64,000 nt of DNA, from contig NZ_JAGDWX010000030.1 of assembly GCF_023256195.1 (NCBI RefSeq), positions 1,778 to 65,777 on the forward strand. The letters are read 5' to 3'. The stretch comes from Acidithiobacillus sp. GTDB taxonomy: Bacteria; Pseudomonadota; Gammaproteobacteria; Acidithiobacillales; Acidithiobacillaceae. This document shows positions 1 to 64,000 of this stretch, piece after piece. Under the pieces are notes generated by a model. It ran no database searches and had not been told where the DNA came from. It saw only the letters and a list, made by a program, of their open reading frames with translations. Position numbers and translations under genes: made by a program. The stretch's first letter is position 1, and every line of letters begins with the position of its first letter.

Positions 1-268
1 GCGCGTGAAGAGTCGGGAGCTGGCGGTGAAGCAGGCGGAAGAGGCGCAGCGACTCCTGCGCCTGCGCTACGACAACGGGGTCGAGACGCTCACGGGTCTC
101 CTGCGCGGGCAGGCGGAGCTGGATCGGATTCGGGCAGAGCTGGTGCAGGCACGTTACGACGAAGCAGTCGAGCGGGCAGCTCTGTGGCTCGCCTTGGGTA
201 AGTTGGAGCTATCGAATATTGTGGCGGTGACGGGAGAGTCCATGCCGCGTGAAGGAGCAGCCGGATGA
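1..268 (+). CDS. TolC-family outer membrane efflux protein, C-terminal fragment (truncated by window start)
   Basis: Open frame from the left edge; C-terminal TolC-like coiled-coil sequence (AEEAQRLLRLRYDNGVETLTGLLRGQAELDRIRAELVQARYDEAVERAALWLALG); stop overlaps start of a periplasmic adaptor gene. Confidence 0.8.
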   Translation, partial: RVKSRELAVKQAEEAQRLLRLRYDNGVETLTGLLRGQAELDRIRAELVQARYDEAVERAALWLALGKLELSNIVAVTGESMPREGAAG

Positions 269-1350
269 ATGCAGCGAAGAGAAGCTGGATAGCGGGTGGG
301 TTGGCGCTGACCCTGTCATTGGGCCTTGCAGCCTGTGCCAAGAGCCCTCGGGAGGCGCCGGCGGCCGGCGCGACGGTGCAGGCCCAGGTGCTGACCCTCG
401 AGAGCAGCTCGGAAAAAGGCTACAGTTCGGTGCCAGGGACCGTGGTCGCGGCGCAGCAGGTGCAGTTGAGCTCGCGCCTCAGCGGTTATCTGCGCCACCT
501 GGATCTGCGCGTCGGCCAGGCCGTGCAGCGCGGGCAACTGCTTTTCGAGGTGGATCCCGCCAGTGCCGACAGTCAGGTACGGCAGGCCCAGGCAGGCCTG
601 GCCCAGGCTGAGGCCAATTTCGCCAATGCCCGCTCCAACTACGAGCGGTTCAAGAAGCTCTATGCCGAGTCGGCGATTCCCGCGAAACAGTGGGACGAGG
701 TGCAGTCGCAGTACCACATGGCCCAGGCGCAGGTGGCGGCGGCACGTGCCGGTATCGCCAGCGCTCAGGCCAATCTGGGCTACGCTCGCGTGACGGCACC
801 GTTTGCCGGCATCGTCACCGAGAAGTTTCAGCAAAATGGGGATCTGGTGGCGCCGGGCCGGCCGGTGCTCAGTCTGGCCGATCCCAGCCACCTCGAGGTG
901 CAGGCCAGTGTCGGCAGTCGTCTCTTTGCCAGCCTGCATCAGGGGCAGACCGTACCGGTGCTGGCCGATGGGCATACCATCGACGCCCGCGTACTGGACC
1001 TCGTCAGCGTCGCCGATAGTCAGACCCACACCCACCTCGTCAAGCTGACCGTTCCTGCCGGCAGTCCGCTGCAGGCCGGTGACTACGTCGAGGTACAGAT
1101 TCCAAGCCCCAGTCGGCAGGGTATCTCGGTGCCGCGTAGCGCGCTCCTCGACCGCGCCGGTATTCCCGGCGTGTTTGTCGTCGATGCCAAAGGTATTGCC
1201 CATTACCGTCTGGTCCGTCCCGGGTCCGTGGTGGGACAGAACGTAGAGATACTGGCCGGCCTGGCTCCGGGGGAGCGCATCGTGGTGAATCCCAGTGCGG
1301 ATCTGGTCAACGGTGATCGGGTGGTGTCGGTGGGAGCGCAGCATGACTGA
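265..1350 (+). CDS. RND efflux system periplasmic adaptor (HlyD/AcrA-like membrane fusion protein)
   Basis: Lipoprotein-type signal (LGLAACAKS), biotinyl-lipoyl-like and coiled-coil segments, followed by RND permease. Confidence 0.9.
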   Translation: MNAAKRSWIAGGLALTLSLGLAACAKSPREAPAAGATVQAQVLTLESSSEKGYSSVPGTVVAAQQVQLSSRLSGYLRHLDLRVGQAVQRGQLLFEVDPASADSQVRQAQAGLAQAEANFANARSNYERFKKLYAESAIPAKQWDEVQSQYHMAQAQVAAARAGIASAQANLGYARVTAPFAGIVTEKFQQNGDLVAPGRPVLSLADPSHLEVQASVGSRLFASLHQGQTVPVLADGHTIDARVLDLVSVADSQTHTHLVKLTVPAGSPLQAGDYVEVQIPSPSRQGISVPRSALLDRAGIPGVFVVDAKGIAHYRLVRPGSVVGQNVEILAGLAPGERIVVNPSADLVNGDRVVSVGAQHD

Positions 1351-4300
1351 GGGACAGTCCCCCCTGAATCTTGCCGGCCGACTGGCGCAGGGTTTCTACC
1401 GCTCCAAGATCACCGTCCTCATCATGCTCGCCATCGCCCTCTTTGGGACCCTGGCGGTGCTGGTCACGCCGCGGCTCTACAATCCCGAGATCGTGGTGCC
1501 GGCGGCAGAGATCTTCGTCATGCGGCCGGGCTCCGACAGTGAGGAGACCCATAACCTCGTGGTGCGACCATTGGAAGCGCTCATGGCTTCCCTGCCTGGG
1601 GTCCACCATACCTACGGCTACGCCATGAACGACATGGGTATCGTCACGGTGGAGTTTCAGGTAGGCGCCAATGAGGAGAAGAGCCTGCTGGAGGTATACA
1701 ACCAGCTGAGCCGCAATATCGACCGCATGCCGCCCGGAACCAAGCAGCCGCTGGTCAAATCCATCGGTATCAACGACGTACCCATCGTCACCGTGACCCT
1801 GAGCAGCGATCGCCACAATCCGGCGCAGTTGCGCCAAGTGGCTCTGCGGCTCATGGAGCAGTTGCAGAGCGTGCCCGATGTCGCCAATGCCGAGGTCATC
1901 GGCGGCAGCCCCATGGCCGTCAATGTCTGGCTGGAGCCGGGTAAACTGGCTAGCCTCGGCCTGGGTCTGCAGCAGGTTCGCCAGGCTCTGGAAGCCAGCA
2001 ATGTCATCCTGCCTGGGGGACGCCTGGTTCACGACAACCGGGAGATACCGCTGAGGGTCAATGCGGCGGTGGGCTCGGCCCAGCAGGTGGGCCGGGTCAT
2101 CATCGGCAGCCACGACGGTCGCCCCATCTTCCTCCACGACGTCGCGCGCATTGAGGAAGGCCCCGCCGAGATGGACACGGCTGTCAGCAGTACCCTGGGG
2201 CGGGCCAATACCCTGGGTCTGCCGGCGGGAACCAGCATGCCCGCCGTCACCATTACCCTGGCCAAACGTCCGGGCGCCAATGCCGTGACCGTCGCCGATG
2301 CCGTCAAGGCCAAACTCCAGCGCTTGCAACGGGAGGCGATGCCGCAAGGCATTCACGTCACCTTGACGCGGGATTATGGCGCGCGTGCCGACCAAGCCGT
2401 CAGCACCCTCTTTGAGCACCTCAGCATCGCCATCGCCGTGGTGGCCGTGATCCTGCTGCTTTTCCTGGGCTGGCGCGAGGCCGGCATCGTCATCCTGACG
2501 GTGCCCTTGACCCTGGGCGTGGTGCTGGGCATTGGCTGGTTGCTGGGGCAGACCATCAACCGCATCACGCTGTTTGCACTGATCCTGTCGCTGGGTCTGC
2601 TGGTGGACGGCGGTATCGTCGTCATCGAGAACATCCACCGACACATCAGCGGGGGCGGTGGCGGACGCCTTTCCTTTGCAGAGCGGGTGGTGCGCGCCAC
2701 CAACGAGATCGGTAACCCCACCAATATCGCCACGCTCGCCGTCATACTGGCCTTCATTCCCATGGCCTTCGTCACGGGCATGATGGGGCCGTTCATGCTG
2801 CCCATTCCCATCTTCGTGCCCATCGCCATGATCGCTTCGGTGCTGCTCGCATACACGGTCGTGCCCTGGGGCGCCTATCGCTTTCTCCGACGCAAGGCGC
2901 AAGCGCACGAGCGCGAGGCCATGGCCGCGGGCGAGCACGGCACGCAGCGCGATGCGCTGCAGAAAGGTTATATCCGGGTGTTCAAGCCTCTGCTTGAGTC
3001 CGGGAGCAAGCGCAACCTGTTCTTCATCGTCGTCTTGGTCCTGCTCTTTCTGGCGATGCTGATGCCGGCCTGGCAGTTCATCCGTCCCTCGGGCATGAAC
3101 GGGCCTCTCAGCCTCTTGGGGGTCAACGTCAAGATGCTGCCGGAGGGTAATGTCAGCGATTTCATGATTCAGGTGGACACCCCGGCTGGTACGGCGCTGG
3201 ATGAGACGGGACGGGTGGTGCAGGCTGTGGGCGAGGTGCTGGCGGAAAATCCCTACGTGGAAAACTTCCAGAGCTATGTCGGGCGCTCGGCGCCGGTAGA
3301 CTTCGCAGGTCTCGTGCGCGGCGACATGATGCGGCAGGGAAGCAACTACGCGCAGATCCAGGTCAACCTCGTACCAAGGGACGAGCGACCCATGTCCCAC
3401 GAGGTAGCCGTCCGTGTCTACCACGCCCTGAAATCGGTGCGCCAGCGCTTCCCCCACACCGTCATCAAGATCTTCGAGGTGCCGCCGGGGCCGCCGGTGC
3501 GGGCGCAGGTGGTGGCAGAGCTCTATGGCCCCAATTACGACAAGTTGCGGCAGCTTGCGGGCGCCGTCGAAACGGAATTCCGCAAGGTCTACCGGATGGT
3601 GAACGTGGACGATTCGGTGACGGCAACGGTGCCGGAGTATCGTATTCACGTGGAGCAGGACAAGGCCATGCTGGCTGGTGTGGCACCGGCACAGGTAGCA
3701 GAACTGGTGCACGATTATATCGCCGGTACCAAGCTCGGGGCCCTGTCTGTGCCCGATGCCCGGGAACCTGTGGATATCATCCTGCGGGTTCCGCCCGCCC
3801 AACGGGCCTGGAAGCAGCAGATTCTTGACTTGCAGATCCGCAACCGCATGGGGCAGGAGGTACCACTGTCCAGCATCGTCCAGATTCAGGATACCCATGA
3901 GGACAAGCCCATCGTCGATCGCGATCAGCACCGGGTGGTCTATGTGACCGGTGATCTACTGGGCTCGAGTCCGGTCTATGCCGTGCTTTCCCTGAATCAC
4001 TGGCTCGATGGCAAGACGCTCGACGGCGTGCGCCTGCACACGGGTAACCTGGGTTTCATGCCGGCGCAACCCGAGGACATCACCCACTACCAGATCCTCT
4101 GGGGTGGCGACATGCGCCTGACCCTGGATGTGTTCCGCGATCTGGGCGCCGCCTTCATCGTGGCTCTGGTCTTCATCTATCTGATGTTGGTGGCCTACTA
4201 CCAATCCTTCATCATGCCGATCATCGTCATGGGCGCCATTCCGCTGACTCTGGTGGGTGTGTTCCCCGGCCATTGGCTACTGAATACGCCCTTCAACGCC

Positions 4301-4633
4301 ACCTCCATGATCGGGGTGATCGCCCTGGCGGGCGTGGTGGTGCGCAACTCCCTGCTGTTGATCGACTTCATCATCGAGTATCGGCGCGAGGGCTATGCCT
4401 TGGAGGATGCGGTGCTGGAGGCTGGAGCGGTGCGTTTCCGGCCCATCCTCCTCACGGCACTGGCCATCATGTTCGGCTCCGCCATCATGGTGACGGACCC
4501 GGTCTTCGGTGGGCTTGCGGTATCCTTGATTTTCGGGACCTTCGCCTCCACTATGCTGACATTGATCGTGATACCGCTCCTGTACTATCTCTGGGAGCGG
4601 CGCCTGGAGAGAAAATCGGGGGTACAGAAATGA
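1343..4633 (+). CDS. RND efflux transporter permease (AcrB/HAE1-like)
   Basis: About 1096 aa, duplicated RND topology, typical RND motifs; ATG at 1343 overlaps the adaptor stop (the ORF track starts upstream at 1295). Confidence 0.92.
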   Translation: MTEGQSPLNLAGRLAQGFYRSKITVLIMLAIALFGTLAVLVTPRLYNPEIVVPAAEIFVMRPGSDSEETHNLVVRPLEALMASLPGVHHTYGYAMNDMGIVTVEFQVGANEEKSLLEVYNQLSRNIDRMPPGTKQPLVKSIGINDVPIVTVTLSSDRHNPAQLRQVALRLMEQLQSVPDVANAEVIGGSPMAVNVWLEPGKLASLGLGLQQVRQALEASNVILPGGRLVHDNREIPLRVNAAVGSAQQVGRVIIGSHDGRPIFLHDVARIEEGPAEMDTAVSSTLGRANTLGLPAGTSMPAVTITLAKRPGANAVTVADAVKAKLQRLQREAMPQGIHVTLTRDYGARADQAVSTLFEHLSIAIAVVAVILLLFLGWREAGIVILTVPLTLGVVLGIGWLLGQTINRITLFALILSLGLLVDGGIVVIENIHRHISGGGGGRLSFAERVVRATNEIGNPTNIATLAVILAFIPMAFVTGMMGPFMLPIPIFVPIAMIASVLLAYTVVPWGAYRFLRRKAQAHEREAMAAGEHGTQRDALQKGYIRVFKPLLESGSKRNLFFIVVLVLLFLAMLMPAWQFIRPSGMNGPLSLLGVNVKMLPEGNVSDFMIQVDTPAGTALDETGRVVQAVGEVLAENPYVENFQSYVGRSAPVDFAGLVRGDMMRQGSNYAQIQVNLVPRDERPMSHEVAVRVYHALKSVRQRFPHTVIKIFEVPPGPPVRAQVVAELYGPNYDKLRQLAGAVETEFRKVYRMVNVDDSVTATVPEYRIHVEQDKAMLAGVAPAQVAELVHDYIAGTKLGALSVPDAREPVDIILRVPPAQRAWKQQILDLQIRNRMGQEVPLSSIVQIQDTHEDKPIVDRDQHRVVYVTGDLLGSSPVYAVLSLNHWLDGKTLDGVRLHTGNLGFMPAQPEDITHYQILWGGDMRLTLDVFRDLGAAFIVALVFIYLMLVAYYQSFIMPIIVMGAIPLTLVGVFPGHWLLNTPFNATSMIGVIALAGVVVRNSLLLIDFIIEYRREGYALEDAVLEAGAVRFRPILLTALAIMFGSAIMVTDPVFGGLAVSLIFGTFASTMLTLIVIPLLYYLWERRLERKSGVQK

Positions 4634-4851
4634 ATACCGAACGTTGGGTACGCGTGGTTGCCGGACTTTTCATCCTGCTCAGTCTGGCGCTGGGCATTCC
4701 GGGCAGCCCGGTCTTCGCCAGTGAGTGGTTTCTGGCCTTTACCGCCTTTGTCGGGCTCAATCTGATGCAAAGTGGGCTGACCTGTTTCTGCCCTTTGGAG
4801 AAGATCCTGCTCAAGCTCGGCGTGCGCGATGCGCGCGTCTGCGGGAGTTGA
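4630..4851 (+). CDS. DUF2892/YgaP-like small membrane protein
   Basis: MNTERWVRVVAGLFILLSLALG...FVGLNLMQSGLTCFCPLEKILLKLG matches the DUF2892 inner membrane pattern; ATG overlaps upstream stop; next to rhodanese. Confidence 0.8.
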   Translation: MNTERWVRVVAGLFILLSLALGIPGSPVFASEWFLAFTAFVGLNLMQSGLTCFCPLEKILLKLGVRDARVCGS

Positions 4852-4857
4852 GTCGCG

Positions 4858-5283
4858 ATGGCCAATCTGGGTAGCTACCTGTCGACGCACTGGCCGCTGA
4901 TACTGGCGGTGCTGGGTATCCTGCTGCTGCTGTTCAAGGGGCCCATCGTACGCAAGCTGGCCGGGATCGAGGAAATCGCACCGGAGAATGCGGTACGCCT
5001 CATCAACGACCACGATGCCGTGGTCATCGATGTGCGGGAGTCGGCGGAGTGGTCGCGTGGTCACCTGCCCGGCGCTCGCCACATTCCTCTGGGCGAGGTG
5101 GGCAAATACCTGCCGGATCTGCGCAAGCACCAGGAACATCACGTCATCTGTCAGTGCGCCAGTGGAATGCGCTCGGCACGTGCCGCCGGTATACTCAAGA
5201 AGGCCGGTTTCACCAAGGTTTACAGTCTCAAAGGGGGCATATCCGCGTGGCGCAGCGCGGGTCTGCCGGTAGAGAAGGACTGA
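4858..5283 (+). CDS. Membrane-anchored rhodanese-like domain protein
   Basis: N-terminal TM helix then rhodanese fold with CASGMRS active-site loop. Confidence 0.88.
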   Translation: MANLGSYLSTHWPLILAVLGILLLLFKGPIVRKLAGIEEIAPENAVRLINDHDAVVIDVRESAEWSRGHLPGARHIPLGEVGKYLPDLRKHQEHHVICQCASGMRSARAAGILKKAGFTKVYSLKGGISAWRSAGLPVEKD

Positions 5284-5288
5284 GGGCG

Positions 5289-5561
5289 ATGCCCGTGGAT
5301 GTGCGCATCTACGCCACTGGGAGCTGCCCCTACTGCCATATGGCCGAAACCCTGTTGCGGCGCAAGGGCGTTCAGCCGCGGATCCTGCGGGTGGATCACA
5401 ACCCTTCTTTGCGTCAAGAAATGCTGCGGCTGAGCCAGGGTCGGCGTACGGTACCGCAGGTATTCATCGGTGACCGACACGTCGGTGGTTTTGACGATCT
5501 TTCCGCCCTGGAGCGCCAGGGGCGCCTGGATGCCCTGCTGGCGGATACCGGGCTATGCTGA
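5289..5561 (+). CDS. grxC: Glutaredoxin (GrxC type)
   Basis: CPYC active site, TVPQVFIGDRHVGGFDDL glutathione-binding motif; ATG at 5289. Confidence 0.88.
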   Translation: MPVDVRIYATGSCPYCHMAETLLRRKGVQPRILRVDHNPSLRQEMLRLSQGRRTVPQVFIGDRHVGGFDDLSALERQGRLDALLADTGLC

Positions 5562-5576
5562 GTCGGGAGGCTTTCC

Positions 5577-6026
5577 ATGGCTAAGATCCATGTGGTGTGT
5601 CCGCACTGCGGTGCCATCAACCAGTTGCTCGAGGAACGCCTGGGCGAAGAGCCCAAATGCGGCAAATGTCACCAGGCCCTGCTGCCCCAGCATCCGGTTG
5701 AACTGGCGGGTGCGGCCTTTGCGCGCTTCATCGACAAGAACGATCTGCCGGTATTGGTGGATTTCTGGGCTCCTTGGTGCGCTCCCTGTCGCGCCATGGC
5801 GCCGCAGTTCGAGATGGCGGCGCGCCGCCTGCGCGGGCACTGCCTCTTTGCCAAACTCAATACGGAGTCGGACCAGGCCACTGCGGGTCGCTTCCAGATC
5901 CGCTCCATTCCCACCATGATCCTCTTCCGCGGGGGCCGTGAACTGGCCCGGCAATCGGGTGCCATGAACGCTCCAGACATCGAGGCCTGGCTCGCGCGCC
6001 AGGGCATATCGTCCCGAGCCTCTTGA
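5577..6026 (+). CDS. trxC: Thioredoxin 2-like (TrxC) with N-terminal CxxC zinc-ribbon
   Basis: CPHCGAINQ...CGKCHQALL N-terminus plus WAPWCAPCRAM active site. Confidence 0.9.
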   Translation: MAKIHVVCPHCGAINQLLEERLGEEPKCGKCHQALLPQHPVELAGAAFARFIDKNDLPVLVDFWAPWCAPCRAMAPQFEMAARRLRGHCLFAKLNTESDQATAGRFQIRSIPTMILFRGGRELARQSGAMNAPDIEAWLARQGISSRAS

Positions 6027-6091
6027 CTTGTTCTGAAAACTCTTTAGATTGGAGCTCTAAGCCATTGAGTTTCATGATCTAGGAGGATGCC

Positions 6092-7063
6092 TTGCCCCCT
6101 GCCGGAAAGTGCAATCCAGGACGTCGTCGCTTTCTCCGGGGAGGAGCGGCGGCCCTGGGACTCGGGCTTGCCGCGGGACTCGGCTGGGAGCCTGCGCTGG
6201 CCGAGACCTTGCGTCCCGTCGTGGTCTGCATCGACCCCGGCCACGGCGGTCACGATCCGGGCTGCGTCGGTGTCCGGGGCCTGCGCGAGAAAGATGTGGT
6301 CCTCGACGTCGGTCTGCGCGTGGGGGCGCTGCTGGAGGCCGTGCCGGGTCTGCAGGTGGTCTACAGCCGGCGCAGTGACGTGTTCGTACCGCTGGCGCAG
6401 CGTCTCCAGCTGGGGATACGGCAGCGAGCGGATCTGTTCCTATCCATCCATGCCGATGCCTTCCCGGAACGGGATGTGCGCGGTTCCAGTGTCTGGATTC
6501 TGTCGGAGCGGGGCGCGAGCAGCAGTGCGGCACGTTGGCTGGCCCAGAGCCAGAATGGTGACTTCTGGGACAGCAGAGCGGCCCTCAGCGGCAGTCGTGA
6601 GCTGCACGACGTGCTGCTGGATCTCAGTCGCAGCGCCGCGACCAGTGCCGCGACGCGCGCGGCCCAGCTCATGCTCCGGGCCCTGGCGGAGGTGGAGGAC
6701 CTGCACACGGCTCAGGTCCAGAAGGCCAATTTCGTAGTCCTGCGCGCGCCCAACGTACCCTCGCTTCTCGTGGAGACTGCCTTCCTCAGCAACCCCGAGG
6801 AAGAACAGCGACTGCGCGACCCCGCTTTCCGCGCGCTGCTGGCTCAGAGCATCAGCGATGCCGTGCTTGCCCATTTCGTACAGGCACCGCCCAGTGACTC
6901 GCGCTGGTCCTCTGCGCGGCACGCCATCGCCCCGGGCGAGACCCTGTCGGAGCTTGCGGCGCGCTACGGAGTACGGCCCGAGGTGCTGCGCCTTGCCAAC
7001 GGATTGGTCTCGGCGCAGTTGCCCGCGCGAGGCTATCTGCGCGTCCCCATCCTGCACGCCTAG
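6092..7063 (+). CDS. amiC: N-acetylmuramoyl-L-alanine amidase (AmiC-like) with Tat signal and C-terminal LysM
   Basis: RRRFLRGG Tat motif, IDPGHGGHDPG Amidase_3 motif, ETAFLSN; C-terminal LysM (AIAPGETLSELAARYGV); TTG start. Confidence 0.88.
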   Translation: MPPAGKCNPGRRRFLRGGAAALGLGLAAGLGWEPALAETLRPVVVCIDPGHGGHDPGCVGVRGLREKDVVLDVGLRVGALLEAVPGLQVVYSRRSDVFVPLAQRLQLGIRQRADLFLSIHADAFPERDVRGSSVWILSERGASSSAARWLAQSQNGDFWDSRAALSGSRELHDVLLDLSRSAATSAATRAAQLMLRALAEVEDLHTAQVQKANFVVLRAPNVPSLLVETAFLSNPEEEQRLRDPAFRALLAQSISDAVLAHFVQAPPSDSRWSSARHAIAPGETLSELAARYGVRPEVLRLANGLVSAQLPARGYLRVPILHA

Positions 7064-7071
7064 GCCGCGAC

Positions 7072-7869
7072 ATGGTCAAAGCGGCGGTCGTCCAGCTCTG
7101 TTCCGGTGCTGAGGTCGATAGCAACCTGGCGACGGCAGCGGAGCTCCTGCGGGAGGCGGCAGCCCAGGGTGCCCGTCTGGCGCTCCTGCCGGAGAACTTT
7201 GCCTTCATGGGGCGGCACGAAAACGACAAGCTTGCCATCGCCGAAGCGACAGGTGCGGGTCCCATCCAGGATTGGCTGGCGACGCAGGCGCGCCAGCACG
7301 GATTATGGCTCTTGGGTGGCAGTATTCCGCTGCGCAGTCCCGACGGGCGGGTTTTTGCCAGTCTGCTGGTCATGGATCCACAGGGCCAGTGTCGTGCCCG
7401 CTACGACAAGATCCACCTCTTCGACGTCGATCTGCCCGGCGGCGAACAGTACCGGGAGTCCCGTACCATTGCTCCGGGGCGGCGAGCCGCTGCCGTAGCA
7501 ACGCCCTGGGGCAGGGTGGGGCTATCCATCTGTTACGATCTGCGCTTTCCGGAGCTCTATCGTTCCTACGCCGGCGCCGAATTTCTGGTCGTGCCCAGCG
7601 CCTTCACGGCCCAGACAGGAGCGGCGCACTGGGAACCGCTCCTGCGTGCCCGTGCCATAGAGAATCAGGCTTTCGTTCTGGCGGCCGATCAGGGAGGGCG
7701 ACACGCCAACGGTCGTGAGACCTATGGCGGCAGCATGATCGTGGACCCCTGGGGACAGGTGCTGGTCCGCCTGGACCAGCATCCCGGAGTCTTGGTGGCC
7801 GAATGTGACCTCCATCGCCAACAGGCCCAGCGCCGTAGTCTACCGGTGTGGCAGCACCGGCGCTTGTGA
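7072..7869 (+). CDS. Carbon-nitrogen hydrolase (nitrilase/Nit-like)
   Basis: Nitrilase E-K-C triad context: LLPENFAF, YDKIHLFDVD, GLSICYDLRFPELYR. Confidence 0.9.
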   Translation: MVKAAVVQLCSGAEVDSNLATAAELLREAAAQGARLALLPENFAFMGRHENDKLAIAEATGAGPIQDWLATQARQHGLWLLGGSIPLRSPDGRVFASLLVMDPQGQCRARYDKIHLFDVDLPGGEQYRESRTIAPGRRAAAVATPWGRVGLSICYDLRFPELYRSYAGAEFLVVPSAFTAQTGAAHWEPLLRARAIENQAFVLAADQGGRHANGRETYGGSMIVDPWGQVLVRLDQHPGVLVAECDLHRQQAQRRSLPVWQHRRL

Positions 7870-7885
7870 GGACGATCTCGATCCC

Positions 7886-8374
7886 TTACCAGGCGATGTA
7901 GGCGTAGCCCTGCTGCTGCAGCAGCATCAGATCCACGGCGCCGCTGAATACCTGCTTTGCCTCCGGGATCAGTTGCTTGGCCGTGATCTTGATGGTCTTC
8001 ATGGTCTGCTCGCAGGCATTGAAGACCACGCCGTACATCGCCAGGCTCGATACCTGCTCGCGGATGAAGGCCTCGTAGTGGTGCTTGTTGTGTTCATCCT
8101 TCACCAGCAGCCAGATGCCAGGGCCGAAGCAGTCGATGACGATGTTGACGTCGTTGTTGAAGTGACCGAGGACCACGGCGGCGCTGTGGAGGATGTCGAG
8201 GATGTAGGCCGGGTCGGATTTGTTGAGCTGGTAGACGACCTTATTCTTGCTGGGACCCATGCCCATCCCCATGCCCATCTCGCCCCCCTGGGCACTGGCA
8301 GCGATGGCGCCAACGCTGGCGATGGCAAGACTGCCGATGAACTGTCGACGGGAATGGTTTTTGGTTTCGGCCAT
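7886..8374 (-). CDS. Tat-exported DsrE/DsrF-like family protein
   Basis: SRRQFIGSLAIASVGAIAASAQ Tat signal; DsrE-like fold sequence with Cys in NACEQTMKT; Met-Gly repeat GGEMGMGMGMGP. Confidence 0.75.
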   Translation of the reverse strand: MAETKNHSRRQFIGSLAIASVGAIAASAQGGEMGMGMGMGPSKNKVVYQLNKSDPAYILDILHSAAVVLGHFNNDVNIVIDCFGPGIWLLVKDEHNKHHYEAFIREQVSSLAMYGVVFNACEQTMKTIKITAKQLIPEAKQVFSGAVDLMLLQQQGYAYIAW

Positions 8375-8487
8375 GTTATGCTCCTTGCTTGCGTGAGGGA
8401 CTCTTATCTCAGCCTAGCAATAAGCGGACCATCGAGGACCGCATTCCGGAGCTCCCTGGGAGCGTCTTCCAGCACATGGAGTGATCG

Positions 8488-10260
8488 ATGCAGCAGTTCA
8501 ACCGAGCGTTCTTCAAGGATCTGTGGCAGATCATCAAACCCTACTGGTCACGTTCACCGGAGCGCTGGCTGGCACGCTGGGTCTTTGCCCTGATCATCGC
8601 GTTGAACCTCTTCATGGTGTTCATTTCCTACCGCATCACCCAATGGTACGCGGTGTTCTGGAACGCGCTGCAGCATTTTGAGGTGCAGGCGGCCTGGACC
8701 CAGATGGCCATATTTCTGGGTCTGGCGACCCTGTACATCATCGCTGCCGTTTCCCAGACCTTCTTCACTCAGATGCTGGAGATACGCTGGCGGCGCTGGC
8801 TGACCGTGGAATATCTGGACGCCTGGCTCGCCCGTGGCACCTTCTACCACATGCAGGTGCTGGGGGATGGCACGGATAACCCCGATCAACGTATCAGCGA
8901 GGATCTGGCGAGTTTCACCAGCATGACCCTCAACATCGTCATCGGCCTGCTGAGCTCCATCACTACCCTGTTCGCCTTCGTGTTCATGCTCTGGGAACTG
9001 TCGGCCCTGATCACCATTCCCTGGCACGGGCACACCTTCACCATTCCCGGCTATCTGGTCTGGGCGGCTCTGATCTACGCCGTTTTCGGTACCATCGTCA
9101 CGGCCTGGATCGGCAAGCCCCTTATCCAGCTCAACTTCAATCAGGAGCGCTATCAGGCGGACTTTCGTTTCAGCATGATGCGTCTGCGCGAGAACAGCGA
9201 GAGTGTGGCCCTGTATCGCGGCGAGGGTGAAGAACGCCACCACTTCCTGCGTCGCTTCGCCGAGGTCTACGCCAACTACTGGCGCATCATCTGGCGGTCC
9301 ATGCGCCTGAATTGGTGGAGCTCGGGCTATGGTCAGGCGGCCATCATCTTTCCGATCCTGGTCAGTCTGCCCGCCTACTTCGTGAACAAGGCCATCGGCA
9401 TCGGCGGGCTACAGCAGATCGCCTCGGCCTTTGGTCAGGTGCAAGGGGCGCTATCCTTCATTGTCAGTAGTTACAGCAGCTTGGCCAACTGGCATGCGGT
9501 GGTGGATCGTCTGCGTTTCTTCCAGCAGTCCATGGACGAGGTGCACCGCATTCAGGAAAACCACTACCACATCGACCGGCGCGACGGTCCGCACCTGCAG
9601 GTCACTGGGCTCACGGTGCGTCTGCCGAACGGCCGCGAGTTGGTACGGGATCTGGACTTTGAGCTGCATCGGGGCGAGCGGCTTCTGATCATGGGCCCAT
9701 CGGGTGGAGGCAAGAGCACCCTGATTCGTGCCCTGGCCGGCATCTGGCCCTTCGGCGATGGTCGAGTCGCCCTGCCGGCGGGCGACCGGCCGCTGTTCCT
9801 GCCGCAGCGCCCCTACCTGCCCATGGGCACCCTGCGCGACGTTCTGGTCTATCCCTTCGGGATCTCGGCCCCGGACGACGAGCGACTGCGCCAGGCCTTG
9901 CACTTGGTGGGCATGCCGTCTCTGGTGGACCAGTTGGAGGAGGTCAAGCTCTGGTCGCACACCCTGTCCCTGGGCGAACAACAGCGACTTGCCTTTGCCC
10001 GCGTGCTCATCCATCGACCGCCCTGGCTGTTTCTCGACGAGGCCTCGTCGGCCTTGGATGAGCCGGCAGAGGAGGCTCTCTATGGGCTGCTGCTGGAACA
10101 GTTGCCCAGCACAGCTATCGTCAGCGTCGGTCATCGTTCGAGTCTTTTAGTCTTCCATGAGCGCTGTCTGCGGCTGGACGGGCAGGGCGGCTGGACGATA
10201 CGGCCCATCGACACCCCGTCACCCGGCCAAGCCTTGCGCTTGCAGCCTTATCCGGGATAA
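8488..10260 (+). CDS. ABC transporter, fused permease/ATPase (SbmA/BacA-YddA-like)
   Basis: N-terminal membrane domain of the SbmA/BacA type; Walker A GPSGGGKST, signature LSLGEQQR, Walker B LFLDEASSALDE. Confidence 0.88.
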   Translation: MQQFNRAFFKDLWQIIKPYWSRSPERWLARWVFALIIALNLFMVFISYRITQWYAVFWNALQHFEVQAAWTQMAIFLGLATLYIIAAVSQTFFTQMLEIRWRRWLTVEYLDAWLARGTFYHMQVLGDGTDNPDQRISEDLASFTSMTLNIVIGLLSSITTLFAFVFMLWELSALITIPWHGHTFTIPGYLVWAALIYAVFGTIVTAWIGKPLIQLNFNQERYQADFRFSMMRLRENSESVALYRGEGEERHHFLRRFAEVYANYWRIIWRSMRLNWWSSGYGQAAIIFPILVSLPAYFVNKAIGIGGLQQIASAFGQVQGALSFIVSSYSSLANWHAVVDRLRFFQQSMDEVHRIQENHYHIDRRDGPHLQVTGLTVRLPNGRELVRDLDFELHRGERLLIMGPSGGGKSTLIRALAGIWPFGDGRVALPAGDRPLFLPQRPYLPMGTLRDVLVYPFGISAPDDERLRQALHLVGMPSLVDQLEEVKLWSHTLSLGEQQRLAFARVLIHRPPWLFLDEASSALDEPAEEALYGLLLEQLPSTAIVSVGHRSSLLVFHERCLRLDGQGGWTIRPIDTPSPGQALRLQPYPG

Positions 10261-10302
10261 TCCCGTCTATCGTCCGGATCTTGCATTGAGGAGGAATGTA
10301 TC

Positions 10303-10872
10303 GTGGCCATGACCGGTAAGGATCTTCCCTTGGGTAGTCCGCTGCCATCCTTCGAGCTGCCCATCGGTGGCGGTGAGGGACGCTGGCGCAGTGCCGAGGC
10401 GGCGGGCAAGCCGCTGCTGGTGCTTTTCTTGTGCAATCATTGCCCCTACGTGCTGCACATAGCGGAAAAGCTCGGGACGCTGGCCCGCGGCTGGCAGGAG
10501 CAGGGTTTGATGGTGGTGGGCATCAATGCCAACGATCCGGAAACGTATCCCGAGGATGCGCCGGAGCGCATGCCAGCCGAGGCCAAGCGGGCAGGGTATA
10601 CCTTCCCCTACCTCTTCGACGCCGATCAGTCCGTGGCCAAGGCCTTCCACGCTGCGTGCACGCCCGACATCTTTCTCTTCGATGCGGCGGGCAAGCTCTT
10701 TTATCACGGCCAGTTCGACTCCAGCCGACCCAAGAACAACGAACCCGTCACCGGTGCCGATCTGGACCATGCCGTACAGGCACTGTTGCAGCATCGCGCG
10801 CCGCCCAGCAACGTAGCGCCCTGTATGGGCTGCAGCATCAAGTGGCGAGCCGGTAACGCCCCGGCGGACTGA
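10303..10872 (+). CDS. Thioredoxin-family (AhpC/TSA-like redoxin) protein
   Basis: FLCNHCPYVLHI, typical family motif; C-terminal PCMGCSIKW. Confidence 0.85.
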   Translation: MAMTGKDLPLGSPLPSFELPIGGGEGRWRSAEAAGKPLLVLFLCNHCPYVLHIAEKLGTLARGWQEQGLMVVGINANDPETYPEDAPERMPAEAKRAGYTFPYLFDADQSVAKAFHAACTPDIFLFDAAGKLFYHGQFDSSRPKNNEPVTGADLDHAVQALLQHRAPPSNVAPCMGCSIKWRAGNAPAD

Positions 10873-10876
10873 GCCC

Positions 10877-11488
10877 TTGAGTACCGCGGCAGCCCGCGAA
10901 AAACAGCGCATCGGCCAGATTCTCCTGCGCCGAGGCTTCATTTCCGAGGCGCAGCTGGAGCGGGCACTGGCCCGCCAGAATACGACGCACCAGCGCCTTG
11001 GGGCGCTACTCATCGCCGATGGTGTGGTGGCTGAGCAGGATCTCGCCCTGAGTCTCAGCAGCCAGGCACGCGAGATCTTTACCGAGCGCCGTCGTCGTGC
11101 CGCCAAACTGTTGGCGCAGATCGCAGAGAAGCAGCGCGCAGAGCTGGAACGTCAGACCCTGGATTTCATCAACGAATGGCAACAACGGGTGCGCCGCCTG
11201 CAGGATCGGGAGAATGGCGAGCGCAAGCGACGGGAGGCGGCCCTACGACTGGCCATGGATTTCCCCCGCGCCCTCATTGTGGCACAGGAGCGTATCGGCG
11301 AGGCACAGAGACGGGACGATGCCAATCGACTGCGCCGGATTCTGGGCGGTCTGGCAGAGATAGAGCGCAACTTTGCCGCGTTCCGCCAGGCCATGACCGG
11401 CGCCAGCCTCTATCCCCTGTCGGAATGGATCGGCCGCTGGCAGACCTTGGCGGAGTGGGCCAAGGATTTACAGCGGCAGCTCGTGTAA
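10877..11488 (+). CDS. Hypothetical protein with GspE/PilB-N-terminal-like segment and coiled-coil
   Basis: RIGQILLRRGFISEAQLERALARQ...LGALLIADGVVAEQDLALSLSSQ resembles the T2SS GspE N-terminal domain; TTG start right after redoxin gene. Confidence 0.6.
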   Translation: MSTAAAREKQRIGQILLRRGFISEAQLERALARQNTTHQRLGALLIADGVVAEQDLALSLSSQAREIFTERRRRAAKLLAQIAEKQRAELERQTLDFINEWQQRVRRLQDRENGERKRREAALRLAMDFPRALIVAQERIGEAQRRDDANRLRRILGGLAEIERNFAAFRQAMTGASLYPLSEWIGRWQTLAEWAKDLQRQLV

Positions 11489-11532
11489 GAACCAGAACGA
11501 CTGGATTCCGACGGCGACTCGGTCCGCGCTGC

Positions 11533-11748
11533 TCAGTGGAAGAGCGTGCGCAGGAAAAAGGGGCGTCGTGCCCGGAGCCCCAGGTGATGGATCGCGGCGG
11601 AACGCTGCCGCTGCCGACGCAGCTGCAGAAGACGCAACTGCAGATCGCGCTTGATCCGGTGGCGTTCGTGTTCGGCCATAAAAGAGTGATAACTCGGAAA
11701 GTTACGCACCCTGCGCAAGGCGGCCAGGAGTTTGCTGGTGGTGTCCAT
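11533..11748 (-). CDS. Small Arg-rich hypothetical protein
   Basis: 71 aa ORF in an otherwise unassigned interval; no recognisable family. Confidence 0.35.
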   Translation of the reverse strand: MDTTSKLLAALRRVRNFPSYHSFMAEHERHRIKRDLQLRLLQLRRQRQRSAAIHHLGLRARRPFFLRTLFH

Positions 11749-11885
11749 GGCGTGCTCCGAAAAAGGTCTTACAAAGACTTAAGCAATAGGCATGCCAGTT
11801 TCGTAACACGCTGAAAGTGAGAAAGTTTTTATGCCGGTGGGCGTCCTTATTGGCTTTTTTTGTCTCCGGCGCACGACAAGCCCGA

Positions 11886-11907
11886 GAAAAACGGCACTCA
11901 GTGCCGT
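11886..11907 (-). terminator. Rho-independent terminator overlapping the lspA stop codon
   Basis: Minus strand ACGGCAC-TGA-GTGCCGT-TTTTC; the loop is the lspA TGA stop. Confidence 0.7.
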
Positions 11908-12356
11908 CGAAAGGCGTCTATGATCAGCATCACCGCGCCGATACTGATGGCACTGTCGGCGATATTGAAGTAGGGCCAATAGAGGTGCCCCCAGTGGGCA
12001 CCGATGAAATCCACCACGTAACCCAGCCGGATACGGTCGATGAGGTTGCCCATGGCACCACCGAGGATGAGCGCTAGGGCTGTGGCGGTCCAGTGCGAGC
12101 CTGCTTTGAGCCGTCGCAAAATGGCAACAATGACGACAGCAACCGCCACGGCGATGAGGATCAGCAGCCAACGCTGCCAGCCGCCGGCGCCGGCCAGGAA
12201 GCTGAAGGCGGCGCCGGTATTGTGAACCAGGCGCAGATCGAGTAGTCCCGGAATGAGGACGACCCCCTGGCCGACCCGCCAGATGTGACTGAGCCAGAGT
12301 TTGACGCCCTGATCCAGCAGAATGACCGCCACGGACAACCATAGATAACGCAACAT
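11898..12356 (-). CDS. lspA: Lipoprotein signal peptidase (signal peptidase II)
   Basis: Four-TM LspA with catalytic NTGAAFS and GAMGNLIDRIRLGYVVDFI motifs. Confidence 0.95.
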   Translation of the reverse strand: MLRYLWLSVAVILLDQGVKLWLSHIWRVGQGVVLIPGLLDLRLVHNTGAAFSFLAGAGGWQRWLLILIAVAVAVVIVAILRRLKAGSHWTATALALILGGAMGNLIDRIRLGYVVDFIGAHWGHLYWPYFNIADSAISIGAVMLIIDAFRRH

Positions 12357-15169
12357 CAGCAGAACTCCCGGGTCTCGCCCTCGTCACTCAGATTCCGGAT
12401 ACAGCGACCGCAGAGCTCCGGATGCTCGGCGTGCTGTCCGACGTCGGGGCGGCGATGCCAGCAGCGCGCGCACTTGCGGTCCGTGTCCGGCGCTACCGAG
12501 ATCCGCAAGCCCGCGGGCACGCCTTCCTGCACGACCGGTGCGATGTCGACTTCCTGCAACTCGAGGTCGGAGCACAGCAAAAAGAAACGCAGTTCCTGGG
12601 CGAGACCCTGGAGGATCGTAAACCAGTCGCCGTGGGCCTCGATCCGCACCCGCGCATCCAGGCCCGAGCCGATGCTTTTATCGCGACGCAAGGGTTCCAT
12701 CTGGGCGTTGACGGCCTCGCGCAAGGAACGCAGCCGCTGCCAGCGCAGCTCCAGAGCGGCGGCATCCGGGATCTCCGGGAGATCCACGAAGGTGGCCAGG
12801 AGCACGCTCTCGCTCGGCCGTTCCGGCATGTGCTGCCAGATGTCCTCGGCGGTGAAGCTCAGAATGGGCGCCATCCAGCGCACCATGGACTCCAGTATGT
12901 GCTGCAGGACCGTCTGCGCCGAGCGGCGCGCCCGGGAACGGGCCGGCGTGGTGTAGAGGCGATCCTTGAGGACGTCGAGGTAAAGTCCACCCAGATCGAG
13001 GTTGCAGAACTGATGTAGGCCCTGAGCAACTTTGACGAAGTGAAATTCCTGGTAGGCGGCGCGGATTTCCGCCTGTAGCTTGCCCAGACGGGCCAGCATC
13101 CAGCGATCCATCTCCAGCAGTTCGTCGGCGGCCAGGGCGTCGCGACTGGGCAAGAAGTCGTGATTGTTGCCGAGGATGAAACGGGCGGTGTTGCGGATGC
13201 GGCGGTAGCTGTCGCCCAGACGAGCGAGGATGTCCTCGGAGATGGGGATCTCACCTCGGTAGTCCTCCGAAGCCACCCACAGGCGCAGGATGTCGGCGCC
13301 GTAGCGGTCGATGATTTCCTGGGGAGCGATGACATTGCCCAGGGACTTGCTCATCTTGCGTCCCTCGGCATCGACGGTGAAGCCGTGGGTGAGCACCGCC
13401 AGATAGGGCGCGCGACCACGGGAAGCGACGGATTCCAGCAGGGAGGACTGAAACCAGCCGCGATGCTGGTCGGAGCCTTCCAGGTAGAGGTCGGCGGGGC
13501 TACGCAGTTCGGGACGCCGATCGAGGACAAAGGCGTGGGTGGAGCCGGAGTCGAACCAGACGTCGAGGATGTCGGTGACTTTGTCGAACTGGTCGTGGCC
13601 GCATAGAGCGCAGTGCTCGTCGCCCCGGAGAAAATCGCTGTCGGGATGGCGATACCAGGCTTCTACGCCTTCCGCCTCCACCAGGGCCGCGATGCGTTCG
13701 AAGAGGGCGGCGTCGCGCAGGGGTTCACCGCAGCGGCGGCAGGCAAAGAGCGCCACCGGTACCCCCCAGGAACGCTGTCGGGAGATACACCAGTCTGGCC
13801 GCTGGGCGACCATCTGCTGGATACGCTCCCGACCCCATTCGGGGATCCAGCGCGTGGTCTCGATGGCCGCCAGAGCCTGCTGGCGCAGCCCCCCCTCATC
13901 CATGCGGATGAACCATTGCGGTGTGGCGCGAAAGAGCAGGGGGGTCTTGTGCCGCCAGCAATGGGGATAGCTGTGGTGGATTTTTTCCTGGTGGACGAGG
14001 CGGCCCAGTTCGTGCAGCAGTTCCGGTATCCGTACGTTGGCCTCCTGCATGCTCAGCCCGCCCAGCCCTGAGCCGAGATCGGCGCGATAGTGGCCGCTGC
14101 CTAGCACGGGGCTGTCCGTGGGCAGACGATACTGAAGGCCGAGAAGATAGTCGTCGACACCGTGGGCCGGGGCGGTGTGAACGCAACCGGTGCCGGTGTC
14201 CAGGGTCACGTGCTCGCCCAGGACGATGGGTACCTGCCGCTCCTCCCAGGGATGCTGCAGGGTGAGTCCCTCCAGCCGGCGTCCCGTAAAGGTCGCCACG
14301 GTCTCCACCGGCGGTCGGCCGTAACGGGCCAGGGCGAGCTCCGCGAGCTCAGCGGCCAGGATGAACCAACGCCCATGTTCGTGCACCAGCACGTAGGTGT
14401 AATCTGGATGCACGGCCACCGCTTGATTGGCGGGCAGGGTCCAGGGCGTGGTGGTCCAGATGATGACCTCCGGGACGATCTCTGGGGCAAGCTGCAGCCG
14501 CTCTTGCCAGCGTGGCAGATCGGCAGCGAGGAAGGCGACGTCGATGGCCGGATCGTTGCGTTCCTGATATTCCACCTCGGCCTCGGCAAGGGCACTGCCG
14601 CAGTCCACGCACCAGTGCACCGGTTTGGCGCCCCGGTAGACGAAACCCTGGACGGTCAGGCGCCCCAGCTCACGCAGGATGTCGGCCTCGGCTTGATAGT
14701 GCATGGTGAGGTAGGGGTGTTCCCAGTCACCCAGCACGCCGAGACGTTCAAAATCGGTCCGTTGTCCGGCGATCTGACTCTCGGCATAGGCGCGGCAGGC
14801 CTGACGGAAGGCCGCGGCGCTCAATTTTTCGCCAGGGCGTCCGAATTCTTTTTCCACCTGAACCTCGATGGGCAGACCGTGGCAGTCCCAGCCGGGCACG
14901 TAGGGCACCCGCATGCCCTCCAGGAGTCGGCTTTTATTGATGATGTCCTTGAGGATCTTGTTGACGGCGTGACCGATGTGGATCTTGCCGTTGGCGTACG
15001 GCGGACCGTCGTGCAGGATGTAGCTGGGCGCGGTGGCGCGCTCCTTTTGCAAGCGCCCATAGAGATCCATGCCTTGCCAGCGCGCCAGGAATTCCGGTTC
15101 GCGACTGGGGAGTTTTCCCTGCATGGGGAAATCGGTCTGGGGAAGGTTCAGGCTGTTCTTGTAATCCAT
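12356..15169 (-). CDS. ileS: Isoleucyl-tRNA synthetase
   Basis: HIGH-like DGPPYANGKIHIGHA, KMSKS motif, C-terminal zinc site CARCWHRR...CGRC. Confidence 0.97.
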   Translation of the reverse strand: MDYKNSLNLPQTDFPMQGKLPSREPEFLARWQGMDLYGRLQKERATAPSYILHDGPPYANGKIHIGHAVNKILKDIINKSRLLEGMRVPYVPGWDCHGLPIEVQVEKEFGRPGEKLSAAAFRQACRAYAESQIAGQRTDFERLGVLGDWEHPYLTMHYQAEADILRELGRLTVQGFVYRGAKPVHWCVDCGSALAEAEVEYQERNDPAIDVAFLAADLPRWQERLQLAPEIVPEVIIWTTTPWTLPANQAVAVHPDYTYVLVHEHGRWFILAAELAELALARYGRPPVETVATFTGRRLEGLTLQHPWEERQVPIVLGEHVTLDTGTGCVHTAPAHGVDDYLLGLQYRLPTDSPVLGSGHYRADLGSGLGGLSMQEANVRIPELLHELGRLVHQEKIHHSYPHCWRHKTPLLFRATPQWFIRMDEGGLRQQALAAIETTRWIPEWGRERIQQMVAQRPDWCISRQRSWGVPVALFACRRCGEPLRDAALFERIAALVEAEGVEAWYRHPDSDFLRGDEHCALCGHDQFDKVTDILDVWFDSGSTHAFVLDRRPELRSPADLYLEGSDQHRGWFQSSLLESVASRGRAPYLAVLTHGFTVDAEGRKMSKSLGNVIAPQEIIDRYGADILRLWVASEDYRGEIPISEDILARLGDSYRRIRNTARFILGNNHDFLPSRDALAADELLEMDRWMLARLGKLQAEIRAAYQEFHFVKVAQGLHQFCNLDLGGLYLDVLKDRLYTTPARSRARRSAQTVLQHILESMVRWMAPILSFTAEDIWQHMPERPSESVLLATFVDLPEIPDAAALELRWQRLRSLREAVNAQMEPLRRDKSIGSGLDARVRIEAHGDWFTILQGLAQELRFFLLCSDLELQEVDIAPVVQEGVPAGLRISVAPDTDRKCARCWHRRPDVGQHAEHPELCGRCIRNLSDEGETREFC

Positions 15170-16119
15170 GGTTGTCCCAAAGCGTCGGGGTGATCGAGAA
15201 AGTACTGGCGGGTGTTGGCGACATCCTGTGTGATGGCAGCGATGAGCTGGTCCAGCTGATCGTAATGCGCTTCATCCCGCCACTTGTGCAAGAGCTGGAC
15301 CTGTACCATCTGCCCGTAGAGATCTACCGTCACGTCCAGGCAGTGGGCCTCCAGCAGCAGACGCTTGCCGCCCACGGTGGGCCGCAAACCGATACTGACG
15401 GCCGCGGGCCAGGCCTGCTGGTTGGTGCGCAGGATACCGGCAAAGATGCCGCGCAGGGGCGGCGGACGGCGTGCCAGATCGATGTTGGCCGTGGGAAAGC
15501 CAAGTTCGCGACCGAGGCGATCGCCGCCCACTACCCGGCCGCAGATGGCATAGGGTCGGCCCAGCCACTGTGCTGCCTCGTCCATCCGGCCTTGTTGCAG
15601 AAATTGGCGGATCCCGGTGCTGCTGACACGCTCCCCCTGCAGGCAGAATGGGGGCTGCTCCTGGACCCGGAAGCCGAGCTGGCGGCCCATACGCGCCAAG
15701 AGATCAAAATCGCCTCGCCGTCCGGCACCGAAACGAAAATCGTGGCCAACATGGACGCTGTGGGCGGCCAGGCGGCGATGCAGGATCTCGCGGGCGAAGT
15801 CCTCGGCGCTCAAGGCCGCCAGGGCTCCGTCGAAGCGGGCCACGTAGACGGCGTCGGCGCCCGCCTGCCGCAGCGCCACGGTCTTCTCCCGCAGGGAATT
15901 GAGACGTGCGGGCGCCTGCGCTCCCCGGAAAAACTCCCGTGGCAGGGGTTCGAAGGTCAGTACGCTGCGCACGGGCCCCTCCATGGCCGCAATCAGGGCC
16001 TGGTGACCGCGATGCACGCCATCGAAATTGCCGATGGTCACGGCAACGGGGTGCGGCTCAGGGCGGCGCCATCGCAGACGGTGCAGGCGCAAGGCCGAAG
16101 TCTCAGAGGGACCGGACAT
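15148..16119 (-). CDS. ribF: Bifunctional riboflavin kinase/FAD synthetase
   Basis: IGNFDGVHRGH, GRVVGGDRLGRELGFPTANI; ribF-ileS-lspA synteny. Confidence 0.95.
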   Translation of the reverse strand: MSGPSETSALRLHRLRWRRPEPHPVAVTIGNFDGVHRGHQALIAAMEGPVRSVLTFEPLPREFFRGAQAPARLNSLREKTVALRQAGADAVYVARFDGALAALSAEDFAREILHRRLAAHSVHVGHDFRFGAGRRGDFDLLARMGRQLGFRVQEQPPFCLQGERVSSTGIRQFLQQGRMDEAAQWLGRPYAICGRVVGGDRLGRELGFPTANIDLARRPPPLRGIFAGILRTNQQAWPAAVSIGLRPTVGGKRLLLEAHCLDVTVDLYGQMVQVQLLHKWRDEAHYDQLDQLIAAITQDVANTRQYFLDHPDALGQPWITRTA

Positions 16120-16220
16120 GAAAGGCGGTATTCCACGGGCACAAAGTGGCCGCTATCTTAGCCCAAAGCCGTCCATCGTGCATGCTCAGAGCGGATCCTG
16201 TACCCGCGCCGGTTCGCCCG

Positions 16221-16254
16221 CTGTCATCATACTGTCATATTCGCCTGCTATGCT
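16221..16254 (+). promoter_or_regulatory. Pho box and -10 element upstream of pstS
   Basis: CTGTCAT-CATA-CTGTCAT direct repeat (11-bp period) at 16221-16238, then TATGCT -10 hexamer at 16249-16254. Confidence 0.88.
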
Positions 16255-16301
16255 TTCCTCGCTGTACTTCCATAGATAATCGATAGAGAGGGCGTAACAT
16301 T

Positions 16302-17324
16302 ATGAATATCAAAGTAGTTGCTCTGAGCGTGAGTCTGCTTTCCCTGGGTATGGCGGGAGCGGTGCAGGCGGCGGAAAGTTTTTCCGGGTCCGGCAGTACG
16401 GCGATCCAGCCGGTGCTGACCAAGTGGGCCGCCACCTACAAGGAGAATACCGGGGTCGAGATCAACTACGGCGGTGGCGGGTCGGGCCAGGGCATCAAGG
16501 ACATCAAGGCTGGACAGGTGGCCTTCGGTGCCACGGACAAGCCTCTGACCAGTGAGGAACTGCGCAAGGATCACCTGATCCAGTTCCCGGCCATCATCAT
16601 CGGCATCGCCCCCATCGTCAACCTGCCCGGCGTCGAGCCTGGTCAGATGGTGCTGGACGGCAAGGTTCTGGCGGACATCTATCTTGGTAAGATCACCAAG
16701 TGGAACGATCCGGCCATCGTCGCCCTCAACAAGCAGATGAAGCTGCCGGACCTGGACATCACCGTGGTGCATCGCTCCGACGGCTCCGGTACGACCTTCA
16801 ATTTTGCCGACTACCTGTCCAAGGTGAGCCCGGAGTGGAAGCAGAAAGTGGGTGCCGATACCGCCATTTCCTGGCCGGTGGGTACGGGTGGCAAGGGTAA
16901 TCAGGGTGTCGCCTCCTTCGTGCAGAAAATCGTCGGTTCCATCGGTTACGTGGAACAGGCCTACGCGGTGGAGAACAAGCTGGCCTACACCCGCATGATC
17001 AACGCGGCCGGCAAGGTGGTGATGCCGGACATGAAGACTTTCCAGGCGGCGGCTGCCAATGCCAACTACGGCAAGGCCGAAGACTTCTACCTGATCCTGA
17101 CGGATCAGAAGGGCGCGCAGAGCTGGCCTATCACGGCGACCACCTGGGTCATGCTGCGGGACGACGCTCCCAAGGCGACCAACGAGGGCGTCGTGAAGTT
17201 CTTCCGCTGGTCCCTTACCTCCCCCAAGGCACAGCAGGAAGCCGAGCAGCTGGCCTATGTGCCACTGCCCAGCAGCACCGTGAAGCAGATCGAGGGCTAC
17301 TGGAAGAGCAAGCTGGGCCTGTAA
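16302..17324 (+). CDS. pstS: Phosphate ABC transporter substrate-binding protein
   Basis: Signal peptide; FSGSGSTAIQPVLTKW, HRSDGSGTTFNFADYLSKV. Confidence 0.95.
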   Translation: MNIKVVALSVSLLSLGMAGAVQAAESFSGSGSTAIQPVLTKWAATYKENTGVEINYGGGGSGQGIKDIKAGQVAFGATDKPLTSEELRKDHLIQFPAIIIGIAPIVNLPGVEPGQMVLDGKVLADIYLGKITKWNDPAIVALNKQMKLPDLDITVVHRSDGSGTTFNFADYLSKVSPEWKQKVGADTAISWPVGTGGKGNQGVASFVQKIVGSIGYVEQAYAVENKLAYTRMINAAGKVVMPDMKTFQAAAANANYGKAEDFYLILTDQKGAQSWPITATTWVMLRDDAPKATNEGVVKFFRWSLTSPKAQQEAEQLAYVPLPSSTVKQIEGYWKSKLGL

Positions 17325-17444
17325 GGGCGGCGCTTTCTCCCCACCATGCATCCGGCGGCAGACCTTCGCGCGAGCCGCCGGATCTCTGTCTGGGCCGGCG
17401 ACCGGCTTACCGGCGCGGCCCGCTTTCGTGATGGAGTCGCACCC

Positions 17445-18401
17445 ATGCTCGCGTCCAGCTCCGGATCTCCCCGTCCGAGTGTCGGGGATATCTTTTTTCG
17501 CAGTCTTGCAGGCTTTGCCGCCCTGTTCGTCCTGCTCGTGCTCTTTGGCGTTGCCGTCGCGCTCTTATGGCGGTCCCTGCCAGCCTTTCAGCATTTTGGC
17601 TGGTCCTTTCTCTGGACCGGGACCTGGGATCCGGTCCGTGACCTTTTCGGCGGCTGGATCCCCATCGCCGGTACGCTCATCAGCTCGGCCATCGCCCTGC
17701 TCATCGCCGTGCCGCTGGCCTACGGTGTCGCTCTCTTCGTGACCAGCCTGGCACCGGCCTGGCTGGGACGGCCGGTGGGCAGCGCCATCGAGTTGTTGGC
17801 CGCCATCCCCAGCATCATCTACGGGATGTGGGGTCTGTTTGTGTTCGCGCCCCTCTTCGCCAAGGCGGAGCCTTGGATCTCGGCCCACATCGGCACACTG
17901 CCTTATCTCGGTGTCCTCTTTCGCGGTCCGCCCATGGGTATCGGCATGCTCACGGCGGGCCTGATTCTGGCCATCATGGTCCTGCCCTTCATCGCGTCCA
18001 TCATGCGCGATGTCTTTGCGGTGGTGCCACCCATGCTCAAGGAATCGGCCTATGCCCTGGGTGCTACGCCTTGGGAGGTACAACGCCACGTGGTTCTGGC
18101 CTACACCCGCAGCGCCGTTCTTGGCGGCATCTTTCTGGGCCTGGGGCGGGCCCTGGGGGAGACCATGGCGGTGACCTTCGTCATCGGTAATGCCCACCAA
18201 TTGAGCAGCTCCCTGCTGAAGCCCGGGAATTCCATCGCGGCACTTCTGGCCAACGAGTTTGCCGAGGCCTCTTCGCCGCTGTACCAGTCCTCGCTGCTGG
18301 CCCTGGGTTTCATACTCTTCGTCATGACGCTCGTCATCCTGATCCTCGCTCGTCTCTTGCTCTGGCGCCTTGAAACGGCGCAAGGAAAGGCCGGCCTATG
18401 A
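17445..18401 (+). CDS. pstC: Phosphate ABC transporter permease
   Basis: PstC sequence pattern after pstS; likely ATG at 17445 (longer ORF from 17346). Confidence 0.92.
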   Translation: MLASSSGSPRPSVGDIFFRSLAGFAALFVLLVLFGVAVALLWRSLPAFQHFGWSFLWTGTWDPVRDLFGGWIPIAGTLISSAIALLIAVPLAYGVALFVTSLAPAWLGRPVGSAIELLAAIPSIIYGMWGLFVFAPLFAKAEPWISAHIGTLPYLGVLFRGPPMGIGMLTAGLILAIMVLPFIASIMRDVFAVVPPMLKESAYALGATPWEVQRHVVLAYTRSAVLGGIFLGLGRALGETMAVTFVIGNAHQLSSSLLKPGNSIAALLANEFAEASSPLYQSSLLALGFILFVMTLVILILARLLLWRLETAQGKAGL

Positions 18402-19240
18402 ATGCGCTCTATGCCCGGCGTCGTTTCTGGAATTTCTTTCACTTCGGCATGGCCATGCTGGTGACGGTCATCGGCCTTGTGGTTCTGCTGTGGATCACCT
18501 GGACTACCCTGCGCTTTGGATTTTCCGCCTTGAATCTTCAGCTGTTCCGGATGGATACTCCGGCGCCCGGGAACCCCGGTGGCCTGCGCAATGCTTTTGT
18601 CGGCAGTCTGCTGTTGGTGGGGCTTGCCGTGCTGGCGGGCACGCCTTTGGGCATTCTCGCCGGAACCTTTCTGGCGGAGTTCTCCCAGGGTAGGCGCATC
18701 GGCGGGGTGGTACGTTTTTTCAACGATATTCTGCTCAGCGCACCCTCCATCGTCATCGGCCTCTTCGCCTACAGCGTCGTGGTCTACCCGATGGGGCACT
18801 ACTCGGGTTGGGCTGGTGCCGTTGCCCTGGCGATCATCTTCGTCCCCGTGGTGTTGCGCACCACCGATGAAATGCTGCGGCTCGTGCCCGGTAGCCTGCG
18901 CGAGGCCGCCCTTGCTTTGGGTGCCCCCTACTGGACAATGATTCTGCGGGTGACCTATCGGGCGGCAGGCGCGGGCATCCTGACCGGCATCCTGCTGGCG
19001 CTGGCGCGAATCAGCGGCGAGACGGCGCCCTTGATCTTTACGGTGCTCAACAATCAGTTCTGGTCCACGGATCTCGGCAAACCCATTGCCAGCCTGCCGG
19101 TGGCCATCTACCAGTTCGCCATGAGCCCCTATGCCGATTTGCAGGCGCTGGCCTGGGCGGGTGCGCTGGTGACGGTGATCTTCATCCTCTTGCTGAGTCT
19201 TGCCGCGCGCTACGTCCTGTATCGCTCCCAGCGCAGCTGA
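18398..19240 (+). CDS. pstA: Phosphate ABC transporter permease
   Basis: PstA sequence pattern; ATG overlaps pstC stop. Confidence 0.92.
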   Translation: MNALYARRRFWNFFHFGMAMLVTVIGLVVLLWITWTTLRFGFSALNLQLFRMDTPAPGNPGGLRNAFVGSLLLVGLAVLAGTPLGILAGTFLAEFSQGRRIGGVVRFFNDILLSAPSIVIGLFAYSVVVYPMGHYSGWAGAVALAIIFVPVVLRTTDEMLRLVPGSLREAALALGAPYWTMILRVTYRAAGAGILTGILLALARISGETAPLIFTVLNNQFWSTDLGKPIASLPVAIYQFAMSPYADLQALAWAGALVTVIFILLLSLAARYVLYRSQRS

Positions 19241-19342
19241 GCCGCTTACCATTAATTTGTGTTATAGTATATAGGTAAAGTGAAGTGATCTGCCGACAGC
19301 GGCGCGGATGGACCTGAGGATGTCCGCTGCGGCGGACTGTAT

Positions 19343-19906
19343 GTGGATTGGGAGGTGGTTTTGTCATCACTTTGGTACGCCTTGCCCATGGATAGCCAGT
19401 GGGTTCTGGCACATCTGGCCTACAGCGCCATTCTGCTCGTCCTGGGCGTCTTGCTGTCGCGCTTTCTCCACGGAGTCTTTGGCAAGCTTCTGACCCTGAT
19501 GGAGCGGCGGCGGCGGGTGTCGCGCGCCTATGTCGCCATCCTGCGGCGGGTGACGGGCTGGTTCCTGTGGCTGTTGCTGGGCGTGATACTGCTGCGCCTG
19601 TGGGGTCTGGACGTTTCTGCCATCTGGACCACTTTTGTCAGTATGCTGGCGGTCATCGGCGTCGGTCTGCTGGCTGTCTGGACCATGATCAGCAATGTCA
19701 CCGCACGTTTCTTCATCTGGTTCTGGCGGCCGCTGCAGATGGGGCAGCGGGTCGAAATCTTTCCCGAAGGACTGTGCGGCGAGGTGGTAGAGGAAAACCT
19801 CATGTTCACGGAACTGCGCCAGGAAGATGGTCGTGTGGTCGTGATCCCCAACAATCTGTTCTTTCAGCGGGTGGTGCGTCGCGAGGCGCTGGAGGACAAG
19901 GCGTGA
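19343..19906 (+). CDS. Small MscS-like mechanosensitive channel protein
   Basis: TM helices plus MscS beta-domain-like segment (QMGQRVEIFPEGLCGEVVEENLMFTELRQEDGRVVVIPNNLFFQ); GTG start or alternative ATG at 19388. Confidence 0.75.
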   Translation: MDWEVVLSSLWYALPMDSQWVLAHLAYSAILLVLGVLLSRFLHGVFGKLLTLMERRRRVSRAYVAILRRVTGWFLWLLLGVILLRLWGLDVSAIWTTFVSMLAVIGVGLLAVWTMISNVTARFFIWFWRPLQMGQRVEIFPEGLCGEVVEENLMFTELRQEDGRVVVIPNNLFFQRVVRREALEDKA

Positions 19907-20841
19907 GCGAGACCCCGGCGGCGGACGGGAATGAGGCAATCTGGGTACTGGGCGAGTGTCTGGTAGACGACTTTGGCGATTTCCAGCGCCTGGGCGGCGC
20001 ACCTTTCAATGTTGCGAGCCACCTCTGGGCTTTGGGCCAGACGGCGTACTTCATCAGCCGTGTCGGCCGGGACGGACCCGCTGCACAGATCCGCGCGCAG
20101 TTGCAGCGGTGGCCAGGTGCCGAGGCCTGGCTGCAGGAAGACGACACCCTGCCGACCGGTCGGGTGCTGGTGCATCGGCTGGGAACCGGTATGCACCGCT
20201 TCGAGATCCTGCCCCATCAGGCCTACGACGCCATCGCCACGGACGAGGCACTACAGGCAAAGGCGGCTGAATCGTCCTTTCTGCTCTATCACGGCAGCCT
20301 TGCCCTGCGTGAGGAGGGGCTCAGCCGTGCTACCTGGCATTTCCTCGCCACGCGGGCACAGGGGCGCTTTGTCGATATCAATCTGCGCGATGGCTGCTGG
20401 CAGGCGCCTTTTTTGGCGAAGCTGCTGCAGGGCGCCTTGGTCCTGAAATGCAACGACGAGGAATTGCGCATCCTGCAGCGCGAGTTTGCGCTGGGGGATG
20501 GTGCGGTGGAGCACATACTGGCGACGTTGAGACAACACTTTGATGTCGGCGAGATCATCGTGACCTGTGGCCCCGATGGTGCGCTGCACTGGGACGGAGT
20601 GTCCCTGACCCGCGCTTTGGCGCCGGCAACGGCGGTGGTGGATACCGTCGGTGCCGGCGACGCTTTCAGCGCTGCCTGGTTGCATGCCCGCAGGTGCGGG
20701 GCCACGGTGGCACAGGCTCTGCGACTGGCCAACGGCTTGGCAGCCAGGGTCTGTGCTCTGGACGGTGCGCTGCCGGAAGATCCACACGACTTCTACCGCG
20801 AGTTCATCGCGGAAGTGGGGGAAGCAGCCCGGGGCGGCTGA
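19903..20841 (+). CDS. PfkB-family carbohydrate kinase, probable fructokinase
   Basis: N-terminal GGAPFNVA and C-terminal DTVGAGDAFSAAW motifs; GTG at 19903 overlaps upstream stop; next to SPS and sucrose synthase. Confidence 0.88.
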   Translation: MSETPAADGNEAIWVLGECLVDDFGDFQRLGGAPFNVASHLWALGQTAYFISRVGRDGPAAQIRAQLQRWPGAEAWLQEDDTLPTGRVLVHRLGTGMHRFEILPHQAYDAIATDEALQAKAAESSFLLYHGSLALREEGLSRATWHFLATRAQGRFVDINLRDGCWQAPFLAKLLQGALVLKCNDEELRILQREFALGDGAVEHILATLRQHFDVGEIIVTCGPDGALHWDGVSLTRALAPATAVVDTVGAGDAFSAAWLHARRCGATVAQALRLANGLAARVCALDGALPEDPHDFYREFIAEVGEAARGG

Positions 20842-20861
20842 GACGGCGAGGAGGCAGAGGC

Positions 20862-23009
20862 ATGGGCGAGCGGGAAGGCTATTATGTCTTGATGTTGAGT
20901 CTGCATGGGCGGGTCTGTGCCGAGCCGGAACTGGGCGCCGATGCCGATACGGGAGGCCAGATCACCTACGTCCTGGAAGAGATGCGCGCGCTGGCCCGTG
21001 ATCCGCGGATACGCCGTGTCGATCTGCTGACCCGCCGTTTCGCGGACCCGCGCCTGCCTGCCATCCACGACGAGCCTGTGGAGGATCTGGGCGACGGGGT
21101 GCGCATCGTCCGCCTTTACTTTGGACCGCGCGACCGCTATCTGCCCAAGGAGCAGCTCTGGGATCATCTCCCGGCGCTGGTGGATCGCACGCTGCAGTGG
21201 CTGCGTGAGACGGGCGAGGTGCCGGACTGGTTGCACAGTCACTATGCCGATGCCGGTTTTGTCGGGGTACGTTTGGCGCAGCTGCTGGGGGTGCCGCTCA
21301 TCCACACAGGCCACTCCCTGGGTCGGGACAAACGGGAGCGTCTGCTGGCTGCGGGAGAAAAGGCGAGCAGCATTGACCGCCGCTATCGATTTGCCCGGCG
21401 CATAGCCGCCGAAGAGGAGATTCTGGCCGAGTCTTCCCTCATCTTTGCCAGTACTCGCCAGGAGGTGGAGCGTCAGTACGGTCTTTATGAGAATCGGGCA
21501 CGGGCGCAATTCGAGATCCTGCCACCGGGCGTTGATCTCGCGCGCTTTGCGCCACCTTCGGACCGGCGCCGCCCCTCGCCCCTGCTGGCGCAACTGCGTC
21601 GCTTTTTGCAGCACCCACGCAAGCCACCGATCCTGGCCATTGCCCGTCCCGACGGGCGCAAGAATCTGCAGCGCCTCCTGACGGCTTATGCCGGTTCCGC
21701 GCTGCTGCGTGAGCAGAGTAATCTGGTACTGGTGATGGGGCAGCGAGAGCGCCTGGACGCGCTGGAGCCGGGTGCCCGTGAGGTGGTCACGGACATCCTC
21801 CAGGGCATCGACGATCACGACCTGTATGGCAGTGTCGCCATTCCCAAGAGCCACCATCAGGACGATATCCCCGAGTACTATCGTTTTGCCAGTCAATATC
21901 GCGGAGTCTTCGTCAATCCTGCCCTCACCGAGCCCTTTGGCCTCACGCTCCTGGAGGCCGCGGCCTCTGGCTTGCCGGTGGTGGCTACCCGCAATGGCGG
22001 GCCCCAGGATATCTTGCGCAATTGCCGTAACGGCATACTGGTGGATCCCATGGAACCCACGGACATCGCTCGCGCCCTGGAGACCCTGCTGACGGATGGT
22101 CGGCGCTGGCAGCAGGCGAGTCGCGCCGGGCTGCGTGCGGTGACCCGGGTCTACAGCTGGGACGCTCACGCCCGCGCCTATCTGCGCCGGGTCGAGCGCA
22201 TCCGCCATCGGGAACGCAAGTCCCGGCGGCGACGGCGCATGGTCCTGGAGCAGAATCCCAGCTTTCTGCCGAGGGCAGATCACCTATTGGTGTGCGATAT
22301 CGACAACACCCTGGTGGGCGATGACGCGCAGCTGCAGCGGCTGATCGCCTGGCTGAGGGCGCGACCGCAGGTCGCCCTGGCCGTGGCAACGGGACGCAAT
22401 CTGGAGCAGACCTTGGCGGTTCTGGCAGAACACGAGGTGCCCAATCCGGAGATCTTCATCACCGATGTCGGGACCCGGATTACCTATCGTCAGCGTCTGC
22501 ACGAGGATCAGGCCTGGGCGGAGCACCTGCGCCATCGCTGGTGGCGCGAGGGCGTTCTGGAGGTCCTGCGCAGCCATGGGGATCTGCGGCTGCAGGAGAA
22601 GGCGGCGCAATCGGAATTCAAGGTGAGCTACTATTTCGAGCCACAGCGACCGCCCTCCGTGCCGGCCCTGCTCAAGGCCCTGCGCGAGAAGGGCATCGCG
22701 GCTCGAGCCATCGTCTCCCACCAGCGTTATCTCGATATCCTTCCCAGTCGTGCTTCCAAGGGGCATGCCATCCGTTTTCTCTGCTTTCGCTGGGGCCTTC
22801 CCCTGGACTGCGTACTGACGGCGGGCGACTCCGGCAACGATCTGGATATGCTCGGAGGGGGGCTGCGCAGCGTCGTGGTGGGCAACCACACACCGGAGCT
22901 GGAAGAACTTCGCGGACACGCGGAAGTCTATTTTGCCAAGGCTGCCTGTGCCGGAGGAATCCTGGAAGGCATCCATCACTATCATTTTGCCGGAGCCAAA
23001 GATGATTGA
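20862..23009 (+). CDS. sps: Sucrose-phosphate synthase with C-terminal sucrose-phosphatase-like HAD domain
   Basis: GT4 SPS sequence (LHGRVCAEPELGADADTGGQITYVLE, EPFGLTLLEAAASGLP), C-terminal HAD with intact DIDNT (DxDxT); ATG at 20862. Confidence 0.92.
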   Translation: MGEREGYYVLMLSLHGRVCAEPELGADADTGGQITYVLEEMRALARDPRIRRVDLLTRRFADPRLPAIHDEPVEDLGDGVRIVRLYFGPRDRYLPKEQLWDHLPALVDRTLQWLRETGEVPDWLHSHYADAGFVGVRLAQLLGVPLIHTGHSLGRDKRERLLAAGEKASSIDRRYRFARRIAAEEEILAESSLIFASTRQEVERQYGLYENRARAQFEILPPGVDLARFAPPSDRRRPSPLLAQLRRFLQHPRKPPILAIARPDGRKNLQRLLTAYAGSALLREQSNLVLVMGQRERLDALEPGAREVVTDILQGIDDHDLYGSVAIPKSHHQDDIPEYYRFASQYRGVFVNPALTEPFGLTLLEAAASGLPVVATRNGGPQDILRNCRNGILVDPMEPTDIARALETLLTDGRRWQQASRAGLRAVTRVYSWDAHARAYLRRVERIRHRERKSRRRRRMVLEQNPSFLPRADHLLVCDIDNTLVGDDAQLQRLIAWLRARPQVALAVATGRNLEQTLAVLAEHEVPNPEIFITDVGTRITYRQRLHEDQAWAEHLRHRWWREGVLEVLRSHGDLRLQEKAAQSEFKVSYYFEPQRPPSVPALLKALREKGIAARAIVSHQRYLDILPSRASKGHAIRFLCFRWGLPLDCVLTAGDSGNDLDMLGGGLRSVVVGNHTPELEELRGHAEVYFAKAACAGGILEGIHHYHFAGAKDD

Positions 23010-25383
23010 AGCCCTACGCCAGCAGCTTCTGGAAGAACCCCGCTCTCTCTATGCCTTTCTCCGCCACCTGGTGGCGGGCCAGCGCGAATCCTGGCTCTAC
23101 ACGGACCTGCAGCGGGCCTGCGCCGAGTTCCGCACACAGCTTCCGAGTGAGTACGCGGATTGTATGGGCCCGCTGGAGGATTTCATCGCACACACCCAGG
23201 AGGTCATCTTTCGCGACCCATGGATGGTCTTTGCCTGGCGCCCGCGCCCTGGCCGCTGGATCTATCTGCGCATCCACCGCGAGCAGCTGGCGTTGGAAGA
23301 GCTGAGCACCGCCGCCTACCTGCAGGCCAAAGAGGGCATCGTTGGCCACGGCAGCGAGGATGAGGCGGTACTGACGGTGGATTTCCGAGATTTTCGGCCC
23401 GTAAGCCGCCGCCTGCGCGACGAGAGCACCATCGGTGATGGTCTGACGCACCTCAACCGCCGACTGGCGGGGCGGATCTTCAGCGATCTGGCGGCCGGTC
23501 GCAGTCAGATTCTGGAGTTCCTGAGCCTGCACCGTCTGGACGGGCAGAATCTCATGCTCAGCAACGGCAATACCGATTTCGACAGTCTGCGGCAGACCGT
23601 GCAGCACCTGGCGACCCTGCCGCGGGAAACACCCTGGGCGGAGATACGCGAAGACATGCGTCGCCGCGGTTTTGCTCCGGGGTGGGGAGATACGGCTGGG
23701 CGGGTGCGCGAGACCATGCGTCTGCTCATGGACCTCCTGGACAGTCCCTCGCCTTCGGCCCTGGAATCCTTCCTGGATCGCATTCCCATGATTTCCCGGA
23801 TTCTCATCGTCTCCATCCACGGCTGGTTTGCCCAGGACAAGGTGCTGGGTCGACCGGACACGGGTGGACAGGTGGTGTATATCCTGGATCAGGCTCGGGC
23901 TCTGGAACAGGAGATGCGCCAGCGGCTGCGCCAGCAGGGTGTTGATGTGGAGCCCCGCATTCTCATTGCCACGCGCCTCATCCCCGAGGCCGATGGCACC
24001 ACCTGTGACCAAAGGCTGGAACCGGTGGTCGGGTCGGAAAATGTGCAGATTCTACGGGTGCCCTTTCGCTATGCCGATGGCCGTATCCACCCCCACTGGA
24101 TCTCCCGCTTCAAGATCTGGCCTTGGCTGGAACGCTACGCCCTGGATCTGGAGCGGGAGGTGTTGGCAGAGCTGGGCAGCCGTCCGGACCTCATCATCGG
24201 CAACTATTCCGATGGCAATCTGGTGGCCACCCTGCTCAGCGAACGCCTCGGGGTGACCCAGTGCAACATTGCCCATGCGCTGGAGAAGAGCAAATACCTC
24301 TACAGCGACCTGCACTGGCGCGACCACGAGCAGGATCATCATTTTGCTTGTCAATTCACAGCGGATCTCATCGCCATGAATGCTGCCGACATCATCGTCA
24401 CCAGTACCTATCAGGAGATTGCCGGCAACGACCGCGAGATCGGCCAGTACGAGGGGCATCAGGACTACACCTTGCCGGGGCTGTATCGGGTGGAAAACGG
24501 TATCGACGTCTTCGACAGTAAGTTCAATATCGTCTCCCCCGGGGCGGACCCGCGTTTCTATTTTTCCTATACCCGCAGCGAGGAGCGCCCGAGCTTCCTT
24601 GACGGAGAGATCAAGGCCCTTCTCTATGGCCACGAGCCGGGATCGGATCGGCGCGGTGTGCTGGAGGATCACAACAGGCCTCTGCTCCTCAGCATGGCGC
24701 GCATGGATCGCATCAAGAATCTGAGTGGTTTGGCCGAACTCTACGGGCGCTCAGCGCGGCTGCGCGACCTGGCCAACCTGGTCATCATCGGCGGCCACGT
24801 GGATGTGCAGAACTCGCGCGATGCCGAGGAGCGCGAGGAGATCCGGAGGATGCACGAGATCATGGACCACTACCAGCTGGACGGGCAGCTGCGCTGGGTC
24901 GGTGCGCTTTTGGACAAGACCGTCGCCGGGGAGCTCTATCGGGTGGTGGCCGATAGCCGCGGAGTCTTTGTCCAGCCTGCGCTCTTCGAGGCCTTCGGCC
25001 TCACGGTGATCGAGGCCATGAGTTCGGGATTACCGGTGTTTGCCACCCGTTTCGGTGGACCTTTGGAGATCATCGAGGACGGGGTTTCGGGTTTTCACAT
25101 CGATCCCAACGATCACGAGGCCACCGCCCAGCGTCTGGCGGACTTTCTGGAGGCCGCCCGTGAGCGCCCGAAGTATTGGACGGAGATTTCCGACGCGGCC
25201 TTGGCGCGGGTAGCCGAGCGCTACACCTGGGAACGCTACGCCGAGCGTCTCATGACCATTGCCCGGATCTTTGGCTTCTGGCGCTTCGTGCTGGATCGTG
25301 ACAGTCAGGTGATGGAGCGCTACCTACAGATGTTCCGGCACCTTCAGTGGCGGCCTCTGGCCCACGCGGTCCCATTGGACTAG
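23002..25383 (+). CDS. sus: Sucrose synthase
   Basis: About 793 aa, HGWFAQDKVLGRPDTGGQVVYILDQARALE and PALFEAFGLTVIEAMSSGLPVFATRFGGP; strongly resembles the characterised A. caldus enzyme as recalled; ATG overlaps SPS stop. Confidence 0.95.
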   Translation: MIEALRQQLLEEPRSLYAFLRHLVAGQRESWLYTDLQRACAEFRTQLPSEYADCMGPLEDFIAHTQEVIFRDPWMVFAWRPRPGRWIYLRIHREQLALEELSTAAYLQAKEGIVGHGSEDEAVLTVDFRDFRPVSRRLRDESTIGDGLTHLNRRLAGRIFSDLAAGRSQILEFLSLHRLDGQNLMLSNGNTDFDSLRQTVQHLATLPRETPWAEIREDMRRRGFAPGWGDTAGRVRETMRLLMDLLDSPSPSALESFLDRIPMISRILIVSIHGWFAQDKVLGRPDTGGQVVYILDQARALEQEMRQRLRQQGVDVEPRILIATRLIPEADGTTCDQRLEPVVGSENVQILRVPFRYADGRIHPHWISRFKIWPWLERYALDLEREVLAELGSRPDLIIGNYSDGNLVATLLSERLGVTQCNIAHALEKSKYLYSDLHWRDHEQDHHFACQFTADLIAMNAADIIVTSTYQEIAGNDREIGQYEGHQDYTLPGLYRVENGIDVFDSKFNIVSPGADPRFYFSYTRSEERPSFLDGEIKALLYGHEPGSDRRGVLEDHNRPLLLSMARMDRIKNLSGLAELYGRSARLRDLANLVIIGGHVDVQNSRDAEEREEIRRMHEIMDHYQLDGQLRWVGALLDKTVAGELYRVVADSRGVFVQPALFEAFGLTVIEAMSSGLPVFATRFGGPLEIIEDGVSGFHIDPNDHEATAQRLADFLEAARERPKYWTEISDAALARVAERYTWERYAERLMTIARIFGFWRFVLDRDSQVMERYLQMFRHLQWRPLAHAVPLD

Positions 25384-25387
25384 GGAA

Positions 25388-25840
25388 TCAGTCTTCGGCG
25401 TCGAGCGCCTTCAGGATGGGGCAGGGATTGTCTTTGCCAATCCTGCCCTGCTGGCAGGCCTCCAGAAGTTCGGTCAGGACGCCTTCCATCTGCGACAGGG
25501 CTTGCAGTTTGGCGCGGATGGCGCTGAGCTTTTCTTGAGCGTGATGGCGCATGAGCGCGCAAGCCTGCGGATCGTCACCCCGCAATTCCAGCAGCTCTCG
25601 ACACTCCTGCAAGCTGAAGCCAAGGGCTTGGGCGTGCTTGATGAAGCGGATGCGATGCACGGTGTCCTGGGGATAGCGGCGGATGCCCATGCTCGGCTTG
25701 GGAGGCTGGGCGATGAGACCCTCGCGTTCGTAGAAACGGATGGTCTCCACGTGTACCCCGGCATTCTTGGCAACCTGGCCGATACTCAAAACCGCCGCGG
25801 CACTGCGAGGCCTTGCGGTTGGTGGATTTTTTCGGTTCAT
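25388..25840 (-). CDS. merR: MerR-type Hg(II)-responsive transcriptional regulator
   Basis: HTH (SIGQVAKNAGVHVETIRFYEREGLI) and three Cys at positions corresponding to MerR Hg ligands (QACALM, EACQQG, NPCPIL). Confidence 0.88.
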   Translation of the reverse strand: MNRKNPPTARPRSAAAVLSIGQVAKNAGVHVETIRFYEREGLIAQPPKPSMGIRRYPQDTVHRIRFIKHAQALGFSLQECRELLELRGDDPQACALMRHHAQEKLSAIRAKLQALSQMEGVLTELLEACQQGRIGKDNPCPILKALDAED

Positions 25841-25847
25841 GGGATGG

Positions 25848-27464
25848 TCATCCGGCGCAACAGGAGAGTTCCGAAACGTCCTTGGTGAAGGTCTGGGCGC
25901 AGAGTTTCAGACCTTCCACCATGGTCAGGTAGGGGAAGAGCATTCCGGCAAGATCCGCGACCCGCCATCCCGCCCGCAGGGCGACGGCAGCGGTCTGAAT
26001 GAGCTCACCGCCCTCGGCGGCCAATACCTGCACGCCCAGGAGGCGATCCGTGTCGGCGTCTGCCACCATCTTGATGAAGCCGCGGGTATCGAAGTTCGCC
26101 AGCGCCCGGGGCACCTGATCCAGATCCAGACGGCGGACTTTCACCTTGTGGCCGGCGGCACCGGCCGCCCTCGCATCCAGACCGACGGTGGCCACCTGAG
26201 GGTCGGTAAAGACCACCGCGGGTAGCACCCCGAGATCCAGCTGCGCTTCGCCGCCCAACATGTTGATGGCCGCCCGGGTGCCGGCGGCTGCAGCGACATA
26301 GACGTACTGCGGCAAGGTGCTGCAGTCGCCCGCCGCAAAGACGCCGGCGATATTGGTGCGCAGCCCGCTGTCGACGCGAATGGCACCGCGGGCGTCGCAG
26401 TCCACTCCGAGCCTTTCCAGACCCAGGTCGTCGGTGTTGGCGCGCCGACCGGTGGCCACCAGCAGAGCATCGCTGACCAGGTCCGTATCGCCCAGACGGA
26501 TGTGGAACACGCCCTCGGCGTAGCGGACCGCGTCCGGTTGGCTATGCAAGCGGATATCCAGACCCTCGTCCTCCAGCACCTTCTTGAGCTCGGCGCCGAT
26601 TTCCGGATCCAGCTGCGACAGCAGGGTGCTGCGGGCCAGGATGGTGACGCGGCTGCCCAGGCGGGCAAAGGCCTGGGCCAGTTCGAGAGCGACGATGGAA
26701 GCCCCGATGACCACAAGACGCCGGGGAATCTGGGTGGCCGCCAGCGCCTCGGTAGAGGTCCAATAGGGGGTCTGGTCAAGGCCAGCGATGGGCGGAATCT
26801 GAGCACGGGACCCAGTGGCAATGAGTATGCCATCGACACGGAGGGTCTCGCGCTGCCCGTCGCTGCCCTCGATCTCCAGGCTTTTGGAGTCCAGCAGACG
26901 GGCGTGGCCGTGGCGCAACTCCACGGCTGGGTGGATTTCGAGGACGTGACTGTATTTGGCTTCGCGCAGTTCCTCCACACGAGCCTGCTGCTGCGCCTGC
27001 ATGGCCTGGCGGTCGATCTGTGGGCGGTGACGCTCCAGACCTGCCACCGGGTGATCCTGCTGGAAGTGGGCGATCTGGGCCGCGCGGATGAAGATTTTCG
27101 AAGGCACGCAGCCGACGTTGACGCAGGTACCGCCCAGGGTAGCGGCTTCGATCATGGTGACCCGGGCACCACCCTCCACTAGGCGCAGTGCGGCAGCAAA
27201 AGCGGCGGAGCCCGAGCCGATGACGGCGAAGTGCCGTGCGCCCGCCGGGCTACCCTCGCCGCCGATGCCGTACCCGGCGGCCGTGACGGCGCGGCCGAGG
27301 GCAGCCGGATCAAGGTCCTCGCTGGCCCGGATGTGGGCTTTGCGCTCCGGCCAGGATACCTGTGCCGATAGCACGCCCGGGACCGCGCACAGAGCCTTTT
27401 CCACCGTGCGAGCACAATGCTCGCAGGTCATGCCGGTGATGCCGAGGTCAAGACTCTGGGACAT
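25848..27464 (-). CDS. merA: Mercuric reductase with N-terminal heavy-metal-associated domain
   Basis: GMTCEHC HMA motif, GGTCVNVGCVPSK redox site, C-terminal vicinal CC (ELSCCAG); ATG at 27464 with upstream GGAG. Confidence 0.95.
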   Translation of the reverse strand: MSQSLDLGITGMTCEHCARTVEKALCAVPGVLSAQVSWPERKAHIRASEDLDPAALGRAVTAAGYGIGGEGSPAGARHFAVIGSGSAAFAAALRLVEGGARVTMIEAATLGGTCVNVGCVPSKIFIRAAQIAHFQQDHPVAGLERHRPQIDRQAMQAQQQARVEELREAKYSHVLEIHPAVELRHGHARLLDSKSLEIEGSDGQRETLRVDGILIATGSRAQIPPIAGLDQTPYWTSTEALAATQIPRRLVVIGASIVALELAQAFARLGSRVTILARSTLLSQLDPEIGAELKKVLEDEGLDIRLHSQPDAVRYAEGVFHIRLGDTDLVSDALLVATGRRANTDDLGLERLGVDCDARGAIRVDSGLRTNIAGVFAAGDCSTLPQYVYVAAAAGTRAAINMLGGEAQLDLGVLPAVVFTDPQVATVGLDARAAGAAGHKVKVRRLDLDQVPRALANFDTRGFIKMVADADTDRLLGVQVLAAEGGELIQTAAVALRAGWRVADLAGMLFPYLTMVEGLKLCAQTFTKDVSELSCCAG

Positions 27465-27548
27465 GCGTTGCTGCTCCTGTCGATGGTTTTGCAGGACTGG
27501 ATCGGGTTCGGGATCTTGGGCTGGTAAGGTCGATCCCAAACTTGCCGT

Positions 27549-27580
27549 ATTCTAGACCCCGTATCCGAGTACGGAATCAA
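27549..27580 (-). promoter_or_regulatory. MerR-type promoter/operator upstream of merA
   Basis: Minus strand TTGATT-CCGTACTCGGATACGGGGTC-TAGAAT: -35/-10 with a long 20-bp spacer containing the dyad CCGTA-N6-TACGG, closely matching mer operators. Confidence 0.8.
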
Positions 27581-27649
27581 GCCAGGCATCTCTGCCCTTG
27601 CGGTGGGCTGGGAGACTTCCATAAAATCCACGTTTTCCTGCGGACAACC

Positions 27650-28270
27650 ATGCACACGGACGCCCCTCTGCTACTGCTGCACGCCATCAACCTCATCGGT
27701 ATCTTCGTCTTTGCCGTGAGTGGGGCGATGCGCGGAGTGCGCAGTCAGCTGGATATCTTCGGGATCATCGTCCTGGCGGTGGTAACGGCCGTCTTTGGCG
27801 GGATCGTTCGCGACCTGCTCATCGGCGCTATTCCGCCGGAATCCATCACCGATTGGCACAGTGTTGCCCTGGCGGTATTTGCTGGCGTCTTTGTATTTTT
27901 CTTTCATCGCCTCTTCGACCGTCTGCAGCATCCGGTGCTGCTCTTCGATGCGGCCGGGCTTGGGGTGTTCGCCGCGACCGGCACACAGAAAGCCTTGGCC
28001 TTTGGCCTCAGTCCCTTCATGGCCGCAGTGCTGGGCGTCATCAGTGGGATCGGTGGCGGCATGGTCCGCGATGTTCTGAGCGGGCAGGTACCCGTCGTGT
28101 TGCGGGCCGAGATCTACGCCTCGGCGGCGGCCTTGGGCTGTGTGCTGGTCCTGGCGGGGGACGCTCTGCACCTGCCGCCGCTGGAAAGCACCCTGGCGGG
28201 TGCGGCTCTGACCTTTTTCCTGCGCACCATGGCGCTGTACCGGCACTGGAGCTTGCCGCGAGCCCGCTGA
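27650..28270 (+). CDS. Trimeric intracellular cation channel (TRIC/UPF0126, YicG/YadS-like) membrane protein
   Basis: Repeated TRIC units (GAMRGVRSQLDIFGIIVLAVVTAVFGGIVRDLLIG; LGVISGIGGGMVRDVLSG); ATG at 27650. Confidence 0.88.
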   Translation: MHTDAPLLLLHAINLIGIFVFAVSGAMRGVRSQLDIFGIIVLAVVTAVFGGIVRDLLIGAIPPESITDWHSVALAVFAGVFVFFFHRLFDRLQHPVLLFDAAGLGVFAATGTQKALAFGLSPFMAAVLGVISGIGGGMVRDVLSGQVPVVLRAEIYASAAALGCVLVLAGDALHLPPLESTLAGAALTFFLRTMALYRHWSLPRAR

Positions 28271-28289
28271 AGGTCTCTCCTTGCTGGCT

Positions 28290-28736
28290 TCAGACGCAGA
28301 GTACTCTGCCCAGGTGTGCGCTCAGCTCTGCCAGATCCGCCTGGATGTAGTCCTTGTTGATGCTGGCCCGCTGCAGCTTGGCCGTGGGTTCGTCCAAGGC
28401 CTCGCGCAGCAGGCCGAGAAAGGCGGGCGGAGCCACCAGAACAAAGTCGTCGTAATCCGTCTGGACTCGCCCCTCTCTCAGGGTCTGGGCAAGCTCGCGA
28501 GCAAATTGCTGGAGCTCCTGGTCCTTGGGCGAGCTCTTTCCGTCCAGTGCTGGTCTTGCGCCGTGGGCAAAGCTCTGCTGTACGCGTCCGGGAGCGTCGC
28601 TTACGAGCTCCGTCCCCTTCAGGCGACTGCTGTCGTGATGCCGCTCGGTCAAGGCTTGTAGCCCTTTGCCGCAGCCGGAGTGGAGAAAGAACTTGGCGTG
28701 GCTGCCGTTGCTGACGAGTACCCAGGTTCTGGTCAT
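28290..28736 (-). CDS. Host attachment protein family (AtsE-like)
   Basis: TRTWVLVSNGSHAKFF N-terminus and VLVAPPAFLGLLREAL...INKDYIQADLAELSAHL typical of the family. Confidence 0.82.
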   Translation of the reverse strand: MTRTWVLVSNGSHAKFFLHSGCGKGLQALTERHHDSSRLKGTELVSDAPGRVQQSFAHGARPALDGKSSPKDQELQQFARELAQTLREGRVQTDYDDFVLVAPPAFLGLLREALDEPTAKLQRASINKDYIQADLAELSAHLGRVLCV

Positions 28737-28887
28737 GGAATGCTCCTTCGCTGTGTGGCCCTATCGGCTGTTGGTGGGGATACTTCACCCTTCCAGTATA
28801 GGACCGGACGATCCCTTTTGCCGGGGCCATAGCCCGAGAGACCGCTTATTTCTCATAGCGCGGCCGGTCTTGCCTTTGTGCATAAAA

Positions 28888-28903
28888 CTGTATAAATTTA
28901 CAG
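28888..28903 (+). promoter_or_regulatory. LexA box (SOS operator) upstream of lexA
   Basis: CTGTATAAATTTACAG, i.e. CTG-N10-CAG as in gammaproteobacterial SOS boxes; overlaps putative -10 TATAAA; 24 nt upstream of the lexA GTG. Confidence 0.88.
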
Positions 28904-28926
28904 TATTCGATGGGGAGGTGAGCAGC

Positions 28927-29535
28927 GTGGAAAAACTGAGCAGAAGACAGGCAGAGATTCTGCAATGGCTGCACCGCTATGTGCAGGAAAACGACGTGCC
29001 ACCAACCCGGGCGGAGTTGATGCAGGCCTTTGCCTTTCAGTCTCCCAACGCTGCCGAATCCCATCTGCGCACCCTGGAGCGCAAGGGCTATCTGCAGTTG
29101 CAGCGGGGCAGGGCGCGCGGCATCCGCCTCACGGAGACGGTGCAGCAGGAGGGTCTGCCGCTGGTGGGACGGGTGGCGGCCGGTCAGCCCATCCTGTCGG
29201 AAGAAAATCTGGAATCTTATCTGCCAACGGCCGACCGACTTTTTCCCGAAGCCGATTTTCTCCTGCGGGTGCAGGGGATGAGTATGCGGGATGCGGGCAT
29301 CCTCGACGGCGATCTCCTGGCAGTCCAGCGTTGTCTAGAGGTGCACAACGGGCAGATTGCCGTGGTGCGCCTGGACGATGAGGTGACGGTCAAACGTTGG
29401 CAACAGGAAGGGGAACGGCTCTGGCTGCTGCCGGAGAATCCGGATTTTGCCCCCATCGAAGTGGATCTCGGGCGTCAGGCCCTGAGTGTGGAGGGGGTGG
29501 TGGTGGGTTTGATACGGCGAGGAGGAAAACTATGA
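28927..29535 (+). CDS. lexA: LexA repressor
   Basis: HTH (PPTRAELMQAFAFQSPNAAESHLRTLERKG), Ala-Gly cleavage site (VAAGQPI), Ser/Lys catalytic context (GMSMRDAGI, VKRW); GTG start. Confidence 0.93.
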   Translation: MEKLSRRQAEILQWLHRYVQENDVPPTRAELMQAFAFQSPNAAESHLRTLERKGYLQLQRGRARGIRLTETVQQEGLPLVGRVAAGQPILSEENLESYLPTADRLFPEADFLLRVQGMSMRDAGILDGDLLAVQRCLEVHNGQIAVVRLDDEVTVKRWQQEGERLWLLPENPDFAPIEVDLGRQALSVEGVVVGLIRRGGKL

Positions 29536-30197
29536 AGCCGGCATTGGAATCCCTGCTCCGAGAGCATCCGCGCCACCTTTGGCGAGGCCTGCAAAGTCCG
29601 GGAGAAGGCAGGGCGACGGGTGGCGATGCGGCCACCCTGAAAACGGGCCGGGAGGAACTGGACCGATTGCTGGGAGGCTGGCCGCGAGGAGGCATCACCG
29701 AAATCCACAGCAGCACCCCGGGCATCGGCGAACTGCGCCTGCTGCTACCCTTGCTGGCTACCCTGAGTCAGCAGCAGAAACGTTGGATTCTCTGGGTGAC
29801 GCCACCCTACCTTCCTTATCCTCCGGCCCTGGCTGCCGCCGGCCTGCGCCTGGAGCGTATGCTATGCCTCCACCCACGGCAGCGTCAGGATCGCCTCTGG
29901 GCCCTGGAGAGTGCGCTACGTTCCGGTACCTGCAGCGCCGTGCTGGCCTGGCCTCCACCCTTGGATACCACGGCCTGGCGGCGTCTGCAGCTGGCGGCAC
30001 AGGAAGGGGATACGGCGGCGTTTTTCTTCTTTCACGAAGCGCAGCCGTCGGCTTCGGGGTGGGCAGCACTACGTCTAGAGTTGCGGCCCGACCCTCGGGG
30101 AGTGGCGGTAGCCGTGCAGAAAAGGCGAGGTGGGATGCCTGGTCGTGGAGTCGTTCCCCTGTCGGAAGGGGAACAGCTGCCTTTGGCCATCGGCTGA
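29532..30197 (+). CDS. imuA: ImuA (SulA/RecA-like translesion mutasome protein)
   Basis: LDRLLGGWPRGGITEIHSSTPGIGELRLLLPLLA, position between lexA and imuB; ATG at 29532 overlaps lexA stop. Confidence 0.88.
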   Translation: MKPALESLLREHPRHLWRGLQSPGEGRATGGDAATLKTGREELDRLLGGWPRGGITEIHSSTPGIGELRLLLPLLATLSQQQKRWILWVTPPYLPYPPALAAAGLRLERMLCLHPRQRQDRLWALESALRSGTCSAVLAWPPPLDTTAWRRLQLAAQEGDTAAFFFFHEAQPSASGWAALRLELRPDPRGVAVAVQKRRGGMPGRGVVPLSEGEQLPLAIG

Positions 30198-30203
30198 TGG
30201 ACG

Positions 30204-31609
30204 GTGACGGCCGTGCCCTCCTATTACGTGGCCCTCTATTTTCCAGAGCTGGATGCCGGCCTCTGGGAGCGGGATGAAGAGGGAGTAGGCCCGGTGGTGC
30301 TGGCGGATGGTCGGCGTCGCATCCGTCAGCGCGGTCCCCTGGCTCTGCGCCGGGGTCTGGAGCTCGACATGAGCCTCGCCAAGGCCAGAGCTCTTTGTCC
30401 GGACCTGCGCCTGCGGCCGGAGCGATCGCAGCGTCGTCGCGAGTTTCTGCGGGACTGGGCCCATTGGCTTTACGGCTGGGGACCTCAGGTAGCCATGATC
30501 GAGCCTTGGGCGACGATTCTGGCGGTGGAGGTGGGCAGCAACCCTCGCTGGCGTGCCGACCGCAGGGCCTTTCTTCAGGCCTTGCGGGAGCGGGCCGAAG
30601 GCGGGCCGCGCTGGCGCTGGGGAGCCGCACCCACGGCCACGGGGGCCGCTCTCATGGCTCTGAGCACGGCGGAGGCCAGTGGTCGGGCGGCCGTCCCCAG
30701 ACGTTGGGCGGAAGTCTGGCCGAATCTGCCTTTACGCCTGCTACCCGCCGAGGAGCGGGTGCGGGAGCTTTGGCAGAGTCTGGGCTTGCACAGTCTGGGG
30801 GACCTGGCTGCCTTGGACGATGCGGCGCGGGCCCAGCGCTTTGGCCCCCACTGGGGCGAGTTCCTGAAGATCGTGGCGGGCGCGCATCCCGATCCACGTC
30901 CCTATTTTGCCTTTCCGGAAACGCCGCGGCGCGAGCTCCGCCTGGTGCGGCCGGTAGAGGACTGGCCAGCCTTGCGTTTTCCTTTGGCCCGTCTCTTTCG
31001 CGAGCTCCAGGATATGCTGGCACGGGCGGGCCTCGGAGCCCGCCGTTGGCGGCTCCGTCTGCAGGCTCGGGAGGCGTTTTTCGAAGACTGTCTGGAAAGT
31101 CGGGAAGTACTCAGCGATCGGGAACTTTTCCTGGAGCTCTGGCAAAGACGCCTGGAGCGTCACCACTGGACCTTTGCCGCCGAGACCATCGTCCTCGAAG
31201 CGCTGGATAGCCGTCCCTGGGGTGGGCGGCAGCAGGATTTCTGGCGAGAGGATCTGGCCGAGCGCCAGGAGCAGCTCGTGGAGCAGTGGCAAGCCCGCCT
31301 TGGACCAGAGGCGGTGCAGACCTTGAGCCCCTGGCCCGATCATCGGCCCGAACGGGCCTATCGGATTCTCCCCCACGGCCGTGGGCAGGTCCGCGGCGGC
31401 GTCCTCTGTGGCTCCTGCCCAAAGCGCAGCCTCTGGAAGAGAGGGATGTCCATCCCCACAGCGAAATCGAGCGGATCCAGGGCGGCTGGTGGGACGGTGC
31501 CGACGTGGATCGCGACTATTTCCTGTGGCGTCGTCGCGATGGCGCGCGCTGCTGGGTCTTTCGCGATCGTCGTCACGGAGGAGTCTTTATCCATGGTTAC
31601 TTCGCCTGA
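30204..31609 (+). CDS. imuB: ImuB (Y-family polymerase-like mutasome protein), apparently frameshifted near 31362-31420
   Basis: N-terminal ImuB in frame of 30204; C-terminal ImuB signature (RPLWLLPKAQPL...RIQGGWWDGADVDRDYFLW...CWVFRDRRHGGVFIHGYFA, stop 31607-31609) lies in a different frame (ORF 31286..31609). Confidence 0.8.
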
Positions 31610-34600
31610 AACCGAACCTCCCTACGTCGAACTGTGCGCACAGAGCCACCTGAGTTTCCTTCAGGCCACGGCGGCGGTGGAAGATCTTATCGAACGCGCC
31701 GTCAAACTGGGCTACGCCGGCCTTGCCATCACCGAGGACTGCAGTCTCATCAGCGCCCCCCGCGCCCACGTGGCGGCCCGAGAGAAAGGGCTGAAACTCA
31801 TCCTGGGAAGCCGCTTTCGCCTGGTGGACGGTCAGGAGCTCGTGCTGCTGGTACAGGATGTTTCGGGTTATGCGGCCTTGGCGCGCCTCATCACCCTGGC
31901 CCGGGGACGGGCAGACAAAGGCGAATATCGTCTGGAGTGGGGGGATCTTCCGCCTTGCCCGGGGCTGCTGGCCATCTTTCTGCCGGACTGGGAGCGGGCC
32001 GAAGAGCCGCCTGAGACCTTGAGAGAGCTTTCCGGGTATTGGGGGACGGAACGTCTGCGCCTTGGCCTTGTCCTGCGCTATCAAGGCGATCATTCCCAGC
32101 GTCTGGCACGGTTGCGCCATTGGACGGCGCGGACAGGAATCCGCGGCTTGGCCTGCGGGGCAGTCACCATGGCGCGCCGGCGCGAGCGTTTTCTGCTGGA
32201 CGTGCTCACCGCCATCCGCCGGGGACGCCCGCTCAGCGAACTGGGTTTTGCACTTGCGGCCAACGGCGAGGCGCACCTGCGTTCCCGAGCCCAGCTCGCC
32301 GCCATCTATCCCCGGGACCTGCTGGTCGAAACCCTGGCGGTGGCGGCTTCCTGCGATTTCTCCTTGGATCGTCTGCAGTATCGCTACCCGCCCGGGAGTT
32401 GTCCGCCGGGGCAAAATCCTGAAGAGTACCTGAAGGCTCTTGCCCGCGCGGGGCTTGCCCGCCGCTATCTCGACGGCGTGCCGGAGAAGGTGGCGCGGCA
32501 GCTGGAAGAGGAGCTGCGTATCGTCCACGAGCTGGACTATGGCCAGTATTTCCTGACGGTGCACGAGATCGTCCACTTTGCCAAAAGCCGCGGCATTCTC
32601 TGCCAGGGGCGGGGTTCGGCGGCAAACTCGGTGCTCTGCTACGCCCTGGGCATCACGGAGGTGGACCCTGCCCGGAGTAATCTCCTTTTTTCCCGCTTTC
32701 TCTCGCGCGAGCGGGGGGAGCCGCCGGATATCGACGTGGATTTCGAGCACGAGCGCCGGGAGGAGGTCATCCAATTCGTCTTCGCCCGCTACGGTCGCCG
32801 TCACGCCGCCCTTACCGCCAGCATCCGCCACTACCGCCCCCGCAGCGCCCTGCGCGACGCGGCCCGGGCCCTGGGTTTCAGCGCGGCGGAGCAGGATGCC
32901 CTCGGCCGCGATCTGGCTTGGTGGGATGGTCGTCGGATAAGGCCGGAACGGCTGCAGGAGGCGGGTTTCGATCCCGAAAGTCCGGCGGTGCGGCGCCTGC
33001 TGCTGGTGGCCAACGCCCTGGTGGGTCTGCCCCGCCATCTCTCCCAGCACGTGGGCGGGATGGTGCTGAGCGCCGAGGCTCTGGACGCTTTGGTGCCCAT
33101 CGAGCCCGCCCGGATGGCGGGCAGGACCGTCATCCAGTGGGACAAGAACGACCTTGACCTCTTGGGTATCCTGAAGGTGGATCTCCTCGCGCTGGGCATG
33201 CTGAGCGTGCTGCGCCGGGCGCTGGACGATCTGGGTCTCGGGCTTGAAGGCATTCCGCCGGAGGATCCAGCGGTCTATGCCATGCTCCAGCGGGGCGAGA
33301 GTCTGGGGGTCTTTCAGGTGGAGTCGCGGGCTCAGATGAGCATGCTGCCTCGCCTCAAGCCGCGTTGCTTTTACGATCTGGTTATCGAGGTGGCCATCAT
33401 CCGCCCGGGGCCTATCCAGGGGGGTATGGTCCACCCGTACCTGCGCCGGCGTGAAGGCGTCGAAGCGGTGCATTATCCCGGCCCGGAAGTGCGCAAGGTC
33501 CTGGAGCGGACCCTGGGGGTACCCATCTTTCAGGAACAGGTGATGCAGATTGCCATGGAGGCAGCGGGTTTCGATGCCGACGCCGCCGACGGCCTGCGCC
33601 GTGCCATGGCGGCTTGGCGTCGGCACGGCAATCTCGGCCCTTATCAGGACCGCCTGCGGGCGGGATTGCAGGCGCGGGGTTACGACGAAGCCTTTGCACG
33701 GCAACTCTGCCAACAGATCCAGGGTTTTGCCGAGTACGGCTTTCCCGAGTCCCACGCGGCGAGTTTCGCCTTGTTGGTCTATGCCTCGGCCTGGATCAAG
33801 TGCCATCATCCGGCTGTTTTCTGCGCGGCGCTGCTGAACAGTCAGCCCATGGGTTTCTATGCTCCGGCCCAGATCGTGGCTGAGGCGCGGGAACGGGGGG
33901 TGCAGGTTTTGCCTCTGTCTATCCGCCACAGTGTCTGGGAAAGCCGCGCCCGTGGCGGCTCTCTGCGTCTCGGTTTCCATCAACTGCGTGGCTTGCCACA
34001 GGCGGTGGCCGATAGGATCGTCGCCTGGCGTGAGCAGGGCGGTTCTCTGGATCCCGTGGCGCTGGTGCGGGAGCTGGGCTGCCCCCGCGCCGAGGTGGAG
34101 CGGCTCGCCCGTGCTGGGGCCTGGGAAGACGAAGGTCAGGATCGACGCCAGAGTCTCTGGCAGGTGGCGGCCGTGCGGGAAGCCACCGCCTTGCCCCTGG
34201 CGCCGGCGGCGGAACCCGAAGTCCCCCTTGCGGCGACGCCGGCGGCGGCGCGCTGTCGCATCGACTACGCTCAGTTGGGTTTGAGCCTCGGTCCTCATCC
34301 GCTGCATTTCCTGCGGCAACGCCTGCAGGCGGAAGGCTATCGGCCCATTGCCGAACTGCTGCGGGCGCCGGCGGGGGGAGGCAAGGGCGTCGCCGGCCTG
34401 GTTACCCATCGTCAGCGCCCAGCCACCGCCCACGGAACGGTCTTCCTGACCTTGGAGGACGAAAGCGGCCGGATCAACGTCATCGTCTGGCCCAGTCGGG
34501 TGGAGCCCTGGCGTCGGGCCATCCTCCAGGGCCGGCTCCTGGGGGTGCGTGGCAAGCTAGAGAGGGACGGGCGGGTCTGTCACCTCATCGCTCAGAGTCT

Positions 34601-34658
34601 TACGGATTACAGCCAGTGGCTAGGGGAACTGGCTACCCGGTCCCGGGATTTCTGTTGA
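31593..34658 (+). CDS. dnaE2: Error-prone DNA polymerase III alpha-like DnaE2
   Basis: PHP domain start YVELCAQSHLSFLQATAAVEDL; C-family polymerase motifs (PDIDVDFEHERREEVIQF; QMSMLPRLKPRCFYDLVIEVAIIRPGPIQGGMVHPYLRRR); ATG at 31593. Confidence 0.93.
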   Translation: MVTSPETEPPYVELCAQSHLSFLQATAAVEDLIERAVKLGYAGLAITEDCSLISAPRAHVAAREKGLKLILGSRFRLVDGQELVLLVQDVSGYAALARLITLARGRADKGEYRLEWGDLPPCPGLLAIFLPDWERAEEPPETLRELSGYWGTERLRLGLVLRYQGDHSQRLARLRHWTARTGIRGLACGAVTMARRRERFLLDVLTAIRRGRPLSELGFALAANGEAHLRSRAQLAAIYPRDLLVETLAVAASCDFSLDRLQYRYPPGSCPPGQNPEEYLKALARAGLARRYLDGVPEKVARQLEEELRIVHELDYGQYFLTVHEIVHFAKSRGILCQGRGSAANSVLCYALGITEVDPARSNLLFSRFLSRERGEPPDIDVDFEHERREEVIQFVFARYGRRHAALTASIRHYRPRSALRDAARALGFSAAEQDALGRDLAWWDGRRIRPERLQEAGFDPESPAVRRLLLVANALVGLPRHLSQHVGGMVLSAEALDALVPIEPARMAGRTVIQWDKNDLDLLGILKVDLLALGMLSVLRRALDDLGLGLEGIPPEDPAVYAMLQRGESLGVFQVESRAQMSMLPRLKPRCFYDLVIEVAIIRPGPIQGGMVHPYLRRREGVEAVHYPGPEVRKVLERTLGVPIFQEQVMQIAMEAAGFDADAADGLRRAMAAWRRHGNLGPYQDRLRAGLQARGYDEAFARQLCQQIQGFAEYGFPESHAASFALLVYASAWIKCHHPAVFCAALLNSQPMGFYAPAQIVAEARERGVQVLPLSIRHSVWESRARGGSLRLGFHQLRGLPQAVADRIVAWREQGGSLDPVALVRELGCPRAEVERLARAGAWEDEGQDRRQSLWQVAAVREATALPLAPAAEPEVPLAATPAAARCRIDYAQLGLSLGPHPLHFLRQRLQAEGYRPIAELLRAPAGGGKGVAGLVTHRQRPATAHGTVFLTLEDESGRINVIVWPSRVEPWRRAILQGRLLGVRGKLERDGRVCHLIAQSLTDYSQWLGELATRSRDFC

Positions 34659-34752
34659 TCTGCGGCGATCCTGTGGCGCACGGGGGGGTGCCGGGCAACC
34701 GCGCCAAAATCGACTAAGTATCCGAAGAAATCTAGCTCCAGGAGAAGACTTC

Positions 34753-37700
34753 ATGACCGCCGCCACGTGTGCGGACACCCACCCTCCGTCCCCAACGGCG
34801 CAGGCTCTACAAAAAGCGTGCATGGCATCTGAAGAAATACTGCGACGCGGTGTGATGATGGTGCGCAAGAGTCTCGGGGTCGCCGAGGTGGTGCTGGCCC
34901 TGGGCAGTGCCGATCGTTTCCAGCTGGTATTGACCGATGGTGCCGCAGCTCTTGCCCGCGAGGCCTTGGAGGACCTGTGCCGCCAGGGCATGGCGCATTC
35001 GCAGCCGCTGTGGTCCGTGCCGGATACCGGCGCTGTAGCCGACGGCGAGCGCACTGATCGTGCGGAGATTGGGGCCTTTGCTGCGGCGCGGATCGCCGTG
35101 GATGGCGATGCCACGGTGGGTGTTCTGTGTCTCGTTGAGACCCGCGCCCGCCTCTGGCCGGAGGATGCACTCGCGCTTTTGCAGGATTATGCGCTGGAGT
35201 TCGCGGCGACCCTGCAGGCCCGGCTGGATGCCGAGCGGCTGCTGGCGCAATTACGCGCGCGCGAGGATGAACTCGTGCGGGAGCGGGCGCTGCTGCGGAC
35301 GGTCATGGACAGTACTCCAAGCCTCATCGCCGCCATCGACGATGACCAGCGATTCATCCTGATCAACAAAGCCTTTGCCCGTCTGTTGGGAAAATCTCCC
35401 GAAGCACTGGCCGGGGAATATCTGCATGCCGTGCTCCCCCCCCAGGTGCTGCGCACCTACACCGCTTTGCAGGCCAATATCCGCAGTACCGGGCAGCCTG
35501 CCCGAGAAAAGCTCGTGTTGCCGCTTGGAGGGCGTCTCTGGCACCTGTTGACCACCATGGCACCACTCCTGGAACCGTTCGGCGACCGCATCGGTTTTGT
35601 CGTGGTCATCCAGGACATGACGGAAATCGACGCCTTGAATGCGGACCTCGAGCGCCTTCAGGATATTCAGCGGCGTGGCGAAAGGTTTACGCGGCAGGGT
35701 GCCTGGTCTCTGGATATCGCCAGCGGTGACATGACCATAAGCGAGGGCTTCGCTCGTCTTTTTGGTCTCCCACCGAACACGCGGCAGATTCATCAAGGGC
35801 AGCTGCGTCAAGGCATCGATCCTGCCTATCACGCCGCCATCGACCGCGCCTTGCAGCAATCCCTGCGCGATGGCGTCGGCTTTCGTTTCGATTATCCTCT
35901 GGTCCGATCGGAGGGAGCGCCGGCAACCTGGCTGCGAGCACGCGGTGACCTGGTCTACGATGACCGGGGCCAGGCTGTGGCTCTGGTGGGGATCACGCAG
36001 GACGTCACGGCCGAGGTGGAAGCGCGGCAGCTCAAGGAGAGTCAGGAAAAACTGCTGGCGGGTCTCAATGAAGCGGTACAGTCTTTCCTGCGCGAGGTGG
36101 ATTCGCGCTTGGTCTGGGATCAGATGCTCAGCCAGCTCCTCACCGTGACTGGTGCCGACTATGGATTTCTGGGGGAGGTGCTGTTCGGGGTCAAGCCGGA
36201 ACCCTGTCTGAAGATTCACGCCATCACCAATCTGTCCTGGAGTCCCGAGTCCGATGCCCTCTATGCGCAGGTGCTGGCCGGGGACTTGCTCTTCTGCAAT
36301 CCCGACAATCTCATCGGTGCCGTCATGCGCAGCCGCGCCCCGGTGATCGTGCCCGACATGCGCCAGGAGCAGCGCCGCGGCGGGACGCCGCCGGGGCATC
36401 CGGAGTTGCGCAACTATCTGGGCGTTCCGCTTTTTCAGGGGGAGGAACTGGTGGGCGTCGTGGGCTTGGCGAACCGCGAGCAAGGTATCGACGAGTCCTT
36501 GCTGCACCTTCTGGAACCCTTCTTCAGTACCTACGCCATCATGATCGTAACTTTGCGCCAGCGCGAGGCACAGCGGCAGTATGAACAGCGTCTTCTGGAG
36601 AGTAAGGATCAGGCGGAGCGCGCCAATCAGGCCAAATCGCAGTTTCTGTCGTCCATGTCCCACGAGCTGCGCACTCCCCTGAATTCCATTCTTGGCTTTG
36701 CGCAGCTCTTGGCCGCCTCGCGCCGCGAGCCCCTGTCGGAGCGTCAGCAAGGTTTTGTGGAACACATACGCGATGCGGGCCAGCACCTGCTCAGCCTCAT
36801 CAACGATGTGCTGGACCTGGCCAGGATCGAGGCGGGCGAGCTTACCTTCTCGCCCGAGGTCCTGAATCTGACTACACTGATACGAGAAACCAGCGAAATG
36901 GTGGCGGATCTCGCCCGTGGACGCGAGGTACAGATCGTGGATGCTTTGGGAGATACGGCAATACCAGTGCGCGTCGACCTCACCCGGTCCCGTCAGATCT
37001 TGCTGAATCTGTTGAGCAACGCCATCAAGTACAATCGTGCCGAGGGGCGAGTGCGGATATGGGCCTTGCCGACCGTGCCAGCGACAGCGGATCGGCCGGC
37101 GCTTCGCGGTGTGGCCATCAGCGATACGGGGATCGGTATCCCCGCAGACAAGCAGCATCGACTTTTTCGTCCTTTTGAACGTCTTGGTCAGGAAACCGGT
37201 CCTATCGAGGGGACCGGCATCGGTCTGATGATCACCAAGGAGCTGGTAGAGCGGATGGGGGGTGAGATCCATTTTGAAAGTCGCGAAGGCGAGGGTACGA
37301 CCTTTTTCGTATATTTGCCGGCGCCAGAGCTGGAGTCCGTGCCTGCGCCGAGAGATGCGACGACCTCCTCTCCCTCGGATGCCGCTGCCCGAAGTGCCGG
37401 GCCCGACCAGCGCCGTCGCCTGATTCTGTATGTGGAGGACAATCCCGCCAATGCGGCACTCATGGAGGAAATCGTTGCGGAACGCGATGATCTGCGCTTG
37501 CTGCAGGCCAGGGATGGCGAGAGCGGCCTCGAGCTTGCCCTGCTGCACCAGCCCGATCTCATCCTCATGGACCTGAATCTGCCCGGTATTTCTGGACAGC
37601 AGGTGGCGGCGCGTCTGAAGAAGTGGTCGGAAACGGCGGCCATTCCCATCCTGGCGCTCTCGGCGGACGCCACCTTGCCCGCGCGTCAGCAGGCGGAGCA

Positions 37701-37821
37701 GAGCGGCCTTTTTCAGGGATATCTCACCAAACCCATCGATCTGGCGCAGATTCATGCGGTCTTCGATCGGCTGCAACTGGCTACGAAGGATTTCGCACGA
37801 ATGACTTCGGACCTGCCATGA
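34753..37821 (+). CDS. Soluble hybrid histidine kinase (GAF-PAS-PAS-GAF-HisKA-HATPase-REC)
   Basis: H-box SHELRTPLNSILGFAQLL, G-boxes DTGIGIPADKQHRLFRPFERL / GTGIGLMI, C-terminal REC (VEDNPANAALMEEI...LILMDLNLPGISG). Confidence 0.9.
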   Translation: MTAATCADTHPPSPTAQALQKACMASEEILRRGVMMVRKSLGVAEVVLALGSADRFQLVLTDGAAALAREALEDLCRQGMAHSQPLWSVPDTGAVADGERTDRAEIGAFAAARIAVDGDATVGVLCLVETRARLWPEDALALLQDYALEFAATLQARLDAERLLAQLRAREDELVRERALLRTVMDSTPSLIAAIDDDQRFILINKAFARLLGKSPEALAGEYLHAVLPPQVLRTYTALQANIRSTGQPAREKLVLPLGGRLWHLLTTMAPLLEPFGDRIGFVVVIQDMTEIDALNADLERLQDIQRRGERFTRQGAWSLDIASGDMTISEGFARLFGLPPNTRQIHQGQLRQGIDPAYHAAIDRALQQSLRDGVGFRFDYPLVRSEGAPATWLRARGDLVYDDRGQAVALVGITQDVTAEVEARQLKESQEKLLAGLNEAVQSFLREVDSRLVWDQMLSQLLTVTGADYGFLGEVLFGVKPEPCLKIHAITNLSWSPESDALYAQVLAGDLLFCNPDNLIGAVMRSRAPVIVPDMRQEQRRGGTPPGHPELRNYLGVPLFQGEELVGVVGLANREQGIDESLLHLLEPFFSTYAIMIVTLRQREAQRQYEQRLLESKDQAERANQAKSQFLSSMSHELRTPLNSILGFAQLLAASRREPLSERQQGFVEHIRDAGQHLLSLINDVLDLARIEAGELTFSPEVLNLTTLIRETSEMVADLARGREVQIVDALGDTAIPVRVDLTRSRQILLNLLSNAIKYNRAEGRVRIWALPTVPATADRPALRGVAISDTGIGIPADKQHRLFRPFERLGQETGPIEGTGIGLMITKELVERMGGEIHFESREGEGTTFFVYLPAPELESVPAPRDATTSSPSDAAARSAGPDQRRRLILYVEDNPANAALMEEIVAERDDLRLLQARDGESGLELALLHQPDLILMDLNLPGISGQQVAARLKKWSETAAIPILALSADATLPARQQAEQSGLFQGYLTKPIDLAQIHAVFDRLQLATKDFARMTSDLP

Positions 37822-39656
37822 AGGTTCTTGACCGCCAGGACGCGAGCGCGCTCCCCGAAGAGCTGGCCGCCGCACGCATTCTCGTGGTGGACGATAATCC
37901 CGCCAATCTCACGGTACTGGCCGAACTGCTGCGGGAGACGGGCTATCGCTCGGTAGACCTGGAAGCCTCGCCGGAAATGGCCGTGCGCCGCTGGCTCGCC
38001 CAGCCCTACGACCTCCTTTTGCTGGATATGCGCATGCCGGAGTTGGATGGTCTCGAGGTCATGGCGCGGCTGCGCTCGCAGGTGGCCGATGGCGACTACC
38101 TGCCTTGCATCATCCTGACGGCGCAGACCGACCCCGAGACCCGTGCCGCCGCATTGGACGCTGGCGCCTTGGATTTTATCCTCAAGCCCTTCGACTTCGA
38201 CGAGGTCCTCAAGCGCATCCGCAATGCCCTGCAGACCCGCCTGCTCCATCGTCAGGCGCGGCAGCGGCTCGATGCCTACGGACAGACCATCTCGGCCCAA
38301 CAGCAGGCGCTGGCAGAGCGCGAGCACGATATCGCCTACCTGGCCAGCCACGACAGTATCACCGGACTGCTCAACCGCCACGGTCTTTGTCAGGGACTCG
38401 AGGAGCTCGCGCAAGAGACGAAGGGAGATCTCGTTTTTCTGCTGGTCGAATTGAGCGACGCCGATCAGTTGATGCTGCTGGAGGGCGCACAATCCGTAGA
38501 CTATCTGTTGCGGGAGGCAGGTACGCGTCTGGCAGCGTTGATGCAGGACCTGGGGGGCATCTGCGGGGTATGGCGTGGCCAGACCTTCCTGGCAGTTTTT
38601 CCGGCACGGGAGGATCTCAAGTCGGAAGTCGAACGCATTCTCGACACGGTTTTTGCGCCCTTGCCCTTCCACGGATCCCACGTGGTTCTGCACGGGCGCG
38701 GCGGCTATGCCCTGGCGAGCCCCGCCAGCAAGGATGTCGATCTTGTCGATCAGCGCCATGCGGCTTTGCGCGCTGCTGGACTCGCGCTGGCCTCTGCGCA
38801 CCGACTGGGCAACCGGGCACTGCTCTACGACGCGCGCCTGGCGGAAAGTTTTGCCAGACGGCACCGTATCGAGAGGGCCATGCAGGAAGCGCTGCAGACA
38901 CAGCCCGAGCAATTCCAGCTGGCCTACCAGCCCAAGGTCGATATTTCTGGCCATCGTGTCGTTGGCTGTGAGGCTTTGCTGCGTTGGCATCATCCCTCTC
39001 TGGGGACTATCAGTCCCGGGGAATTCATCCCCATCGCCGAGGATACCGGCGCCATCGAGATCCTGGGAATGCTGGTCATGGACCGGGTATTCTCCTTTCT
39101 TTCCCAACGATTGCAGCGTGGATCCTGGAACCTCCCCATAGCCTTCAACGTTTCGGCGCGCCAGTTTGAACTCATGCGTGCCCGGGGTATGAGCCTGGTA
39201 AATGCCATCGAGACCCGACGGGCGCTGTACCATATCCCGCGCGGGCTCATCGAGCTGGAGATCACCGAATCGAGTCTACTGACGGACTTCGACTGGCTGG
39301 TGACGCAACTGGAGAAGCTGCGTGAAAACGCCATCGGCGTTGCCTTGGACGATTTCGGTACAGGATATTCGTCTCTGTCCTATCTACAGAACCTTCCTAT
39401 CAACACCCTCAAGATCGACCGATCCTTTGTCGATGGCGCAGCACGCGACCGTAGGCAGGCCGCCTTGCTTTCCAATATCCTCCAGCTGGCCAGAGACCTG
39501 AAATTCGTCAGCGTTGCCGAGGGGGTCGAGACGGTGGGCGATCTCGATCTCCTGCGGGATCTGTCCTGCGCCATTGCTCAGGGATATTACTTTTCGCGCC
39601 CATTGATGGAGCCGGATCTTTTGCTGTGGCTCAAGGCATTTGATCATAGGTCCTGA
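37818..39656 (+). CDS. Response regulator REC-GGDEF(degenerate)-EAL, probable c-di-GMP phosphodiesterase
   Basis: REC (VVDDNPANLTVLAELL...LLLDMRMPELDGLEVM), GGDEF signature replaced (VWRGQTFLAVF), EAL (CEALLRW) and LDDFGTGYSSLSYL present; ATG at 37818 overlaps kinase stop. Confidence 0.88.
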   Translation: MKVLDRQDASALPEELAAARILVVDDNPANLTVLAELLRETGYRSVDLEASPEMAVRRWLAQPYDLLLLDMRMPELDGLEVMARLRSQVADGDYLPCIILTAQTDPETRAAALDAGALDFILKPFDFDEVLKRIRNALQTRLLHRQARQRLDAYGQTISAQQQALAEREHDIAYLASHDSITGLLNRHGLCQGLEELAQETKGDLVFLLVELSDADQLMLLEGAQSVDYLLREAGTRLAALMQDLGGICGVWRGQTFLAVFPAREDLKSEVERILDTVFAPLPFHGSHVVLHGRGGYALASPASKDVDLVDQRHAALRAAGLALASAHRLGNRALLYDARLAESFARRHRIERAMQEALQTQPEQFQLAYQPKVDISGHRVVGCEALLRWHHPSLGTISPGEFIPIAEDTGAIEILGMLVMDRVFSFLSQRLQRGSWNLPIAFNVSARQFELMRARGMSLVNAIETRRALYHIPRGLIELEITESSLLTDFDWLVTQLEKLRENAIGVALDDFGTGYSSLSYLQNLPINTLKIDRSFVDGAARDRRQAALLSNILQLARDLKFVSVAEGVETVGDLDLLRDLSCAIAQGYYFSRPLMEPDLLLWLKAFDHRS

Positions 39657-39869
39657 TGCTCCAAGATGCTTCACGGGGGAGAGTTATCGAAGACCACGGT
39701 ATCATTTATAAAGATTTTACAGAATTTTTATCCGCTGTTTACACAAAAGATAGCCTGTTGTTTGAAATGAAGAAAAAGATATGATCGGAAGGGCCGCGCA
39801 GGCTTTACGGTTGACCTTCGTGGTACATCCTGTCATCCTTATATTCCCTTCGAAAAATAAGGATATCTT

Positions 39870-41483
39870 GTGGCAAAACTCAAGAACCTCAAGAATCGTC
39901 TCCGTCGAGAAGGAACCCTGCAAGGTCTGATTCTCGCCTGTGTCGGCGCCTCCATCGGTTCCGGGTGGTTGTTCGGGCCACTCTATACAGCACAAATTGC
40001 CGGACCCTATGCCGTTGGTTCCTGGATTATCGGAGCCGTGGCGATATTACTGCTTGCCCTGGTTTTTGCGGAACTCGGGCCGCTCATTCCCAAGGCGGGC
40101 GCGGTCATCCACCTGGCCCACGTGGGCAATGGTCCCATCGTCGGCAACATGTGGAGCTGGATCCTCTTCCTTTCCTACGCCACCATCGCGCCCATCGAAG
40201 TAACGGCCTTACTGACCTATGCCAACAATTACCTGCCGATCTTTCTGCAGCCCCATACGGCATTGCTCAGTACCCGTGGATTTCTCATTGCTCTGGTCTT
40301 TTTGGGACTGTTCATCGCCGTCAATTTTCTGGTGGTGCGTTGGGTACTGCGCATCAATAACGGCGCCACCTGGTGGAAGATCGTGGTACCGCTGCTGACC
40401 GTCGGTATCCTGGTCGTCCTTGCCTGGCACCCCAGCAACTTCCAGATCCAGCAGGGCAATGCTGGGTCGGATCTGCAGGGGATGTTCGTGGCGGTGGCGA
40501 CGGGCGGGGTCATTTTCAGCCTTCTGGGCTTTCGTCACGCCATCGATCTTGCCGGGGAAAGCAAGAATCCCAGCCGCGATATTCCACTGGCCACCATCGG
40601 TTCGGTGCTGATCGTGGCACTCATTTATCTCGCATTGCAGGTGGCCTTCATCGGTGCCGTTCATCCTTCGGATCTGGCGCACGGCGGCTGGCCGAATCTG
40701 CAGTTCAAGGGCATCAACGGACCTTTCGCGGCGCTGGCGGCGGCGGTGGGTGCTACCTGGCTGTCGGTGCTGCTCTACATCGACGCCTTCGTGTCACCGG
40801 CCGGGACCGCCCTGATCTATACGGCCACGGCTTCACGGGTGACGCTGGCCACGGCGGAGTCGGGCGCGGCGCCGCAGTGGGTCAGTAAGGTCAACCGTTT
40901 CGGTGTACCCTGGACCAGTCTGTTGCTCCTCTACGCGGTGGGGGCCATCTTTTTCCTGCCTTTTCCTTCCTGGCAGAAGATGGTGGGCTACATTGCCTCC
41001 ATGACCGTCCTGTCCTACGTGATCGGACCGGTGGCCATCCTGCAGCTGCGTAAAGCCATGCCGGATCTGGAGCGACCCTTTCGCCTGCCCCTGGCACCGG
41101 TCATCGCACCTCTGGCCTTTGTCGCCGGGAGCTGGATCGTCTTCTGGTCGGGTCTGCACACCCTCAACTTCATTTTTGGCACGCTGTTCGCCCTGCTCAT
41201 CGTCTATGCCCTCTGGGGCTGGCTGAGCAAGACCAAGCTGCGGGAGATGGGCTGGGAGTACATGTGGTGGATCATTCCCTACTTCCTGATGCTGTGGGGT
41301 GCGGCCTGGATCGGTCCCAAAAGCTTGCAGGGCATCGGCTTGGTCGGGTTCTTTGCGGACATGGGGCTCGTGGCGCTGCTGAGCCTGGTGATCTTTTACT
41401 GGGCCTTGCGCAGTGCCGTATCCGACCGGACCATCCAGCTCTATATGCGCAATCTCGGCAGCAGGGGCGTCGGGGCGCCATGA
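39870..41483 (+). CDS. APC-family amino acid permease
   Basis: 12-TM-type sequence, LQGLILACVGASIGSGWLFGPLYTAQIAGPYAVGSWIIG; GTG start. Confidence 0.88.
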   Translation: MAKLKNLKNRLRREGTLQGLILACVGASIGSGWLFGPLYTAQIAGPYAVGSWIIGAVAILLLALVFAELGPLIPKAGAVIHLAHVGNGPIVGNMWSWILFLSYATIAPIEVTALLTYANNYLPIFLQPHTALLSTRGFLIALVFLGLFIAVNFLVVRWVLRINNGATWWKIVVPLLTVGILVVLAWHPSNFQIQQGNAGSDLQGMFVAVATGGVIFSLLGFRHAIDLAGESKNPSRDIPLATIGSVLIVALIYLALQVAFIGAVHPSDLAHGGWPNLQFKGINGPFAALAAAVGATWLSVLLYIDAFVSPAGTALIYTATASRVTLATAESGAAPQWVSKVNRFGVPWTSLLLLYAVGAIFFLPFPSWQKMVGYIASMTVLSYVIGPVAILQLRKAMPDLERPFRLPLAPVIAPLAFVAGSWIVFWSGLHTLNFIFGTLFALLIVYALWGWLSKTKLREMGWEYMWWIIPYFLMLWGAAWIGPKSLQGIGLVGFFADMGLVALLSLVIFYWALRSAVSDRTIQLYMRNLGSRGVGAP

Positions 41484-42748
41484 GTCGGCGCCAGCGGGAG
41501 GCGGCCTGGCCGCCTCGAGCGCAGCTGCAGATCGAGGCGCAGCGTTGGGTGATCAAGATCGGAAGCAGCCTGCTCACCAACGACGGGGCCGGGCTGGACC
41601 TCGCCTGGATCGCGCGCTGGATGGAACAGATTCGCCAGCTCCATCGCGCTGGTAAGGAGGTGGTCTTGGTATCCTCCGGTGCCGTCAGCGCCGGAACGGC
41701 TCTACTGGGCTGGGTCCAGCGACCCAGCGATCTGGCCTCGCGACAGGCCGCCGCCAGCGTCGGGCAGTCGGCCCTCATCCACCATTACGAAAAGATCCTG
41801 CAGCAGGTAGCGCACCCGGAAGATCCACCCTTGCACTGCGGTCAGGTGCTCCTCACCCACGACGAGCTGCGCAACCGCAAGCGCTATCTCAACGCGCGCA
41901 ATATCCTGCGGGTGCTCCTGGACCGCAATGTGCTACCGGTGGTGAATGAGAACGACGCCATTTCCTATCGACCCATCCAGCTAGGCGACAACGATACCCT
42001 GGCAGCGATGGTCTGCAACCTGCTGGATGCCGATATTCTGGTGTTACTGACGGACCAGGACGGCCTCTTCAGTGCCGATCCGCGTCAGGACCCCGATGCG
42101 CGTTTCCTGTCGGAGGTGGCGGCGGGCGATCCGCGCCTGGAGGCCATCGCCGGAGGTGGGGGCTCGGGCGTCGGTACCGGCGGCATGTTGGCCAAGGTGA
42201 AGGCGGCGGCACGCGCGGCCCGTTCGGGTACCGCCACCGTCATTGCCCACGGCCGTCACCCCGATATCCTGCCGCAGCTGGCCGAGGGGGCCGCCATCGG
42301 TAGCTTCTTCCGGGTGCGCCGGCCAGCCCTCAAGGCACGCAAGCGTTGGCTCTCCGACCATCTGCGCGTGCACGGCAACCTGGTTCTGGATGCCGGCGCC
42401 GTGCACGCTCTGCGCGACCAGGGGCGGAGCCTGCTGAGTGTGGGTGTACTACAGGTGGAAGGGGAGTTCCACCGCGGCGATCTGGTGGCCTGCCGCAGCG
42501 TCGACGGTCGCGAGATTGCTCGCGGTCTCATCGATCTGGACGCCAGCGTCATGCGACGCATCCTGGGTTGCAGTCGGGCGGAGCTGGACGAGGACCCGAC
42601 CGTTACCGACAGCGTCGTCATCCATCGCGATAATCTGGTTCTGACGGACACGGCGGCCGACTGGACACCGAAGCAGGGCAGTGAGCAGAGGCTGGCAGAG
42701 GATCCGGAGCCGCAGGCCCGAATTCAGGACGGCGGCGCGGTGGTATAG
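41480..42748 (+). CDS. proB: Glutamate 5-kinase with PUA domain
   Basis: WVIKIGSSLLTNDGAG, VLVSSGAVSAG, NENDAISYRPIQLGDNDTLAA, C-terminal PUA; ATG at 41480 overlaps permease stop. Confidence 0.95.
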   Translation: MSRRQREAAWPPRAQLQIEAQRWVIKIGSSLLTNDGAGLDLAWIARWMEQIRQLHRAGKEVVLVSSGAVSAGTALLGWVQRPSDLASRQAAASVGQSALIHHYEKILQQVAHPEDPPLHCGQVLLTHDELRNRKRYLNARNILRVLLDRNVLPVVNENDAISYRPIQLGDNDTLAAMVCNLLDADILVLLTDQDGLFSADPRQDPDARFLSEVAAGDPRLEAIAGGGGSGVGTGGMLAKVKAAARAARSGTATVIAHGRHPDILPQLAEGAAIGSFFRVRRPALKARKRWLSDHLRVHGNLVLDAGAVHALRDQGRSLLSVGVLQVEGEFHRGDLVACRSVDGREIARGLIDLDASVMRRILGCSRAELDEDPTVTDSVVIHRDNLVLTDTAADWTPKQGSEQRLAEDPEPQARIQDGGAVV

Positions 42749-44991
42749 GGCCGCTGGGCACCGGCCTCGGCGCGCTCGGCGATGAGGTGGACGTCCTGCT
42801 GCGGATGCGCCAAGCGGATGCCGTGGCGATGCAGCGCCTCTACCGCCATGGCACGCAGCTCCGTCTGCGTCAGAAAACTCCGATTGCAGTCCGATATGTA
42901 GACGCGCAGATAAAAGACCAGGGCGCTGGGACTGACATCCAGGAGCAGGGCGGTGGGTGGCAGTCCGCGCGGGTCATCTTCCTGCAGCACCTCGGGGTGC
43001 TTGCGTCCCACTTCCTCCAGAATTTCCCGCACCTTATCGATGTTGGCATCGTGATCGATCTGCAGCGGGATCATCAGCCGCAGCACGGCGTTGGAATACA
43101 TCCAGTTGGTCACCTGTCCCGAGATGAGCTCAGAATTGGGCACAAAGACCTCGGTGCGATCGAAGGTCAGGATCAAGGTATAGCGGATGCTGAGGCGCTG
43201 TACCGTGCCTTCGGTATTGCCTACCTTGACCCAATCGCCCACGCGAATGGGCCGCTCCAGGAGCAGGATGAGTCCCGAGACGAAGTTGTTGACGATATTC
43301 TGCAGACCAAAACCAATGCCGACGGACAAGGCACCAGCAATGATGGCCAGATTGTGCAGAGCAACGCCCGCCGTCGACAGAGCGATGAGAAAGGCAAGAA
43401 GAAATCCCAGGTAGCGGATGATGGCAAGCACCGAGTGGCGCGAGCCCACATCCATGTGGCGGAACAGGCGCGACCGGTTCGACAGCTGCCGTTGCAACCA
43501 ATTGTTGATGTTGAACAGCAGGATGAGCAGAGCGAGGGCGATGAGCCAGCGAAAAGGCTCCACGTGCATCCCGCCGATGGTGTAGCCCTGCACGAAGTAA
43601 TGCCAGACCAGGGCAAGACCGCTATGGCTGAGCCCCCAACCGAAGAGGGCGGCAATGAGGGCGCCGAGCCAGATGGCGACAAACAGCAGGGCCTTGATCC
43701 AGGTCACCCAGGGGATGATCTCGGTAGGGCTGAAGCCCAGACGACGGCGCAGAAAGTCTCCAATGACGCCGGTGTCGCTCTCCTCATTTTCCGAGAGATC
43801 CTCAACGACCCAGGTGAGGATGAGCGCCAGCAGCAGACTCACGACCGTCACACTGATGCCAAAGAACAGGAAATCCGCGAGGTTGACGTAGCCCAGCAGG
43901 TCCAGGGCTACGGTAGCCAGGATCGAGCTGACGAGAAGCAGCTGGGAGAGTACGTGGCGGCGGAAAAAAGTAAAGCGTCGCGCCCGCCAGAGCAGCCAGA
44001 GCAGGGCAATGGCGACAAGGACGTGGAAGACCGTGAGCAAGGCTACATTGTCGAGAACCGCTCGACTCGCCTGGCGATCCAGCAACTCGTAGAGACCGAT
44101 GAAGCTGGCGAGGGTCAGGACGAAGCGCAGCGGCCGCCAGAGCACCCGCAGGAGGACGGCCTCCCGCTGCGCCCGCGCCGGCAGTCCTTGCAGGTGGCGC
44201 AGCAGGGTCTTGAAGGTCCAGGTGAGGACGATGAAGGTCGTCCAGACCCCGACGAGCAGGACGATGAGGGGATAGAACACTCCCAGGGACCAGGCCAGCA
44301 GACCCAGACCGATGGGGGCAAGCAGGGGATAGAGGTGGCGCCAACTCCGGCGACTGCGCTGGCGCAGCAGGGCTGCGAGGATGTACGTGGCCAGGGCAAA
44401 GCCCAGGGCCCCCTGAAAGCGGCTCTGCTGCAGGACCGGCTCGCCCTCGCGATAGAGCCAGAAATCCCGTTCCTGGGTCCAGACCTGCACCGGCAGCGCC
44501 TGCAGTCCTTGCCATTGTCCGAAAATATCGGCTCCACGTTGGAAGAGGTAGCGCGTACGCAAAGCCAGCTCTTTCTTATGGATGCTGTTGAGGATGTCGT
44601 TGCCACCGACATAGAGCACCTTGCAGGCTGCCTGCCTGCCGCTGGCACGGCGCTGCTGCTGCAGCAGATTGTCCCGCAGCTGGGTCAGACTCTGGGGTTC
44701 GCCGGATACGAAGGGCCCCACCACCTTGAGGCCCTTGTCGATGTTGTCCAGGTCTGCGGTTTCTTCCTGGATGCAGGCGTTGGCCTGGCGGATGATGTCC
44801 TGGACCTGCGCGCGCCAGGGCCGCAGCTGACGCGGGTCGGTGGAATGCGTCAGGGCTTCGTGGATGTGCTTGAGTACCAGACTGTCGGTGGCAAATTGGG
44901 CACTCTCGGCATGGACTCCGGAGGCGCCGACCCCAAAAAGCAGGACGATCCAGGCAAACCCGATAGCGATCCGCAATGCCCACGCGCTCAC
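42724..44991 (-). CDS. Large MscS-family mechanosensitive channel (MscK/KefA-like) with signal peptide
   Basis: C-terminal MscS domain (GIGFGLQNIVNNFVSGLILLLERPIRVGDWVKVGNTEGTVQRLSIRYTLI), long multi-TM N-terminal region. Confidence 0.92.
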   Translation of the reverse strand: MSAWALRIAIGFAWIVLLFGVGASGVHAESAQFATDSLVLKHIHEALTHSTDPRQLRPWRAQVQDIIRQANACIQEETADLDNIDKGLKVVGPFVSGEPQSLTQLRDNLLQQQRRASGRQAACKVLYVGGNDILNSIHKKELALRTRYLFQRGADIFGQWQGLQALPVQVWTQERDFWLYREGEPVLQQSRFQGALGFALATYILAALLRQRSRRSWRHLYPLLAPIGLGLLAWSLGVFYPLIVLLVGVWTTFIVLTWTFKTLLRHLQGLPARAQREAVLLRVLWRPLRFVLTLASFIGLYELLDRQASRAVLDNVALLTVFHVLVAIALLWLLWRARRFTFFRRHVLSQLLLVSSILATVALDLLGYVNLADFLFFGISVTVVSLLLALILTWVVEDLSENEESDTGVIGDFLRRRLGFSPTEIIPWVTWIKALLFVAIWLGALIAALFGWGLSHSGLALVWHYFVQGYTIGGMHVEPFRWLIALALLILLFNINNWLQRQLSNRSRLFRHMDVGSRHSVLAIIRYLGFLLAFLIALSTAGVALHNLAIIAGALSVGIGFGLQNIVNNFVSGLILLLERPIRVGDWVKVGNTEGTVQRLSIRYTLILTFDRTEVFVPNSELISGQVTNWMYSNAVLRLMIPLQIDHDANIDKVREILEEVGRKHPEVLQEDDPRGLPPTALLLDVSPSALVFYLRVYISDCNRSFLTQTELRAMAVEALHRHGIRLAHPQQDVHLIAERAEAGAQRPYTTAPPS

Positions 44992-45066
44992 AGCTTTCTC
45001 CCTGGACCTTTGGATGCGGTCACGCCCCCGGGCCAGTGCAGATGCCTCAAAGCAAGGGCTACCGAC

Positions 45067-45891
45067 TCAACCCGCCAGGACCTTGCGCGCCTTGCGCGTC
45101 AGCAGGGGCACCGCCGCTCGATGCAAAAAAGGCGGAAGATCAATGGGTTTCAGCAGCATCTTGACGGCCATTTCGAAGGGGTAATAGCGTTGGATCCAAT
45201 TGCCCATCCGCCGGCGGAAGGCGTCGAAATCGGCACGGCTGAAGTGCTGTCCCCGGTTGTGCGTCTCGTAGGCGGCCTGAATCGCCAGAAAGGTGTCTTC
45301 CTGATCCACCTCCGAGACCCGACGCAGCAGTTCGCGCAGCAGGCGCCAGCGTGACAGGCGCTCGCGTTGCTGGTACTCGCGGAAGTAGCGGTAGAAGTAC
45401 TTGTAGTGGTGGACTTCATCGGCGCGGATGCGACCCGCCAGATCGCGCAGCACGGGTTCGGGACTGGCGGCCTGGATCATGCCGTAGAAACTCGACGTGC
45501 CCGTCTCGACCACGCAGCGGGCCGCCATCTCCAGGGCCTTGGTCGGACCCAGCAAGCCATCGGCGCAGAGCGGACGATAGGCGCGTTCGAAGGCCGCATA
45601 GGCCGTTTCCCAGTCGAAGTCCGGCCAGACGGTCTGGACATAAGCACGCAGGGCGCGCCCGTGCTGCAGTTCTTCCCGTTCCCATTCCCCGCCGAGCCAG
45701 CGCTGGGCCGCGGGGTTGTCGTCGTAGTAAGCAACGAGGTTATGGGCATAGAGATCCGCCAGGGATTCGACAAAGGATGCCCCGGCGAGCAGGTAGAACC
45801 AGTCCTGATCGTGGACGATGCACTCCTTCTGAATATGGTCGAAGGAAACATCCTGCAGTGACCAACGAGGTTGCGGCGTTGCAGGGGCCAT
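45067..45891 (-). CDS. Ferritin-like diiron protein of unknown function
   Basis: Two ExxH motifs (EREELQHG; RADEVHHYKYFYRYF) plus spaced Glu residues (FVESLAD, VVETGTSSFY), typical of a four-helix diiron carboxylate protein; start MAPATPQP. Confidence 0.7.
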   Translation of the reverse strand: MAPATPQPRWSLQDVSFDHIQKECIVHDQDWFYLLAGASFVESLADLYAHNLVAYYDDNPAAQRWLGGEWEREELQHGRALRAYVQTVWPDFDWETAYAAFERAYRPLCADGLLGPTKALEMAARCVVETGTSSFYGMIQAASPEPVLRDLAGRIRADEVHHYKYFYRYFREYQQRERLSRWRLLRELLRRVSEVDQEDTFLAIQAAYETHNRGQHFSRADFDAFRRRMGNWIQRYYPFEMAVKMLLKPIDLPPFLHRAAVPLLTRKARKVLAG

Positions 45892-45919
45892 ACGATAGTC
45901 TCCTGTATACGAAAGGTCT

Positions 45920-46558
45920 TCAATGACCGGAGTAGACGACATCCTTGTGGCCCAGCCCAGCGTCCTGGAAGGCCTGTCGCCTCCGGATGCATTGTGGACA
46001 GCGGCCACAGTGCGTCTCGTATCCCAAAATGCAACTGTACGACATTTCCCAGGGGACGCCCAAGTCCTCACCGTATCGGATCACCTCTGCCTTGCCGTAT
46101 TGGGCGAGGGGTGTGGCAAGATTCAGGTCCGAGGCCTGCAGAGTGGCGGCCAGAGCTGCGAGGAACGCACCGTTGCCGTTGCGATCCGTCTGCCCATCGT
46201 CGGCGGTGGTGCCGAGGACCAGGGTATCACGCCCAAGGCCGCTGGCGACGTTGGCTGCTGCCGCCACGGCCAGGAGATTTCTGTGGGGCGTGGGCACGTG
46301 GTAGCGGTGCGGGCGCAGCCGGCCGACGGCCTCACCGAAGGCGCGCAGGTCGAAGCGCCCCTGCTCGAGTCGCAGGTCCTTCCCGAGACGCTGGACCCGC
46401 GCCCACTCCTGCGCGGCCGCCCGTTGTCCGTAGTCCAGGAAGAGCAGGTAGGCACCGGTATGGGCGGCAAAGGCATGGGCCAGGGTGAAGCTCTCCACGC
46501 CGCCGCTGCAGAGCAGAAGCGATCGCTCCGCTGGCGGCAGTGAAGGACGTAGCGCCAT
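45920..46558 (-). CDS. QueC-like 7-cyano-7-deazaguanine synthase family protein (variant PP-loop)
   Basis: PP-loop SGGVES instead of SGGxDS; C-terminal zinc-binding Cys cluster SCILGYETHCGRCPQCIRRRQAF; start chosen at MALRP. Confidence 0.78.
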   Translation of the reverse strand: MALRPSLPPAERSLLLCSGGVESFTLAHAFAAHTGAYLLFLDYGQRAAAQEWARVQRLGKDLRLEQGRFDLRAFGEAVGRLRPHRYHVPTPHRNLLAVAAAANVASGLGRDTLVLGTTADDGQTDRNGNGAFLAALAATLQASDLNLATPLAQYGKAEVIRYGEDLGVPWEMSYSCILGYETHCGRCPQCIRRRQAFQDAGLGHKDVVYSGH

Positions 46559-46622
46559 GCGCGGCCTATGCTCTATCATGCCTGAACTCGGCTCGGCTGC
46601 CTGCCCCGGGGGGAGGAAGATC

Positions 46623-47258
46623 ATGGTGCCCTGTCTGCATCTGCATCCGGTGAATCCACAGCCGCGCCTCATCGCGCAGGCCGCCGATGGTCTGCGCCGC
46701 GGCGAATTGCTGGTCTATCCCACGGACAGCTGTTATGCGCTGGGGTGTTGCCTGTGGGCCAAGGACGCCCAGGATCGCCTGCGGCACATCCGGCAGCTCG
46801 ATATCCAGCACGACCTTTCCCTCCTGTTCGCAGACCTGTCGCAGCTGAGCGAGTATCTCAAACTGGACGATCGTGTCTATCGCCTCCTACGCGGCTTGCT
46901 GCCTGGCCCTTACACTGTGATTCTTCCTGCTACCCACGACGTTCCGCGGCGCCTTGCCGACGGCAAGCGGCGCAGTATCGGCGCGCGCATCCCCGATTCT
47001 GCCATCTGTCGGGCGCTCCTGGCGGAACTGGGTGAACCGCTGATGAGCTCGACCCTGCATCTGCCCGGTGACGATCTGCCTCTGCACGATCCTGAGGATA
47101 TCTGCACGCGCATGGAAAAGCGGGTGGATGGCGTCCTGCTGGGAGGCGAGGGCTCGACCGTGTGTTCGACGGTGGTGGACTGCACCCAGTGGCCGCCGCA
47201 GATCCTGCGCGAGGGACTGGGCGACAGCACCGCGCTGCGCCAGACCCTTGGCCTATAG
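46623..47258 (+). CDS. Sua5/YciO/YrdC family protein (YciO-like)
   Basis: LLVYPTDSCYALGC, SLLFADLSQLSEY, GPYTVILPAT, RSIGARIPDS motifs; ATG at 46623. Confidence 0.88.
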   Translation: MVPCLHLHPVNPQPRLIAQAADGLRRGELLVYPTDSCYALGCCLWAKDAQDRLRHIRQLDIQHDLSLLFADLSQLSEYLKLDDRVYRLLRGLLPGPYTVILPATHDVPRRLADGKRRSIGARIPDSAICRALLAELGEPLMSSTLHLPGDDLPLHDPEDICTRMEKRVDGVLLGGEGSTVCSTVVDCTQWPPQILREGLGDSTALRQTLGL

Positions 47259-47290
47259 GTAGCGCTTTATCCGGCTGATATACTCGGGTC

Positions 47291-47953
47291 ATGAACGACA
47301 TCGACGGTTTCCTTCGCGGCCTTGCCATTTGGGCCATACCTGTTTTGTTCGCCATTACCGTCCACGAGGTTGCGCACGGCTGGGTGGCCTGGAAGCGCGG
47401 CGATCCGACGGCCATGCTCATGGGCCGTCTGACCCTCAACCCGCTGAAGCACATAGATCCTTTCGGTACCATCCTCCTGCCAGGCATGCTTCTGTTGCTG
47501 CATTCCCCCTTCCTCTTCGGTTACGCCAAGCCCGTACCGGTGAATTTTGCCGGTCTGCGTGACCCCAAGCGCGACATGGTCCTGGTGGCACTGGCTGGAC
47601 CGCTTGCCAACGTGCTCATGGCCTTCATCTGGACCTTCATCCTCTGGCTCGGTGGCCACCTGCCGGGACCTTTGGCGTATCTCTCCGTACCCATGCAGCT
47701 CATGGGGCAGGCGGGTATCCTCATCAACGTCGTGCTCTTTCTCTTCAATCTCATCCCCATCCCGCCCCTGGACGGCGGGCGGGTGGCCGTCGGACTGCTG
47801 CCTGCAGGACCCAGCCTTGCCTTGAGCCGCGTCGAGCCTTACGGCTTCATCATCCTCATCGTCCTGCTCTTCACGGGCGTCCTGTGGGCGGTATTGGGGC
47901 CGGCCTTCGTCGTCGTGCGCGGGATTTTCCTGCACCTGGGAGGCCTGCCGTGA
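47291..47953 (+). CDS. Site-2 protease family (M50) membrane metalloprotease
   Basis: FAITVHEVAHGWVA (HExxH) and NLIPIPPLDGGRV motifs. Confidence 0.9.
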   Translation: MNDIDGFLRGLAIWAIPVLFAITVHEVAHGWVAWKRGDPTAMLMGRLTLNPLKHIDPFGTILLPGMLLLLHSPFLFGYAKPVPVNFAGLRDPKRDMVLVALAGPLANVLMAFIWTFILWLGGHLPGPLAYLSVPMQLMGQAGILINVVLFLFNLIPIPPLDGGRVAVGLLPAGPSLALSRVEPYGFIILIVLLFTGVLWAVLGPAFVVVRGIFLHLGGLP

Positions 47954-49164
47954 GCCCCGTGGTCGTGTCCGGCATGCGTCCCACGGGACGCTTGCACCTT
48001 GGCCACTATCACGGTGTGCTGAAGAACTGGCTGCGCCTGCAGAACTCTGCAGAGTGTTATTTCTTTGTGGCGGACTGGCACGCGCTCACCACCCACTACG
48101 AGACTCCCGGAGGTATTGCCGAGGCCAGCTGGGATCTGCTCATCGAATGGCTTGCCGTGGGCATCGATCCGGAGCATGCGACCCTTTTCCTGCAGTCCTG
48201 GGTGCCCCAGCACGCAGAGTTGGCTCTACTGCTCGGCATGCTTACACCCTTGTCCTGGCTGGAGCGTGTTCCCACCTTCAAGGATCAGCAGGAAAAACTG
48301 CGCGAGCGCGATCTGGCTACCTACGGTTTCCTCGGCTATCCCTTGCTGATGACCGCCGACATCCTGCTCTACGGTGCCGAAGAGGTGCCCGTAGGAGCCG
48401 ACCAGGTGGCCCACCTGGAGATCAGTCGGGAACTGGCGCGGCGCTTCAATTTTCTCTACGGGCGCGAGGCCGATGCGCCGGCCCGCGTCGCCGATGCTCT
48501 CAAACGCATGGGTAAGGCCGGTGCCCGCAGCTACCACAATCTCAGCCAGCGCTATCAGACGGCGGGTGATGCGCTGGCCGTCGCCGAAGCGGAGACCCTG
48601 CTGGCTCAGGCAGCCAGTCTGTCCGCGGACGATCGGGCCTTGTTGTTGCGCGAACTGCAGGGGCGAGGTCGGGAGATACTGGTAGAGCCTCGCGCCCTGC
48701 TCACGGAGGCACCACGCATGCCGGGTCTGGACGGCCAGAAAATGAGCAAATCCTACGGGAATACCATTGCTCTGCGCGAAGATCCCGAAAATATCCGTCA
48801 GAAGTTGCGTACCATGCCTACGGACCCTGCCCGGGTACGCCGTCAGGATCCCGGGGATCCGGACAAGTGCCCGGTCTTTGCCCTGCACCAGGTCTACTCC
48901 GATGTCCAAAGGCGCGAGTGGGTGGTGACCGGTTGCCGCAGCGCCGGTATCGGCTGTCTGGAGTGCAAGGCGCCACTCATCGAGGCCGTTCTGGAAGAAC
49001 TGGAACCCATCCGCGCGCGGGCCGAGTTCTGGGCGGCGCGACCTGCGGAACTGCGGGACCTGGCGCGTCAAGGGGCGGCACGGGCGCGTCAGCGGGCAGA
49101 GACCACCCTGGAGCGCGTGCGCGCCGCCATGGGCCTGACCTCGGGCGATACCCTTGCTCGCTAG
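47950..49164 (+). CDS. trpS: Tryptophanyl-tRNA synthetase
   Basis: SGMRPTGRLHLGHYHGVL, KMSKSYGNTI motifs; GTG at 47950. Confidence 0.95.
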   Translation: MSPVVVSGMRPTGRLHLGHYHGVLKNWLRLQNSAECYFFVADWHALTTHYETPGGIAEASWDLLIEWLAVGIDPEHATLFLQSWVPQHAELALLLGMLTPLSWLERVPTFKDQQEKLRERDLATYGFLGYPLLMTADILLYGAEEVPVGADQVAHLEISRELARRFNFLYGREADAPARVADALKRMGKAGARSYHNLSQRYQTAGDALAVAEAETLLAQAASLSADDRALLLRELQGRGREILVEPRALLTEAPRMPGLDGQKMSKSYGNTIALREDPENIRQKLRTMPTDPARVRRQDPGDPDKCPVFALHQVYSDVQRREWVVTGCRSAGIGCLECKAPLIEAVLEELEPIRARAEFWAARPAELRDLARQGAARARQRAETTLERVRAAMGLTSGDTLAR

Positions 49165-49171
49165 CGCAGCA

Positions 49172-49960
49172 ATGTCCGGCGCTGACCGGGTCGAGGTGGA
49201 GATCCCCGAGGACCTATATATCCCGCCCGATGCTCTGGAACTCATCCTGGACCGCTTCAGCGGTCCCCTGGACCTCTTGCTTTGGCTGATCCGCAGGAAT
49301 CGCATGGATATCCGTGACATTCCCGTGGCGGAAGTGACCCGTCAATACCTCGCGTATCTGGAAGAGGCGCGCCGCCGCAATCTGCCGCTGGCGGCGGATT
49401 ACCTGCTGATGGCGGCCTGGCTGACAGAAATCAAGGCACGCCTACTGCTCCCGGTTGCCCCCGCCTGTACGGACGAGGAGGCCCTGGACCCGCGGGAAGA
49501 GCTGGCACGGCGTCTGCAGGCCTTGGCGCAGATCCAGGCGGAGTCCGCGGCCTTGGCCGAACTCCCGCAGGAGGGCAGGGATTTCTGGCTGGTACGGCCG
49601 GTGGATGCGACGGATCTGCCGCCGCCGGTGCCCTCCCTGAGTCTCGGGCAGTTGTGCCAATGCTGGGTAGAACTGCGTGTCCGCCAGGCGCGTCGGGTGG
49701 AACAGGGCGTGCAGGCTGCGCCGACGCCGCGACCGCCACAGTGGAGTCTACGTCAGCGCATGCTCGAGGTGTTGCAGCTTTGCCGGGCGGCACTGCGACC
49801 ATTGACCCTGGCGGATCTGCTCCCGCAGGGCAAGCTGGACCCGCTGGCGGTCGGCCTGTCATTGCTTGCTGTCTTGGAACTACTGCGCCAGCGCGCCTTG
49901 TATCTCCTGCTGGATGGCGAGGATGAGGCACATCTCTGGACGGTGCGTACGGCGGAGTGA
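49172..49960 (+). CDS. scpA: Segregation and condensation protein A
   Basis: FSGPLDLLLWLIRRNRMDIRDIPVAEVTRQYL. Confidence 0.93.
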   Translation: MSGADRVEVEIPEDLYIPPDALELILDRFSGPLDLLLWLIRRNRMDIRDIPVAEVTRQYLAYLEEARRRNLPLAADYLLMAAWLTEIKARLLLPVAPACTDEEALDPREELARRLQALAQIQAESAALAELPQEGRDFWLVRPVDATDLPPPVPSLSLGQLCQCWVELRVRQARRVEQGVQAAPTPRPPQWSLRQRMLEVLQLCRAALRPLTLADLLPQGKLDPLAVGLSLLAVLELLRQRALYLLLDGEDEAHLWTVRTAE

Positions 49961-49966
49961 CGGCCC

Positions 49967-50503
49967 GTGACCGAGCTCACCGAAGAGGCGGTGCTTGCCC
50001 TCCTGCTCGCCAGCGATGCCGGACTTGCGCACAGCGAGCTCGCGGCGGTTTTTGTCGAATCGGAAGCAGCCGACCGTCTTTCGGAGATCCTCTCGACCCT
50101 GGCGCGGGAGGGCTTCGGCCCGCTGGAGTTGGTGCAGACGGCCGGGCGTTACCGCCTGCGTATCGGCTCTCGATTCAACCCCTTGTTGAGCCGTCTACGG
50201 CAAGCCGAGGCGCGTCCCCTCTCCCGCGCCGCCATGGAGACGCTGGCGGTCATCGCCTACCACCAACCCATCACGCGCCCGGAGATGGAACAATGGCGTG
50301 GCGTCAGCATCGGTACCCCTATCCTGCAACAGCTGCAGGAACTGGACTGGATCGCGGTGGTGGGCCATCGCGAAACCCCCGGTCGTCCGGCCCTGTGGGC
50401 GACCACCGAGCAATTCCTGCGCCATTTCGGCTTGAATACTTTGGCAGATTTGCCCAAGGCGGAACTGGATTTACTTGCTCCGGAGTGTCTTAGTAACTCA
50501 TAA
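49967..50503 (+). CDS. scpB: Segregation and condensation protein B
   Basis: LSRAAMETLAVIAYHQPITRPEMEQWRGV...LQELDWI...GRPALWATTEQFLRHFGL. Confidence 0.93.
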   Translation: MTELTEEAVLALLLASDAGLAHSELAAVFVESEAADRLSEILSTLAREGFGPLELVQTAGRYRLRIGSRFNPLLSRLRQAEARPLSRAAMETLAVIAYHQPITRPEMEQWRGVSIGTPILQQLQELDWIAVVGHRETPGRPALWATTEQFLRHFGLNTLADLPKAELDLLAPECLSNS

Positions 50504-50536
50504 AATAAGGTAATGTTGTTGAAACAATAATCTGAT

Positions 50537-51968
<1,432 letters not shown>

Positions 51969-51999
51969 GGAGCGCTGGTTGCCACACTTGGGTTAGCGT

Positions 52000-52035
52000 T
52001 CAGGCCTCGCTTTGCGGCGGGGCCTGAGCCTTTTT
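52000..52035 (+). terminator. Rho-independent terminator after sqr
   Basis: TCAGGCCTCGC-TTTGCG-GCGGGGCCTGA (11-bp stem, one G-T) then GCCTTTTT. Confidence 0.85.
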
Positions 52036-52047
52036 GAGGAACGAGGA

Positions 52048-52920
52048 GTGGACGAAAAACTGCAGAAAGTCCTGGCACGCCACGGTCTCGGCTCACGCCG
52101 TCAGATGGAGGAGTGGATTCGTGCCGGAAGGGTGCAGATCAACGATCGCCCGGCCAGTATCGGCGACCGCGTCACCAGCCGGGATCGCCTGTCCGTGGAT
52201 GGCAAGGTCCTGCGGGTGCCGTCCTGGGTACGGCCGCGTCTGCGCGTGCTGCGCTATCACAAGCCGGCAGGGGAGCTGGCCACGCGTCAGGATCCCGAGG
52301 GTCGTCCGACGGTCTTCGATCGTCTCCCGCGTTTGCGGGGGAGCCGCTGGGTGGCGGTGGGACGACTGGACCTCAACACCGAGGGCCTGCTGCTCTTCAC
52401 CAACGACGGTGATCTCGCCAACGCCCTCATGCATCCCCGCGCGCAACTCGAGCGGGTATATGCCGTGCGCGTCCTCGGCAGCCTCAGCGATGAGCAGAAG
52501 ACCCTGCTCCTGAGCGGAGTGGAACTGGACGATGGTCCGGCGCGTTTTCTCGCCATCGAAGAGGCGGGCGGGGAAGGGAGCAATCGCTGGTATCACGTAA
52601 GCCTTGCCGAGGGACGCAACCGCGAGGTAAGGCGTCTGTTGGCGGCCGTCAACCTCAGTGTCAGTCGACTGATCCGCATCCGTTATGGACCGGTGGATAT
52701 GCCTCGGCATCTGAAACTCGGCTACTTTGAAGAGTTGAGCGATGAGGAGAGAGCGGTCCTGCTGGCGGCCGTCGATTGGTCCGAACCCAATACCTCGCGG
52801 CCCGGGGCCAGTGCTGCTGCGGCGGCGGACAGCGCAGTGCACCTGCTGCGCAAGACCCGGCCAGGCGCGCGCTCGTCTCCTGGCCGAGGCAAGAGAGGAC
52901 CGCGTTCCGGGCATGCCTGA
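52048..52920 (+). CDS. rluB: rRNA pseudouridine synthase (RsuA/RluB family)
   Basis: S4 domain (EKLQKVLARHGLGSRRQMEEWI) and GRLDLNTEGLLLFTNDGDLANALMHPR; GTG at 52048. Confidence 0.9.
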   Translation: MDEKLQKVLARHGLGSRRQMEEWIRAGRVQINDRPASIGDRVTSRDRLSVDGKVLRVPSWVRPRLRVLRYHKPAGELATRQDPEGRPTVFDRLPRLRGSRWVAVGRLDLNTEGLLLFTNDGDLANALMHPRAQLERVYAVRVLGSLSDEQKTLLLSGVELDDGPARFLAIEEAGGEGSNRWYHVSLAEGRNREVRRLLAAVNLSVSRLIRIRYGPVDMPRHLKLGYFEELSDEERAVLLAAVDWSEPNTSRPGASAAAAADSAVHLLRKTRPGARSSPGRGKRGPRSGHA

Positions 52921-53614
52921 GGATTGGCAAGAGCTCCTGACAAGGCTCGAACGCGCCTTTGGCCCGCAGCACTGGTGGCCGGCGGACAGCCCCTTCGAGG
53001 TCATGGTGGGCGCCATTCTCACCCAGAACACCAGCTGGACTCAGGTGGAGCGGGCCATCGACCAACTACGCGAGGCGGGACTCCTGAATGCCGGAGCGCT
53101 GCTGGAAGCGGCACCCGAGACCCTGGAGCCTCTGCTCCGCTGTACCGGCTACTATCGCCTCAAGACCCGCCGCCTGCAGGCTTTCTGCGCTTTCCTGAAG
53201 CGGGAAGGTTGTCTGGATCGGCCCGAGCGCCTGGGCGCAGCAGACGATCTGTACTGTCTGCGGCGCAAACTCCTGAGTGTATACGGCGTGGGCGAGGAGA
53301 CCGCCGATTCCATCCTCCTCTATGCCCTGCACCGCCCCATTGCCGTGGTAGATGCCTACACGCGGCGTCTGGCGTACCGCCTGGGCTGGACAGACCCCAA
53401 GCCCTCCTATGCCGCCCTACAAGACCGCATGGAAGCGCAACTCCCGCCGGGAGATATACAGAAACGGCAGGAACTGCATGCCCTGATCGTCGTGCAGGGC
53501 AAGACCTTCTGCCGTAGTCGTCCATCCTGTCGGGAGTGTCCACTTCGCCGGGATTGCACTTATGGGGCGAGGGGCGGCGATCGGGAAGATCTGGTCGGAT
53601 TGCGGCAGGGCTGA
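52913..53614 (+). CDS. Endonuclease III-like DNA glycosylase (HhH-GPD, FeS cluster)
   Basis: MVGAILTQNTSWTQVERAI, VYGVGEETADSILLYAL HhH, Cys loop CRSRPSCRECPLRRDC. Confidence 0.9.
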   Translation: MPEDWQELLTRLERAFGPQHWWPADSPFEVMVGAILTQNTSWTQVERAIDQLREAGLLNAGALLEAAPETLEPLLRCTGYYRLKTRRLQAFCAFLKREGCLDRPERLGAADDLYCLRRKLLSVYGVGEETADSILLYALHRPIAVVDAYTRRLAYRLGWTDPKPSYAALQDRMEAQLPPGDIQKRQELHALIVVQGKTFCRSRPSCRECPLRRDCTYGARGGDREDLVGLRQG

Positions 53615-53676
53615 GCCACAGAGCTGAGGCGGATTCCCTCGGCTACACTGTAAACGATGGCGTAAGGAGAGTTCCG

Positions 53677-54924
53677 GTGAGTCGTGAAGTCATGGTCCTG
53701 GGGGCCGGTATCGTCGGGGTCAGTACGGCCTTGCAGCTGCAGTTGCGTGGATGGCAGGTGCTCCTCTTGGATCGCCAGGGTGCCGGTGAACGCACCTCTT
53801 TTGGCAATGCCGGCCTCATTCAGCGTGAGGCGGTGTTTCCCCATGCCTTTCCGCGTGCCTTGGGGACCATTCTGCATTACGCCAGCAACCGCTCGACGGA
53901 GGTGCGTTACCAGAGCAGCATGCTGCCGCGCCTGGGTTTTCCCTTCTGGAAGTACTGGTGGAACTCCGAGCCAGAGCGCCATCGACAGATCGCCCGGCAT
54001 TATGCGGCGCTCATCGCCCACTGTCTGGAGGACCATCTGGCCGTCGCCGCGCTGGCCGGGGCTACCCACCTCTTTCGTCCCGGCGGCTACCTCCAAGTGC
54101 ACCAGCATCGCCACAGCCTGGAGGCCGAGCTGGAAGCTGCCCGCTACAAGCAGGAACATTTCGCGGTGGAGTACACCGCCCTGGATGCGGCGGCCCTGAG
54201 CGCGCGCGTGCCCGGCCTGCGGGAGGGGCTGGCCGGTGGGATTCACTGGCAACAGCCTTTGGCGGTCGTCGATCCGCACGCCCTGACTCTTGCTTATCTG
54301 GATTATTTTCTGGCTCAGGGCGGCGAATTCCGTACCTTTGCTGCCCAAGGTTTGGCTCCCGAAGGGCAGGGCTGGCGCTTGCGCGGAGAGCGGGAGCATC
54401 TGCATGGCGAACGGCTGGTATTGACGCTGGGGGCTTGGACGCCCGATCTCACCCGAGGTCTGGGCTGGCACCCCAGTGTCTTCGTCAAGCGCGGTTACCA
54501 CATGCACTACGCGCAATCGGCGCCCAATGAACTGACGACGCCCCTTCTGGATGCCGATGCCGGCTATGTGCTCGCGCCCATGCGCCAGGGTCTGCGCCTG
54601 ACCACCGGTGCCGAGTTTGCGCCCCGGGACGCTCCGCCGTCACCCATTGCCCTGGATCGCGCCGAGCTCGCGGCACGGCAGATCTTTCCATCCCTGGGAG
54701 CGCGGCTGGATCCGACGCCTTGGCTGGGACAACGCCCCTGCACCTCCGACATGCTGCCCATCATCGGGGCGTTCCCCGGGAGAAATGGACTCTGGCTCAA
54801 TTTTGGCCACTGCCACCAGGGTCTTACCCTGGGACCGACGACGGGTCGACTGCTGGCACAGCTCATGGGCGGCGAAGCGCCCTTCACCGATCCCACGCCC
54901 TACGCCCCGGCGCGTTTTTCTTGA
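53677..54924 (+). CDS. FAD-dependent D-amino acid dehydrogenase-like oxidoreductase (DadA family)
   Basis: VMVLGAGIVGVSTALQLQLRGWQVLLLDRQ dinucleotide-binding motif; family-typical C-terminus GHCHQGLTLGPTTGRLLAQLM. Confidence 0.88.
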   Translation: MSREVMVLGAGIVGVSTALQLQLRGWQVLLLDRQGAGERTSFGNAGLIQREAVFPHAFPRALGTILHYASNRSTEVRYQSSMLPRLGFPFWKYWWNSEPERHRQIARHYAALIAHCLEDHLAVAALAGATHLFRPGGYLQVHQHRHSLEAELEAARYKQEHFAVEYTALDAAALSARVPGLREGLAGGIHWQQPLAVVDPHALTLAYLDYFLAQGGEFRTFAAQGLAPEGQGWRLRGEREHLHGERLVLTLGAWTPDLTRGLGWHPSVFVKRGYHMHYAQSAPNELTTPLLDADAGYVLAPMRQGLRLTTGAEFAPRDAPPSPIALDRAELAARQIFPSLGARLDPTPWLGQRPCTSDMLPIIGAFPGRNGLWLNFGHCHQGLTLGPTTGRLLAQLMGGEAPFTDPTPYAPARFS

Positions 54925-54965
54925 GGGCTCGAGACGCGGCTGAATAGACGGCGATGTTCCAGGCT

Positions 54966-55391
54966 TCAGTAGCCCGGCTGGTGGCGGGTGAACTGGGCCG
55001 GACCAAGTTGTTGCAGCAGGGACGGGTTGTCCCAGCCGGGAGCGCGCTGTTCCACCAGCACGTCGGTAGCGATGCCGCCGCGCACATACCAGCGTCCCAG
55101 GAGCCGCAGATAGCGGGGCGACAGCAGATGGATGAGGTCGTCGGCGATGCGGTTGGTCATGGCCTCGTGGAATCCTCCCTCGTCACGGAAACTCCACAGG
55201 TAGAGCTTCAGGGCCTTGAGCTCGACGCAGCGTTGGTCGGGAATGTAGTCCAGCAAAAAGTGGGCGAAGTCCGGTTGGCCGGTGAGGGGACAGAGGCAGG
55301 TGAACTCCGGCAGATCCATATGGATGAGAAAATCCCGCTCCGGGTGGGGATTGGCAAAATGCTGCAGCTCGCGACTCGGTTGACTGGGCAC
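54966..55391 (-). CDS. queF: NADPH-dependent 7-cyano-7-deazaguanine reductase
   Basis: FTCLCPLTGQPDFAHFLLDYIPDQRCVELKALKLYLWSFRDEGGFHEAMTNRIADDL; GTG start at 55391. Confidence 0.93.
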   Translation of the reverse strand: MPSQPSRELQHFANPHPERDFLIHMDLPEFTCLCPLTGQPDFAHFLLDYIPDQRCVELKALKLYLWSFRDEGGFHEAMTNRIADDLIHLLSPRYLRLLGRWYVRGGIATDVLVEQRAPGWDNPSLLQQLGPAQFTRHQPGY

Positions 55392-55450
55392 AGACTTCTC
55401 CTCAATATGCAGCCTCCAGTAGGTCACCACTATAGCAAAAACACGCGCCC

Positions 55451-58400
55451 ATGCGCCTTTCCGCCATTCGTCTGCACGGCTTCAAATCCTTCCGTGAAAG
55501 AACCCAGATCCGTCTGGAGGCCAATCCGGTAGTCATCGTCGGACCAAACGGTTGCGGTAAATCCAATATCGTCGACGCCATCCGCTGGGTGCTGGGGGAG
55601 TCCTCGGCGCGTCAACTGCGCGGTACGCAGCTCGCGGACGTCATTTCCAACGGTGCCGACGGCCGCGCTACGGCCAGCGAGGCGGTGGTGGAGCTCACCT
55701 TCGACAATGCCGATGCCAAGGCGCCGGCGCCCTGGACACCGGTCCCGGAAATTCGCGTCTGGCGACGACTGAGCCGCGACGGTGACAGTCAATATCGTAT
55801 CAATGACGCCCGTTGCCGCCGTCGCGACGTCGCCGATCTCTTCTTGGGCACGGGCCTGGGGGCCAACGCCTATGCCATCATCGAACAGGGCACCATAGGC
55901 CGCATCGTCGAAGCGCGCCCAGAGGAACTGCGCGCCATCCTCGAGGAAGCGGCGGGGGTCAGCCGTTACAAGGAGCGACGCAAGGAGAGTCAGCAACGTA
56001 TCCAGGAGACCCGCGAGCACCTCCAGCGCCTGCACGATCTCCACGGCGGCCTGGACGAACGCATCGAGCTCCTGCAACGCCAGGCCGAGTCCGCCCGGCG
56101 CCTGCGCGATCTCTGGCGGGAGCAAAGGTGCTGGCGCTGGTGGCAGCTGGTGGATCGGCTGGAAGCGACGGCTCGGGAAAGCGAGGCGCTGGAGCAGCGG
56201 ATAAAATCCCAGGAAGAGCAGGCCGCTGTCTGGACCCAGGAGCTTGCCGAGCAGGCCCGCCAGCAGGAGGCACTCCAGCAGCGCCGCCAAAGCGGTAGCG
56301 AAGCGCTGCGCCAGGCCCAAGAGACGCTCTATCGGCTGCAGGCGGAACAGAGCACCCTGGAACAGGAGCTTCGCCACCAGGAAGAGCGTTGCCAAGAGAC
56401 GGAACGAGCCATACAAGGCCAGCAGGAACGCCTGCAGCGCCTGCGCGAAGAGAGCGCGCGCCGTTTGGCCGCAGCGCAAAGTGCCGAGGACCGTTGCAGC
56501 GCCATCGGCGAAGAGGAGCTGGGCCTGGCGGCGGAACTGGAGGTCTGTCGCGGCCGGCTGAAGCGCATCGAAACGGAGCTGGACGAGTGCGCCCGCCAGC
56601 TGGATACGGAACGGGAACGGCGTACCGACGCCCGGCGCGAGCGGGAGGTGGCGAGCGCCCGGCGCCGGGAGCTGGCCTCCCGTCTCGAGGCCTTGCGCCG
56701 ACAGATCGCCGAGCTCGAGAGCCGTCCCGATTCTTCGGCCGAGGCGGAGCTGGCGGCGGCAGAACTCGCATGGACGGAGCTCGAGACCACGCGCGTGCAG
56801 CAGGCCAGCGAACTGGCCGCGGCCACCGCAGCGGTCGAAGCGGCACAGGCAGAACTGGAGGCCCGCCGTGCCCAGCTGGCCGAACAGCGCGCCCGTCAGC
56901 AGGAGCTGCGTGCCCGGCGCCAGGCTCTGGAGCGCCTGGAGTCGGGACTGATGGCAGGTCTGCCGACAGCGGCGCAGGCCACCCCGGATCTGCTGGAGCA
57001 TCTGCGCGTGGATCCGCCCTGGGAGTTGGCCGTCGAGCGCATGCTGGGTTCCCTCCTCGGAGCGCAGCTGCGTTCACCAGGAGACGGCGACCCGGAGGAC
57101 CTCGACTGGGAACGGCCCTGGATTCTTGCGGATCGTCCAGCGGATCACCCCGCCGAAACGCGCGACGATGCCCTCTATCGGAGGATCCATGTTCCCGAAC
57201 CGTGGCAAGGTGCCCTGCGCCAATGGCTCTGGGGTCTACGCTGCAGCGGCGACATCGCCGAGGCCTGGGCCCGACGCCATGAGCTCGCGAACGACGAGGC
57301 CTGGATCACACCGACGGGACAGATCTTGCGTCCTCAAGCCTTCAGCCCAGTGCCGGGCAACAGCGAGGCCAGTTTGCTGCAATGCCGTCGTGAACTCGCC
57401 GAACTGCAAAGCGAGGACGCCGCAGGGAGGGTGGAGTCGGAACGCCTGCAGCAGGAGGTCGCTGCCCTGGAACAGGATCTTGCGCAGCGCGTGCAGCACC
57501 GCCGGCTCTGTGCGCAGGCCGACCGTAATGGACAACAAGAGGAACTGACCCTACGCGAACGCTTGGCCAGCCTGCGCAGCCGGGTGGAAGCGCAGCGGGA
57601 GGCCCAACGCCGTGCAGAGGCAAATCTGGCCCGCCTGCACACGGAGGCGTCGACTCTGGCCGGCGAGCTCGCAGCCGTCGACGAGCGGCTGGAGCAGCTG
57701 CGCCAGAATGAGCCGTCCGAGGATCGGGAGCAGCTTCTGCGGCGAGAAGAGGAAGCGCTGCGCGGTCAACTGGCGCAGCAACGTGGACTGCTCGGACGGC
57801 TGCGCCAGCAGCAGCAAAGCCTGGCTCTGGAAAAGGAACGTCTCGGTGCCCAGCGCGTTGCGGTGGGCGAGCGCCTGCAAGAGTGGGAAGGGGAGGAAGC
57901 AGCGCTCTGCCGTACCCTGGCGCAGCTGAGGGCGGAGCGCGACGAGCGGCAGAGTCGATTGCCGGCTCTGCAAGAGCGTCGCAAGGTGCTAGAGCTTGAT
58001 CGTGTCGAGATTCTCGAGCAGGTTCAGACGGCTCAGCGGGAGCTCGCTGCGGTGGAGGAGAGCTGGCGTCTTTCCCAGAGTGAGAGTCAGCGGCGTGACG
58101 GCGCCCTGCGTCGTCTGGAGCAGGGACTGGCCGCAGCACGGGTGGAGCGGGACACCTTGGAGTTGCAGCGGCAGGCGCTGGAGGCGGATGCCGCCAAATT
58201 GGCCGGCGAGCTTGGCGAAGACCCGGGGAGGGCCCCGGAGGACCGGGATGCGGAGCAGGAGCTGGCGCGGATCGAGGAGGCCATCTCCGCTCTGGGCAAG
58301 GTCAATCTCGCGGCCGAGGACGAGCTGCAGGAGGTGATGGCGCGCAGTGGGGATCTCAGTGCGCAGATGACGGATCTAGAGACAGCGCTTGCCGCGCTGG

Positions 58401-58918
58401 AGACGGCCATGGCCGCCATGGATCGTGAAACCAGTGAGCGTTTTCAGGAGACCCTGGCGCAGGTCAATGATCACCTGCAGGGGATTTTTGCCACCCTCTT
58501 CGGTGGCGGCGAGGCGCAACTGCAGCCTGATGGAGACGACCCGCTGCTGGCAGGACTGCTCCTGCGTGCGCGCCCGCCGGGCAAGCGCAACGCCCACCTG
58601 CAGCAACTCTCGGGCGGTGAGAAGGCCTTGACGGCGCTGGCCCTGGTGTTTGCCCTCTTTGCCCTCAATCCCGCGCCTTTCTGCATCCTCGACGAGGTGG
58701 ACGCGCCCCTGGACGACGCCAATGTCGGGCGATTTTGCGCCCTTTTGACAGAGCTCGCCCACCAGACCCAATTTCTGGTGGTCAGTCATCGACATCTGAC
58801 GCTGCAGGTTGCGGCACAGCTCCTGGGGGTCACCATGCCCGATCCTGGTATATCCCGAGTGGTGCCGGTGCGTATCGCCGATGTTCTCGCGCAGCACGGG
58901 CAGCAACGAGACGCCTAG
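55451..58918 (+). CDS. smc: Chromosome segregation protein SMC
   Basis: Walker A GPNGCGKSNIVDAI, long coiled coil with hinge, LSGGEKALTALALVFALF and CILDEVDAPLDDAN. Confidence 0.96.
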   Translation: MRLSAIRLHGFKSFRERTQIRLEANPVVIVGPNGCGKSNIVDAIRWVLGESSARQLRGTQLADVISNGADGRATASEAVVELTFDNADAKAPAPWTPVPEIRVWRRLSRDGDSQYRINDARCRRRDVADLFLGTGLGANAYAIIEQGTIGRIVEARPEELRAILEEAAGVSRYKERRKESQQRIQETREHLQRLHDLHGGLDERIELLQRQAESARRLRDLWREQRCWRWWQLVDRLEATARESEALEQRIKSQEEQAAVWTQELAEQARQQEALQQRRQSGSEALRQAQETLYRLQAEQSTLEQELRHQEERCQETERAIQGQQERLQRLREESARRLAAAQSAEDRCSAIGEEELGLAAELEVCRGRLKRIETELDECARQLDTERERRTDARREREVASARRRELASRLEALRRQIAELESRPDSSAEAELAAAELAWTELETTRVQQASELAAATAAVEAAQAELEARRAQLAEQRARQQELRARRQALERLESGLMAGLPTAAQATPDLLEHLRVDPPWELAVERMLGSLLGAQLRSPGDGDPEDLDWERPWILADRPADHPAETRDDALYRRIHVPEPWQGALRQWLWGLRCSGDIAEAWARRHELANDEAWITPTGQILRPQAFSPVPGNSEASLLQCRRELAELQSEDAAGRVESERLQQEVAALEQDLAQRVQHRRLCAQADRNGQQEELTLRERLASLRSRVEAQREAQRRAEANLARLHTEASTLAGELAAVDERLEQLRQNEPSEDREQLLRREEEALRGQLAQQRGLLGRLRQQQQSLALEKERLGAQRVAVGERLQEWEGEEAALCRTLAQLRAERDERQSRLPALQERRKVLELDRVEILEQVQTAQRELAAVEESWRLSQSESQRRDGALRRLEQGLAAARVERDTLELQRQALEADAAKLAGELGEDPGRAPEDRDAEQELARIEEAISALGKVNLAAEDELQEVMARSGDLSAQMTDLETALAALETAMAAMDRETSERFQETLAQVNDHLQGIFATLFGGGEAQLQPDGDDPLLAGLLLRARPPGKRNAHLQQLSGGEKALTALALVFALFALNPAPFCILDEVDAPLDDANVGRFCALLTELAHQTQFLVVSHRHLTLQVAAQLLGVTMPDPGISRVVPVRIADVLAQHGQQRDA

Positions 58919-58948
58919 GGAGTTCCCGGAGAGGTTCTGCCAGGCGAT

Positions 58949-59638
58949 TCAGACCGCGGGTCGGCAGGCGCCGTGCAGGTGCAGGATCGGCCAGCCGCGC
59001 TGGCGGGCGGTGCGCTCCAGCTCGGGATCGGGATCGACGGCGACGGGCTGCCCCACGGCCTCCAGCAGGGGCAGATCGTTGTGGGAATCGCTGTAGAAGG
59101 TGGCCTGGGCGAGGCTTTCCTCCCAATCCCAGCCGCGCTCACCCAGCCACTGCGCAAGACGCTGGACCTTACCCTCGCGAAAACAGGGGATGCCATAACT
59201 GCGACCGGTGAAGGCGCCATCCGCGTCCGCCTCTACTTCGGTGGCCAGCAGTTCCGGTACGCCCAGAGCCGTGGCAATGGGCGCGGTGACGAAACGGTTG
59301 GTGGCGGTGATGATGAGCAAGGTATCACCGGCCTCACGGTGTTTTTCCACCAGCGCGCGCGCCTCGGGCGTGATCATGGGGGCGACCCGTTCCTCCATGT
59401 ACTGGCGGTGCCAGTTCTCCAGACGACTGCGCGGCTGCTGCGCCAGCGGAGCCAGCACGAAAGACAGAAACTCCTGGATATCCAGGGTCCCGTCCAGATA
59501 GGCGCGGTAGTAGCGATCGTTGGCCTGGCGCAGGGTATCGCCATCCACCACACCCTGTTCGCTGAGGAATTCGAGCCAGGCATGATCCGAATCGCCGGCG
59601 AGCAGGGTGTTGTCCAGATCAAACAGAGCCAGTGCCAT
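58949..59638 (-). CDS. HAD-IB family hydrolase (SerB-like phosphatase)
   Basis: FDLDNTLLAGDSDHAWLEFL, IITATNRFVTAPIA, FYSDSHNDLPLLEAVGQPVAVDPD; ATG at 59638. Confidence 0.9.
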   Translation of the reverse strand: MALALFDLDNTLLAGDSDHAWLEFLSEQGVVDGDTLRQANDRYYRAYLDGTLDIQEFLSFVLAPLAQQPRSRLENWHRQYMEERVAPMITPEARALVEKHREAGDTLLIITATNRFVTAPIATALGVPELLATEVEADADGAFTGRSYGIPCFREGKVQRLAQWLGERGWDWEESLAQATFYSDSHNDLPLLEAVGQPVAVDPDPELERTARQRGWPILHLHGACRPAV

Positions 59639-59698
59639 GAAATCTCCTTGGGAAAGCGCGGCGAGATTATACCGCAAAAGTGCTTTGCGCTATCCTGA

Positions 59699-62270
<2,572 letters not shown>

Positions 62271-62449
62271 TCCTTCCAGCGCCACGCGCAAAATGCCGTC
62301 GGATAGTTACTGTAGAAGCATCTATAATGCGCCAATGACGCTGGACTCCTGTGTTTTTTGTGGCGCGCGTACCCTTAACAACTTGCCGATCGGATTCATT
62401 TATTTTAGACTGATTGGTATAAAACCCAGGTTTTGATATCGGAGGTGTT

Positions 62450-63607
62450 GTGGTGCAGGCACCCAATCCCGGACGCCATATCTTCACCAAGGTATTGTGG
62501 CAGATGCTGCTTGGGCTGATTCTGGTTGTCGCCGCAGGACTTGCGATAAATTTCTCTCTGAAACATTATTTCCCACAATATATGGGTTATGCCCCTCTGG
62601 TTCGTGAGATTGTCTGGAGTCTGATTGTCTTCATTATCGGACTGTGGATAGCAAGCCACCTTGTAGCTTATGCCGAGAGACGGTTTGCCCGCACCCGCAA
62701 GGATCTCTACGGCCTGACGCTGTTGATCCGCATTGCCGTCTACGTCGTGCTCTTGGCGGTCATTCTTTCAATTTTTCACATCAGTATCGCGGGAATACTG
62801 GCAGGTAGCGCGGTTGGTGGCGTGGTACTGGGTTTCGCCATTCATACCTTTGCCTCCAATCTCCTCACCGGGATCTTCGCCACGGCCAGCGGCGCCCTGA
62901 ATTACGGCGATGTGGTCTATGTGAACTCCTGGGTATGGAATATCAACAGTGTTGGCCAGATCGTCGAGATCAAAGCCCTGTTCTCCAAGATGCTCACACA
63001 GGATGGCGCTCTCATCAGTATCCCCAATTCCGTACTTCTGGGCAGCAGCGCATTGGTGGAATATGCGCATGAGGACGACAGCTACATTTATCCTGTGGAG
63101 ACCATGGTCAACGCCGACGTACCCATGGAGCTGGTCATTTCCGAGGCCAAGAAAACACCGCTTTTTCAGCACTCCGATATTTTCATTCAATCGCGCAATG
63201 GCTTCAACAATACGCTCCATCTCCTGCTGCGCTTTCGCACCGTTGCCGAACTGAACGCGGTCATCGACGAGGCCAATCGCATCATCGATGCGGCCTATTG
63301 GAAGGCGAAGAACGGTGTGACGCTCTACGGCCCGTCCTACTTTGCGCGCGCCAGCGGCCGCTATCCCGTGCTGCTGGGCCTGCCCATCGATGTGCCCTCC
63401 GCTCGCATCCTGAGCGAGGCACGCGCGCAAGGCCTGGCGGTCAATCTGGTGAACAAGACCAACGCCATGAATACCTTTCTGCTGAGCGTGGCCGTGGATG
63501 AGAGGAAGGACCTGGCCCAATCCATCGAGGCGGCCAACCTTGCTCTCGAGGGTATCTATGAGAAAATCAAGGATGCAGCGGCGGCCACCGCTGAAAATCG
63601 GCAGTGA
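62450..63607 (+). CDS. MscS-family mechanosensitive channel
   Basis: ISIAGILAGSAVGGVVLGFAIHTFASNLLTGIFATASGALNYGDVVYV...ISIPNSVLLGSS MscS-domain pattern. Confidence 0.85.
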   Translation: MVQAPNPGRHIFTKVLWQMLLGLILVVAAGLAINFSLKHYFPQYMGYAPLVREIVWSLIVFIIGLWIASHLVAYAERRFARTRKDLYGLTLLIRIAVYVVLLAVILSIFHISIAGILAGSAVGGVVLGFAIHTFASNLLTGIFATASGALNYGDVVYVNSWVWNINSVGQIVEIKALFSKMLTQDGALISIPNSVLLGSSALVEYAHEDDSYIYPVETMVNADVPMELVISEAKKTPLFQHSDIFIQSRNGFNNTLHLLLRFRTVAELNAVIDEANRIIDAAYWKAKNGVTLYGPSYFARASGRYPVLLGLPIDVPSARILSEARAQGLAVNLVNKTNAMNTFLLSVAVDERKDLAQSIEAANLALEGIYEKIKDAAAATAENRQ

Positions 63608-63717
63608 TGATCAGCGGTGGTCGACCAAGACCGATTGGCGAGCCTTGGCTTTGCGCAGACGGATAGGCCGGTGAATTAAATCATCCCTCCGGCAGCCCCT
63701 CGGGATCACGACCGGAA

Positions 63718-64000
63718 TCAGGAGCTCAGATGCGCCAGGAGATCGCGGCTCTCCAGACACAGAGCACCGCGCTCCCAGAAGGTCGTAAAGACGGATCCAC
63801 CGGCCTGACGCCAGAGCACCGCGGCGCGCACGCCCGCCAGCAGCAGGGTGCGGATGCGCACCGTATCCTCTTCCTGGGTGAGAAAGCGACTTTCGCCGCT
63901 GACGATGATCCGTGGTGAGAGTATGCCGATGCCTTCAGCGTAGGTATTGGCGAGCCCCCCCAGCACGCTGGGGTGGATCGGGTCGCCGAAATGTTCGATC
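63718..64000 (-). CDS. hflD: HflD-like (high-frequency lysogenization protein) C-terminal part, truncated by window end
   Basis: HPSVLGGLANTYAEGIGILSPRIIVSGESRFL...IRTLLLAGVRAAVLWRQAGG matches HflD; frame open to the right edge. Confidence 0.78.
   Translation of the reverse strand, partial: IEHFGDPIHPSVLGGLANTYAEGIGILSPRIIVSGESRFLTQEEDTVRIRTLLLAGVRAAVLWRQAGGSVFTTFWERGALCLESRDLLAHLSS

Follow-up and report, generated by a model that had tools for sequence, protein, structure and literature searches.

An open reading frame that appears to fuse the mutasome protein ImuB to the error-prone DNA polymerase DnaE2 in Acidithiobacillus sp. is best explained by a standard mutasome operon in which a private and recent frame lesion in imuB, either a mutation of this strain or an assembly or sequencing error, accidentally joins imuB to dnaE2 (probability about 0.9). 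In the window, which is the whole 64,000-nucleotide stretch of DNA analysed and to which all coordinates refer, a single uninterrupted frame with a GTG start runs from 30204 to 34658 on the forward strand and encodes 1484 amino acids (166 kDa) that pass from ImuB into DnaE2, as found both in the ORF list and in a search of the organism's own genome. The frame of imuB is broken before its last domain, the joined arrangement is absent from the other genomes covered, and the displaced end of the gene carries the mark of selection for the unbroken arrangement. The draft assembly of this genome comprises 37 contigs and 1.98 Mb. Comparisons with a congener refer throughout to one genome, the closest relative among those covered: it is complete, belongs to the same genus and has a chromosome of 2.78 Mb. 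The named family relatives are Acidithiobacillus species.

The frame change inside imuB and its operon

The canonical C-terminus of ImuB (RPLWLLP...HGYFA) lies at 31400-31606 and is read in the -1 frame with respect to the core of the protein. The frame that carries it spans 31286-31609, contains RPLWLLPKAQPL...GGWWDGADVDRDYFLW...GGVFIHGYFA and terminates at the stop codon 31607-31609, so that both the continuous ImuB-DnaE2 frame and the displaced C-terminus proposed in an earlier note on this DNA are confirmed. A profile built from the ImuB proteins of the family matches the window in two overlapping frames, first over model positions 1-412 and then over positions 393-470 of 470, the second match corresponding to 31373-31606 (E=1e-34). 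This split match, the alignment to the congener and the substitution pattern described below identify the segment bridging the two proteins as out-of-frame translation that originates from a frame change inside imuB; a convincing match of the bridge to any family was not found. The change had been mapped to 31362-31420. It does lie inside that span, and alignment to the congener narrows it to between about 31365 and 31384, within a hypervariable linker that is 13 nt shorter in the window than in the congener. The sequence around the break is 73% GC, and a perfect 14-nt palindrome, CCCACGGCCGTGGG, occupies 31372-31385 and is missing from the congener. The C5 run suggested as a natural candidate for the change is indeed present at 31370-31374, but the ORF has 18 comparable homopolymer runs, this one included, so that it is not specially implicated.

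Table 1. Features of the lexA-imuA-imuB-dnaE2 region (positions in the window)
Feature	Positions	Strand	Basis
SOS (LexA) box CTGTATAAATTTACAG	28888..28903	+	Only CTGT-N8-ACAG match in the 64-kb window; ends 23 bp ahead of the likely lexA start
lexA, likely GTG start	28927..29535	+	PF01726 and PF00717 above cut-offs; 93% identity to congener; order as in Acidithiobacillus loci
imuA	29534..30199	+	Position and orthology; 58% identity to the gene that separates lexA from imuB in the congener; about 40% in Acidithiobacillus loci
ImuB core with putative clamp and RecA-NT-like motifs	30204..31364	+	Frame intact; 78-79% identity to congener ImuB; omega 0.147
GC-rich hypervariable linker, site of the frame change	31365..31399	+	Congener alignment; low-confidence homologous segment in a relative's AlphaFold model
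Out-of-frame bridge of the fused ORF, 74 codons	31371..31592	+	ImuB-C part not under selection in the bridge frame
ImuB-C domain coding sequence	31400..31609	+	Shifted to the -1 frame with respect to the core; 84% identity to congener; omega 0.143
dnaE2, error-prone DNA polymerase	31593..34658	+	Own ATG at 31593 with GGAGGAG upstream; NF004225 1297 bits (cut-off 939)

The gene order lexA-imuA-imuB-dnaE2 (Table 1), which recurs in the congener and in Acidithiobacillus loci, is that of a standard LexA-controlled mutasome cassette, the control by LexA being predicted. Because 0.65 matches to CTGT-N8-ACAG are expected per window by chance, it is the position of the SOS box, and not its mere occurrence, that constitutes evidence. 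The imuA product has no match in Pfam, NCBIfam or PHROGs. The position of the dnaE2 start, which overlaps the imuB stop, is conserved in relatives. Ahead of this start (31577-31592) the window carries a strong GGAGGAG where the congener has GGTGGGG, and with this difference dnaE2 may initiate independently. The cassette thus resembles the ImuA-ImuB-DnaE2 (ImuABC) mutasome of the proteobacterial ImuB1 type in its gene order and SOS box, in an ImuB core with clamp and RecA-NT-like motifs (here putative), in its DnaE2 family protein and in the overlap of the dnaE2 start with the imuB stop; it differs in that ImuB-C is out of frame, which leaves imuB and dnaE2 in a single open frame in the assembly. 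ImuB can be classed as a Y-family polymerase homologue, since the family ImuB profile recovers structures of DNA polymerase IV (E=5e-25). The ImuB of the window scores below the threshold of PF00817, which is only suggestive of catalytic inactivity. A six-frame search of the whole genome returned no PF00817 (Y-family) match, the same family being found in 11 of 14 control genomes, and the ImuB-DnaE2 cassette may therefore be the sole translesion system of this organism.

Relatives and selection on the displaced tail

The loci of the relatives and the family profile both indicate that imuB and dnaE2 are canonically separate genes. Wherever imuB is ungapped in other members of the family, one frame of 472-513 aa contains the complete profile, and 59 further loci with both genes have core and tail in a common imuB frame, none of which enters dnaE2. 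ImuB was detected in 180 of the 399 genomes of a phylum survey and, apart from that of the window, no ImuB frame among the matches listed exceeds 858 aa. No second genome with an ImuB-DnaE2 fusion was thus found in the family, in the 59 other loci or among the listed matches of the phylum survey. Two long frames were considered as further fusions and rejected: one of 873 aa (G017/L008) crosses a block of N inside imuB, and in one of 858 aa (G190:C6, locus L025, minus strand) core and tail are read in one frame and dnaE2 in another. A scan of genome contigs with the ImuB of the window yielded no sibling strain, and the family sample includes a single other member of the genus.

The pattern of substitution between the window and the congener indicates that the displaced tail has been maintained as part of ImuB. 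The ImuB core has an omega of 0.147 and the 5' part of dnaE2 one of 0.114. ImuB-C gives 0.143 when translated in its own frame and 1.72 when translated in the frame of the fusion. Substitution counts do not differ between core and tail (Fisher p=1.0). A simple model rejects a tail that evolved neutrally along 20% of the divergence path (P=0.002) and gives a borderline result for 10% (P=0.055). The tail was thus under selection as ImuB until very recently, or still is so. Purifying selection on the tail in its own frame means that the lesion is either very recent or an artefact, although its age is bounded only loosely because a single congeneric genome was compared. The break itself thus appears to be recent.

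The length of the fused frame calls for no special explanation. The corresponding shifted frame of the congener likewise runs open into dnaE2, and 18 of 54 relatives have a dnaE2 frame that extends without a stop back beyond the start of ImuB-C, so that one indel of the right sign would give a similarly long ORF in these genomes. With high GC content and a conserved overlap of the two genes, such an ORF follows automatically from an indel of that sign. The fusion ORF is a by-product of the indel. On this explanation, the frame of imuB would have been changed by an indel in the variable segment that links the RecA-NT-like motif to ImuB-C, and the shifted frame past the indel would be the stop-free frame of dnaE2, in which the two overlapping genes read as an ORF of 1484 codons. 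In this respect the locus resembles ordinary strain-specific or assembly frameshifts, in which the break is likewise confined to a single lineage and the downstream codons are under purifying selection in the old frame; it differs from ordinary frameshifted genes in that the shifted frame enters the next gene.

Strain mutation or assembly error

The main alternative to a mutation in the strain is that one base was lost, or a few were collapsed, when the GC-rich palindromic linker was assembled and that imuB and dnaE2 are intact and separate in the cell. This is a serious possibility, which we hold at somewhat below even odds. A fully conserved tail under selection in its own frame is what it predicts, the local GC content of 73% and the palindrome at the break make the spot a plausible one for an error, and scaffold joins with bad local sequence do occur elsewhere in this assembly, as inside mutS2. 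Against it, there is no N gap near the imuB break, and the loss of a single base would still require a natural 12-nt difference in the linker relative to the congener.

The background of frame breaks in the assembly was estimated from a comparison in which 0.79 Mb of this genome was set against 1.7 Mb from the congener, with a filter on codon position, which gave about 503 matches between orthologous ORFs. Among these, imuB is the only ungapped frame break, which also speaks against an error. The other two breaks, in mutS2 and in a tyrosine integrase gene, coincide with 10-N scaffold gaps (L036:4908-4917 on contig C6 and C12:829-838, respectively); mismatching sequence lies beside the gap in mutS2. 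A first screen had produced 13 candidate breaks, and those inspected were antisense ORFs, upstream-extension ORFs or 10-N gaps. The idea of a generally indel-prone assembly was rejected, as the codon-position filter leaves only imuB and the gap sites. The reverse comparison revealed four other breaks, which are located in the complete genome of the congener; two ORFs on contig C3 (locus L033) look frame-broken there at 87-94% identity. Since the assembly is not generally prone to indels, a real mutation of the strain is no less likely than an error. The low background makes a generic error less likely and is uninformative on the GC-rich palindromic spot itself. The balance tips slightly towards a strain-level mutation.

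What ImuB keeps and what the break may mean

The earlier note had suggested that the break alters the tail of ImuB that interacts with the beta-clamp and ImuA. This probably does not hold, as only the linker and ImuB-C are lost. The putative clamp motif QQDFW (31230-31244) and a RecA-NT-like motif (about 31269-31325) are both upstream of the break in the intact frame. In the passages on domain order in PMC6511836 and PMC11791113, the clamp motif and then RecA-NT precede the linker and ImuB-C; QQDFW and EQLVEQWQARLGPEAVQTL occupy the positions expected for the putative clamp and RecA-NT motifs, where the model of a relative has a helix-strand element. In this AlphaFold model the helix-strand element is followed by a low-confidence linker (pLDDT < 50 at 396-401), onto which the break maps, and by a beta-rich terminal domain. 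In Mycobacterium smegmatis, an imuB lacking its last 168 residues, and with them also the RecA-NT region, phenocopies the deletion of imuB (PMC10421592).

The retention of these motifs and the location of the break in the linker make a functional fusion conceivable, though without positive evidence. In such a protein the covalent link to DnaE2 would replace ImuB-C, the contacts with clamp and ImuA would be kept and recruitment of the polymerase would be obligatory, possibly alongside free DnaE2. In agreement with this, M. smegmatis ImuB without ImuB-C still binds ImuA' (PMC11791113), ImuB-C has been put forward as the main candidate for binding DnaE2 (PMC6511836), the break falls in a disordered linker downstream of both motifs, and the cassette may be the only translesion system of a genome with no other PF00817 gene found. 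However, the fusion is found in none of the relatives covered, the supposedly abandoned tail is fully preserved and the frame that should have replaced it is not under selection, and dnaE2 retains its own start. A functional fusion is thus very improbable. The modular mutasomes of the Kyrpidia, Geobacter and Streptomyces types are similar in that ImuB-C is separable from the Y-family core or absent, but they are conserved arrangements of separate genes, none of which is described as an ImuB-DnaE2 fusion in the sections of PMC6511836 that deal with them.

Programmed -1 frameshifting, by which slippage on the C5 run would yield canonical ImuB plus an ImuB-DnaE2 fusion, had also been raised and is more doubtful still. 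By construction the tail lies in the -1 frame, selection on it is preserved, and a strong hairpin (31382 onward) begins about 5 nt past the codons CCC CAC. However, the zero-frame codons are CTC CCC CAC and do not form an X XXY YYZ heptamer, so that re-pairing in the A site fails. The hairpin is only weakly unusual (z=-2.06 in a 60-nt segment picked post hoc and -1.27 in 100 nt) and not conserved, the congener having no unusual structure here (z=+0.82), and the relatives encode ImuB in one frame and none needs recoding. With neither a canonical slippery site nor conservation of the arrangement, programmed recoding to two products is unlikely. Phase variation, in which slipped-strand events would lengthen or shorten the C5 run, is the least credible proposal and has nothing beyond the presence of that run at the break to recommend it, since five bases are few, there are 18 such runs in the ORF and the linker differs from that of the congener by 13 nt and not by run length.

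A private frame lesion in an otherwise standard mutasome operon remains the preferred explanation. If the allele is real, it is predicted to encode an ImuB(deltaC)-bridge-DnaE2 chain of about 166 kDa, possibly accompanied by free DnaE2 from its own start, and its most likely effect would be the loss or impairment of ImuB-C function. More generally, the locus cautions that in GC-rich genomes with overlapping operon genes a single indel can mimic a convincing ORF for a two-protein fusion. An allele that is both real and active would offer a natural test of whether recruiting DnaE2 is all that ImuB-C is needed for, a question still open in mutasome biology.
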